DNA of 40,370 bases from a virus. The position numbers and the translations under genes are program-made. This document shows, one piece after another, positions 1 to 40,370 of this stretch (position 1 is its first letter; each line of letters begins with the position of its first letter). The stretch lies in the IMG/VR virus record IMGVR_UViG_3300022919_000002, positions 1-40,370 of that record, one strand, 5' to 3'. The notes under the pieces are model-generated. The model did not search any database. It was not told the DNA's origin and worked only from the letters and a program-made list of their open reading frames with translations.

Positions 1-127
1 TGCTGAGTAACATTTACAGATATAGGGTTATTGCCTTGCATTTTAAGAGACACCAACATATAAACAGGAATTGTATCATTACCGTTTTGTGCAAAGGGGT
101 CAACTCTTGACATATAGCCGTTATTAA
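1..127. repeat. Terminal direct repeat (left copy): assembly overlap of a circular genome
   Basis: Bases 1-127 match 40244-40370 base for base. A gene on the minus strand runs unbroken through the joined ends, so the repeat marks a circular or circularly permuted molecule opened arbitrarily and is not a packaged terminal repeat with its own function. The length of 127 is typical of a k-mer overlap left by a short-read assembler; that origin is inference. The true unique length is 40,243 bp. Confidence 0.95.
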
Positions 128-209
128 TTACCCATTTAGAATATGTTTGTGCTTTTACCGACCCGCTCAACATCAGAACGGACAGGATGGTTAGGGAGAG
201 GTTACGCAT
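1..209 (-). CDS. Secreted small protein, 5' part (gene split by the linearisation)
   Basis: This is the beginning of a 116-residue protein whose end lies at 40102-40243. It starts with ATG at 209-207, overlapping the TAA of the upstream gene by one base (TAATG). Residues 1-21 form a clear Sec signal peptide: a short charged start (MRN), a hydrophobic core (LSLTILSVLMLSG) and a cleavage site VKA|Q. Read only from the window's right end, the gene would appear to start at an internal methionine (113, equal to 40356) and the signal peptide would be lost. The mature part, about 95 residues, has no family I recognise. It belongs to the leftward operon that crosses the join, next to other exported proteins. 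Confidence 0.85.
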   Translation of the reverse strand, partial: MRNLSLTILSVLMLSGSVKAQTYSKWVINNGYMSRVDPFAQNGNDTIPVYMLVSLKMQGNNPISVNVTQ

Positions 210-421
210 TATGCCCATGATTCAATCGCTTTAACTACCTTATGCGCTTCATGTAAAGAATAGTGATTCCAGAATTGAGGTTCACCGCCAAACATCGGGA
301 TTTCAAACAATATAAATCTGCCATTAATTCGCCAAATTTCTGCCTTTCCATAGTCTGCTTCTGGCACTATATACCGTTCTCCGCTTTTAAGTTTTCTTAT
401 TTCTTCTAAGGTCTTCTCCAT
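209..421 (-). CDS. Small protein, first gene of the leftward operon
   Basis: A 70-residue protein of unknown function, starting at ATG 421-419 and ending one base inside the next gene (TAATG). The N-terminus (LEEIRKLKSGERYIVP) resembles the small phage protein at 1371-1541 (MKALEPGQQMIAP) in the pattern L-x-x-G-x-x-x-x-x-P, which may be a shared small fold; that is a weak similarity by eye. A possible -7 element TAAAATTG lies at 431-424, directly before the start codon. No signal peptide or membrane segment is present. Confidence 0.7.
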   Translation of the reverse strand: MEKTLEEIRKLKSGERYIVPEADYGKAEIWRINGRFILFEIPMFGGEPQFWNHYSLHEAHKVVKAIESWA

Positions 422-423
422 AT

Positions 424-431
424 CAATTTTA
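424..431 (-). promoter_or_regulatory. Weak candidate -7 element for the leftward operon
   Basis: TAAAATTG matches TAnnTTTG at all fixed positions but one and ends two bases before ATG 421. No good TTTG lies 20 bases upstream (TTTC at 21). The placement directly on the start codon matches other promoters of this genome, which is the main reason to list it. Confidence 0.3.
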
Positions 432-453
432 AATGCCGCTAACTTGCGGGGTG

Positions 454-478
454 AAAAAATGCCGCACTATTCACGGCA
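454..478 (-). terminator. Intrinsic terminator of the leftward control-region transcript
   Basis: On the minus strand a 5-bp stem TGCCG/CGGCA (478-474 with 464-460) closes a 9-base loop and is followed by six T (459-454). It lies downstream of the tRNA-like structure and upstream of the first leftward protein gene, so it would end a short transcript from the divergent region. Confidence 0.7.
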
Positions 479-548
479 GTCAACCATTCTATAAGACTAC
501 CGGTTTTTGTTCCGTATGGTTGTAGTCAATTAGTTGTAGATACAACTG

Positions 549-697
549 CGATACGAGTGCGATTCGAACACACATCAAAGGATGATTCCTTTATAGTCTT
601 TGACTAAGTAATTACTCTCAATCTAGTTTCTCCATACAAAGACCTTTGTAGCTACCTCCGTCTTTGCCAAAGCATCTACCAATAATGCTTCCGTATC
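549..697 (-). ncRNA. tRNA-like element: acceptor, D-arm and T-arm modules around a long insert
   Basis: On the minus strand GATACGG (697-691) can pair with TCGTATC (556-550), including one G-U pair; the flanking C/G at 698 and 549 adds an eighth pair. After two bases comes a D-arm: stem GCAT (688-685), loop TATTGGTAG with the usual GG, stem ATGC (675-672). Just before the 3' acceptor strand is a T-arm: stem GTGTG (573-569), loop TTCGAAT matching TTCRANY, stem CGCAC (561-557). No CCA is encoded. Between D- and T-arm lie about 98 bases with hairpins but no regular 7-base anticodon loop, where a tRNA needs only 22-40. It could be a degenerate tRNA, a tRNA with an insert, or a tRNA mimic. It lacks the G3-U70 pair and tag frame of a tmRNA. 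Confidence 0.4.
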
Positions 698-782
698 GTG
701 TAAAATAAGAGGGCGCACTCTCAAACACCCTCTTTAATAAATGCCGTCTTTCCGAGCTGTCAATGGCACTAATTTTCTCCAT
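618..782 (-). CDS. Possible small protein inside the structured leftward transcript
   Basis: A 54-codon frame from ATG 782 to TGA 620-618, about 85 bases downstream of the minus-strand promoter start. Its codons look ordinary and the C-terminal half (RYGSIIGRCFGKDGGSYKG) looks protein-like, but I recognise no family. It overlaps the 5' half of the tRNA-like element and the AAGAGGG/CCCTCTT hairpin, so either the RNA structure or the protein, or both, is real. A second frame stays open for 15 codons after the stop, which could mean a decayed longer gene. Confidence 0.3.
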   Translation of the reverse strand: MEKISAIDSSERRHLLKRVFESAPSYFTRYGSIIGRCFGKDGGSYKGLCMEKLD

Positions 783-869
783 GCGCCACAACAGTTAAGG
801 ATTGCTGCTCCAAACTACCCCTTTTGTTATAGACTTGAGGGCACTCTGTCTATTGGCGAACCAACGATA

Positions 870-901
870 CAAAGTAAACGAATAGGAATGACTTGTGCAA
901 A
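870..901 (-). promoter_or_regulatory. Leftward promoter of the divergent control region
   Basis: On the minus strand TTTG (901-898) and TTACTTTG (877-870) are separated by exactly 20 bases. This fits the Bacteroidota pattern TTTG-N20-TAnnTTTG with one mismatch. The predicted start is near 867. It lies back to back with the rightward promoter at 913-944. Confidence 0.55.
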
Positions 902-912
902 TAAAATGTTAA

Positions 913-944
913 TTTGTTTGTTAAGTTTTTTATTATTAATTTTG
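913..944 (+). promoter_or_regulatory. Early rightward promoter (TTTG-N20-TAATTTTG)
   Basis: TTTG at 913-916 and TAATTTTG at 937-944 are a full match to the Bacteroidota consensus with 20-base spacing. The predicted start falls at about 947-948, next to ATG 949, so the first early message would be leaderless. Confidence 0.75.
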
Positions 945-948
945 TCTT

Positions 949-1368
949 ATGAAACACGCTGTTTATACAATTGCATGTCCCGATACTAAAAATGTAGTTT
1001 ACGTAGGACTATCTCAGAATACAGAAATGAGATTTAGGGCGCACCTTAATACTGATTCTTCCGCATCTCCAAGGTTAGGCAATTGGATAGTGGGGCTAAG
1101 ATCACAAAACAAGAAACCTATTTTTAGTGTCATATTCGAAACAGAAAACAGAAGAGAAGCATCAGCAAAAGAACTTGAGATGATTGTCTACTACAGCGCG
1201 CTAAACCCTGTATTAAATTCATTCGGGAACCCTCAAAGAAAGGTAATTAGAAAGGCTCAAGCTGAATATGAGGAAGCTGTTAAAAAAGCATCGCTTATAT
1301 TAGCGAAGTCTGTAGCTAAAAAATATTCACTTGACGATAACTTTATTATTAAATTAAAAATAACATAA
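949..1368 (+). CDS. GIY-YIG domain protein
   Basis: A 139-residue protein with an N-terminal GIY-YIG nuclease-like domain. AVYTI (4-8) stands for GIY, YVG (18-20) for YIG, followed by SQNTEMRFRAH (22-32), which holds the conserved arginine(s) and histidine, and E75 is a candidate for the metal-binding glutamate. Residues after about 95 form a charged helical tail. Phages use GIY-YIG proteins as homing endonucleases, as repair or recombination nucleases, or as degraders of foreign DNA; nothing here tells which. It is the first gene after the rightward early promoter and would be translated from a leaderless message. Confidence 0.75.
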   Translation: MKHAVYTIACPDTKNVVYVGLSQNTEMRFRAHLNTDSSASPRLGNWIVGLRSQNKKPIFSVIFETENRREASAKELEMIVYYSALNPVLNSFGNPQRKVIRKAQAEYEEAVKKASLILAKSVAKKYSLDDNFIIKLKIT

Positions 1369-1370
1369 AC

Positions 1371-1541
1371 ATGAATTGGACTAAGACAATGAAGGCTTTA
1401 GAGCCAGGTCAGCAAATGATCGCGCCAAAGGATAAGTATGATAGCATCCTTAGTATTTCAAGCAGATTAAAGCGGACTAGCAAAATGCTATTTTCAGTAT
1501 CGCTATCAACCGGTAACACAGTTGTTACAAAAGTATCTTAA
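1371..1541 (+). CDS. Small basic protein
   Basis: A 56-residue protein starting two bases after the GIY-YIG gene. It is basic and has the pattern L-E-P-G-Q...P-K-D...I-S-S-R-L-K...F-S-V...G-N-T-V-V-T-K, like many small phage proteins with a short helix and C-terminal strands. Function unknown; DNA binding is possible but not shown. Confidence 0.65.
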   Translation: MNWTKTMKALEPGQQMIAPKDKYDSILSISSRLKRTSKMLFSVSLSTGNTVVTKVS

Positions 1542-1558
1542 ATATAATTGTTTGTTTG

Positions 1559-1589
1559 TTTGGAAATATCAAAACTATCTATACCTTTA
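1559..1589 (+). promoter_or_regulatory. Rightward early promoter
   Basis: TTTG (1559-1562, the last of three TTTG units) and TACCTTTA (1582-1589) with 19 bases between. The -7 element ends in A where the consensus has G. An A-rich, Shine-Dalgarno-free leader of about 35 bases precedes ATG 1628. Confidence 0.55.
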
Positions 1590-1627
1590 CATCATTCAAT
1601 CAAACAATTAACCAAACACATTAAAAG

Positions 1628-1897
1628 ATGAAAACATTTGAGGACTTAGTATTTAAAACTCATCCGAACGCGCCATTGTTCGATACGCAGGCAGAAATGA
1701 CTTTTGAAAATGGATACGGTGTATCTGTAATTACAGGGGTTCACGCATACAGTTCAGATGACATGCCTTACGAGTTAGCCGTTTTAGGAAAAGACGGGCA
1801 TCTTACTTATGATACGCCTATTACCGATGATGTTATAGGACATCTAAATGAAGATCGTGTAAGTTCAATAATGATACAAGTTCAAAACCTTAAATAA
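1628..1897 (+). CDS. Conserved-looking phage protein, unknown function
   Basis: An 89-residue acidic protein with alternating strands: ENGYGVSVITG (about 27-37), then YELAVLGKDGHLTYDTPITD (48-67) and a C-terminal VQNLK. The middle motif looks familiar from small proteins of Bacteroidota phages, but I cannot name a family. It is the first gene behind the promoter at 1559-1589 and is followed closely by four short genes with touching or overlapping ends. Confidence 0.8.
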   Translation: MKTFEDLVFKTHPNAPLFDTQAEMTFENGYGVSVITGVHAYSSDDMPYELAVLGKDGHLTYDTPITDDVIGHLNEDRVSSIMIQVQNLK

Positions 1898-1899
1898 CC

Positions 1900-2007
1900 A
1901 TGAAAACCCTAAACTTAACTCCGGCTCAGATGTACTCAGTTGCATCGATCCCATTTTCAGCATTAGTTATCGGAATTATTGGAATTTTAAATAACGTTGT
2001 AATATGA
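1900..2007 (+). CDS. Tiny membrane protein
   Basis: A 35-residue protein: a polar N-terminus (MKTLNLTPAQM) and one hydrophobic segment (about 12-30, FSALVIGIIGIL). It starts two bases after the previous stop and overlaps the next start by ATGA, so it is translationally coupled on both sides, which supports it as a real gene. Function unknown. Confidence 0.6.
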   Translation: MKTLNLTPAQMYSVASIPFSALVIGIIGILNNVVI

Positions 2008-2186
2008 AAAACGCAAAATTACAAAGGGAATTTGATTCTGCCGTAAATGACATGGTAAATCATATAGATGATTTGGAAACGGAAATCGAAACGCTTCAAT
2101 CTGAAAAAACAGAAATTGAAAACGATCTTGAAAAAGCTACTGATCGAATAGAGGAATTAGAGGAACGTTTATCTAAATACGAATAA
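2004..2186 (+). CDS. Short coiled-coil protein
   Basis: A 60-residue, strongly charged protein. From residue 20 to the end it is a heptad-patterned coiled coil (LETEIETLQSEKTEIENDL and on). It overlaps the preceding membrane protein gene by ATGA, so the two may act together, for example as an anchor and a cytoplasmic rod; that link is inference. Confidence 0.75.
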   Translation: MKNAKLQREFDSAVNDMVNHIDDLETEIETLQSEKTEIENDLEKATDRIEELEERLSKYE

Positions 2187-2188
2187 CC

Positions 2189-2422
2189 ATGTCAGACCTA
2201 ATCAAATTCCTTCGCCAAAACCCCGACACGGAGTATACGGCAAATGACGTAATTACAGCCTATCAGGGCGATGCAATCGTTGAAACCTACCACAACGCCA
2301 ACGCGGGTATAGAAGTCGTCTTAGAGCGTACGCATAAAGGCCATACAGGTATCGAATGTGTTAACGAGTTGCACGATGGTAGTTTTGAGAAAGCGTTTGA
2401 GTGGATAAAATCTGAGATATGA
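2189..2422 (+). CDS. Small protein, unknown function
   Basis: A 77-residue protein, MSDLIKFLRQNPDTEYTAND at the start, with a charged helix at the end (FEKAFEWIKSEI). Start lies two bases after the previous stop and the end overlaps the next gene by ATGA. No recognised domain. Confidence 0.7.
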   Translation: MSDLIKFLRQNPDTEYTANDVITAYQGDAIVETYHNANAGIEVVLERTHKGHTGIECVNELHDGSFEKAFEWIKSEI

Positions 2423-2571
2423 AGACATACGCAGTTACCGGAGAGCACCACGGATCAATCGTTGAGGCTTACACAAGAAAGAAAGCCATTGAGGCGTTTC
2501 AAAAGATTTATAAGGGCGAAAAGATTATATATGTAAAGCTTATCGAACCTGAATTAGTCCAATACATTTAA
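2419..2571 (+). CDS. Small protein, unknown function
   Basis: A 50-residue protein coupled by ATGA to the gene before. Its pattern (YAVTGEHHGSIVEAYTRKKA then IIYVKLIEPEL) suggests strand-helix-strand. No family recognised. Confidence 0.6.
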   Translation: MKTYAVTGEHHGSIVEAYTRKKAIEAFQKIYKGEKIIYVKLIEPELVQYI

Positions 2572-2598
2572 CCGCCATTACTGGCATAAGAAAGAAAA

Positions 2599-2814
2599 AT
2601 GAAACTTACACCCGAACAAAAAGAGGCAATAGTATCACGGGCTGAACCGATTGGAGTTTTGATAAACAAAATCGGACTTGCTCACGTAAAGGGAAAAGAC
2701 CGTAAAAAGAAACTAAATGAATATAAATCTTTCGTTTACAATATATGGGATGAAGGAGGATATATCAAACGTCCAGTTTATAAATTAGGCAACACTTATT
2801 ATTTTTCAGCATGA
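2599..2814 (+). CDS. Small basic protein, unknown function
   Basis: A 71-residue basic protein; residues 30-45 are very lysine-rich (KGKDRKKKLNEYKS) and the C-terminus has short strands (VYKLGNTYYF). The stop overlaps the next start (ATGA). A nucleic-acid contact is possible from the charge only. Confidence 0.7.
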   Translation: MKLTPEQKEAIVSRAEPIGVLINKIGLAHVKGKDRKKKLNEYKSFVYNIWDEGGYIKRPVYKLGNTYYFSA

Positions 2815-3014
2815 CCACCACAATAGACACCAAAGCCGCTAAACGATTCCTGGATAACCTGGATACCCACATTAGCGCAACATCAATATTCCCTGCATTG
2901 AAACGGGAACTTGAATTGTTACAAGAGATAAGAAACGAGGCGGCTGTCCTTCTTGGGATGGATACGCCGACTAGGATTGAGGAACTTAAAAAACAAATGA
3001 ATGGAAAAGTTTAA
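2811..3014 (+). CDS. Small helical protein, unknown function
   Basis: A 67-residue protein predicted to be mostly helical (AAKRFLDNLDT, LKRELELLQEIRNEAAVLL). It is coupled to the gene before (ATGA) and overlaps the next by 14 bases. Confidence 0.7.
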   Translation: MTTTIDTKAAKRFLDNLDTHISATSIFPALKRELELLQEIRNEAAVLLGMDTPTRIEELKKQMNGKV

Positions 3015-3387
3015 AGGAACAAAAGGCGAGTGGGCTTCACATCAAACAGTTGTAGAAAATATACTGCAAAGTAATTTCACTGTAACAGTCCCAAACAGGT
3101 CAACATATGCGCCTATAGCTCAATGTTATTCACTAACAATGAACACAGATGAGGCTAAAGCCAACGCCAAGCTGATCGCTGCCGCACCGGAATTGTTGAA
3201 AGCGTTGCAGGAATTGTCTGACCAATTTAAAAAGGAGGGCAATACATGGCGTTCAAGCATGTCATTCCAAAACGCACAAAAAGCCATAAACAAAGCCCTC
3301 GTCACACCCACCAACTCAACCGATCCACTCACCCAATCCCGCATCATGAAAGCAACTGAGGGGTTAAATTTAGAAGAAGGAATATGA
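3001..3387 (+). CDS. Phage protein with EAxANAKLIAAAPELL motif
   Basis: A 128-residue protein. The segment DEAKANAKLIAAAPELLKAL (about 51-70) with a later AQKAINKAL is a signature of a widespread family of small phage proteins of unknown function, in which GEW near the N-terminus (residues 9-11 here) is also common. The stop overlaps the start of the methyltransferase gene (ATGA). Confidence 0.75.
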   Translation: MEKFKGTKGEWASHQTVVENILQSNFTVTVPNRSTYAPIAQCYSLTMNTDEAKANAKLIAAAPELLKALQELSDQFKKEGNTWRSSMSFQNAQKAINKALVTPTNSTDPLTQSRIMKATEGLNLEEGI

Positions 3388-4100
3388 AATACATGGGTTC
3401 TAAAGGCAGGATAGCAAAACACATTTTACCTATAATTTTAAAAGATAGGAAACCAGATCAATGGTATGTAGAGCCATTTGTTGGAGGAGCTAACATTATA
3501 GATAAAGTTGATGGCAATAGAATTGGATCTGATGTTAATAGATATCTAATAGCCTTGTTAATTGCAATGCAAAATGGATATTGTCCTCCTTATTTAAGTC
3601 GTGAACAAGTATCCTTAATCAAAGAAAATAAACATCTGTATTCCGATGAATTAGTCGGTTGGGCTGGGATAGGTTGTTCATACTCTGGAAAATGGTTCGG
3701 GGGTTACGCTGGTTGTATTATAACAAAAGATGGCGGCGAAAGAGATTATATATTTGAAGCTATAAAAAATTGCTTAAATCAAGGTAAGTTACTTAACGGG
3801 GTTATTTTTTTAAATAAATCCTATGAATCTATAGATATTCCAGATGGCAGTATTATATACTGCGATCCGCCATATAAAGGCACAGAGGGATACCGGGTGA
3901 AATTTAATCATGAGGATTTTTATGATTGGTGTGACATTATGCACAAATATGGGCACAAGGTATTTCTATCTGAATATCAAGCCCCAAAACAATTTAAGTG
4001 TATCTGGCAAAAAGAATTAACAAGCTCATTATCAGCTAACGGTAAATCAGGAGGCAGTAAATCAAGTATTGAGAAATTATTCATATATGACCCTAAATAA
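3384..4100 (+). CDS. dam: DNA adenine methyltransferase (Dam/D12 class)
   Basis: A 238-residue N6-adenine methyltransferase. The N-terminal YMGSKGRIAKHILP (3-16) and PFVGGANI (31-38, the S-adenosylmethionine loop that is FxGxG-like in the family) are followed by the catalytic CDPPY (160-164). The order, SAM loop first and DPPY later, is that of the D12/Dam class. It would methylate adenines in phage DNA and so protect it from host restriction or mark it for regulation; the target site cannot be read from the sequence. It is slightly shorter than E. coli Dam. A second, different adenine methyltransferase lies 424 bases downstream. Confidence 0.9.
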   Translation: MKYMGSKGRIAKHILPIILKDRKPDQWYVEPFVGGANIIDKVDGNRIGSDVNRYLIALLIAMQNGYCPPYLSREQVSLIKENKHLYSDELVGWAGIGCSYSGKWFGGYAGCIITKDGGERDYIFEAIKNCLNQGKLLNGVIFLNKSYESIDIPDGSIIYCDPPYKGTEGYRVKFNHEDFYDWCDIMHKYGHKVFLSEYQAPKQFKCIWQKELTSSLSANGKSGGSKSSIEKLFIYDPK

Positions 4101-4107
4101 TACTATT

Positions 4108-4353
4108 ATGACCACACAACCAACACAACCACGCAAGGCACTGTCTGTCCAAAGCACAGCATATGAATGCGGTACAAAGGTTAAATGGCCTCTAGGAATG
4201 CCAAAGCCTGAGATAATTTATACAGGTGATGCGATGAAAAAGCATTTACTACAAAATTCCCGTAAATTAACGAGAATGAAGTTACTGAAACTATCCAAAG
4301 CCGGAGTAATTATTGAAATGGCTTCGAAAAAATTGAAGGAGGGGAGGGGATGA
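4108..4353 (+). CDS. Small basic protein, unknown function
   Basis: An 81-residue basic protein. I chose ATG 4108 (MTTQPTQPRK) rather than the in-frame ATG at 4069, which lies inside the methyltransferase gene. The C-terminal half is helical and lysine-rich (MKLLKLSKAGVIIEMASKKL). The stop overlaps the next start (ATGA). Confidence 0.65.
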   Translation: MTTQPTQPRKALSVQSTAYECGTKVKWPLGMPKPEIIYTGDAMKKHLLQNSRKLTRMKLLKLSKAGVIIEMASKKLKEGRG

Positions 4354-4520
4354 AAAATAGAAAAATATATGCCTATATCCCAGTTATAGGAATAGCATTG
4401 GCACTAATATCCGACGGAGTTTTGCCAGAAAATAGATTTCTTTGGGTTTTAACAGCCTTTATTCAAGGGATATCTTTAGTAGGTATTGGATTTATTATAT
4501 ACACATTTATTTTAAAATAA
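4350..4520 (+). CDS. Small two-helix membrane protein
   Basis: A 56-residue protein with two hydrophobic segments (about 8-20 and 31-55) joined by a short polar loop (SDGVLPENRF). It is coupled to the gene before by ATGA. Function unknown. Confidence 0.65.
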   Translation: MKNRKIYAYIPVIGIALALISDGVLPENRFLWVLTAFIQGISLVGIGFIIYTFILK

Positions 4521-4524
4521 ATCT

Positions 4525-4980
4525 ATGAGTAAGTACAATATTTCAAATGATGATAATTATGCAACTCCAAAGGAATTGTATAGTGAGCTTGACAGAGAAT
4601 TTAAATTTGACTTTGACCCATGTCCTTATTTTGAAGGGGATATAATAGACGAAAATGATGGATTAATGAAAGAATGGGGAAATGTTAATTTTATTAATCC
4701 GCCTTATTCTAAGCCATTAAAGGACTTATTTGTAAAGAAAGCTATAGAGCAATCAAAGTTAGGTAAAACCTGCGTTGTTCTTATTCCTGTCGTTACATCT
4801 TCAAAACTTTTCCATGATCATATAAAGCCTAATGCAAAAGAGATTAGGTTCTTAAGGGGTCGGGTAAAATTCGAGAAATTAGATCCATTAACAAAAGAAT
4901 TTAAATCAAGTGGCGCAGGCCGTCACGATTCAATGATTGTTGTATTTAAAGCTAAAAAACATGAGGAAAATAAAATTTAG
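4525..4980 (+). CDS. Phage N6-adenine methyltransferase (DNA_N6_MTase family)
   Basis: A 151-residue enzyme of the short phage N6-adenine methyltransferase family. YATPKELYSELDREFKFDFDP (12 onward) is the typical N-terminus, NPPYS (58-62) the catalytic motif, and a conserved arginine-rich stretch RFLRGRVKF (108-116) follows. It lacks a full separate target-recognition domain, as usual for the family. With the Dam-type enzyme upstream it gives the phage two adenine methylation activities. The next gene begins inside its last codons. Confidence 0.9.
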   Translation: MSKYNISNDDNYATPKELYSELDREFKFDFDPCPYFEGDIIDENDGLMKEWGNVNFINPPYSKPLKDLFVKKAIEQSKLGKTCVVLIPVVTSSKLFHDHIKPNAKEIRFLRGRVKFEKLDPLTKEFKSSGAGRHDSMIVVFKAKKHEENKI

Positions 4981-5332
4981 GCACTTTGACCCAAATGAAA
5001 TGTCAATGACGAAATTCGAAGACATAAGGTTATTGCCATCGGATAAGAAATTCATGCACATATTTGAACGGGATATTGACGGCGGGGTACTCATGCAATA
5101 CAGTGAAATTAACGATAAGAATGATACTGAAATTTATGAAGGTGACATTTTAAATGGCGGAGGTTCTATCCTTTATATTGTTTATTTCGAAAATGGGTCT
5201 TTCGTAGGAAAGGTAGCGGGGCTATTTAGAGGCAATAAGGTCGAATGGGATGCCGGCTATCATTTAAGAGACTTTGAGATGAGCGGTATATCTGTAATCG
5301 GGAATATATACGAAAACTCTAATCTGATTTAA
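4961..5332 (+). CDS. YopX-family protein
   Basis: A 123-residue protein of the YopX family, common in phages and prophages of unknown biochemical role. Diagnostic parts are the start MRKIKFRHFD, the middle MQYSEINDKNDTEIYEGDIL and the C-terminal VIGNIYEN. I chose ATG 4961, because the family begins with MR-x-IKFR; the upstream ATG 4937 lies inside the methyltransferase gene. Overlap with that gene is 20 bases. Confidence 0.85.
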   Translation: MRKIKFRHFDPNEMSMTKFEDIRLLPSDKKFMHIFERDIDGGVLMQYSEINDKNDTEIYEGDILNGGGSILYIVYFENGSFVGKVAGLFRGNKVEWDAGYHLRDFEMSGISVIGNIYENSNLI

Positions 5333-5334
5333 AG

Positions 5335-5502
5335 ATGGTAACATTAGGAGTAATTATGTTCATCTTATTAACAATTAATTTCGTAAAGGAAGTAAGAACC
5401 GTTAGAAGATACCCAATGTATATCCCAGGTTTCTTTTCAATATTTTACGGTATTTTTTTGTTAGTTATGGTAGTACTTATTTTCATTGAATATTTGCCTT
5501 AA
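5335..5502 (+). CDS. Small two-helix membrane protein
   Basis: A 55-residue protein, two hydrophobic segments (about 2-16 and 33-52) with a basic loop between (KEVRTVRRYP), which predicts both ends on the outer side of the inner membrane. It starts two bases after the YopX stop. It is the last gene before the leader region at 5503-5669. Confidence 0.6.
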   Translation: MVTLGVIMFILLTINFVKEVRTVRRYPMYIPGFFSIFYGIFLLVMVVLIFIEYLP

Positions 5503-5513
5503 CCCCCTAAAAG

Positions 5514-5545
5514 TTTGGAAGTTTCGTAAACTTTCGGTATCTTAG
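5514..5545 (+). promoter_or_regulatory. Rightward promoter of the recombination module leader
   Basis: TTTG (5514-5517), 20 bases, TATCTTAG (5538-5545, one mismatch to TAnnTTTG). The predicted start is near 5549, upstream of a strong terminator hairpin ending at 5658, so the immediate product would be a transcript of about 110 nt unless the terminator is read through. Confidence 0.6.
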
Positions 5546-5548
5546 TAT

Positions 5549-5658
5549 TAAGATATTAAAAGTGATTACAAGGTGGTAGTAGACGCCTTATTAATTAAAC
5601 TTTAACCGGCCTTGTGCCCTGGATTGGCTACTACCATGAAGGGGAACAAGGCTTTTTT
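5549..5658 (+). ncRNA. Candidate attenuator leader or small RNA with interleaved helices
   Basis: Five blocks compete. A, ACAAGG (5568-5573), can pair with C. B, TGGTAGTAG (5574-5582), is fully complementary to B', CTACTACCA (5628-5636). C, GCCTTGT (5609-5615), is fully complementary to D, ACAAGGC (5646-5652). The order B-C-B'-D is interleaved, so B-B' and C-D form either a pseudoknot or alternative folds, and A-C would block C-D. C-D is the terminator stem. This is the layout of a transcription attenuator in front of the ATPase/Gp157/SSB genes, or of a free small RNA. No known riboswitch class is recognised. Confidence 0.5.
5609..5658 (+). terminator. Intrinsic terminator within the leader
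   Basis: GCCTTGT (5609-5615) pairs with ACAAGGC (5646-5652), extended inside by CCCT/AGGG, and is followed by six T (5653-5658). It sits 11 bases before ATG 5670. Confidence 0.7.
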
Positions 5659-5669
5659 ATTTAAAAACC

Positions 5670-6512
5670 ATGCTAAGAAAAGCAACCAGACAGAAAGCAA
5701 AAATACGTTTAGGCTTGTCTGCACCATCGGGAGGTGGAAAAACTTACAGCGCACTTTTGATCGCAAAAGGCCTGGCAAAAGGTGACTTATCTAAAGTCGT
5801 TATTATTGATACCGAAAACGGATCTGCTGATCTATACGCCAATCTTGGTGGGTATTCAGTTTATCCATTAGAAGCACCTTATTCGCCTGAGAAATACATT
5901 AAGGCAATTAAAGAATGCGAGGATGCTGAAATGGAGGTTATTATCATTGATAGTATTACCCATGAGTGGAACGGTAAAGGCGGTATTTTAGAAACTCATT
6001 CTGCTATGACCGGAAACAGCTTCACAAATTGGGCGACACTTACACCGAGACATCAATCATTTATTGATGCTATCTTAAAAAGTAAGTGCCATGTAATTAC
6101 TACGGTCCGAAGGAAGCAGGATTATGAAATGAGCAAAGACAGTAATGGCAAAACTACTGTTCAAAAAGTAGGATTGAAGGAAGAAACCAGAGAGGGGTTT
6201 GAATACGAATTGACCGCAAATCTTGAATTGGACCTTAAACATAATTGCAATGCTTTGAAAGATCGTACAGGATTATTCATGGATAAGCCTCATTTTACAC
6301 CTACTGAAGAAACGGGTAAAATGATACTTGATTGGTGTGAAAGCGGAATTGAGCCAATCAAAAGAGACCCGAAAAAGGAATTGAACGCTGCTAAGGACCT
6401 TATTGAATTGCAGGCTGTTTATCTGTCATTATCTGAAGAAGAAAAGAAAACGCACTTGGAATTAAAGGATAAATTGAAAGCGAAATTAACACCAAAAACC
6501 GATGGAAAATAA
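5670..6512 (+). CDS. AAA/RecA-like phage ATPase, probable single-strand annealing (Sak4-like) protein
   Basis: A 280-residue ATPase. Walker A is APSGGGKT (18-25), Walker B ends at D94 in VIIIDSI, and VVIIDTENG (43-51) is the family's second acidic strand. It belongs to the phage nucleotide-binding AAA_24 type, to which Sak4-like annealing proteins belong, with a short charged C-terminal tail. Such proteins act with SSB and Gp157-type partners in recombination; the direct neighbours here are exactly a Gp157 protein and an SSB-like protein. The exact activity is inferred from family and context. Confidence 0.8.
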   Translation: MLRKATRQKAKIRLGLSAPSGGGKTYSALLIAKGLAKGDLSKVVIIDTENGSADLYANLGGYSVYPLEAPYSPEKYIKAIKECEDAEMEVIIIDSITHEWNGKGGILETHSAMTGNSFTNWATLTPRHQSFIDAILKSKCHVITTVRRKQDYEMSKDSNGKTTVQKVGLKEETREGFEYELTANLELDLKHNCNALKDRTGLFMDKPHFTPTEETGKMILDWCESGIEPIKRDPKKELNAAKDLIELQAVYLSLSEEEKKTHLELKDKLKAKLTPKTDGK

Positions 6513-6999
6513 ATCTATTTATCATATTCAGTCGGATCATTTACAATTAATGCAGGAGATTGAGAACAATGAAGGTGAAATAACACCGGAGATTGATCAG
6601 CGCTTAGGACTTACTAAAGAGCAGTTTGAGGAAAAGGCTGTTAGCTACGGGTATCTCATGAAGTCAATTAATGATGAAAGTGTGATTTTAAAGTCAGAGA
6701 TTGAACGGCTTACGGGCATATTAAAAGCAAAAGAATCCTTAGAGGCTCAGTTAAAATCAAGAGTTGTAGAGGCCATGATTACTATGGGGCTTGAAAAAGT
6801 ATCTCATAATAATTTAACCCTGTCATTAAGGAAGTCTGAACAATTGATTATCCAGGATGATGCAAAGATACCAAATAAGTACCTCAGCAAAAAACTCACA
6901 ATCACTCCTGACAAAACCGCTTTGAAAACTGATATAAAAGCAGGTAAAAAGATTAAAGGTATATCGGTAATTACTAAACAGAATTTACAAATCAAATAA
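6502..6999 (+). CDS. Siphovirus Gp157-family protein
   Basis: A 165-residue protein of the Gp157 family: an N-terminal helix (HLQLMQEIENNEGEITPEID), a long coiled coil (about 60-95), then a short beta part (LSLRKSEQLIIQDDAKIP and KKLTITPDKTALKTDIKAGK). The C-terminal pattern P-D-K-T-A-L-K-x-x-I-K-x-G-K is typical. Gp157 genes usually lie beside annealing protein and SSB genes, as here; a first description linked the family to phage resistance, while its biochemical role is not settled. It overlaps the ATPase gene by 11 bases. Confidence 0.85.
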   Translation: MENKSIYHIQSDHLQLMQEIENNEGEITPEIDQRLGLTKEQFEEKAVSYGYLMKSINDESVILKSEIERLTGILKAKESLEAQLKSRVVEAMITMGLEKVSHNNLTLSLRKSEQLIIQDDAKIPNKYLSKKLTITPDKTALKTDIKAGKKIKGISVITKQNLQIK

Positions 7000-7016
7000 C
7001 AAATAAATAACAAATT

Positions 7017-7319
7017 ATGTCACAATTACTAGGCGGCAGCCTTTGTCTATCAGACATCAATGCAAACGCAAAATTAGGTCATTCAGCTTTTTCTAAAGCT
7101 GCTAATGGCAAAATCTATTTCAACATTAACATTTGGCTTAATGATGAAAAAGATAAGTATGGTAATACTGTTTCGGTTCAACTTAATTCTAAAAAGGAAT
7201 TGAGAGAGCAGGAAGGTAAAATTTATATAGGTAACGCAAAACCTGTAGAAGCTGCAACACCCGAGCCTTTGCCAGCAGGAGACGCGGATATTCCTTCGGA
7301 CGATGAGATCCCATTTTAA
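7017..7319 (+). CDS. SSB-like protein with acidic DDEIPF tip
   Basis: A 100-residue protein. Residues 20-72 have the strand pattern of a small OB-type domain (KIYFNINIWLNDEKDKYGN, VSVQLNSKKE, KIYIGNAKP). A proline-rich linker follows (PEPLPAGDAD), and the last six residues DDEIPF match the tip of bacterial SSB that binds partner enzymes. The core is shorter than E. coli SSB. It probably coats single-stranded DNA and recruits the host and phage recombination proteins; that is inferred from the tip and the position after the Sak4-like and Gp157 genes. Confidence 0.7.
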   Translation: MSQLLGGSLCLSDINANAKLGHSAFSKAANGKIYFNINIWLNDEKDKYGNTVSVQLNSKKELREQEGKIYIGNAKPVEAATPEPLPAGDADIPSDDEIPF

Positions 7320-7321
7320 AA

Positions 7322-7642
7322 TTGAGGTATTTATCTAAACAGGATAAAGAAAGTATGGTCATGGATTATAACAATAATCCTGACCTTACTTTAAAAAATA
7401 TCGGGGATAAGTATAATATTACTCCCGCTGGAGTTTCTTATCATTTAACAAAAACTCTTATACATAAAAGGAATAGTTTTAAGCCTGAAAAGAAACTTAT
7501 AAATGAAAAACATTGTACAAAAAAGGATTGTGCCTATTGCAACCGAATATCTGGAGGCAACAAAGAGATACTTTTTAAGTCCCTCGGAGTAAAATACAAA
7601 GAAGAAGAACTTATAACAATTACTTTAAAATCAAAAATATGA
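7322..7642 (+). CDS. HTH protein with C-terminal Cys motif
   Basis: A 106-residue protein. Residues 4-43 read as a homeodomain-like helix-turn-helix (DYNNNPDLTLKNIGDKYNIT then GVSYHLTKTL). The rest is basic and contains C-x4-C-x2-C (CTKKDCAYC). I keep the TTG start at 7322, because ATG 7355 would cut the first helix; the previous stop is two bases upstream. It may be a small regulator or a DNA-binding accessory protein of the recombination module. Confidence 0.65.
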   Translation: MRYLSKQDKESMVMDYNNNPDLTLKNIGDKYNITPAGVSYHLTKTLIHKRNSFKPEKKLINEKHCTKKDCAYCNRISGGNKEILFKSLGVKYKEEELITITLKSKI

Positions 7643-7893
7643 GCACTATAAATTTCAGAGCATATAAGGGATACCCAATGCTTCAAATCATAGATAATAA
7701 GAACAGGAATATTCAATTTGTTAACACGGCAAAACCGGAGGTAGGCGATCTTATGGAAATGTTTACCGCCAATCCAGATAAAGATTCTCCGGCACTTGTG
7801 AGGACTGAAAAAATAACTGAGATCATCGAATCAAGACCGCCAAAAGGAAACCACAAAGATAAAAAAGCAGTATGGCACAGCGTAAAATACTGA
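7639..7893 (+). CDS. Small protein, unknown function
   Basis: An 84-residue protein, coupled by ATGA to the HTH gene. Its N-terminal half reads as strands (INFRAYKGYPMLQIID, IQFVNTAKPEVGDLMEMF). No family recognised. Confidence 0.7.
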   Translation: MSTINFRAYKGYPMLQIIDNKNRNIQFVNTAKPEVGDLMEMFTANPDKDSPALVRTEKITEIIESRPPKGNHKDKKAVWHSVKY

Positions 7894-8063
7894 CCATATC
7901 GCATACTAAATATAGGGATTGCACAGGGCAGGAATTTATTATGCATATCAACGGAGATAGCCATAAAGGAGTTTATACAAATCGTCTTGGCAAGCCTGAC
8001 TTTACCACCAATGCTGAGCAGGTCAGAAAGCAATTATTTTTAGAAAGGTGGGTTGAGCTATGA
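7872..8063 (+). CDS. Small basic protein, unknown function
   Basis: A 63-residue basic protein overlapping the previous gene by 22 bases and the next by ATGA. No motif recognised. An internal start at residue 24 is possible, which would remove the overlap. Confidence 0.55.
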   Translation: MAQRKILTISHTKYRDCTGQEFIMHINGDSHKGVYTNRLGKPDFTTNAEQVRKQLFLERWVEL

Positions 8064-8272
8064 ATTTCAACAGACAATTCCGAATAGTTCTGCAACCTTA
8101 TGATCCTGAAAAACATGGTAAACGGAGGTTTGCAGTCGGTGCGTACTCGCTTCATAAATATGTTGGTCAGGATAACGCAAATAAAGCCCTACAGCGTGCG
8201 ATATGTTCAAAGACGGATAAGTATACCGTAAAGCTGAGATCGTTCGGCACAATCGAATTTTACTCAAAATAA
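8060..8272 (+). CDS. Small basic protein, unknown function
   Basis: A 70-residue basic protein with repeated short strands (FRIVLQPYDPEKHG, YTVKLRSFGTIEFYSK) and a central helix. It is coupled to the gene before by ATGA. No family recognised. Confidence 0.65.
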   Translation: MNFNRQFRIVLQPYDPEKHGKRRFAVGAYSLHKYVGQDNANKALQRAICSKTDKYTVKLRSFGTIEFYSK

Positions 8273-8278
8273 CTTTTT

Positions 8279-8389
8279 ATGAATCCTCACCTAAGACACA
8301 GAATAATTCTAGCCATATTTTTAAAACGTCCCCTTTCTGCTTTCAAGATCGAGGACATTTGTACAGCCATTAAAGAATATTTCGGATGA
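8279..8389 (+). CDS. Tiny protein upstream of the helicase
   Basis: A 36-residue basic protein (MNPHLRHRIILAIFLKRPLS) whose TGA overlaps the helicase ATG by ATGA. The coupling supports translation; the product may only serve to bring ribosomes to the helicase start. Confidence 0.5.
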   Translation: MNPHLRHRIILAIFLKRPLSAFKIEDICTAIKEYFG

Positions 8390-9942
8390 ATTTCAATTTA
8401 AGAGAATATCAGGATAAATTTGAAAAGGGCTTGGGAATCTCCATTGTTAAGAATAAACATATTATTGGTCAATCTCCTGGAGGCACCGGAAAAACAAAAA
8501 CGTTCGTTTCAATAGCTGTTAAAGCAAGCGCAAAGTCAAGAGCTGTTTTTATTGTTACTGACAGGAAGAAAGTATATGACCAGAATCTTGCTGAAGCTGA
8601 TGGTAGTATAGGAATTAATCCTGATACTCCGCAGAATTTACCAATATTTAGTGGCAAGATTTACGTTTGCATGGCCCAAACATTAAAGAATCGCCCTTTA
8701 ATCATTGAGCAGATAAATACATTAAAAATACCTCCTTTATTCATTATTGACGAAGCACATTCCGGCACTTTTAACACCTTGTTGGATGCCATAGAAAATA
8801 GAATAACAATCGGGTTTACAGCCACGCCAAATTATAGAGAGGCTAAACATCTTCCAATTTACTATAAAGACATTGTAATAACAGAGCAAATTGATTGGTT
8901 TATCCAGCATCCAGAAAAATACCTTTGCACGTATCAGCATATTGAACGAATCAAGGAAGGTATGCTGGACGCTCTTGTTAAGAAAGGAATAGAGTTTACC
9001 GAGGCTAGTCAAGACGAATGGTTTTCAAAACAATCTTTGTTCGCAGGGTTAGAACAAGATGTTATAAATGCCACCTTTAAAAAGGCTATGGTTTTCTGCT
9101 CGTCAATTAATCATGCTGAGAAAACATATAAGATGTTACAAGCGTCGGGGATTAAATGCGCAATCGGACACTCCCTGCGAACGGATGAAAGCGCACAGCT
9201 ATCTTCTTTCCGTAATATGGAATCCGACATTAACGTATTAGTTTCTGTTTCATCTTACACTACCGGATTTGATTTTCCCGAGGTTGATCATCTGTTTCTT
9301 TTCAGAGCGTTCGGATCTATGTCTTTATATCTCCAAACATTGTTCAGGGGCAATAGACCAATACCAAACGTTAAAGATAAATTCACTGTTTACGACTACG
9401 GACAGAACGCATCAAGGCATGGCCTTTATTGGTTTGATCGTGACTGGCAAAATTTGTGGAACTCCATACCGAAAAGAAAACCATCTGATGCAATAGGGAC
9501 TTATCAAACTAAACATTGTAGCTATTGCGACAGTATTATATCTTTAATGGCTCGTGTATGTGAATATTGCACCAAAGAACAACCGGAAAATGAAAGAGAA
9601 CTTGCTGAAGGAATTAAGCATGATATTACTGCACGTTACAATAATCTGATCGGTAAAAGGATTGGCGAACTATCCATTGAAGAACTAGCATTGTACGCTA
9701 AGTTGAAAAACAAAGTACATTTTGCCCTAAGAGTAGTTAAATCCAAGAGGCAGCAAGAAATTGAAGTATATAAATGGTCTGTAAAACCTCCAGATAAAAT
9801 TGAAGACCCTTTGCGGGGTAAATCTTGCCTTAAAGAATTTGCCTCATGCATGGGATATAAAACCGGATGGCATTTTACGCAGGAACAATTATTATTACAA
9901 AAAGCAGAACAAATATTTTATGCAAACGTCAAACTCGTATAG
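8386..9942 (+). CDS. Superfamily 2 DEAD/DEAH helicase with zinc ribbon
   Basis: A 518-residue helicase. Motif I is SPGGTGKT (30-37), motif II IDEAH (121-125), motif III TATP (145-148), motif V TTGFDFP (292-298) and motif VI QTLFRGNRP (317-325). After the second RecA domain there is a zinc-ribbon-like set, Cys 378, 381, 392 and 395, then a helical C-terminal region. It is probably a DNA unwinding or remodelling enzyme in replication or recombination. A VRR-NUC nuclease gene starts inside its last codons, and this helicase plus VRR-NUC pair is common in phages and suggests joint work on branched DNA. Confidence 0.9.
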   Translation: MNFNLREYQDKFEKGLGISIVKNKHIIGQSPGGTGKTKTFVSIAVKASAKSRAVFIVTDRKKVYDQNLAEADGSIGINPDTPQNLPIFSGKIYVCMAQTLKNRPLIIEQINTLKIPPLFIIDEAHSGTFNTLLDAIENRITIGFTATPNYREAKHLPIYYKDIVITEQIDWFIQHPEKYLCTYQHIERIKEGMLDALVKKGIEFTEASQDEWFSKQSLFAGLEQDVINATFKKAMVFCSSINHAEKTYKMLQASGIKCAIGHSLRTDESAQLSSFRNMESDINVLVSVSSYTTGFDFPEVDHLFLFRAFGSMSLYLQTLFRGNRPIPNVKDKFTVYDYGQNASRHGLYWFDRDWQNLWNSIPKRKPSDAIGTYQTKHCSYCDSIISLMARVCEYCTKEQPENERELAEGIKHDITARYNNLIGKRIGELSIEELALYAKLKNKVHFALRVVKSKRQQEIEVYKWSVKPPDKIEDPLRGKSCLKEFASCMGYKTGWHFTQEQLLLQKAEQIFYANVKLV

Positions 9943-10297
9943 TCACGATAGAATACAGCAGGAAGTTTTTAACTATGCCTGGAATAAATACCCTGAAACT
10001 CGCATGTGCATGTGGCATACTCCTAATGAATATACCCCTCATGCTAAAGAAAGTCAGGCAGAAACATTAAAAAGGCTTTCAGAACGTAAAAGAATAGGAG
10101 TTGTAAAAGGCGTGTTGGACCTTGCATTCTATTGGAAAAATATTCTTTATATTCTTGATGTGAAAATAGGAAATGATACCCTGTCTGAAGCACAATTATT
10201 ATTCATTGAATGTATTTCCAAACAAGGCGGTGTTTTTTACGAAATCAATAGTGTTGATCATGGTAAAAATATTATTGATGAAATAATGAGTAATTAA
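9920..10297 (+). CDS. VRR-NUC nuclease
   Basis: A 125-residue PD-(D/E)XK nuclease of the VRR-NUC type, typical of stand-alone phage versions. E15 in the first helix, D67 in VVKGVLDL (61-68), then D80-V-K82 and Q92 in DVKIGNDTLSEAQ form the active site. The usual glutamate of ExK is aspartate here. I chose ATG 9920, because the family begins close to this point and the in-frame ATG 9800 lies far inside the helicase. It may cut branched DNA together with the helicase, whose gene it overlaps by 23 bases. Confidence 0.85.
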   Translation: MQTSNSYSHDRIQQEVFNYAWNKYPETRMCMWHTPNEYTPHAKESQAETLKRLSERKRIGVVKGVLDLAFYWKNILYILDVKIGNDTLSEAQLLFIECISKQGGVFYEINSVDHGKNIIDEIMSN

Positions 10298-10316
10298 TTT
10301 AATTTTAGTTAAATTA
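10295..10316. promoter_or_regulatory. Palindromic operator upstream of the small HTH gene
   Basis: TAATTTAA (10295-10302) and TTAAATTA (10309-10316) are a perfect 8-bp inverted repeat with a 6-base spacer, six bases before the GTG start of an HTH protein. It suits a dimeric repressor that controls its own gene. It overlaps the stop codon of the nuclease gene. Confidence 0.5.
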
Positions 10317-10321
10317 GCTGA

Positions 10322-10492
10322 GTGGAAAAACTAAAAGAAAAGATAAAGGAATCAGGATTAAAGCAAAATTTTATTGCTGATAAGTGTGGCGTAGGTCATG
10401 CCCATTTTTCTATGATGCTTAACGGTACGGCAACCATGCCAGAATCAGTAAGAAACAAAATAAATGAGTTACTTGAAAAAGTTTCCATTTGA
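10322..10492 (+). CDS. Cro-like HTH regulator
   Basis: A 56-residue HTH protein starting at GTG 10322. LKQNFIADKCGVGHAHFSMM (residues 13-32) is the helix-turn-helix and LNGTATMPESVRNKINELL the following helices, the full size of a minimal XRE/Cro fold. It lies right after a palindrome that may be its operator. Small regulators like this often time the early genes or control lysogeny; no integrase is present, so a timing role is more likely. Confidence 0.7.
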   Translation: MEKLKEKIKESGLKQNFIADKCGVGHAHFSMMLNGTATMPESVRNKINELLEKVSI

Positions 10493-10517
10493 TTTTTTGG
10501 CTATTTATTTTTAACAA

Positions 10518-10670
10518 ATGTTAAATATGTGGATTAAATTTAAATCTTGGTTACACCTGCAAACGTGTCCTCATAAAGTCTGTGTAACTTTAAAAGTTGA
10601 TTTTCAAGAAATATATGCATTAAAGAAATGCGTATGCTGCGAGAAAAAAATATATGAGGATATAGAATAA
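10518..10670 (+). CDS. Small zinc-finger-like protein
   Basis: A 50-residue basic protein with C17-P-H-K-V-C22 and C38-V-C-C41, a likely zinc-binding set. The ends match those of a neighbouring RepA-like gene (TAATG overlap). Such small Cys-rich proteins are frequent in Bacteroidota phages; the function is unknown. Confidence 0.6.
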   Translation: MLNMWIKFKSWLHLQTCPHKVCVTLKVDFQEIYALKKCVCCEKKIYEDIE

Positions 10671-11767
10671 TGGATGTAACCATATTAAATATCGACCCTT
10701 CCGTTGTACCCGATACAGTCGTAAAACTGTCCTCTTTACAGGAAAAGTTAAACCATTCGATTGTAACAGCAACGGAGCATATCGAAAAACCTCCTATTTG
10801 TTTTGAGATTAAAGAGGGTGAACTTTCCAGCGAGATAGGGACACTTGGGAATCTATCTCTTTGGATAGGTAAAGCAAAGCAAGGGAAGACATTTGCTATC
10901 AGCATGGCTTTGGCAGCCGCCGAAACTTGCGATTGGCTACAGGATAAAATAAAGATTAGTTTGCCGGCAGATCAGAAAACAGTCCTGCATTTTGACACCG
11001 AGCAAAGTCGTTATCATGTTCAGAGGGTGGTTAAAAGGATCGCAAAACTTGCAGACTTAGCAGAGCCGATGAATATGACAGCATTCGGATTACGTAAATA
11101 CTCACCGTCGGATCGACTTGAAATGATAGAGTACGCTATTTATAATACTGAAAACGTTGGTTTCGTTGTTATTGACGGAATAAGGGATCTTATAACATCT
11201 ATTAACGATGAAGAACAGTCCTCTATGATTGTAAGCAAGCTAATGAAATGGTCAGAGGAATTAAATATACACATCGCAGTAGTTCTTCATACTAATAAAG
11301 CAGATAACAACGCCAGGGGACACGTAGGCACAGAGCTTACAAATAAGTCTGAGAGCGTTATTTCTATCGGGAAGGATGAGCAGGATGATATGATGATCGT
11401 TAAAGCTGAATATTGCAGGAATAGGGCATTTGAAGATTTTGGATTTACCATAGATGAATTTGGGATACCTCAAATTTCGGAAAGTAAAATATCTGGTAAA
11501 AAAGAAGGCAAAAAAGCACTTACTCCGGTCGATATACAACCGTCTATTCACGATGAAATACTAGACGCTATTTTCAAGATAGAGCCAAAAATTACCTATA
11601 AAATGCTTCAAAGTCAAGTTAAGGACTACTTTATGAGACTTGGTATAAAATTCGGTGATAATAAAGCCGTTGAATTTATAACTTATTACATTAATAATGA
11701 GTTAATTACAAAGGTTGAAGGACAAAGCAAATACCCGTTTTATACCAAGCACTTTAAATCACTTTAA
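10670..11767 (+). CDS. RepA-like AAA ATPase (AAA_25), probable replicative helicase or loader
   Basis: A 365-residue RecA-fold ATPase. Walker A is GKAKQGKT (67-74), VLHFDTEQS (105-113) is the second acidic strand, Walker B is VVIDG (166-170), and VVLHTNK (about 203-209) is the next strand. This is the AAA_25 type found in RepA of plasmids and in phage replication modules. The C-terminal 90 residues form a separate winged-helix-like part (KMLQSQVKDYFMRLG). It lies directly before iterons and a primase-like gene, so a role in opening or unwinding at the origin fits. Iteron copies begin inside its last codons. Confidence 0.8.
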   Translation: MDVTILNIDPSVVPDTVVKLSSLQEKLNHSIVTATEHIEKPPICFEIKEGELSSEIGTLGNLSLWIGKAKQGKTFAISMALAAAETCDWLQDKIKISLPADQKTVLHFDTEQSRYHVQRVVKRIAKLADLAEPMNMTAFGLRKYSPSDRLEMIEYAIYNTENVGFVVIDGIRDLITSINDEEQSSMIVSKLMKWSEELNIHIAVVLHTNKADNNARGHVGTELTNKSESVISIGKDEQDDMMIVKAEYCRNRAFEDFGFTIDEFGIPQISESKISGKKEGKKALTPVDIQPSIHDEILDAIFKIEPKITYKMLQSQVKDYFMRLGIKFGDNKAVEFITYYINNELITKVEGQSKYPFYTKHFKSL

Positions 11768-11870
11768 AGTACTTTAATTAAAGCGGTTAGATGTATCACT
11801 TTAATCACTTTAATGCCCCTATATATAAGGGGCAATTAAAGTAGTTAAACAGGCCAAAAACGCACTTTAT
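11750..11870. other. Iteron cluster and hairpin: candidate replication origin
   Basis: CACTTTAA or one-base variants occur at 11750, 11760, 11770, 11797, 11806 and 11863, with spacings of 10, 10, 27 and 9 bases between the first five, about one or two to three helical turns. Between the last two lies a long hairpin: CTTTAATGCCCCT pairs with AGGGGCA-A-TTAAAG around a 7-base AT loop (about 11808-11840). The stretch is AT-rich and stands between the RepA-like ATPase and the primase-like gene. Iterons plus AT-rich DNA beside replication genes are the usual signs of an origin. Confidence 0.55.
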
Positions 11871-12720
11871 GAAAAAATCAGTTTTAGACACAGAGGTTTC
11901 GTATTACAAAAGCTATTTCGACCCTCATCCGGTTACGATAAATATTGAATCTTTTGTGCATTCCAGAAAGTTCAAAGAATCAATTGATGTGATCCGATTG
12001 TTGGAAACAAAGGACGAACGGGATAAAGAAAAGGCAAAGCTCCCAGCCATTACACCAAGCGGAGTTTTCACATATCGTAATGAGTCAGGATTAGTTAAAC
12101 ATTCTGGCCTTATTCAATTTGATATTGATTACAAAGGGAATGAACATATTGATGGATTTGAGCATCTACCGAAAGAGATTGGTAATTTACCATATATAGC
12201 CTACTGCGGTTTTTCTGCATCCGGTACGGGACTTTGGGGATTAATACCTATTGCATATCCCGATAAACACAAATTGCATTTAAAAGCCCTGATTGATATT
12301 TTCAAATATTATGGCATTCGATGTGACACGGCCCCAGCTAATGTGGCATCGCTCAGAGGTTACAGCTATGACGACAACGCTTATATTAATCCTTATGCTG
12401 AAAAATTTACCTACGTTCATAAACCGCAAGAAATACCAGTCAGTATAAATAATAATTATGAATCTACAACTGAAGAACGTTTCGCCAGGGCCATAAAGAA
12501 AACTCAGGAGAAAGAGGTATTTGTAGATGGCGCAAAACATTGTTTCCTCGTTAAGCTGGCAGGATATTGTAATGCTGTTGGAATTGACTTTGAAACATGT
12601 GTAAATTTAGTAGAGCAAAATTTCAGAGGATTAGCCGGATCAGGAATAGATCTTGAAAAGCCAATCAACAACGTTTATAAATCATATAAAACACAGTACG
12701 CAGAGTACGCAGGAAAATAA
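11869..12720 (+). CDS. BT4734/VirE-N primase-like protein
   Basis: A 283-residue protein of the BT4734/BF3469 (VirE N-terminal) family of Bacteroidota, related to archaeo-eukaryotic primases. LIQFDIDY (81-88) carries the metal-binding D-x-D (D85 and D87), and FSASGTGLWGLIPI (115-128) is the conserved Ser-Gly loop of the nucleotide site, followed by a helix with H133. Residues 200-283 form a helical domain with basic patches. In longer relatives this part is fused to a helicase; here the RepA-like ATPase is the gene before. It probably makes primers at the neighbouring origin. Confidence 0.8.
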   Translation: MKKSVLDTEVSYYKSYFDPHPVTINIESFVHSRKFKESIDVIRLLETKDERDKEKAKLPAITPSGVFTYRNESGLVKHSGLIQFDIDYKGNEHIDGFEHLPKEIGNLPYIAYCGFSASGTGLWGLIPIAYPDKHKLHLKALIDIFKYYGIRCDTAPANVASLRGYSYDDNAYINPYAEKFTYVHKPQEIPVSINNNYESTTEERFARAIKKTQEKEVFVDGAKHCFLVKLAGYCNAVGIDFETCVNLVEQNFRGLAGSGIDLEKPINNVYKSYKTQYAEYAGK

Positions 12721-12721
12721 C

Positions 12722-12910
12722 ATGAAAATCCACGAACAGATAAAAGAGGCTAGGAAGGCGGCGGGGCTAAACCAAACTCAGGCAGCACAAAAGACCGGAT
12801 GCACTCAGGCATACCTGTCAAAGATAGAAGCGGGATTGAAAGTACCTACAGTTGGCGTACTACGTAAATTCTGCCAGGCTTATGACTGTGAAATAATTAT
12901 TTCAAAATAA
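12722..12910 (+). CDS. XRE-family HTH regulator
   Basis: A 62-residue protein, almost wholly an XRE helix-turn-helix: IKEARKAAGLNQTQAAQKTG (6-25), then CTQAYLSKIEAGLKVPT (26-42). I chose ATG 12722 (MKIHEQIKEARK), not the in-frame ATG 12653 inside the primase-like gene. It starts two bases after the previous stop. It may regulate the promoter directly downstream at 12912-12943. Confidence 0.8.
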   Translation: MKIHEQIKEARKAAGLNQTQAAQKTGCTQAYLSKIEAGLKVPTVGVLRKFCQAYDCEIIISK

Positions 12911-12911
12911 A

Positions 12912-12943
12912 TTTGGTATTGTTATGACTGGTAGTTATATTTG
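12912..12943 (+). promoter_or_regulatory. Consensus promoter of the PAPS-reductase-like gene
   Basis: TTTG (12912-12915), 20 bases, TATATTTG (12936-12943): a perfect Bacteroidota promoter. The predicted start falls at about 12946-12947 and ATG is at 12947, so the message would be leaderless. Confidence 0.8.
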
Positions 12944-12946
12944 AAT

Positions 12947-13699
12947 ATGAAAGAACCACGAAAAGGCGATACAATTGTAGTTTGGTTTTCCTGCGGTGCT
13001 GCCAGTGCTGTAGCTGCAAAAAAGACTATAGAATTGTTTGGTAGCATCTGCACGATAAGATTGGTAAATAACCCAGTCAAAGAAGAACATCCAGACAATT
13101 TACGTTTTCTTTCAGATGTTGAAAGGTGGCTGGGTATAAAAGTTGAGACGGCTTTAAACAGTAAATACAAAAACGCATCAGCAGTAGAGGTGTGGGAGGA
13201 TCGTAATTACATGAGCGGCACAAAAGGGGCACCATGCACAACGGAACTAAAAAAGAAAGCCCGTTATGAATGGGAGATTAAGAATAGAGCAGATTGGCAT
13301 GTTTTAGGCTTCACAAGCGAAGAAAAACACAGATACGATAAGTTTATACTACGAGAACGTCCCAACACAATACACGTACTTAAAAGCACATCAAAAGCAG
13401 AATGTTTCGAGTTAATAAACATGGCTGGAATAGAACTTCCAGAAATATATAAAATGGGTTATCCAAACGCTAATTGTATTGGGTGTGTAAAAGCAACTTC
13501 TGTTACCTATTGGAATCATGTTAGAAAAATGCATCCAGCGATATTTAAAGAACGGGCAGAGCAAAGCAGAGAGATCGGGTGTAGATTGACTAGGCACAAA
13601 GGCAAACGCTTGTTTCTTGATGAATTGCCAGAGGATGCTAAAGGACATTCAATGAAAAATATGCAGACTGAGTGCGGGATATTCTGTTTTAAAGACTAA
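12947..13699 (+). CDS. PAPS-reductase-family (DndC-like PP-loop) protein
   Basis: A 250-residue protein of the phage phosphoadenosine-phosphosulfate reductase family. WFSCGAASAVAAK (about 13-25) is the PP-loop, GAPCTTELKKKARYEWE (about 87-103) and the C-terminal pair of Cys motifs NCIGCVKA (about 174-181) and ECGIFC follow. Related proteins act in sulfur transfer, including DNA phosphorothioation (DndC), and in nucleobase modification, but the role of the phage group is unknown. No dndB, D or E partner is present. ATG 12947 is preferred over the TTG at 12941, because the promoter's -7 element overlaps that TTG. Confidence 0.8.
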   Translation: MKEPRKGDTIVVWFSCGAASAVAAKKTIELFGSICTIRLVNNPVKEEHPDNLRFLSDVERWLGIKVETALNSKYKNASAVEVWEDRNYMSGTKGAPCTTELKKKARYEWEIKNRADWHVLGFTSEEKHRYDKFILRERPNTIHVLKSTSKAECFELINMAGIELPEIYKMGYPNANCIGCVKATSVTYWNHVRKMHPAIFKERAEQSREIGCRLTRHKGKRLFLDELPEDAKGHSMKNMQTECGIFCFKD

Positions 13700-13730
13700 C
13701 CCACGCAACGCTTAATTTGAAAGAGAGGAT

Positions 13731-14000
13731 ATGAAAACCGGAGTAACTATTTTGAGAGACGAATTAGAATCTGAAAGAGGGTTTAAATTTACAGATACCG
13801 AATGGTTGGAGTATATGGATAATTCTATAACGATTGCGACATTCAAGGCTATGGAAAAGTATGCAGACCATAAAAGCCGAATCCAGATCGAGAAGGATAG
13901 GCGCATGGTAGCGGATAATACAGCAGAATATGCAAGAAACTATCTTGACCCATGCCCCTTAAAATATCATATCAAGAATTTACCAATAACCATAATCTAA
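13731..14000 (+). CDS. Small protein, unknown function
   Basis: An 89-residue charged helical protein, middle part DTEWLEYMDNSITIATFKAM. It starts after a purine-rich AGAGAGGAT stretch. No family recognised. Confidence 0.65.
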   Translation: MKTGVTILRDELESERGFKFTDTEWLEYMDNSITIATFKAMEKYADHKSRIQIEKDRRMVADNTAEYARNYLDPCPLKYHIKNLPITII

Positions 14001-14004
14001 CCCC

Positions 14005-14181
14005 ATGACCAAAGAACTGAAAGCGCAGGAGCTTGACCACCCCGAAATTGAACTTAACGAATCTATGTTATGCGTTAATTGCGGCGAGCCTCATTATTTA
14101 CAAATTGATGATGCCGGATCGGATAGAGAAGTTGAAAGGCTTTGCGATAAGTGTTTTAACCGGCTCAGAACTAACATTTAA
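14005..14181 (+). CDS. Small zinc-ribbon protein
   Basis: A 58-residue protein with C23-V-N-C26-G and C48-D-K-C51, a complete CxxC-CxxC zinc ribbon, in an otherwise acidic chain. It lies five bases after the previous gene. Zinc ribbons of this size may bind nucleic acid or a protein partner; the function is unknown. Confidence 0.65.
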   Translation: MTKELKAQELDHPEIELNESMLCVNCGEPHYLQIDDAGSDREVERLCDKCFNRLRTNI

Positions 14182-14193
14182 CCCACAACAGCC

Positions 14194-14580
14194 ATGAAAC
14201 AAATTGAAACAGAGGAAGGGAAGAGGCCACCATTAACCCAATCAGAAATGGATTCCAGAATAAAGGAATTGCCATACTATATGTCATGGGAAAACTCCGC
14301 TGGGTTTAATGACAGTATTCGTGAAACAGGTGAAATTGATTATTCTGGATTAACCGACCCGCAAAAGTTATTTCTGTATGTATATGCTTGGAATTGTAGA
14401 GGAATATGCCCTCGTAAAAAAGGCATATCAAAGCTTTTTGGCTGGACTAATTATAAAATTCAGAAAACCTACAGGCAAACAGACTTTCTAAGTATAACAG
14501 GAACGTTTAGCGAAGATACCGGACTAATCACCGGAAGCGGATATATCGTTGATCACAGTTCAATTATAATAAGGTATTAA
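14194..14580 (+). CDS. Protein of unknown function, possible winged helix
   Basis: A 128-residue protein. Residues 48-95 (SGLTDPQKLFLYVYAWNCRG then KKGISKLFGWTNYKIQKTYR) read like a helix-turn-helix or winged-helix part, as in replication initiation or gene-activation proteins. This is judged by pattern only. Confidence 0.6.
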   Translation: MKQIETEEGKRPPLTQSEMDSRIKELPYYMSWENSAGFNDSIRETGEIDYSGLTDPQKLFLYVYAWNCRGICPRKKGISKLFGWTNYKIQKTYRQTDFLSITGTFSEDTGLITGSGYIVDHSSIIIRY

Positions 14581-14607
14581 GGCACACCACCAAAACAAAT
14601 AAATGAT

Positions 14608-14772
14608 ATGGAAAACCCTCTAAAACTTAGATACTACGTGTTCGTTGAAACTCCCGACTTAATCGGTGGCAGGTATTCTGGATATTGGGATTTAATACCC
14701 AAAAGAAGATATGACCAGATCAAGAGTAAAGGTTTAAGGCGAACCAAAGTAGAATCAGTAACCACCCCCTAA
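14608..14772 (+). CDS. Small basic protein, unknown function
   Basis: A 54-residue basic protein, RYYVFVETPDLIGGRYSGYW in the first half, then a basic helix (PKRRYDQIKSKGLRRTK). No family recognised. Confidence 0.55.
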   Translation: MENPLKLRYYVFVETPDLIGGRYSGYWDLIPKRRYDQIKSKGLRRTKVESVTTP

Positions 14773-14791
14773 CAAACTAACAGGAGAGATA

Positions 14792-14959
14792 ATGAAAAAA
14801 GAATTAAAACTTGAGGACGTCAATCCAGAAATTAGAAAATTGGCGGTAAAATGGGGAGAATCATACAACATCGGCATGATTGAAACTATGCAATTGGGTA
14901 TGCAGATTCAATATGTATTTAACTTATTAAATAAAGATAATGGAGAAGAAAATAATTGA
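14792..14959 (+). CDS. Small helical protein, unknown function
   Basis: A 55-residue charged helical protein. The start follows a purine-rich CAGGAGAGATA, one of the few sites here that look like a Shine-Dalgarno sequence. It overlaps the next gene by 20 bases in another frame. Confidence 0.55.
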   Translation: MKKELKLEDVNPEIRKLAVKWGESYNIGMIETMQLGMQIQYVFNLLNKDNGEENN

Positions 14960-15428
14960 TTGGCTTAAAGAACTGCCAATTGAAGCTAAGGACAAAGTTA
15001 ATAATTACATAAAAAACCATCCACTTCCAATTGACGAATCGTTAGACTTACTAAATGAAATTGAGGATTCATTTGAGAGCGCAGTTTTTAGGTGTCTGCC
15101 AGACCCGACAAATGAGCCATTTGAGTATTGGTATAATACGATACATAAAACAGGTTTAACCCTAATTGAAGTTCCCAAAGAAAGTGTATCACATCATGTT
15201 TACATGGGATACTTGCAATTCAAAGTATGGAATCCTAAGTGTACTGTTCCTATTTCTGAAATGGTAAGTGGTGAGGCTATTAGAGCAGCATTAGATAAGA
15301 TCGAAAATGTTCCAGAATATTTAGATGGAACTCCAATAAAAATGCCGGGCGGAAATTGGTCTATAGGTGATAAAATAAATCATCTTGATAAGTGCTGGTT
15401 AATACTTAATCCAATTTTATTGCCATGA
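14940..15428 (+). CDS. Protein of unknown function
   Basis: A 162-residue acidic protein with a helical N-terminus (KKIIDWLKELPIEAKDKVNN) and aromatic-rich central part (FEYWYNTIHKTG). No motif recognised. It is coupled to the next gene by ATGA. Confidence 0.7.
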   Translation: MEKKIIDWLKELPIEAKDKVNNYIKNHPLPIDESLDLLNEIEDSFESAVFRCLPDPTNEPFEYWYNTIHKTGLTLIEVPKESVSHHVYMGYLQFKVWNPKCTVPISEMVSGEAIRAALDKIENVPEYLDGTPIKMPGGNWSIGDKINHLDKCWLILNPILLP

Positions 15429-16021
15429 AAACACAACTAGACAAAAACGGCTGTATCTCAATCAACGGGGATAACGAACCCATGATGAGAATAATGCAAC
15501 ATTCTTCAGGTTTAAGAAAACAAGAGGAGTTAGAACTATTTAAAGACTGCCCCGAAGCGATCCCATTTGCTATGCTTAACGAAGAACAGGCAAAAAGAAA
15601 TCATAGCCAAACATTGAAGCGATTAAACGAGAGAGGTGGCTTAGGTGTTGCGGAAGCATTAGATATAATTAAAAAGCAACGCTGGTCAACAACAAAGGAA
15701 TCAAGGCAAGCCGTAGAAGAACTCATTAAGTTATATAACGATTTTCAAAAGTCTAAAACGGAACTACCTATTACACCCCACCTCACAGACGAATTTTCAA
15801 TGAATGAGTTTCCGGTAGAACAGAAACCATACTATGCCGATATGCTGGACTTGGTTAATCATAACAATAACATGCTTCGGGTAATGTTTGACCCTGATTG
15901 GATGCTACATTTTTCCATACACGAAAGTCCGGATAAAAACGGTGTGTCAATATATATTTCAAAGGAACAGGCTAGAAAGCTTCAATCTTTACTTAATCGT
16001 CATTTAACACCGAATAATTAA
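15425..16021 (+). CDS. Phage protein with NHSQTLKRLNERGGLGVAEAL motif
   Basis: A 198-residue protein. The segment NEEQAKRNHSQTLKRLNERG (about 52-71) followed by GLGVAEAL is a common signature in small phage proteins of Bacteroidota, of unknown function. The C-terminal 80 residues are alternating helices and strands, ending in a helix (EQARKLQSLLNRHL). Confidence 0.7.
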   Translation: MKTQLDKNGCISINGDNEPMMRIMQHSSGLRKQEELELFKDCPEAIPFAMLNEEQAKRNHSQTLKRLNERGGLGVAEALDIIKKQRWSTTKESRQAVEELIKLYNDFQKSKTELPITPHLTDEFSMNEFPVEQKPYYADMLDLVNHNNNMLRVMFDPDWMLHFSIHESPDKNGVSIYISKEQARKLQSLLNRHLTPNN

Positions 16022-16027
16022 AGGAAA

Positions 16028-16114
16028 ATGAAAAAGACAAATGAAAAAGTAGACTTAGCAGTATTTGAAGATTGGCGAAAACGTGCTGGTTTAACCCCCA
16101 AAGTTTTGCGTTAA
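16028..16114 (+). CDS. Tiny basic protein before the late promoter
   Basis: A 28-residue basic peptide (MKKTNEKVDLAVFEDWRKRA), six bases after the previous gene. It may be real or a chance frame; the -33 element of the late promoter lies inside its last codons. Confidence 0.35.
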   Translation: MKKTNEKVDLAVFEDWRKRAGLTPKVLR

Positions 16115-16134
16115 ATATTAAAATGGTATATTTG
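16105..16134 (+). promoter_or_regulatory. Late (packaging and head) promoter
   Basis: TTTG (16105-16108), 18 bases, TATATTTG (16127-16134). The -7 element is a perfect match; the spacing is two bases short of the others in this genome. The predicted start is near 16137, and ATG of the small terminase is at 16154. Confidence 0.65.
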
Positions 16135-16150
16135 CTTTATTTTGCTTTAT
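16131..16150 (+). repeat. Tandem 10-bp repeat at the late promoter start
   Basis: TTTGCTTTAT is repeated twice without a gap (16131-16140 and 16141-16150). The first copy shares its TTTG with the -7 element. It may be a regulator site one helical turn apart, or a chance repeat in AT-rich DNA. Confidence 0.5.
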
Positions 16151-16153
16151 AAA

Positions 16154-16678
16154 ATGACCGATCTTAAAGAGAGATATTGCGAAGAGTACCTGATAGATTT
16201 AAGTATCGTTAACGCTGCTAAACGCGCTGGTGTTCAGGGAGATAACCCAAACATTGTAGGGTGGCAATTTATGCAAGATCCAGAAGTTCAGGACAGAATC
16301 GAAGAGTTAAAGAGAATAAGAAGCGAACGCACCGGAATAACTGCCGATAAGGTACTTAGGGAAGTAGCCAGGATTTCTTTCTCAGACATAAGGGAATACT
16401 ACAACGAGGACGGCACCCTAAAAAATATAACGGACTTATCAGACGATGCCGCCGCCGCTCTTTCAGCTATAAAAACTGAAGAACTATTCGAAATGGATGG
16501 GCGAAAAAAAGTATTTACAGGTTACTCAAAGGAAATTAAAACTTATGATAAACCTGCAAGTCTGGAAAAACTAATGAAACATTTAGGATTGTATAACAAA
16601 GACAACGAGCAGTCCCGTCCGGTTTTACCTAAAACAATGGCAGTAACAATCGTACCGCCAACGCCTGAAGATGAATAA
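16154..16678 (+). CDS. terS: Terminase small subunit
   Basis: A 174-residue protein of the Terminase_2 type: an N-terminal HTH (FCEEYL-like YCEEYLIDLSIVNAAKRAGV), the following WQFMQDPEVQDRIEELK, then ITADKVLREVARISFSDIRE, all typical. It recognises phage DNA and starts packaging with the large subunit, whose ATG overlaps its stop by one base. I chose ATG 16154, since the family begins with this helix; the in-frame TTG 16142 lies in the promoter repeat. Confidence 0.85.
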   Translation: MTDLKERYCEEYLIDLSIVNAAKRAGVQGDNPNIVGWQFMQDPEVQDRIEELKRIRSERTGITADKVLREVARISFSDIREYYNEDGTLKNITDLSDDAAAALSAIKTEELFEMDGRKKVFTGYSKEIKTYDKPASLEKLMKHLGLYNKDNEQSRPVLPKTMAVTIVPPTPEDE

Positions 16679-18042
16679 TGGAGGCCACCATAGTATTCGA
16701 ATGGAATTGGAATGCCATACATGCGCTTAATCCTGACGGAACACGTAAATATCGTTACATAATTAACGAAGGATCTTCCCGATCCTCCAAAACTTATTCC
16801 CTCATTGATTGCGTAGACCTTTACGCAAGAGAGAATGAAGATAAACGTATAACAGTCTGGCGTGATACAAAAACGGACTGCAAGAAAACCGTCCTAAACG
16901 ACACGTTAAAGCACCTAAAGAAAACCAAAAGGTATAAGATTGATCAAGATTTCAATAAAACGGAATCTATTTTCACGTATGATAGCGGCAGCACTTTTGA
17001 AATTCATGGTACAGACGATGAAGAGACTGTACACGGACTTACTCAGGATGCAAGCTGGTTCAATGAGCCGTACAAAATATCAAAAGACACCTTCGACCAG
17101 GTAGATCAGCGTACAGCCGATTTCATTTTTTTAGACTGGAATCCAAAGAAGGCGCACTTCATTGACGATCTGAAAAAGGACGCGCGAACCATTGTTATTA
17201 AGTCAACTTTCAAGCATAACCCTTTCTGCCCTCCAGAACAAAAAGCAAAGATACTATCATACCAGCCGGTTAGCCGTTGCGAGATTGTAGAATTTAAATT
17301 GCTTACTGAAAATGAAGCGCGTATTTATGATCTCGAAAAGAATCTATCCGGATTTACCACTAAGCAAATTAAAGAGCTTTCAAGGTGTATCGAGAATGAG
17401 CGTAAAAACTCAGCATCTGATTACAAATGGTCTGTTTATGGATTAGGAGAAAAAGCAGAAAGGCCGAATCGTATTTTTAAATGGCAATCAATTACCGATG
17501 CTGCCTACCGCGCGATTGATAGTATCGTTTACTATGGTGTTGACTGGGGGGCGGTTGATCCGTGGGGTATTGTGGAAGCTAAGTATTACGATGGTTCGCT
17601 ATATCTGCGTGAAATAAATTATTTATCTGAAAATAAGATCCGTGAAAAACTTACTCCAACCGAATTGCAACAGATATCCGAAAATGATGAAGGGTTTGTT
17701 TCGTGGTACTTTGATAAATTTGGAATAAGTAAGCAGGCAACCATTGTTTGTGATACTAACCGTCCAGGCAAAACGGCTGCTTTACGAAGGATAGGTTATA
17801 CCCGCGCAACTCCTGCCAGTAATAAATCAATTCTTGATGGTATAGACGTTCTTAATGACATAAAAGTTTATTTCACCGAATCAAGCGAAAATTTAGATTA
17901 TGAGCAAGAAAATTACAGCCGAAAGGTTGACCGTTACGGGATTGTCTTAGATGATCCAGAGGATACCGATAATCACTTAATTGACCCAACCCGTTATATC
18001 GCGTTACTACTTCAAAGGTTAGGGATAATTAAAAAAATGTAA
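16678..18042 (+). CDS. terL: Terminase large subunit (PBSX type)
   Basis: A 454-residue packaging motor. Its ATPase domain has Walker A GSSRSSKT (32-39) and the acidic site in SWFNEP (126-131, E130). The nuclease domain has D289 in GVDWG, D359 in IVCDTNRPGK and D431 or D436 in DNHLIDPTRY. Sequence style and length fit the Terminase_3/PBSX family, whose members pack by headful, which agrees with the circular map of this genome. It cuts concatemers and drives DNA into the prohead through the portal coded next. Confidence 0.92.
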   Translation: MEATIVFEWNWNAIHALNPDGTRKYRYIINEGSSRSSKTYSLIDCVDLYARENEDKRITVWRDTKTDCKKTVLNDTLKHLKKTKRYKIDQDFNKTESIFTYDSGSTFEIHGTDDEETVHGLTQDASWFNEPYKISKDTFDQVDQRTADFIFLDWNPKKAHFIDDLKKDARTIVIKSTFKHNPFCPPEQKAKILSYQPVSRCEIVEFKLLTENEARIYDLEKNLSGFTTKQIKELSRCIENERKNSASDYKWSVYGLGEKAERPNRIFKWQSITDAAYRAIDSIVYYGVDWGAVDPWGIVEAKYYDGSLYLREINYLSENKIREKLTPTELQQISENDEGFVSWYFDKFGISKQATIVCDTNRPGKTAALRRIGYTRATPASNKSILDGIDVLNDIKVYFTESSENLDYEQENYSRKVDRYGIVLDDPEDTDNHLIDPTRYIALLLQRLGIIKKM

Positions 18043-18059
18043 TAAACTGAAAAATATTT

Positions 18060-18067
18060 TATATTTG
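18060..18067 (+). promoter_or_regulatory. Candidate -7 element directly before a start codon
   Basis: TATATTTG ends five bases before ATG 18073. No TTTG lies at the right distance upstream (only GTAATAAAC), so the site is a half match. A start near 18070 would leave almost no leader. Confidence 0.35.
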
Positions 18068-18072
18068 TTACG

Positions 18073-18300
18073 ATGATTTGGAAAGCCAAGTACACAGAGA
18101 CTACACCAGAAGCGGGAACAAACCGAATGAAACGGGTATTTTCATGGCTACCAGCCTACGTAAACGGCGATATGGTTTGGTTAAAAACCTATGAAGTGTT
18201 GCAGGTTTTCGTAATTACACAGATAAAAACAATTATTGACGGTAAGGAAATGATATTTCAATATGGCGAATGGTTAAACGTTTCTAAACGTATTATATGA
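18073..18300 (+). CDS. Small protein between terminase and portal
   Basis: A 75-residue protein of strands (VFSWLPAYVNGDMVWLKTYE, FQYGEWLNVSKR) with no recognised family. It is coupled to the portal gene by ATGA. The position suggests a head-related role, but nothing in the sequence shows one. Confidence 0.7.
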   Translation: MIWKAKYTETTPEAGTNRMKRVFSWLPAYVNGDMVWLKTYEVLQVFVITQIKTIIDGKEMIFQYGEWLNVSKRII

Positions 18301-19610
18301 ATTTATCAATATCGCCGCAAGGATGGGGTAATGTGGTTGTAGCTGATAACGGCTTAATGATGCCAGGCGAATCATATCGTAATTTCTTTACCTATCAAGG
18401 CGAAACAGTATTCTTCGGATTAGGCTGCGAAGATGAATTTTTGAGAGCCTACCGAAATTGTCCTCCGTTAAAATCAATCATTGCAAAACGTGCCAAAGCA
18501 TTTAACAACGGATTTATTGAAGTATTGAATACCAATACCGATAACACCGCTAAAGGATCGCTGGCAAAGCTGATTAACGAGAAGTTAAAACAACCAAATT
18601 TCCTACAGTCTGGCAGACAGTTCTTTGCTCAGCAAAATATTTACATTGACATTTTCGGATACTGCCCTTATATAATCATTCGTCCGGTAGGGATGCCGAA
18701 TGAAATTTCTTCCATCTGGAATATCCCGCCGTACTTGTTTGATTTAGATTATACCGGCAATTGGTTGATGCAAAAGAAACTAATTAACGTTTACTCTAGA
18801 TTTTACATTAACTGGGCTGGCGTTAAAACCGAATTAGATCATGAATCAGTTAAATTCATCTTTGATGATGGCATTGGCACAGAGGTAGACACTAATTTAA
18901 CTATTCCGGATAGCCGGTTAGTAAGTTTAGAATATCCTGTTAGTAATATCATAGCTGCCTATAAGTCGCGTAATACGCTGATCACTAAGCGCGGTGCAAT
19001 TGGTATTCTGTCCAATGATGCGAAAGATACGGTAGGCCATATTCCTATGCCTGAAGGCGAAAAGGATAAGGTTCAAAACGATTTTAAACGTTATGGTATT
19101 ACTGGTCAACCGTGGCAAGTTATCATAACAGATGCCTCTTTGAAATGGCAACAAATGGGGTTTGCCACTAAAGACCTATTGTTATTTGAAGAAATCGAAG
19201 ATGATACCATGCAACTTTGTGATGCTTACGGTTATCCATACCGGCTAATGGCTTCACAAAAAAGCAACTCACTTGGTGGATCAGATGTTGAATACTTCAA
19301 AAAAGCTTTCTATGTTGATACGATCATACCAGAATCAAAGTCAAGGGTTGAGCAATTCAGCAAAGGACTTATTCCGGAGAGCGAGAAGCTAGAAATAACC
19401 GTCAACTACGATCATGTAGATGTTTTACAGGCTGAAAGCAAGACCAAAGCAGAGGCAAGAATAGCGATAAATACCGCGTGTCAATTGGAATATGATGCCG
19501 GAATATTAACTAAAAATCAATGGCTTGAAAAGTTGGGAGAAAATACGCTAACTTTACCAGGGTTTGACGACTATAAGAAACAAGATGAAGGAACTACACA
19601 GCAAGATTAA
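18297..19610 (+). CDS. Portal protein
   Basis: A 437-residue portal protein. It forms the ring at one head vertex through which DNA passes and to which the tail joins. The N-terminal half has NCPPLKSIIAKRAKAFNNGF, typical of phage_portal proteins, and the DNA-binding clip is around 190-300. A C-terminal helical part rich in acidic residues follows. Size and position, directly after TerL and before the protease, fit. It overlaps the protease gene by 26 bases. Confidence 0.85.
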   Translation: MNLSISPQGWGNVVVADNGLMMPGESYRNFFTYQGETVFFGLGCEDEFLRAYRNCPPLKSIIAKRAKAFNNGFIEVLNTNTDNTAKGSLAKLINEKLKQPNFLQSGRQFFAQQNIYIDIFGYCPYIIIRPVGMPNEISSIWNIPPYLFDLDYTGNWLMQKKLINVYSRFYINWAGVKTELDHESVKFIFDDGIGTEVDTNLTIPDSRLVSLEYPVSNIIAAYKSRNTLITKRGAIGILSNDAKDTVGHIPMPEGEKDKVQNDFKRYGITGQPWQVIITDASLKWQQMGFATKDLLLFEEIEDDTMQLCDAYGYPYRLMASQKSNSLGGSDVEYFKKAFYVDTIIPESKSRVEQFSKGLIPESEKLEITVNYDHVDVLQAESKTKAEARIAINTACQLEYDAGILTKNQWLEKLGENTLTLPGFDDYKKQDEGTTQQD

Positions 19611-20358
19611 AGACCTAAAGTTAAGGGCTGCGCCTGTTACGCTTTCAGGATCTTATATTTCAGAGACAGGCGAGTTAATCGACCTTAAAATTACTGCAAC
19701 CGAAGAAGATAGAACCGTCAAAGGTTATCTTGCCGTTTGGGGAGTTAAGGATGATCGCGGAACAGTAGCAATTAAAGGATGCTTCGCTAAATCCATACAA
19801 GAACGTGGGCCAGGCAGTAACTCAAAATACAAGATCGTTTTCCTTTGGCAACATAAGCAAGACGAACCTATAGGCCAGTTTACCGAATTGGTAGAAGATG
19901 ATTACGGGCTGCGATTCACTGCTATTCTTGATGAAGTGCCAACAGCAGACAGGGCTTTAAAGCAAATCAGATCGGGTACAATAAATCAATTCTCTTACGG
20001 ATTTACTTACGTTTGGGATAAGATGGAGTTTGACGAAGATATGGACGCTATCTTAATGTTTGAAGCTGGCTTATGGGAAGGATCAGCAGTAACAATCGGA
20101 TCATGCGTTGAAACTTACGCAATTCGATCTAAAGAACAATATGCTGAACAGGCAGACTTATTGAACGATGAAACCGAGGACTTTATAAAGTCTATTCCGC
20201 GTTCTCGTCAACTTGAATTACGACAATTATTTGCAAAACATATTTCACTCAATGAAAACAAGCCGTTAGAGCTAAGGCAAAAAACACTTGACCAAATTGA
20301 GCCGAATGAGTCACTGGTAGAAATTGGTGAATATAAATTAGATTTAACCAAATTTTAA
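19585..20358 (+). CDS. HK97-type prohead protease
   Basis: A 257-residue serine protease of family U35. LWQHKQDEPIGQFTE (about 88-102) holds the active H90, and INQFSYGF (133-140) the active S137; DDYGLRF between them is also typical. The first 35 residues are a basic leader. It trims the capsid protein during head maturation. I chose ATG 19585, because the upstream TTG at 19564 lies deep in the portal gene. Confidence 0.88.
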   Translation: MKELHSKIKDLKLRAAPVTLSGSYISETGELIDLKITATEEDRTVKGYLAVWGVKDDRGTVAIKGCFAKSIQERGPGSNSKYKIVFLWQHKQDEPIGQFTELVEDDYGLRFTAILDEVPTADRALKQIRSGTINQFSYGFTYVWDKMEFDEDMDAILMFEAGLWEGSAVTIGSCVETYAIRSKEQYAEQADLLNDETEDFIKSIPRSRQLELRQLFAKHISLNENKPLELRQKTLDQIEPNESLVEIGEYKLDLTKF

Positions 20359-20361
20359 AAG

Positions 20362-21633
20362 ATGAAATTTACACCATTCAAAACAGATGGCTTAGAGGGC
20401 GATAATCTTGCGCTCGTTAAAAAGCTTAATGAGAGGTTCGCAGATTTACCGGAAACTCCGGATATGCTGCTTGAGCTTCGTAATGCTGGGCTTGTCGATA
20501 AAGACAACAAAGGCACAGAAAAATTAACCCTTTTGCAGGAGCTTTTAGGAGACGATGACAAAGGTATTCGTTCAATGCTGAAAATCCAGGGTGAAGCCTT
20601 AGCCGCTTTACAGGAAACTTCAAACAATGCACCAAAAGATTTATCTGTACGTGCGCAGTTTGAAGCATGGCAGGAAGAAAACAAGGACGCGCTTGATAAA
20701 ATCAAGAATGGTATTGCAGGCGAATTAAAGCCATTGCATATTCGTGCTGCTGCAACTATGACCATTGCCGCTAATGCTGCTGCTCCCGTTCCATATTATG
20801 CTGCTATGGGTGCGCCTTTTATCGACCTTGTACGTAACAAGCCTACTTTCTGGGATCGTTTGCGTAAAGGCCGTACACGTTTACCTGCGTTTCCGTGGAT
20901 CAACAAAAAGAATAAGCAAGGTAATGCCGAGTTCATTGGTGAAGGTGTTTTAAAACCACTTGCATCATTCGAATTAATTTCTGAAATCTCAACTCCTAAA
21001 AAAGTTGCTGAAAGAATGAAAGCATCTACCGAATTGTTGTATGATGTTGACGGAATGGAAACATTGATCGTTAACGAACTTCAATATGAGGTTGACATGG
21101 CTTCTAACGCTGCTGTATTGACTGGCGTTGCTTCGTCTACTTCACCGGCCGGAGTTACAACTATTGCGGCACCTTACACGCTGGTAGGTGTTGAAACTAC
21201 GAACCCGAACGATGCAGATGCAGTACGCGCAGCAATCGCACAATTGAAAGTTTTAAACTTTGATCGTGACATTGTTGCATTCGTTAATCCGGTTGATGCC
21301 GCTAATATGGATCTAACTAAAGCGAATGATTCAGGCGTTTATATGTTACCTCCATTTACTACTTCAGATGGTCGCGTGATCGCTGGCGTACCGGTAATTG
21401 AAGATAACAATATCGCTGCCGGTTACTTGCTTATTGGAGATATGAGCAAATACCAAATCATGATGTACCAGGATTTCTTCGTTGCATGGGGTTGGGAAAA
21501 TGATGACTTTAGCAAGAATCTTGTTACGGTTATCGGTGAAAGACGTTTCCACCAATGGAGTTCTTCAAACTGGGCTGGTGCGTTTATTTACGATACATTC
21601 GCTAACATTAAAACAGCTATTTTAGCAGCATAA
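20362..21633 (+). CDS. Major capsid protein (HK97 fold)
   Basis: A 423-residue major capsid protein. Residues 1 to about 128 are a charged, helical delta-domain that acts as a scaffold (KKLNERFADLPETPDMLLEL). The mature shell protein should begin near RAAATMTIAANAAAPVP (128 onward), which the protease just upstream would expose; the exact cut is inference. The rest has the HK97 features: E-loop region ELISEISTPKKVAERMKAST and a C-terminal DDFSKNLVTVIGERRFHQWS. Confidence 0.9.
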   Translation: MKFTPFKTDGLEGDNLALVKKLNERFADLPETPDMLLELRNAGLVDKDNKGTEKLTLLQELLGDDDKGIRSMLKIQGEALAALQETSNNAPKDLSVRAQFEAWQEENKDALDKIKNGIAGELKPLHIRAAATMTIAANAAAPVPYYAAMGAPFIDLVRNKPTFWDRLRKGRTRLPAFPWINKKNKQGNAEFIGEGVLKPLASFELISEISTPKKVAERMKASTELLYDVDGMETLIVNELQYEVDMASNAAVLTGVASSTSPAGVTTIAAPYTLVGVETTNPNDADAVRAAIAQLKVLNFDRDIVAFVNPVDAANMDLTKANDSGVYMLPPFTTSDGRVIAGVPVIEDNNIAAGYLLIGDMSKYQIMMYQDFFVAWGWENDDFSKNLVTVIGERRFHQWSSSNWAGAFIYDTFANIKTAILAA

Positions 21634-21637
21634 GAAC

Positions 21638-21832
21638 ATGGCAGAAAAAAAAGAAAAAGAGGGTACTCAAGAAGAAATAGTACAGGTTACCCCCGAAGCA
21701 GCAGTAATTGATATTACTGTCCGTGAAAGCGGAATTGCTACTGGCAATTCACCATACCATAAAGAAGGTGATAAGGTATCGGGTTCACCGCAATTAATCG
21801 CTAAGATGAAAGCTAATAACTGGATTAAGTAA
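21638..21832 (+). CDS. Small head-module protein
   Basis: A 64-residue protein: a charged N-terminus (MAEKKEKEGTQEE), then YHKEGDKVSGSPQLIAKMKA, a pattern seen in small proteins after capsid genes of Bacteroidota phages. It could be a minor capsid or head-completion protein. Its last base is the first of the next ATG (TAATG). Confidence 0.65.
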   Translation: MAEKKEKEGTQEEIVQVTPEAAVIDITVRESGIATGNSPYHKEGDKVSGSPQLIAKMKANNWIK

Positions 21833-22266
21833 TGAAAAGACTTGTATTAATGGCATTCTTGTGCCTGAGCGTCGTACTAGGTGCGAACGCTCAAACGAGT
21901 ATCGTTCAATCATTGCTGTCTGATGCCCCTTCCGGTAAAAAGGTTCTTGACACGATCACCAACGCGGGTACTGTTACCATGACTTCAGCAATTGTAAAAG
22001 CTGCGCCAAATAGTTCAACTATTAGCGTTTCTTATACTAAGTTGACAGGAACGGTTGCGGGTGTTGCTACCTTACAGGGGAGTAATAACCTGACTAAGTG
22101 GTATACTGCTTCATCTACTACATACACGATTACAGATGTAGCTGATCAGGGTACAAGCTGGGTATTGACAGGCAAACCCTGGCTATACTTTAGGGTTAAC
22201 ACGGTCGGGAGTGGTACAAGCACGTACACGGTAAACAATGGATTAGTCATGACTGTCAATCCGTAA
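21832..22266 (+). CDS. Signal-peptide-bearing protein in the head module
   Basis: A 144-residue protein. Residues 1-21 form a textbook Sec signal peptide: MKR, hydrophobic LVLMAFLCLSVVLG, then ANA|Q. The mature part is rich in Ser and Thr and in beta strands (TISVSYTKLTGTVAGVATLQ, WLYFRVNTVGSGTSTYTV), like a small Ig-like or decoration domain. It stands between the capsid and head-tail connector genes, coupled to the gene before by TAATG. A virion protein should stay in the cytoplasm, so the export signal is odd; it may instead be a surface protein made with the late genes. Confidence 0.8.
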   Translation: MKRLVLMAFLCLSVVLGANAQTSIVQSLLSDAPSGKKVLDTITNAGTVTMTSAIVKAAPNSSTISVSYTKLTGTVAGVATLQGSNNLTKWYTASSTTYTITDVADQGTSWVLTGKPWLYFRVNTVGSGTSTYTVNNGLVMTVNP

Positions 22267-22268
22267 TA

Positions 22269-22787
22269 ATGCCTCTAATCAATTCAACCGTATTCATTGG
22301 TGAAATATCCATTGCTAACCGAGATCAGCCGGCGGTGCAATCGGCTATTGCTATTTTTATAGCGAAATATGAGCCGAAGTTCCTCAAACAGTTGATGGGT
22401 GAAACAATGTATGCTGATTATCTTTTAGGTATTGACGAAGACCCGATTCCCGAAAAGTGGATTGTTTTACAAGACCTATGCAAGCCCGCACTAGCTTCTT
22501 ACGTGTACTATTGGTACATACGTGATCAAGTTAGCCAAACGGTAGGCATGGGACAAGTAAAACCCGCCGGAGAGAACGGAACTATTGTAACGCCTGCTTA
22601 TAAGATGGTCAGAGCATGGAATGAAATGGTTGATGAAGTGCATGAAATTGCAAGGTATATCCACAATCACCCCGAAGATTACGGCACGTATTACGCGTAC
22701 TGGAATTACTGGGGATGGTGGGGCAATACTTACTATTGCAGATACAGGGCAGAGATATTTTACCCTATTAATACCATGAACATATGA
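22269..22787 (+). CDS. Head-tail connector-like protein
   Basis: A 172-residue protein. The middle (ALASYVYYWYIRDQVSQTVG, about 75-94) and KMVRAWNEMVDE (about 112-123) are typical of the connector-type protein found after the capsid genes of Bacteroidota phages. The C-terminus is rich in Tyr and Trp (YWNYWGWWGNTYY). It probably closes the portal ring; role by position and pattern. Confidence 0.65.
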   Translation: MPLINSTVFIGEISIANRDQPAVQSAIAIFIAKYEPKFLKQLMGETMYADYLLGIDEDPIPEKWIVLQDLCKPALASYVYYWYIRDQVSQTVGMGQVKPAGENGTIVTPAYKMVRAWNEMVDEVHEIARYIHNHPEDYGTYYAYWNYWGWWGNTYYCRYRAEIFYPINTMNI

Positions 22788-23341
22788 CACCTGTATTTGT
22801 AGCTGATATTATGCGGGATCTGGTTAGTAGAGTTTCGGCTAAGCTAACGGCAAAGTTAACCGCATTTGACCCTATGATTACAGGTGTTCATTTTGATCAC
22901 GGCCACCCGATAGAGATAATTGAGACGCTGAAACAAAAGGATGCAAGCGGGACTAATTTAGTCTTTGATAAGTACCCTTTAGTGGCTTTGTTTCATGACT
23001 TTCCAGAGGTGTACAATTCAGAGCCAGGTTTTCAAGGACAGGTAACACTTCACTTGATAATTGCCCGTTTGACCTTGCCGACTTATAAAGCCGATCAACG
23101 TTACGATCTAAACTTTAAGCCGGTGTTATATCCGATTTACGCGGAGTTCATGAAGCAGATTGTACACAGTAAATATTTTACAGGTGCGCAAAGTGTTAAT
23201 CAACTAAGCCATACTAAGATTGACAGGTTATACTGGGGGCGCGAAGGATTGTACAAAAATGAGGGTAACATATTCAATGACTGGATTGATTGCATCGAGA
23301 TTAGAGATTTACAACTAAAATTAAATTTAAACAATTGCTAA
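22784..23341 (+). CDS. Head-tail joining or tail completion protein
   Basis: A 185-residue protein coupled to the gene before (ATGA). The part GVHFDHGHPIEIIETLKQ then FDKYPLVALFHDFPEV is like tail terminator or completion proteins (the group that precedes the tail tube gene). Position supports this; the exact type is uncertain. Confidence 0.6.
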   Translation: MTPVFVADIMRDLVSRVSAKLTAKLTAFDPMITGVHFDHGHPIEIIETLKQKDASGTNLVFDKYPLVALFHDFPEVYNSEPGFQGQVTLHLIIARLTLPTYKADQRYDLNFKPVLYPIYAEFMKQIVHSKYFTGAQSVNQLSHTKIDRLYWGREGLYKNEGNIFNDWIDCIEIRDLQLKLNLNNC

Positions 23342-23352
23342 AATATTAAGCT

Positions 23353-24285
23353 ATGCCACTAAATAAAATTATTTGCTTGCAAGCGGGAGGCAATACAGGA
23401 ACAGGTCAATGCGTACTTACTTTAGGGGGTATCGTTGGCGGATTCTTAGTTAATAGCTCATTTGCATTGACAGCAAACGACATGCTGACAGATACGGCCT
23501 TATTAGCCGCTCTGAATACTGCTCGTTTAGCACCAAAGACCGGGAGGATATATCCTTTGCCGGCAATCGTTACACCTACTGATAATTCAGAGGATAACGT
23601 AGAACAAACATTCGGATACGGCGGTATTGCTACTGTACGTGAAGGGAAATACAATTGGATGTTTCAATATGTTGAGGGCGGTATCTGCGTGTCAAACGCG
23701 TTACGTAAATTCAACTCACAGAAAAATTCAATCATTTTCTTTGATCAGTACGGTACTTTGTTCGGTCAGAAAGTAGGCACTACATTAAAGGGTATTCCCC
23801 TTGAAATGTTCTGGGCTGATAAATGGAGAATGAATACCGGATCTGAAGTTATGGCAACTTCTTTCCGCGTTGTATTTGATCCTAAGTACGCTAATGACAT
23901 GATCGGGTTTATAAAAACTTCGGACATTGATTTAGCTTCAGTAAAAGGATTGTACAATGTGGTATTAACTCCAGGTACTCGGGCTGCTGGTGTATTGAAA
24001 GCTACTGCGATCTATGGTTGCGGAGGGGATAACCTTTATGATCTGTATTCTGCTGAGCTTGCCGTTGTTGGTGCATGGGTTGTAACAAATACAACTACAG
24101 GCGCGCTTGTAACAATTTCAAGTGTAGCCGTTGATACGAACATTAAAGGCTGGACAGTTACGGTTGATACTGCTGATCCGGATTACACCGCTACAATCGG
24201 AGGATTAACAATTTCATTAGCTGCACCTGCTGCACTTGCTGTATTAGGCGTAGACGGTTTTGAATCAAACACAATCGTTGAGTAA
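23353..24285 (+). CDS. Major tail (tube) protein
   Basis: A 310-residue protein, the likely tail tube subunit. It is rich in strands and in Gly, Ala and Thr, and lies after the head-joining genes at the usual place. Residues from about 220 to 310 (VVTNTTTGALVTISSVAVDT and on) form a second beta domain of Ig-like style, often found on tube proteins as decoration. The TAA overlaps the next ATG (TAATG). Confidence 0.65.
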   Translation: MPLNKIICLQAGGNTGTGQCVLTLGGIVGGFLVNSSFALTANDMLTDTALLAALNTARLAPKTGRIYPLPAIVTPTDNSEDNVEQTFGYGGIATVREGKYNWMFQYVEGGICVSNALRKFNSQKNSIIFFDQYGTLFGQKVGTTLKGIPLEMFWADKWRMNTGSEVMATSFRVVFDPKYANDMIGFIKTSDIDLASVKGLYNVVLTPGTRAAGVLKATAIYGCGGDNLYDLYSAELAVVGAWVVTNTTTGALVTISSVAVDTNIKGWTVTVDTADPDYTATIGGLTISLAAPAALAVLGVDGFESNTIVE

Positions 24286-24440
24286 TGAAAAAGCCAAAGA
24301 CTGTAGATATTAACAAAGAGTGGGCTAAGAAGACAGGCAGAGAGAAAGTTATCACTGCCTTAAAAGATGCACACCCTGGCGTTGATATAGGGGCTGAGTA
24401 CGATAAGATCGTGCCGCCTAAAGAGAAGAAGGAAAGTTAA
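24285..24440 (+). CDS. Small charged protein after the tail tube gene
   Basis: A 51-residue, lysine-rich protein (KTVDINKEWAKKTGREKVIT) coupled by TAATG to the tube gene and ending just before a strong terminator. Function unknown; a tail assembly part is possible. Confidence 0.6.
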   Translation: MKKPKTVDINKEWAKKTGREKVITALKDAHPGVDIGAEYDKIVPPKEKKES

Positions 24441-24443
24441 AGT

Positions 24444-24469
24444 AAACCCCGTTAGAAATAGCGGGGTTT
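24444..24469. terminator. Bidirectional terminator between late and leftward genes
   Basis: AAACCCCG (24444-24451) pairs with CGGGGTTT (24462-24469) around a 10-base loop. It stands between the converging genes ending at 24440 and 24475, and the A and T ends serve both strands. Confidence 0.75.
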
Positions 24470-24474
24470 GTTGT

Positions 24475-24768
24475 TTAAAGAGATCTTCGTTTCTCCATGT
24501 ATTCATCCATTCTTTGCTGAAACCCGCTCTTTTGCTTAGGCATACCTATTCTTTCCTTAAGGTTTTTTAAGCGTCTTTTATCTTGATAGTGCGATACGAC
24601 TAAAGCCGAGATAATAATTAAGATAGCCACGATAAAATGCCCCCACATTGGCGCAGTTACCCACCACCAAGACCAATCAATAACTTTGCATAGCTTCAAG
24701 GTTATTAGCACAATTGTTAGAAGTCCGGTAAATCCAATACCAGAACTTGATGAATTTTCTTTTGACAT
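24475..24768 (-). CDS. Small membrane protein
   Basis: A 97-residue protein with two membrane segments: TGLLTIVLITLKLCKVIDWS (14-33), then WGHFIVAILIIISALVV (42-58), and a basic tail (KRRLKNLKERIG). The W-S-W-W-W signature after the first helix is seen in small phage and prophage membrane proteins of unknown role. Last gene of the eight-gene leftward operon. Confidence 0.7.
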   Translation of the reverse strand: MSKENSSSSGIGFTGLLTIVLITLKLCKVIDWSWWWVTAPMWGHFIVAILIIISALVVSHYQDKRRLKNLKERIGMPKQKSGFQQRMDEYMEKRRSL

Positions 24769-24770
24769 AT

Positions 24771-25022
24771 TTATTTAGTTTTTGATTTATAATCCCCGCC
24801 ACTAGGATAATTCATTGGCACTTGTTTTTCAACTTCTTTACGTAACCCCTCCATAAACTCCCCTGCATCCCCAACCATTGCAACCATTGTTACATACTGT
24901 TTCTTTAGCTTCATTTCGCAGTATTCGTTAAGGCTTATCCCTAATTTACGCGCATCTGAAACTAACTGCATTTTTAGTTCGGTATCAAGGCGTAGTTCGG
25001 TGCGTTCTTTTTGGTCTTTCAT
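24771..25022 (-). CDS. Ribbon-helix-helix (Arc/HicB-like) protein
   Basis: An 83-residue protein. RTELRLDTELKMQLVSDARK then LGISLNEYCEMKLKK (7-41) is a strand-helix-helix as in Arc and HicB-type DNA-binding proteins. The rest is an acidic then basic tail. It may regulate its own leftward operon. No HicA-type toxin lies beside it. It is coupled to the gene before by ATGA. Confidence 0.7.
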   Translation of the reverse strand: MKDQKERTELRLDTELKMQLVSDARKLGISLNEYCEMKLKKQYVTMVAMVGDAGEFMEGLRKEVEKQVPMNYPSGGDYKSKTK

Positions 25023-25243
25023 AAAAGTGTCTTAAATATATGTGCAATAAGTTTTGATTGATATTCTACTGAGTGTCCATTGTCTACACCAATTTGAATA
25101 TCATGTGACATTTTTTCAAGCGTATATCCGGTTACTTTAATAACTTCTGTTATAAGTTCTTCTAAATTTTCATCATCCATCCAGTCCTCTCTAAATAAAT
25201 CAGAGAAGATCTGCGTGATTTCATCTTGGTATTTTACGCTCAT
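25019..25243 (-). CDS. Small acidic protein, unknown function
   Basis: A 74-residue acidic helical protein (DLFREDWMDDENLEELITEV). The acidic chain beside a DNA-binding gene resembles an anti-repressor or DNA mimic only in charge; this is a weak hint. Coupled on both sides by ATGA. Confidence 0.65.
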   Translation of the reverse strand: MSVKYQDEITQIFSDLFREDWMDDENLEELITEVIKVTGYTLEKMSHDIQIGVDNGHSVEYQSKLIAHIFKTLL

Positions 25244-25401
25244 CTCCTTTTATTAGTTAAAATTAGTATTGTGTAGGTGAAAATATTGAATACAGCGCAA
25301 ATAAGGCTTGACCATTGCGATGTGAAGGCGAAGAAAGTCGCGCATAACACAGACAGGACTATAAGGGCTTCGCATAGGAATATTAGTTGGTTACGGTTCA
25401 T
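25240..25401 (-). CDS. Small two-helix membrane protein
   Basis: A 53-residue protein from ATG 25401 to TGA 25240, with hydrophobic segments LIFLCEALIVLSVLCATFFA (6-25) and LICAVFNIFTYTILIL (33-48) and a basic end (TNKRR). ATGA overlaps at both ends fix it in the operon. Confidence 0.65.
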   Translation of the reverse strand: MNRNQLIFLCEALIVLSVLCATFFAFTSQWSSLICAVFNIFTYTILILTNKRR

Positions 25402-25598
25402 TTGTACAAGTTGCTTAAAAATTCATGCATTGGAATGTTACATTGAAACTGCATTGTAAATTCAGGTGCTTTATGCAGATTAACGCTGCCATAAAAAGTA
25501 CCGCAGTCGCTTTCCGGTTCTGAACACGATTTAATACACGCCCTTATTCGCGTTCTGGCGTTGGCGTGGTGCTGGAATTGGTGAGGTTTTATTTTCAT
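25398..25598 (-). CDS. Small His- and Cys-containing protein
   Basis: A 66-residue protein with several His and Cys (HQFQHHANARTR, CIKSCSEPESDC). It might bind a metal, but no regular finger is seen. Coupled on both sides by ATGA. Confidence 0.55.
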   Translation of the reverse strand: MKIKPHQFQHHANARTRIRACIKSCSEPESDCGTFYGSVNLHKAPEFTMQFQCNIPMHEFLSNLYK

Positions 25599-25864
25599 GG
25601 CTGATCTTCGGGGTTAGGGAGGTTGTGATTGTAAGGATTGTGTACATCTATCAAGTAATAACGAATATTTTCATTCAGTCCCTGCGCCGGTCTTAGTATC
25701 TGCTTCCCTTCGTAAACCTGTCCCATTATTGAATATATCGCTCCAGATGTATCTCCCGCCTGAACAATCTCAACTTTCTCGCAGACGCTCAGTAATTCCT
25801 TATAAACCGTCACTAACAAATCCCGATACTTGACCGGAGTTGTGAAAAAGTTGTAGAGGGTCAT
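25595..25864 (-). CDS. Small protein, unknown function
   Basis: An 89-residue protein: a helical N-terminal half (VKYRDLLVTVYKELLSVCEK), then strands and a proline-rich end (NPYNHNLPNPEDQP). No family recognised. Coupled to both neighbours by ATGA. Confidence 0.65.
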   Translation of the reverse strand: MTLYNFFTTPVKYRDLLVTVYKELLSVCEKVEIVQAGDTSGAIYSIMGQVYEGKQILRPAQGLNENIRYYLIDVHNPYNHNLPNPEDQP

Positions 25865-26052
25865 GATAGCTTATTTATGAAATTCCTAATTGGATTCTGC
25901 GCATATATGACCAATGGCATTAAAAGTAATTCTAAAAGACATAGCCATAGTCCAATTTCGCCCATGCTTGCAGCGATAAAAGGGAATACCATAAATCCTA
26001 TCAGAACTATAATGTTCATGAATACAAGATACATTGCGAGTAGTTTTTTCAT
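25861..26052 (-). CDS. Small two-helix membrane protein
   Basis: A 63-residue protein with hydrophobic segments at 3-29 and 33-51 and a basic end (IRNFINKLS). It is one of three such proteins in this operon. Confidence 0.65.
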   Translation of the reverse strand: MKKLLAMYLVFMNIIVLIGFMVFPFIAASMGEIGLWLCLLELLLMPLVIYAQNPIRNFINKLS

Positions 26053-26054
26053 AA

Positions 26055-26432
26055 TTACATTTTATTAGTGCTGTTTGAATCCGGTTGCTTAAATCTATTA
26101 ACGATTTCAGGGACGTTATTTGAAAGACCTATTGCCATATCCTCTTTCGGATAATGATACTTAGTTTCAGATTTAAATACATCTATCTGATACATTGCTT
26201 CTTCCAATGTAGGGAAAGGCGGGAGATAACTACCTGAAATGCCGAGCCTTCGCATATACATAGATTCTTTGCCTTTAGGATCTACCGAAGACCATATAAA
26301 TCCGGCTGAAATTCTTTTCCCATATTGACCTTTTAAAAGGTCGGTAAATGTATCTGCTGTTCTGAATTGTTCAAAATATCCCTGAATGTAAAAGGATTTT
26401 TGATATTCCATTACTCTATACAATTGTTTCAT
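26055..26432 (-). CDS. First gene of the leftward accessory operon, unknown function
   Basis: A 125-residue soluble protein, MKQLYRVMEYQKSFYIQGYF at the start, with a central strand region and a helix (TLEEAMYQIDVFKSETK). No family recognised. It stands two bases before the next gene and about 55 bases from the divergent rightward tail gene. Confidence 0.7.
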   Translation of the reverse strand: MKQLYRVMEYQKSFYIQGYFEQFRTADTFTDLLKGQYGKRISAGFIWSSVDPKGKESMYMRRLGISGSYLPPFPTLEEAMYQIDVFKSETKYHYPKEDMAIGLSNNVPEIVNRFKQPDSNSTNKM

Positions 26433-26437
26433 GACGG

Positions 26438-26467
26438 CAATCTAACGTTATAATTTCATATATCAAA
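26438..26467 (-). promoter_or_regulatory. Candidate promoter of the leftward accessory operon
   Basis: On the minus strand TTTG (26467-26464), 19 bases, TAGATTG (26444-26438), a shortened match to TAnnTTTG. The predicted start is close to ATG 26432. It overlaps the promoter region of the divergent tail gene. Confidence 0.35.
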
Positions 26468-26474
26468 ATTTATT

Positions 26475-26482
26475 TATTTTTA
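26475..26482 (+). promoter_or_regulatory. Candidate -7 element of the second tail operon
   Basis: TATTTTTA followed by CCTC and ATG 26488. The same form (TAnnTTTAC) precedes ATG 32446 and stands at 1582. A -33 TTTG at the right distance is missing (TTTC only). A start here would give a leader of about three bases. Confidence 0.35.
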
Positions 26483-26487
26483 CCTCA

Positions 26488-26925
26488 ATGACGACCATAG
26501 CCGATATGTACCGCCGATTCAAGTCTATTAACCTTAGACAGCAAGTCCCGATCTTAATTGAACAGGATGCAGACACGGTTACGGACTTAAATAAAGAGCA
26601 GTTATACGAGCGCAGTGTAGATAAAAACGGTGCGCCTTTAAGATTGTACGGCTCTGTAGGTTATTCATTGGATAAGAACAGAATTAACCCGCGCCCTGGA
26701 TTTGGTAGACCGGATTTGTACTTAACTGGGGCATTTTACAGGGGTTTCAATATACGGGTAACACGAAACGCATTGACAATAACATCAAGCGATAGTAAAA
26801 CCTCAATGCTAACAAAGAAATACGGTCAGGATATTTTCGGGTTAGATCAGCAGTCCAGAGATAAGTTCCGTCCTCGATTACAGAATAATATTGTGAAATA
26901 CATTAGACTAATTACCAAAGTATGA
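26488..26925 (+). CDS. Tail completion-like protein
   Basis: A 145-residue basic protein. RPDLYLTGAFYRGFNIRVTR (about 74-93), then LTITSSDSKTSMLTKKYG, is the pattern of phage virion morphogenesis and minor tail proteins (a plug-like helix and strands). It is the first gene after the leftward operon and is coupled to the next by ATGA. Confidence 0.6.
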   Translation: MTTIADMYRRFKSINLRQQVPILIEQDADTVTDLNKEQLYERSVDKNGAPLRLYGSVGYSLDKNRINPRPGFGRPDLYLTGAFYRGFNIRVTRNALTITSSDSKTSMLTKKYGQDIFGLDQQSRDKFRPRLQNNIVKYIRLITKV

Positions 26926-27536
26926 GATTCGGGACGGTTTACGATTCATGTCATGATTTGCCATTGCGTAACTTCATTAAGGTTATGGTGTCTGGGAATA
27001 ATAAACACCTGCTCAAAACAGGCTACGCCACACCAAAAACGCTTCAAAAGGCTTGGGATAAGATCACAGAGCAGTACATGGAACTAGCTGGAGATAAAGC
27101 GCAGGCAGCCGTCTTGTCAATAGTGAAAGAAGTTAGTCAATTAAAAAACAAGCTATTCATTATTCAATCTATCATTGATGAAATGGCAAAATATCCTAGC
27201 GGTGATTTAGCCAATATGCTTCGTTCTATGGGATTCAATTATAAGTTTGACCCTGCTAATCCGGAATTGTATTTAGATGACCTAAAACGGGTTGTTTCTA
27301 CCTCTAAAACGATGCTTATGCGAATTAAAGAGCGTAAAAAGTCATTGGAGGGCATGAAGGGTGACGAAACTAAAGTAACCGAGGCCGATTATGACAGGTA
27401 TATAGCTGATCTAAGCAAGTTTCAGGGGCACTATATTGACCCTGGACACAGTACAGTTGCATATTTTATCGCGGTAGTTAACGGATATAAGAAGGAAATC
27501 GAAATACAAAAGCAAAATGGCAGACAGAATAGATGA
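26922..27536 (+). CDS. Protein upstream of the tape measure, possible tail assembly chaperone
   Basis: A 204-residue, mostly helical, basic protein. It stands where tail assembly chaperones are coded, directly before the tape measure gene, which it overlaps by 20 bases. The sequence shows no recognised chaperone motif. An in-phase heptamer A AAA AAC lies at 27143, but a -1 shift there meets a stop after about ten codons. Confidence 0.6.
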   Translation: MRFGTVYDSCHDLPLRNFIKVMVSGNNKHLLKTGYATPKTLQKAWDKITEQYMELAGDKAQAAVLSIVKEVSQLKNKLFIIQSIIDEMAKYPSGDLANMLRSMGFNYKFDPANPELYLDDLKRVVSTSKTMLMRIKERKKSLEGMKGDETKVTEADYDRYIADLSKFQGHYIDPGHSTVAYFIAVVNGYKKEIEIQKQNGRQNR

Positions 27537-30411
27537 GATAGTTGGCGAAAAGGCGTTTCAACAGTTTGACCTTTTACTGGACAAATTGGATTCGTCACGG
27601 AGTAAGTTTGCCGAAAACATTAAGGCTGCCCTGCAATTAAACACCGCAATCGGTGGCGCAAAGTCGTTTAAAGACTATGCCAAAACGGTAGAAGATGCTG
27701 AAAAGAAGCTCATTCAGTTACGTAACGAGCAGATTAAGTTAGAAAAGTCTGAATTACAGCTACAGCAGAAACGGGATCAGATTACGGCTAGGCAATTATC
27801 TAACGATCAGAAGTCGTCTAAGTCTATCACGGAGCAGTCGAGGCTTTATGTTCAACTAAGCAAAACGCTTGAAAAACTACGGGCAGATGCTCAGGACGTA
27901 GGCGCGAGATTTGGCGAAAATTCAGTGCAATTCCAGAAAGCTGGTGAGCGTGTACGTGCATTAGATACCCGATTAAAATCTATTGATCAGCAATTAGGTA
28001 AATCACAACGATTTGTAGGGGAATACGAACGGGCTGGTACTACGGGGTTCAATCGTATTGGTAACTCCATTAATCAATTAACAAGGGAATTGCCGGCATT
28101 TACATTCTCAATACAGACTGGATTTTTAGCGTTGTCGAATAACTTGCCGATATTCTTTGATGAGATCCAAAGGATTAAGCAAGAAGTTATTGAATTAAGA
28201 AAAGAAGGTAAAGAAGTTCCAGGTGTTTTAAAGCAAATAACATCTGGATTCTTTTCATGGATGACGGTGTTGTCAATCTCTATTACATTAGCCACAATAT
28301 TTGCCAAAGAAATAGGTGCGTTTGTTAAGGCATTATTTAGCGGTAAAGAGGCACTGGATAAATTTGCCATAAGTCAAAAAGCAGTAGCGGACGGGTTAAG
28401 CGATTCAAGTTATGCAACCGCAATCAAAAACGTTACCGAATTAAAGAATAATATCCAATTAGCAAAAGAGGGTTTTATTTCTAAAGAAGGTGTTTTAAAA
28501 CAGTATAACGATACAATCGGCAAGACTACAGGGCAGGTAAAAACACTTGACGAAGCGGAAAAGGCAATAAATAAGAATGCGCCTGCATATATTCGTTTTA
28601 CTTTCTTAAAGGCAGTAGCCACAGTTGCAGCACAGCAAGCAGCAGAAAAAGCGGTAGAGATTGCTAAAGAGCAGGCAAAAGCGGATAAAGAATATCTAAC
28701 CGGATTCGAAGCGTTTGTTTCTAAACTGCCGACTTTAGGCAAAAAATACCTTGACGTTAACGAAGATATTAACCGTATTGGGAATAAACGGAGGGACGAA
28801 AATATAAAAGGACAGCAGCAGGAAAAAGACACATTATTAAAAATAGAGGAAGATTACAACCGTCAAGCCGCCGAATTAGGACTAAAGGCCGGATTTGATT
28901 TCTTTGGTGGCACTGGCGATCCTAAAACCGATACCAGATTAAGGGATGCACTCGAATTAAACCGCGCACTTCTTGAAATATCTAAAGACCGATCAGAGGC
29001 TATTTATAGTGACGAAACAAGATCAATGCAGGACAGGTTGGCAGCCTTAGAGGTGTTTAATAAAGCATCAAGAGATTTGATTAATAACGATGTGCGTTTG
29101 CAATTAACAGCCGAAGATTTAACAGCCGATAAGAAAAAAGCTATTCGGGTACGTGCCGAAGCTGATATTTTAAAGATTTCTACAGATTCAAGAAACAAAG
29201 AGTTCCAAATCCGCAAAGATGCAAACGACAAAGAAGTAGCAGAAAATGAGCGGCTATTTAACGATCAAATAGCAAAAGCAAAACAAGCCGATAAAACTCT
29301 GTTAGATCAAATGTCTTTAGCTGTCGAGCAAAGGCAGGCATTATTAAGCGAAGGCGCAGAACGCGAGCTATTGGCATTGGCTAAGTCTTATGCAGATGGT
29401 GAAATAACAGCCGAACAGTACGCGCAAAAACGTGTCGAAATCCAACGTAAGTTAAACGCCGATTTGATTAACGAGGAAGTTAGAAATATAGAGGTTCTTA
29501 TTGCCTTGCAGAAAGCGGCTGGTAAAGATACGGCCGACAATGAAAAGAAGTTATCGGAATTAAAACAGCGACTTTCAAAGGATACTACTGATGCGCAAAT
29601 TACCGATCTCGAAAAACTTGCCGAACGTGAAAAAGAGCTAATCGACAAACGTAAAGAGATCGCGCAGGAGTTTGGTAATTTCGCTATTGCTATCGTTCAG
29701 GCTCAATTTCAAGAATCAGAAAATCAGCTAAAGGTCGAAGGCGAACAAATCGACATCAAGAAAGCGCGGGATATTGATGCAATAGAACGCTCATTGGCTA
29801 GCGAAGAGGATAAGGCCAATAAGATTGCAATCATAAACGCAAAAGCTCAATCTCAAAAGGAGGCTATAGATCGCAGGCAAAGGCAATTAGATTTAGACCG
29901 CGCACGTTTCGAAAAAGCGGCTGGCATAGCAAGAATCATAGTAGATACGGCTTCAGCGGTTGCGCAGGCTTTACCTAACATTCCTTTATCGGTATTAGTT
30001 GGTGCGCTTGGTGCTGCTCAATTAGCTACAGCAATAGCAACACCGTTGCCTAAGTTCGAAGATGGTGGTATCATGCCATACACCGGATTAGCTGAATACG
30101 GACACGGAACGGAATTAAGAATAGATCCGGACGGTAAAGCATCATTAACTTCAAGCACTCCGGAGCAGGGGATCGTTAAAAAGGGTACTGAGTTTATTTC
30201 GAATAAAGTTTTAATGTCTATGTTTGCCAGACCTTCGCAGGGTAATTTTACAGGCGCGGAACAAACGTCATGGGCTGATTTGATCGAAGCGCAAAAGAAA
30301 ACATCTAAAGATGTTGTAAGCGCGGTATTATCATTGAAACAGGGCAAGCAACGGGGCGTAGGTTACTACAATACTGTAAAAGGGCAACAATACTACCAAA
30401 GGAATAATTAA
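27517..30411 (+). CDS. Tail tape measure protein
   Basis: A 964-residue protein. Long coiled coils cover about 10-150 and 480-820 (for example KKLIQLRNEQIKLEKSELQL). A hydrophobic region lies at about 243-272 (FFSWMTVLSISITLATIFAK), and a second at about 810-850 (NIPLSVLVGALGAAQLATAI). PLPKFEDGGIM follows, a common motif near the end of tape measures. Its length sets the tail length; at about 0.15 nm per residue this predicts near 145 nm. It fits a long, non-contractile tail, since no sheath gene is seen. Confidence 0.88.
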   Translation: MADRIDEIVGEKAFQQFDLLLDKLDSSRSKFAENIKAALQLNTAIGGAKSFKDYAKTVEDAEKKLIQLRNEQIKLEKSELQLQQKRDQITARQLSNDQKSSKSITEQSRLYVQLSKTLEKLRADAQDVGARFGENSVQFQKAGERVRALDTRLKSIDQQLGKSQRFVGEYERAGTTGFNRIGNSINQLTRELPAFTFSIQTGFLALSNNLPIFFDEIQRIKQEVIELRKEGKEVPGVLKQITSGFFSWMTVLSISITLATIFAKEIGAFVKALFSGKEALDKFAISQKAVADGLSDSSYATAIKNVTELKNNIQLAKEGFISKEGVLKQYNDTIGKTTGQVKTLDEAEKAINKNAPAYIRFTFLKAVATVAAQQAAEKAVEIAKEQAKADKEYLTGFEAFVSKLPTLGKKYLDVNEDINRIGNKRRDENIKGQQQEKDTLLKIEEDYNRQAAELGLKAGFDFFGGTGDPKTDTRLRDALELNRALLEISKDRSEAIYSDETRSMQDRLAALEVFNKASRDLINNDVRLQLTAEDLTADKKKAIRVRAEADILKISTDSRNKEFQIRKDANDKEVAENERLFNDQIAKAKQADKTLLDQMSLAVEQRQALLSEGAERELLALAKSYADGEITAEQYAQKRVEIQRKLNADLINEEVRNIEVLIALQKAAGKDTADNEKKLSELKQRLSKDTTDAQITDLEKLAEREKELIDKRKEIAQEFGNFAIAIVQAQFQESENQLKVEGEQIDIKKARDIDAIERSLASEEDKANKIAIINAKAQSQKEAIDRRQRQLDLDRARFEKAAGIARIIVDTASAVAQALPNIPLSVLVGALGAAQLATAIATPLPKFEDGGIMPYTGLAEYGHGTELRIDPDGKASLTSSTPEQGIVKKGTEFISNKVLMSMFARPSQGNFTGAEQTSWADLIEAQKKTSKDVVSAVLSLKQGKQRGVGYYNTVKGQQYYQRNN

Positions 30412-32393
30412 TGGAATTACAACCAAATAAATTCAGGTATTCTTTACAGGTAGGCGCAGAGGTTTATATTTTACCAAACGCTCCCGCAGGTTGGATTGAA
30501 GAAAACGAGATCAAGTGGTCACGCTCTCCCGTTTATTACGGAATGTTGCGTACTTTTTCTGTACCTCTTCAATTTGTTTTAGATGGTGCTTGGTTATTGA
30601 GAAGGGAGTACTATACTTTGGGGTTGCGATCAGATGTTATATTCTTAATTGACGAACTCAACCCTAATACTTGGGCTTATGAAAATAAGTATATCGGATC
30701 AGTAGACTTTTCTACTTATGACGATGGGATTAATGAGGTAACCGTAACTGTACAGGAGGCTGGATTATCAGCGCAAATAAAGGCTTACGAGAACGTTAAG
30801 TATACTATCCCATTAAACGTTCCGCAAGCAATTGATGTTAATTTAACCCCTTTGAAATTAAAGGAGAATGCAATATTTTTATTCACTCCAGGTATTTCAT
30901 ATCCGATCACTTTAAATAATCAAGTCCTATTTGATTTAACCCTGATACAAAATGAGGTACAGAGCAGGGATATTTCTTCCCATGAAGTGCCGTTTCAAAG
31001 TTTGGGGCCGCCTGTTCCTGTATTGACAAATAACAATGGTTGGTTTTTCAAAGCCAATGCAGACGGGACATTTAATGTTAAGGGCAAGGTAACAGGGCAA
31101 AACTTCATGGTTTATATCCGTGACGTTAATTACAATATCATAGAAACTATTGGCGGGTCTGTTTCGGGTGCGCCTTTTGATATTGACTTTGATTATGATA
31201 TTCCGGTAACTATAGGAGATAAATTATTTCTAACCGGCACAACATTTACAGTCGGAGGAGGCCCACTTATAACAGGTGCAGAATTTACGACTGAATACTT
31301 CACGCAAACACCGCCTTCAATGTGCAAGGCTATACGCGGATCTTATCTTTATTCTCAGTTATTAAAGAAAATGAATAACGGTGCAGATGTGCCTATTCAG
31401 TCCGGATTATTGCAACAATGGGACAGCGTTGTATTTACTTCTGGTAATTCAATACGTGGCGAAGAAATACCGACTATAATTACCAGCTTTAAAGACTTTT
31501 TCACTAGCATTAACGCGGTGTTTAACGCAGGGTTCGGTATTCAGGGTAACAAGGCAGTGCTAGAGAAGAAAGCCTATTGGTTTCAGTCACTATCAAAAAC
31601 TGCTAAAGTAGGTGCGATAAAGGTATTTAATTTAGAGCCTTACGAGCCTTACATATTCAACTCGCTTAAAATAGGTTATCCGGATCAGCAATTTTCGACT
31701 ATCATAGACAATAACGATGAGGTTAACAGCACTCAGTATTATTCATTCCCTATCGTTCGTATTCAAAAAGAATTAGATTTAGTTTCTATCTACAGAGCAG
31801 ATCCATACGGAATTGAAGATACACGCATAACGCCGCGAGGTAGCAGCAATACCAATAATGATAATTCAGTATTTATGATAGATATTGATCCGGTGCCGCC
31901 ACCAGGTGAAACGTATTACGAACCATTGAGGGCAGACGGTTACATATCACTATCTGGGGTGGATGCAGCTGAAACGTATTACAATTACCGACTATCTCCA
32001 AAAAGCATGTTATTAAGATGGGGGGATTTCTTGCATTCTATTTTAGATAAATATGATCCGTTTGCTATTGCCTTTGAAAGCGGATTAAAAAACACTAAGA
32101 TGAAAGTTAATTATGGCGCAGGTAATACGGTAACGGAAAACGCAAATGTTGGGATAAGTACGTTGGCAGATAAAATATTCCTTCCTCATTTGGCGACTAT
32201 TTTAACTAAATATCCTAAAGACTTATCAAATCTGCTACAGGCATTCCCAACCGGATATATATCTTTTGAGTTTTACGAAAATGCAATGAATGGGTTTGTT
32301 GTAGATGCAAGCGCACAATTAGCGACCAATGAAGAAAAGGAATTGAAGCTATTGTTAACGCCTTATAACACGCTGAGTAATTTAATTAGATAA
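30411..32393 (+). CDS. Distal tail or baseplate protein
   Basis: A 660-residue protein directly after the tape measure, with touching ends (TAATG). The N-terminus (FRYSLQVGAEVYILPNAP, and a strand-rich first 140 residues) reads like a distal-tail ring domain, and the rest is mostly beta with no enzyme motif seen. By place and size it is the baseplate protein joining the tube to fibres; type by context only. Confidence 0.65.
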   Translation: MELQPNKFRYSLQVGAEVYILPNAPAGWIEENEIKWSRSPVYYGMLRTFSVPLQFVLDGAWLLRREYYTLGLRSDVIFLIDELNPNTWAYENKYIGSVDFSTYDDGINEVTVTVQEAGLSAQIKAYENVKYTIPLNVPQAIDVNLTPLKLKENAIFLFTPGISYPITLNNQVLFDLTLIQNEVQSRDISSHEVPFQSLGPPVPVLTNNNGWFFKANADGTFNVKGKVTGQNFMVYIRDVNYNIIETIGGSVSGAPFDIDFDYDIPVTIGDKLFLTGTTFTVGGGPLITGAEFTTEYFTQTPPSMCKAIRGSYLYSQLLKKMNNGADVPIQSGLLQQWDSVVFTSGNSIRGEEIPTIITSFKDFFTSINAVFNAGFGIQGNKAVLEKKAYWFQSLSKTAKVGAIKVFNLEPYEPYIFNSLKIGYPDQQFSTIIDNNDEVNSTQYYSFPIVRIQKELDLVSIYRADPYGIEDTRITPRGSSNTNNDNSVFMIDIDPVPPPGETYYEPLRADGYISLSGVDAAETYYNYRLSPKSMLLRWGDFLHSILDKYDPFAIAFESGLKNTKMKVNYGAGNTVTENANVGISTLADKIFLPHLATILTKYPKDLSNLLQAFPTGYISFEFYENAMNGFVVDASAQLATNEEKELKLLLTPYNTLSNLIR

Positions 32394-32412
32394 CGGAATA
32401 GTAACGTTATAT

Positions 32413-32441
32413 TTTGATATTTAAAATTTATTATATTTTTA
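32413..32441 (+). promoter_or_regulatory. Candidate tail fibre promoter
   Basis: TTTG (32413-32416), 17 bases, TATTTTTA (32434-32441), then CATC and ATG 32446. The spacing is short by three and the last base is A instead of G. The start would lie about two bases before the ATG. Confidence 0.45.
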
Positions 32442-32445
32442 CATC

Positions 32446-34020
32446 ATGCCAGTATTCCAAATAGCAGGAGCAAACCCGTTTAGATTCGTTAGACCCGATG
32501 CACCGGATTTATTCGAAGAAATACAGGACGGCAAATGTTACCTGCAAAAATGGCAAAAAACAGATTCGACTAAGATTCAAATACTAACAGATTATACCGA
32601 TGCAGTTTTCACTATTCACGATGCTCATACGGATATTTTAATAGCTACAGTCCCGTTAGTTGAAATAGCTGTCAATATTCTTAATCCAGAATTATCAGGG
32701 GTAAAGTGTTACGAGGCTTCAATTGCTTTCGGGACGTTAGAGGGGCAGTATTATGCAAAAATAGTTTACGATACCGACACAGAACTTTATTCAGAGCCTT
32801 TTGATGTTCAGGTTGAACAGGAAGGGACAATACTATTTAACTATAAAAATAGCGAAAACAATTTCTCAATAATTTTCACAACTTCGATTTCATTCAATTT
32901 TAGAGTTGAAGGAACCATACAAGAATTTACGCCTTCATCTGAGGATACTATCTATAATGATCAGAAGTTTAACGCCACTTTGTTAAACTCAATTCCATTC
33001 AAAACATTCAAATTATATATTGCGCCACCTTCTGGAATACCGGACTGGATCGCTGATATTGTTAATAGGATTATGTCAATGGATCAAAAATCTATTGATG
33101 AAAGTTACTATGAAAAGGTAGAAGGTGCAAAATGGGAAGTTGAAAGGGTAGTTGAAAATCCTTTTTCTGGGATGACTATTGAAATAATGCCGGTAGAAAA
33201 TGTATTTTTACAAAGGATAAAAACAGGCGATCAACCGCCAGAGGGTTATACAATCGTGGAAAAGACGAAAAACTACTTTGCAAACTCCGACAATATAGAT
33301 CTTGACATATTTGTTAAGTACTCCCTATTGAAACATATTTCAGTTATGAACTACGGTTCATCTTTGACTATTAATGTGGGTATAACAGACGGAGGTAGCG
33401 AAATAGGCGTAATGAATGTTCCTGCCGGTAGTGTTGATGGGGTTGGGTTTACACAAACATTTAATTGGCTTTTTAATGGGGGTACGATAGTGTATCTAAC
33501 TGGGTTAACCGGTAGCAATGCAGATATATTAATTGATTATTTGCAATACGATGAACAACCCGCGCAACCTATACCACAACCGCCTCAAAATTTGCCAAAG
33601 AATGCAGGCATTCGTTTCTTTGAAATTACACCAGGTGATTTTGCTGCCGCATTTGACTTAGGAACAGGCTTAGGCAAGCCAGCGGCCGGGTGGCAAAATT
33701 GGGTAATAGTTGACGGGCGTAACGGTACAGATGATGAAGGCGGAAGAGTTCCCGTTACATTTATTCAGGATGATCCAGTTTATGGCACTCCGGGGGCGAC
33801 AGGAGGTTTAGAGGAAGAGGTTTTAAGTATCGGTCAAATGCCAAAGCATAAACACGATATTAACGGGTCATTAAGCAAGAGGGGTACAACAGGAGACAAT
33901 GCCCTATACAGTACATTTGCAGACGTTAAAATAGGTGAAACCGAGGAAGAGGGTAACGATGAGCCGGTTAGTAAGATGCAACCTTATGTTGTAGCAATTT
34001 GGGTTTTAAAAGTAGCATAA
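32446..34020 (+). CDS. Tail protein with C-terminal collar-like domain
   Basis: A 524-residue tail protein. The first 380 residues are beta-rich, then a proline-rich linker (PAQPIPQPPQNLPK), then a collar-like end: GWQNWVIVDGRNGTDDEGGR, GATGG and LSIGQMPKHKHDI, and KMQPYVVAIWVLKVA at the very end. This is the tail-collar fold of fibre tips, in which HKHD-type histidines bind metal. It likely takes part in host contact. Confidence 0.75.
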   Translation: MPVFQIAGANPFRFVRPDAPDLFEEIQDGKCYLQKWQKTDSTKIQILTDYTDAVFTIHDAHTDILIATVPLVEIAVNILNPELSGVKCYEASIAFGTLEGQYYAKIVYDTDTELYSEPFDVQVEQEGTILFNYKNSENNFSIIFTTSISFNFRVEGTIQEFTPSSEDTIYNDQKFNATLLNSIPFKTFKLYIAPPSGIPDWIADIVNRIMSMDQKSIDESYYEKVEGAKWEVERVVENPFSGMTIEIMPVENVFLQRIKTGDQPPEGYTIVEKTKNYFANSDNIDLDIFVKYSLLKHISVMNYGSSLTINVGITDGGSEIGVMNVPAGSVDGVGFTQTFNWLFNGGTIVYLTGLTGSNADILIDYLQYDEQPAQPIPQPPQNLPKNAGIRFFEITPGDFAAAFDLGTGLGKPAAGWQNWVIVDGRNGTDDEGGRVPVTFIQDDPVYGTPGATGGLEEEVLSIGQMPKHKHDINGSLSKRGTTGDNALYSTFADVKIGETEEEGNDEPVSKMQPYVVAIWVLKVA

Positions 34021-34021
34021 G

Positions 34022-34462
34022 ATGGCGTATCACGATTTACAGGCTCGTTTCTTAAAAATATTAGGCATAAAGTCACTTGAAAACGTGCCTATGTCTGTAG
34101 ATAACGAGCTTCGATATGACCCCGGCGTTTCTATTAATTCAGACTTCACCCTAATACCAAAGTGGTATGCCGATCAGATGGGCGGAGGTTATGTTTATTT
34201 TACTGATAACTCAGATCCGGGCATAACAGTTAACTTAGCGGCAGGCACTGTAACACTTAGTGATATATTGACAGATTTCCCGGTAATATCTGGGAATGGG
34301 TTGGTTAGATTACAGGCCAGCACACTTGTTTCGGGTAATTGGACGGATGGAGATTATGTGCCAGATTATGGATCTGTAACAAAAGATATTGACGGGAATA
34401 TTTTAACAGCTACTTTTACATTAGGTAACGTCCTTACTTCAATTCGGGGGCGTATAAATTAA
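34022..34462 (+). CDS. Small tail fibre-associated protein
   Basis: A 146-residue protein, one base after the collar gene. The second half is beta-rich with Gly and Thr (ITVNLAAGTVTLSDILTDFP). It probably belongs to the tail tip, by position. No family recognised. Confidence 0.6.
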   Translation: MAYHDLQARFLKILGIKSLENVPMSVDNELRYDPGVSINSDFTLIPKWYADQMGGGYVYFTDNSDPGITVNLAAGTVTLSDILTDFPVISGNGLVRLQASTLVSGNWTDGDYVPDYGSVTKDIDGNILTATFTLGNVLTSIRGRIN

Positions 34463-34466
34463 CTAT

Positions 34467-36155
34467 ATGAAACTAAAACTATTTATCTGGCTGGCACTCC
34501 TACTGCCTTTTACCGCGAACGCTCAATGGGTTAACGGTGTAATTCAGCGTAACGCATCAAGCACGTTTATTCAGTATTTGCAGGGGGCGAATGCTGTCAG
34601 GCTGGCGACTTATGCGGATATCCCTACAGTAACCCCCGTATCCTTCACCGCTTTCGGTTCAACACCAAATGCGAACGGCGCGAGTGTGACGAGTAATGTG
34701 ATTACTTTGCAACCGGCTGATGCGACGCATGACGGGGGCCTAACTGCATCAACACAGCAAATAGGAGGTGATAAGGAGTTTTTAAATGCCATTAAATTTC
34801 TTGGTGTCGCAGGAGAGAGTTATATAAACATTCCTTTCCCTGTATCTGGTGGCATCCCTGTTATACCTATTGCACCTTTAAATAGCATAAATATAACAGG
34901 GGGCAATTCTGCCATAGGGTTTAAAAATGACCAAAATATTTATGCGTCTATTTCAAGCTCTTCACTGACAGCAGATAGGGCGTATACTTTACCTGATGCT
35001 ACCGGTACTCTTGCATTACTATCAAGTCCAGCTTTCACAGGCACACCAACAGCACCAACAGCTACAGCAGGAACGAATACAACTCAGTTAGCCACTACCG
35101 CCTTTGTTACTACTGCGGTGGGGGCGGTTACCTCGCCAATGACACGCACGGGCACAATTGTAAGCCCGACAACTGCGAATGATAATATAAGAGTAACTAC
35201 AAATAACGGACTACCTGCAATAGAGGGCAATGGCTCTGGCAGTTCTGGCGGTGTATCCGGTAATTCTTCTGGTGGATTTGCAGGAGTGAGCGGTGAGAAT
35301 ACAGGGACGGGTTCTGCCGGTGGGTTTAGAAACACGAATGCTACAAACCCAACTGTTTCGGCGCAGAACTTAAATGCATCTGGGCCGATTTATAGAGGGA
35401 TAAACTCGGCTTCTTCTACCGTATTTACAGTCGCAAATACAGGTTCGGCATCCAGCACACCGCAAGGGACTTTCTACGGAACAGCTACAGGGTCGATTAC
35501 AAGCGCACAGTTAGCAACATCATTAACAGACGAAACCGGCTCTGGATCGGCTGTTTTCGCCACATCCCCAACCCTTGTAACGCCAAATATAGGTGTTGCA
35601 ACGGGAACTAGTTTGTCCACATCTGGGAACATAGGAACAACCGCAGGCAATGTAACTATTGGCAACGGAATGGATGTATCGTGGCCTTTAGGTCTCATTA
35701 GATACACATCTGGCACCGGAATGAACTTTGCTACAAACGGCTCTGGCAGAATGCTGATAAGCGATGCCGGAGCAATGAGGTGGAGCGCATACACCGCAGG
35801 AACATTGGCCTCAGATGCATCGGGTAATATTACATCAGTATCGAGCAGATTAGTTAAGGAAAGATTTAAGCCATTTACAAGGGGGCTAGAGGCTATTAAA
35901 GGATTAACGCCTGAAAAGTGGCACTATCGTAAATCATCTGGGCTTGATACTACACATGAGTATACTTCCTTAATCGCAGAAAACGTAAAAGAATTTATTC
36001 CAGAGGCCGTTTTCGATGTGCAAGAAGGACAAAATTTAGCAGTTCAGGATAGGCCGATAATAGCAACTATGATAAATGCCATTAATCAACTTAGAGAGAT
36101 TGTAGAGAAGCAAGATGCCAGGATACTATACTTAGAAAAACAACTAAATAAATAA
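34467..36155 (+). CDS. Tail fibre or spike with signal peptide and S74 chaperone domain
   Basis: A 562-residue protein. Residues 1-19 are a Sec signal peptide (MKLKLFIWLALLLPFTANA|Q). The body is rich in Gly, Ser and Thr, with fibre-type phrases (FTGTPTAPTATAGTNTTQLA). The last 104 residues (459-562) are an intramolecular chaperone of the peptidase S74 type: S459 and K464 in SSRLVK match the Ser-Lys pair of SDxRLK. GLEAIKGLTPEKWHY, LIAENVKEFIPEAV and a final coiled coil follow. The chaperone trimerises the fibre and cuts itself off. The signal peptide is unexpected for a part assembled in the cytoplasm. Confidence 0.85.
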   Translation: MKLKLFIWLALLLPFTANAQWVNGVIQRNASSTFIQYLQGANAVRLATYADIPTVTPVSFTAFGSTPNANGASVTSNVITLQPADATHDGGLTASTQQIGGDKEFLNAIKFLGVAGESYINIPFPVSGGIPVIPIAPLNSINITGGNSAIGFKNDQNIYASISSSSLTADRAYTLPDATGTLALLSSPAFTGTPTAPTATAGTNTTQLATTAFVTTAVGAVTSPMTRTGTIVSPTTANDNIRVTTNNGLPAIEGNGSGSSGGVSGNSSGGFAGVSGENTGTGSAGGFRNTNATNPTVSAQNLNASGPIYRGINSASSTVFTVANTGSASSTPQGTFYGTATGSITSAQLATSLTDETGSGSAVFATSPTLVTPNIGVATGTSLSTSGNIGTTAGNVTIGNGMDVSWPLGLIRYTSGTGMNFATNGSGRMLISDAGAMRWSAYTAGTLASDASGNITSVSSRLVKERFKPFTRGLEAIKGLTPEKWHYRKSSGLDTTHEYTSLIAENVKEFIPEAVFDVQEGQNLAVQDRPIIATMINAINQLREIVEKQDARILYLEKQLNK

Positions 36156-36158
36156 CCC

Positions 36159-36461
36159 ATGACACTAAAAGAAAAACTACAAGGCGCACCTAAAGGGGTT
36201 CAAAAGGCGTTTAAGACACTTGAAAAATTCGTGCATTCATTTGATAAATCAGGCAAATATAAATGGGACGAAGAGCTGCCAGCAAAGATTGAGGGGGATA
36301 AGAAATTAGAAGAGGCGTACAGTGTCCTTCAAAATTACCTTTACCCTTCTGATAAAATGCTTGCAACGTCCTGTGATGAAACGAACCCGAATGATCCACA
36401 TTATGTAGATAGGGGGTTAGGATGGTATGGGGCAGATTGTATTTGGCACTGGTATATGTAA
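36159..36461 (+). CDS. Protein of unknown function before the lysis genes
   Basis: A 100-residue protein, three bases after the fibre gene; basic N-terminus (MTLKEKLQGAPKGVQKAFKT), C-terminus rich in Trp, Tyr and Cys (GWYGADCIWHWYM). Its stop overlaps the next ATG (TAATG). No family recognised. Confidence 0.65.
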   Translation: MTLKEKLQGAPKGVQKAFKTLEKFVHSFDKSGKYKWDEELPAKIEGDKKLEEAYSVLQNYLYPSDKMLATSCDETNPNDPHYVDRGLGWYGADCIWHWYM

Positions 36462-36832
36462 TGCGTGTTAAGGTAATCATATTAGCAATGGCCGTGTTCT
36501 GTTTTCAGTATGCGGCTTATTTGTATGTGTTGCTTAATGTTCGGCCTATTAATCCAAATTATATGCAGGCATGGCGGCAAGTGCCTTTTTATCTATACGT
36601 AACTATGCTTTGGTATATGGCATTGGACTGTTCGTCATCTGTAGAGCGTGCAATGATTAAAACTGGTGGTTTATTTATTATCTTAGTAGGATCAATTATT
36701 TTTTTAGATAGTATGAACCTGTATAAAAACGCACCGTTGTCCTTAATGATAGCCAGCTTAACCGCGGTGGCATTTGGTTTGATAGTATATAGGAATGCGA
36801 AGAAACACGACTTATTCGATGGAGAACAGTAA
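36461..36832 (+). CDS. Four-helix membrane protein
   Basis: A 123-residue membrane protein with four hydrophobic segments (about 3-24, 36-52, 60-78 and 88-108). I chose ATG 36461, which overlaps the previous stop, over the ATG 36422. It stands just before the amidase and may be a holin or a lysis helper; no holin family is recognised. Confidence 0.7.
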   Translation: MRVKVIILAMAVFCFQYAAYLYVLLNVRPINPNYMQAWRQVPFYLYVTMLWYMALDCSSSVERAMIKTGGLFIILVGSIIFLDSMNLYKNAPLSLMIASLTAVAFGLIVYRNAKKHDLFDGEQ

Positions 36833-37076
36833 CGATCTTTATTTTCTTGCGAAATGGATTGTTGCATGGGTTACGGGTGCTATTGCTACGGTATGGAGCC
36901 TGAATAAAGCGATTGATAGGTATTTTGATTATAAGATACGCATCCAGGAGAAAATGATGGATGAGAGGGCAAACGCACAGATTGATGAAAGAGTAATGCC
37001 AAAGATAGATCGTTTGGATAACAGTATTGAAAAATTGACTGAGGCGGTAACGCTTTTAAAGGATAAAATAAAGTAA
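36819..37076 (+). CDS. Membrane-anchored coiled-coil protein, holin-like
   Basis: An 85-residue protein: a membrane helix (KWIVAWVTGAIATVWSL, about 11-27) followed by a coiled coil to the end (IDRLDNSIEKLTEAVTLLKD). Start at ATG 36819, because the upstream in-frame ATG lies in the preceding gene. The layout resembles XhlA-type lysis proteins reversed, and a part in lysis is likely from its place before the amidase. Confidence 0.65.
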   Translation: MENSNDLYFLAKWIVAWVTGAIATVWSLNKAIDRYFDYKIRIQEKMMDERANAQIDERVMPKIDRLDNSIEKLTEAVTLLKDKIK

Positions 37077-37119
37077 AATGGATTTTATAATTATACAGAA
37101 AGATATAATAGTTCAATAG

Positions 37120-37614
37120 ATGATCGAAATACGCAACCACATATTATTCATAGACGGTAAACAAGTCGATTTCAGGCAGTCCCCTAATGTTGGCGGGGTA
37201 ATTACACCAAAATATCTTATAATGCATTACACAGCAGCTAAAACTGCTAGTTCTGCAATATCATGGATGCTATCGAAAGCAGCAGAGGTATCGGCTCATT
37301 TGCATATAGGTAGAGACGGATCGGTAGTGCAGTTGGTTAAGTTTAACGTTAAGGCTTGGCATGCAGGCGCAAGTTCATGGGAGGGTTTAACCGGACTGAA
37401 TAGTTATAGCATTGGAATTGAGTTGCAAAACGATAGTACCCAGGACTACACGCCAATACAATTAGAAGTTTCTGGCAATATCGCAAAGGCATTAGTAAAT
37501 AAATACGCGTTAAAAGATATATTAGGTCACTCAGATATTGCACCAGGTCGGAAAGTAGATCCGGGGCCTAAATTCCCAATGGCTTTATTTAAGTCTGCAG
37601 CACTTTGTAAATAA
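37120..37614 (+). CDS. N-acetylmuramoyl-L-alanine amidase (endolysin)
   Basis: A 164-residue amidase of the Amidase_2 type, like T7 lysozyme and AmpD. H36 in LIMHYTA, H137 in ILGHSDI and D147 in KVDPGPKFP are the zinc ligands, with E101 (GIELQND) and K145 as catalytic candidates. It has no signal peptide and no separate wall-binding domain, so it needs a holin. It cuts the bond between muramic acid and L-alanine and opens the cell wall at the end of infection. Confidence 0.92.
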   Translation: MIEIRNHILFIDGKQVDFRQSPNVGGVITPKYLIMHYTAAKTASSAISWMLSKAAEVSAHLHIGRDGSVVQLVKFNVKAWHAGASSWEGLTGLNSYSIGIELQNDSTQDYTPIQLEVSGNIAKALVNKYALKDILGHSDIAPGRKVDPGPKFPMALFKSAALCK

Positions 37615-37620
37615 CATATT

Positions 37621-37917
37621 ATGGAAAAATTAGAACTAAAAGGCGGTATTGATGTAGCTGTTAAAGCCTCGTCAAATCAGTTTTCTTTAAGCAACCGTGA
37701 TTTATGGTTAGGCTTATTAATGGCGGCTCTGGCCCCGGTAGCTTTACAGCTTTACGAATTGCTTATGGCTTTCCTAGATTATGAGCCGGTTACATTCGAT
37801 TGGCGCGCATTAGCTAAAACAGGTATCGCATCGGGTGCCGCCTATTTGGGTAAAAACTTCCTGGATAAAGGAAAGATCGTTATTGAAAAGAATGCGTTAA
37901 GGGAAGCTAAGAAATGA
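37621..37917 (+). CDS. Probable holin
   Basis: A 98-residue protein directly after the amidase. Hydrophobic segments lie at 29-52 (LWLGLLMAALAPVALQLYEL) and about 68-80 (TGIASGAAYLGKN), with a basic end (KNALREAKK). Two-segment proteins with this order next to an amidase are usual holins. Coupled to the next gene by ATGA. Confidence 0.65.
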   Translation: MEKLELKGGIDVAVKASSNQFSLSNRDLWLGLLMAALAPVALQLYELLMAFLDYEPVTFDWRALAKTGIASGAAYLGKNFLDKGKIVIEKNALREAKK

Positions 37918-38021
37918 CAGAATTTCAATCAGCTATGCTTTGGCTATCAACCATGTTGATAGTCTTTGTGTTTTCGACTATTTACTTCGAGAAGATTAAA
38001 TCATTCCTCGGGATAAAGTGA
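37914..38021 (+). CDS. Tiny membrane protein at the end of the lysis region
   Basis: A 35-residue protein with one membrane helix (MLWLSTMLIVFVFSTIYF, 8-25) and a basic end. Coupled by ATGA to the holin-like gene. Its end overlaps the leftward gene at 38001-38111 by 21 bases, tail to tail. Possibly a lysis helper; function unknown. Confidence 0.55.
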   Translation: MTEFQSAMLWLSTMLIVFVFSTIYFEKIKSFLGIK

Positions 38022-38111
38022 TTTTAATAACTCCCATCCGGCATATAAGCAAAGTATAGCCAAGCAAAGCATCCATATTGCTTGTTCTACGTATTCAGGG
38101 TTTTGTTCCAT
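38001..38111 (-). CDS. Tiny membrane protein, last gene of the leftward operon
   Basis: A 36-residue protein with one membrane helix (AIWMLCLAILCLYAGWELL, 11-29), ATG 38111 coupled to the previous stop. It overlaps the rightward gene by 21 bases, with no terminator between. Confidence 0.5.
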   Translation of the reverse strand: MEQNPEYVEQAIWMLCLAILCLYAGWELLKSLYPEE

Positions 38112-38233
38112 TATGATATAGTGATTAAGTATATAGTAAATCTATACCCTTGCTTAATTTGCTCAGGCGTTAAGTTCTTATAAAGTTTCCGGCAATGGTG
38201 CAAAAATTTGCCATCCGTTTTAGAGCGTTTCAT
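38111..38233 (-). CDS. Small basic protein
   Basis: A 40-residue very basic protein (MKRSKTDGKFLHHCRKLYKN) with LTPEQIKQGYRF after it. It lies four bases after the upstream gene and its stop overlaps the next ATG (TAATG). Function unknown. Confidence 0.5.
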   Translation of the reverse strand: MKRSKTDGKFLHHCRKLYKNLTPEQIKQGYRFTIYLITIS

Positions 38234-38237
38234 AATC

Positions 38238-38405
38238 TCAACTCGTTAACCACGCACTCGCAACCAGCAAAAGGCAAATCAATACCGTTACTTTCTCGTG
38301 TGGTGGTGCATTATTAAATTTAACAAAAAGTTTGAATAAAAACTTACACACGTAGATTAAAACTAGGCATGTAAGTAGAACGGTTATGAGGGCGAAGTAG
38401 GGCAT
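38238..38405 (-). CDS. Small two-helix membrane protein
   Basis: A 55-residue protein with hydrophobic segments YFALITVLLTCLVLIYVCKF (3-22) and VTVLICLLLVASAWL (39-53). The C-terminal part before S-A-W could also be a lipoprotein-like end, but no lipobox is clear. ATG 38405 overlaps the previous stop (TAATG). Confidence 0.6.
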   Translation of the reverse strand: MPYFALITVLLTCLVLIYVCKFLFKLFVKFNNAPPHEKVTVLICLLLVASAWLTS

Positions 38406-38605
38406 TACCATTTAGGTTTGCTTTGAACGGTACTGTCAATTGTGTACTTAACCTGATCCATAGCCAATTCGTAAGATTTGATTATATTTTCAAGTCTGTC
38501 AATCTCATTAAATACATCCTTTGCGTATTGCTTGGGATCATCCCCACTCAGTAGAGCGTCCCGCAAAACCACTTTCTGGTCAAGTGTTAGAAATTCCGTT
38601 TTCAC
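38405..38605 (-). CDS. Small coiled-coil protein
   Basis: A 66-residue protein: LTLDQKVVLRDALLSGDDPK, then a coiled coil (FNEIDRLENIIKSYELAMD). Coupled to the previous gene (ATGA) and the next (TAATG). No family recognised. Confidence 0.7.
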   Translation of the reverse strand: MKTEFLTLDQKVVLRDALLSGDDPKQYAKDVFNEIDRLENIIKSYELAMDQVKYTIDSTVQSKPKW

Positions 38606-39051
38606 GACAACAACCCTCCCTGTTTCATTAGATCGTATTCGGTTTTCATTTCCGTCATAGCTTGCAAGGATTGATATTTAGGCATGCCCGTTACGTTCTG
38701 GTATAATTCACCAGCCATAACTTCCCAGTATGGTATACGTACCGATTTAGGCATATTTCGCAATGTTAAAATTGCTTGCTTGATAGCTATGTTTGTAATT
38801 ACTGATTCATTTGAAAGTCCAAGTGTTTTTGTTAAAACCCCAGGTAAATGCTTCTTAACGAAATCAAGAAACTTCTGATCCAACTTAAGCACACGAGCGA
38901 TATTAATAATTATCTGCGTGGTGTCCGATTCAACAATTTTCTTTATCCACTCAATTAAGCGGATTATCTTCCTTCTGTCTGCCGTCCGGTCTTTCTTAAA
39001 CAGAAGTCCGGTAATAAATGCGATGATGGGGGTTAGGTTTGGTAGTTTCAT
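38602..39051 (-). CDS. Membrane-anchored helical protein
   Basis: A 149-residue protein with an uncleaved-looking N-terminal hydrophobic stretch (LTPIIAFITGLLF, 6-18) followed by a basic patch (KKDRTADRRK), then amphipathic helices to the end. It overlaps both neighbours by four bases (ATGA). It may sit on the inner membrane, facing the cytoplasm. Function unknown. Confidence 0.7.
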   Translation of the reverse strand: MKLPNLTPIIAFITGLLFKKDRTADRRKIIRLIEWIKKIVESDTTQIIINIARVLKLDQKFLDFVKKHLPGVLTKTLGLSNESVITNIAIKQAILTLRNMPKSVRIPYWEVMAGELYQNVTGMPKYQSLQAMTEMKTEYDLMKQGGLLS

Positions 39052-39437
39052 TTGACGATAATTCCACCTCCTGTAGCGGGCATAATATTATTATTATAAT
39101 TATTCCAAATTCTAAATGATCCGATACCTGAATAATCTTGACCACGCACAACATTTACAGATTTAAAATCCCAATATTGCTTTTTATCGTTCCACTCAGC
39201 TTTGTATTTTTCAGTATACTTTGTACTGTCTGAAAGCGTATAAACCTTTTGAATAGTTCTTACAGCAGTATTGTTCTCAGTCGCATAAACAGTGTCAATA
39301 ACTTTCTGATTAAACAACCCTGACATAATGATTGGGCTGTAAGTCTGATTTAATTTTCCTGCCTTAAACTCTAAGGGCTTGTTCTGAGCCATTGCGGTGC
39401 TACACAGCAAACAGGCGATTACGATTATGTATTTCAT
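39048..39437 (-). CDS. Secreted small protein
   Basis: A 129-residue protein with a Sec signal peptide, MKYIIVIACLLCSTAMA|Q (1-17). The mature part is beta-rich and polar (TIQKVYTLSDSTKYTEKYKA) and ends in Gly-rich strands (GGGIIVK). It should go to the periplasm or outer surface. No family recognised. Confidence 0.75.
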   Translation of the reverse strand: MKYIIVIACLLCSTAMAQNKPLEFKAGKLNQTYSPIIMSGLFNQKVIDTVYATENNTAVRTIQKVYTLSDSTKYTEKYKAEWNDKKQYWDFKSVNVVRGQDYSGIGSFRIWNNYNNNIMPATGGGIIVK

Positions 39438-39441
39438 ATTA

Positions 39442-39855
39442 TTAATTTAATTTCCAGAATTTAATTCCTGCTGAAACTTTCACAACAAAATTAATCCCCT
39501 CATCCATATCCTTTTTCTTATCGTATTGACCGAGTACCGCTCCGGCTCTAATACGTAGGTTGTGGAAGCGTATTCCTCCGAGCAAGGCAATTGTACTGTT
39601 TCTGCCAAATCCTCGCTTGACAGACATATTTTGCACTTCTACCATCCATAAGGGCGTTGCTTGGAGTATGGCGTTTATAGCGAAGCCTTGTTTCAGGATT
39701 TGCAGGGTAGCCATATCTCCTTTCCAGTTCTCTATGCCTGCTCCTACGCTAGTCTGCTGTACTCCATTCGAGTATTGGTGTTCGATGGATATGGCGGGGG
39801 CTATTTGGGCGTGGGAGAGCGTGGGGATTAATAGCAAAAATAGGATGTACTTCAT
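39442..39855 (-). CDS. Secreted protein, outer-membrane barrel-like
   Basis: A 137-residue protein from ATG 39855 (an ATG three codons upstream at 39864 overlaps the previous gene). Residues 1-17 are a signal peptide (MKYILFLLLIPTLSHA|Q). The mature part has alternating strands with aromatic ends (AISIEHQYSNG, FAINAILQATPLWMVEVQNM, INFVVKVSAGIKFWKLN), as in small outer membrane barrels. A phage-made surface protein could mask or block a receptor; this is inference. Confidence 0.75.
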   Translation of the reverse strand: MKYILFLLLIPTLSHAQIAPAISIEHQYSNGVQQTSVGAGIENWKGDMATLQILKQGFAINAILQATPLWMVEVQNMSVKRGFGRNSTIALLGGIRFHNLRIRAGAVLGQYDKKKDMDEGINFVVKVSAGIKFWKLN

Positions 39856-39857
39856 GA

Positions 39858-40070
39858 TTACCATTCTATAATTAAGCCGTAATCACCTCGCATCCATTCC
39901 CCGTTATAGACTTTAAATCCGTCATTTATCAGTCTTATTTTTGTTTCATCTGCCACATTTATCCAATGAGGGTAAAACAGTTTGAATTGATCCGATGTAT
40001 TATTTCGTTCAATATCCTTGTGTATTTCATCAAGGCTTTTACATGATTTTATTAAGTCTTTTGCTTTCAT
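39858..40070 (-). CDS. Small protein, unknown function
   Basis: A 70-residue protein without signal peptide, ending in LINDGFKVYNGEWMRGDYGL and IIEW. It is predicted to be helical then strand. It is one of two non-exported genes between the secreted ones. Confidence 0.65.
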   Translation of the reverse strand: MKAKDLIKSCKSLDEIHKDIERNNTSDQFKLFYPHWINVADETKIRLINDGFKVYNGEWMRGDYGLIIEW

Positions 40071-40101
40071 TTCTTATGATTTTTACAGTTTCCTTTGTGG
40101 G

Positions 40102-40370
40102 TTATTCGCATGTGCAATCTTCTTTTCTTTTAATAGCCATCCAAACAATGTAATTATCCGGAATAGCTTCTTTTTTAAGGTTTAAATACCTTGCTACAGG
40201 CAAAGAGTTATAAGCAAGTCTTGGCGTTACAGAATATCCCTTTTGCTGAGTAACATTTACAGATATAGGGTTATTGCCTTGCATTTTAAGAGACACCAAC
40301 ATATAAACAGGAATTGTATCATTACCGTTTTGTGCAAAGGGGTCAACTCTTGACATATAGCCGTTATTAA
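40102..40370 (-). CDS. Secreted small protein, 3' part (continues at 1-209)
   Basis: This is the end of the 116-residue secreted protein whose start lies at 209. The frame stays open to the window edge and 40244-40370 is a second copy of 1-127, so the join is at 40243 to 1. The joined protein ends with two close cysteines (EDCTCE). The apparent start at 40356 is an internal methionine (residue 33). Confidence 0.85.
   Translation of the reverse strand, partial: NNGYMSRVDPFAQNGNDTIPVYMLVSLKMQGNNPISVNVTQQKGYSVTPRLAYNSLPVARYLNLKKEAIPDNYIVWMAIKRKEDCTCE
40244..40370. repeat. Terminal direct repeat (right copy)
   Basis: Exact copy of bases 1-127; see the left copy. Remove one copy to get the circular genome of 40,243 bp. 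Confidence 0.95.

Follow-up and report, generated by a model that had tools for sequence, protein, structure and literature searches.

The minus strand of the 40,370-bp stretch of viral DNA that we analysed as a whole (hereafter, the window) carries at positions 549-697 an element in which the acceptor stem, the D-arm and the T-arm of a tRNA stand in their usual order, with an insert taking the place of the anticodon arm and of the variable loop. Frames of this kind, filled with differing inserts, are carried by more than 100 other viruses, most of them metagenomic, and form a widespread class of phage RNAs that is undescribed in the databases and the literature searched. Judged by its sequence, the window element is likely to be a divergent member of this class. 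We favor, with a rough probability of 0.6, the interpretation that such an element specifies a real, non-decoding tRNA-like RNA that acts as a decoy or as a scaffold, both taken in a broad sense.

A tRNA frame without an anticodon arm

As judged by sequence and folding, the element starts with the acceptor strand GATACGG (691-697), which is followed by the two-base joint AA (689-690), a D-arm (GCATTATTGGTAGATGC; 672-688) with the D-loop bases GGTAG, the insert (574-671; 98 nt), the T-arm GTGTG-TTCGAAT-CGCAC (557-573; 5 bp, one of them G-U), the acceptor strand TCGTATC (550-556) and the discriminator G549, which is base G73 of the frame; a CCA end is not encoded. The two acceptor strands pair at 7/7 positions, one of these pairs being G-U, and the additional pair C698-G549 lies beyond them. 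A previous sequence-only reading of this DNA had reported an acceptor stem of 7-8 bp, a D-arm and a T-arm in tRNA order and spacing, and about 98 bases in place of the anticodon arm. This description proved accurate: the spacing (7-2-17 and 17-7) is exactly that of a tRNA, and the range given for the acceptor is fair when the C698-G549 pair is considered. Read on the window copy, the D-stem pair 12-23 is A-U, versus G-C in the class, whose D-stem hardly varies. The fold of the RNA is more stable than that of shuffled sequences (z = -2.58). A descriptor that required complete acceptor, D- and T-stems at tRNA spacing has a single match in the window, and it matched only one of 300 genomes of equal size simulated with an order-2 Markov model; a chance origin of the element is hence unlikely.

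The insert contains no anticodon stem-loop with a U33. In its default mode, ARAGORN found neither a tRNA nor a tmRNA in the element. The intron search suggested along with the sequence-only reading did return a call at the normal threshold, a tRNA-Ser(act) at 548-697, but this call is spurious, as it is obtained through a forced, arbitrary intron of 54 nt. Rfam produced no match, even at E ≤ 5, and the tRNA threshold was not reached. That the element is not a tmRNA, as had been stated, agrees with the lack of an Rfam or ARAGORN tmRNA match, with its true D-stem and with the many class inserts whose length does not suffice for a tag ORF. The protein-coding alternative, a 57-amino-acid frame overlapping the element (618-791, minus strand), gained no support from Pfam, PHROGs or tblastn searches, none of which gave a match.

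Genomic setting of the window element

The window is probably a complete phage genome, circularly permuted or terminally redundant, because both of its ends carry the same 127 bases as an identical direct terminal repeat (1-127 and 40244-40370). Pfam and PHROGs searches showed nothing unusual in its terminase, capsid and amidase, and the annotated terminases closest to its own belong to Flavobacterium and Bacteroides phages. A sister phage (L019), 98% identical to the window near the element region, differs from it in almost all of ~450-2810; the element sits in this variable region and is absent from the sister phage.

An ORF with a GIY-YIG domain (949-1368, plus strand; Pfam E = 4e-7) adjoins the element, and searches with this ORF revealed no relatives. 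In phage T4, the GIY-YIG gene segB is likewise found beside tRNAs and the RNAs C and D, and, by analogy, homing is possible at both of these places. A promoter-like site (TTTG-N20-TTACTTTG; 870-901, minus strand) is a consensus match only, with one mismatch to a consensus that we take to be of the Bacteroidota type; around class members, TAnnTTTG was present 26 times upstream and 14 times downstream, a slight difference only. A hairpin resembling an intrinsic terminator and followed by TTTTTT is located at 460-478 (minus strand), and the hairpin AGAGGG/CCCTCT directly 5' of the element (708-733, minus strand) is possibly a leader structure. The promoter-like site (901-870) and the terminator-like hairpin (478-460) together suggest a transcript of ~400 nt.

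The frame recurs, and covaries, in a class of phage RNAs

We searched IMG/VR with a pattern consisting of a D-loop and a T-loop 85-115 bases apart, in which an acceptor stem was not required. With ordinary tRNAs removed, the matches listed comprised 63 unique places; a perfect 7/7 acceptor was present in 39 of these at the tRNA offset of 15 and in none of them at the eight other offsets tested within 11-19. In 56 frame rows unfiltered for pairing, 78% of the acceptor cells were paired, compared with 38-51% for slid partners, and the corresponding values for the T-stem cells were 96% and 39-53%; compensated acceptor cells numbered 145. Since 27 different acceptor sequences occurred among the 36 paired rows, the frame of the class covaries. 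For the class, this compensation across 27 acceptor sequences argues against a decayed tRNA with an insert, one of the two possibilities raised by the sequence-only reading. The other one, a tRNA mimic, is sustained by the recurrence of the three modules with covariation in many phages and by the structured nature of the insert position.

A second IMG/VR search was conducted with a single 5' half (AGTCAGG acceptor plus D-arm). Among the matches listed, 98 unique usable places had been picked in this way blind to their 3' side, and in 75 of them a T-arm and a matching 3' acceptor strand followed; control windows located 1500 nt downstream contained two such 3' halves. The discriminator A73 was found in 66 of these 75 AGTCAGG-class members among the matches listed. 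The AGTCAGG acceptor is present in 138/200 candidates, many of them retrieved with the help of that very sequence. Both viral-contig searches combined gave at least 152 distinct RNAs in at least 135 insert groups, and the class is larger than the 152 members counted.

The typical frame of the class is, by its sequence, tRNA-Leu-like: the D-arm GCGGAATTGGTAGACGC, U8, A14 and A73, all of them known identity features of tRNA-Leu, are found in most members. A Leu-type variable arm of constant form is absent from the class. When ARAGORN was run on other class members, it proposed anticodons of no consistent type, and gene finders in general overlook these elements or assign arbitrary anticodons to them. 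Some class members are overlapped by ORFs, tRNA frames being often open by chance. The architecture of the class is not among the 4227 families of Rfam, and no description of it was found in the open literature searched, a weak negative as subscription papers and preprints lie outside this body of literature.

Class inserts and the proposed pseudoknot

The inserts mostly measure 35-140 nt, the shortest ones 35-40 nt. A motif search revealed no conserved sequence core in them, which makes a self-cleaving ribozyme with a fixed core unlikely. A helix at the insert terminus with a gap of two bases between its 3' strand and the T-arm is present in 75 of 134 inserts; one base further the count is 61/134, and other offsets yield 24-48. 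Both stems of an H-type pseudoknot can be formed by 71 of the 134 inserts, in comparison with 37.2 ± 4.3 in dinucleotide shuffles, the highest count in 40 shuffles being 48; about half of the class inserts fall below the pseudoknot thresholds. Compensatory changes in the pseudoknot stems were detected between related members, two each in the pairs L189/L256, L177/L249 and L245/L251, and one each in L140/L141, L178/L207 and L208/L226. In some phages, class members are arranged in arrays, in which one constant frame is combined with different inserts; the contigs L054, L094 and L190 contain five 5' halves each.

In the window insert, the automatic rule used for the class proposes a stem S1 (GCAAAGA, 661-667, with TCTTTGT, 636-642; minus strand) and a stem S2, whose 5' strand CAAAGG (643-648, minus strand) lies within the S1 loop and whose 3' strand CCTTTG (576-581, minus strand) is followed, as in the class, by AT before the T-arm. 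The two stems score 15/15, a value equalled by 30 of 3000 shuffles (1%), for what is a single copy with no homologue to offer covariation. Because S2 competes in the minimum-energy fold with the local hairpin AAAGGA/TCCTTT, the modelled H-type pseudoknot of the window insert is put forward as a proposal only.

Two irregular forms were noticed among the class members. The insert of an element in L024 (7916-8098) seems to include a further T-arm together with a portion of a second tRNA-like element, giving the impression that one is nested inside the other. In L151, L153, L161 and L167, the 3' acceptor strand is altered, and after it comes a hairpin whose loop resembles TAGAAATA, possibly a terminator or a variant form of the 3' domain.

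Distribution of the class

A collection of genomes from 84,980 species contained six matches to the long form (four in Bacteroidota and one each in Chlorobiaceae and a Desulfobulbus assembly), from which we conclude that the class is mainly virus-borne; samples of two phyla contributed no further long-form copies. Class members are intergenic, and in 90 of 174 cases both neighbours are on the strand of the element. A recurrent neighbour gene was not found, the biggest neighbour cluster comprising 10 loci. A derivation of the AGTCAGG frame from a host tRNA found no support, this frame being present among the tRNAs of none of 41 genomes from the family of the Flavobacterium MAG.

The sequence-only reading had made its case dependent on conservation in related phages. 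Taken narrowly, such conservation is lacking, in that none of the 17 terminase relatives of the window phage, some of them fragments, contains the long form; 15 of the 17 are devoid of any such element. This verdict is overturned by the wide distribution of the class in other phages, and two of the terminase relatives do possess a frame of the Leu type (L329, 12702-12788, and L350, 15183-15273; minus strand) whose anticodon-like arm is abnormal and short, consisting of the stem CCTAC/GTAGG and a loop lacking U33. ARAGORN names these two genes as tRNAs for Gln and Pro, which is probably a mis-annotation.

Placement of the window copy

The class has a 7-2-17 frame with an AATTGG-type D-loop and a covarying acceptor, and all of these features are present in the window copy. 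It shares with the class the spacing, the AT linker, a pseudoknot proposed by the same rule, and the D-loop stretch ATTGGTAGA of its D-arm, in which it agrees fully with the class consensus. Paired changes distinguish its acceptor, D-stem and T-stem from that consensus. The window copy has A8, A9, U14 and G73 and thus lacks the U8-G9, A14 and A73 of the class. As many class members, but not all, have these bases, we have filed the window copy as a divergent, not as a typical, member.

No sequence homologue of the window copy was found in our searches. With the window region and class members as queries, blastn against annotated phages gave no full match; the exact T-arm of the window is present in 17 contigs, mostly in ordinary tRNAs; its exact D-arm is present in 11 contigs, none of which has a matching T-arm and acceptor; and a D-arm variant with U23 retrieved no relative. 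The absence of a homologue, the absence from the sister phage and the lack of U8, A14 and A73 leave some room for a decayed tRNA in the case of this one copy. The alternative to its placement in the class is that it is a partly decayed or an independently made mimic.

Possible function and rival explanations

We propose that host tRNA-processing enzymes would release a stable RNA of ~149 nt from the suggested transcript, its tRNA-like outer frame letting these enzymes trim and protect it. In place of the anticodon arm there would be a compactly folded region, probably a pseudoknot of the H type, and, having no anticodon, the RNA would be unable to decode. RNAs of the class would then most likely act in trans during infection, as decoys or scaffolds, the frame providing stability and recognisability and the fast-changing insert the specific activity. 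Our best guess for this activity is counter-defence against RNA- or tRNA-cutting proteins, although we regard a counter-defence role alone as doubtful. Going by the sequences, a constant frame with changing inserts would fit a decoy or scaffold engaged in an arms race. One study describes phage tRNAs that evade tRNA-cutting defences through changes in the anticodon loop (PMC10264068), and two others deal with defence systems whose cuts fall in the variable loop or in the tail of tRNAs (PMC13096335, PMC12851939); for the class, these published cases are analogies, not evidence. A constant tRNA frame with interchangeable, rapidly changing pseudoknots, present in arrays, might even constitute a modular RNA arsenal, for instance with one payload per host toxin or defence nuclease, a tentative idea whose odds we place somewhat below even.

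The rival that survives best treats the frame as a delivery and stability device, the insert as a payload such as an antisense RNA or a pseudoknot of the type III antitoxin kind, and the arrays as panels of payloads. The occurrence of unrelated inserts in a constant frame within one phage speaks for it, as do the enriched pseudoknots and the at least 135 insert groups in at least 152 members; the antitoxin RNAs of type III toxin-antitoxin systems are likewise H-type pseudoknots. However, no target or toxin partner was found, and the bases of the frame are conserved beyond the need of a scaffold (AGTCAGG in 138/200, with many retrieved by that sequence), and we hold this explanation to be possible but unlikely.

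Leucyl-tRNA synthetase does not read the anticodon. Given the Leu-type frame, charging is therefore possible for the class, and less so for the window copy. On this basis, the Leu-type members might be non-decoding tRNAs that are charged by leucyl-tRNA synthetase and so titrate this enzyme, leucine or EF-Tu; the window copy would then represent a derived form whose Leu identity is lost. The leucine identity features of most members (the D-arm, U8, A14 and A73) favor this scheme, but the A8, U14 and G73 of the window copy, the lack of A73 in ~1/10 of the AGTCAGG members and the missing constant-form variable arm of the Leu type render it rather improbable.

A decayed or intron-bearing ordinary tRNA gene would explain why ARAGORN calls the locus when introns are allowed and why the window copy is devoid of several conserved tRNA bases. 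Yet there is no plausible splice site with tRNA half-arms on either side, taking out the insert does not restore a normal anticodon arm (ARAGORN has to force an arbitrary intron), and Rfam detected no group I or other intron. The inserts of the class are, moreover, unrelated in sequence yet structured, and its stems are kept by compensation, all of which makes such a gene distinctly improbable. A chance arrangement in an intergenic stretch, for which one might cite the lack of a homologue for the whole element and the choice of the place by a reader out of a long sequence, is very improbable indeed in view of a looser descriptor that matched 1 of 300 simulated genomes, the class-like ATTGGTAGA, the AT linker and a pseudoknot score reached in 1% of shuffles.

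Relation to known RNAs

The closest known counterpart of the proposed decoy or scaffold RNA is the stable RNA C (species 1 RNA) of phage T4, a phage-encoded small stable RNA of ~139 nt for which we know of no function. RNA C has a perfect T-arm (CCGGGTTCGAATCCCGG) in its 3' part by an acceptor-like strand, and it is without an ordinary anticodon arm. It differs from the window element by its 5/7 acceptor pairs, as counted by eye, by the absence of a D-arm and by its position in a tRNA cluster; no sequence relation was seen, the agreement, again by eye, being that of the T-arm and a partial acceptor.

With tmRNA (RF00023), the window element and the class share tRNA-like ends, pseudoknots (in the window copy a proposed one) and the absence of an anticodon. 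However, tmRNA has a D-loop without a stem and a tag frame, whereas the window element and the class have a true D-stem, no tag frame and no tmRNA match, and the single pseudoknot of the class, unlike those of tmRNA, immediately precedes the T-arm. Phage tRNA-Leu genes (RF00005) resemble the class in their acceptor, D-arm and T-arm, and several class members exceed the Rfam tRNA threshold across the insert; the class is set apart by its inserts of mostly 35-140 nt and by the absence of an anticodon stem-loop. Viral mimicry of tRNAs that involves pseudoknots is known from plant RNA viruses, whose genomes bear tRNA-like structures at their 3' termini. Those structures act in cis within an RNA genome and have a pseudoknotted acceptor, whereas the window element and the class appear to be separate genes in DNA phages for RNAs whose acceptor is ordinary and whose pseudoknot sits at the position of the anticodon.

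If the class is real, many of the annotated phage 'tRNAs' are something else, and it would offer a handle on the reasons for which phages carry tRNA-like genes and stable RNAs with no assigned role, as T4 does, as well as on RNA-based counter-defence.

Other structured elements were encountered in the contigs studied. Upstream of a T-arm identical to that of the window, L004 (~2,600-3,000, minus strand) contains a structured stretch with the motifs CTCCGGGCAAC and GAGAAAGTCCAGACC; it is below the Rfam threshold and is reminiscent of a tRNA-borne group I intron. The phage contig L166 carries a tmRNA gene (5724-6218; Rfam 68.5 bits), which is embedded in a very extensive array of tRNAs together with class members. 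In L054 (3170-3319) and L063 (4199-4338), a second type of element occurs beside the class, with a TGTAAGG acceptor, a Leu-like D-arm, G73, a variable region of ~70 nt and an anticodon-like arm (CCCTC-TTGTCTC-GAGGG) that is similar in both phages.
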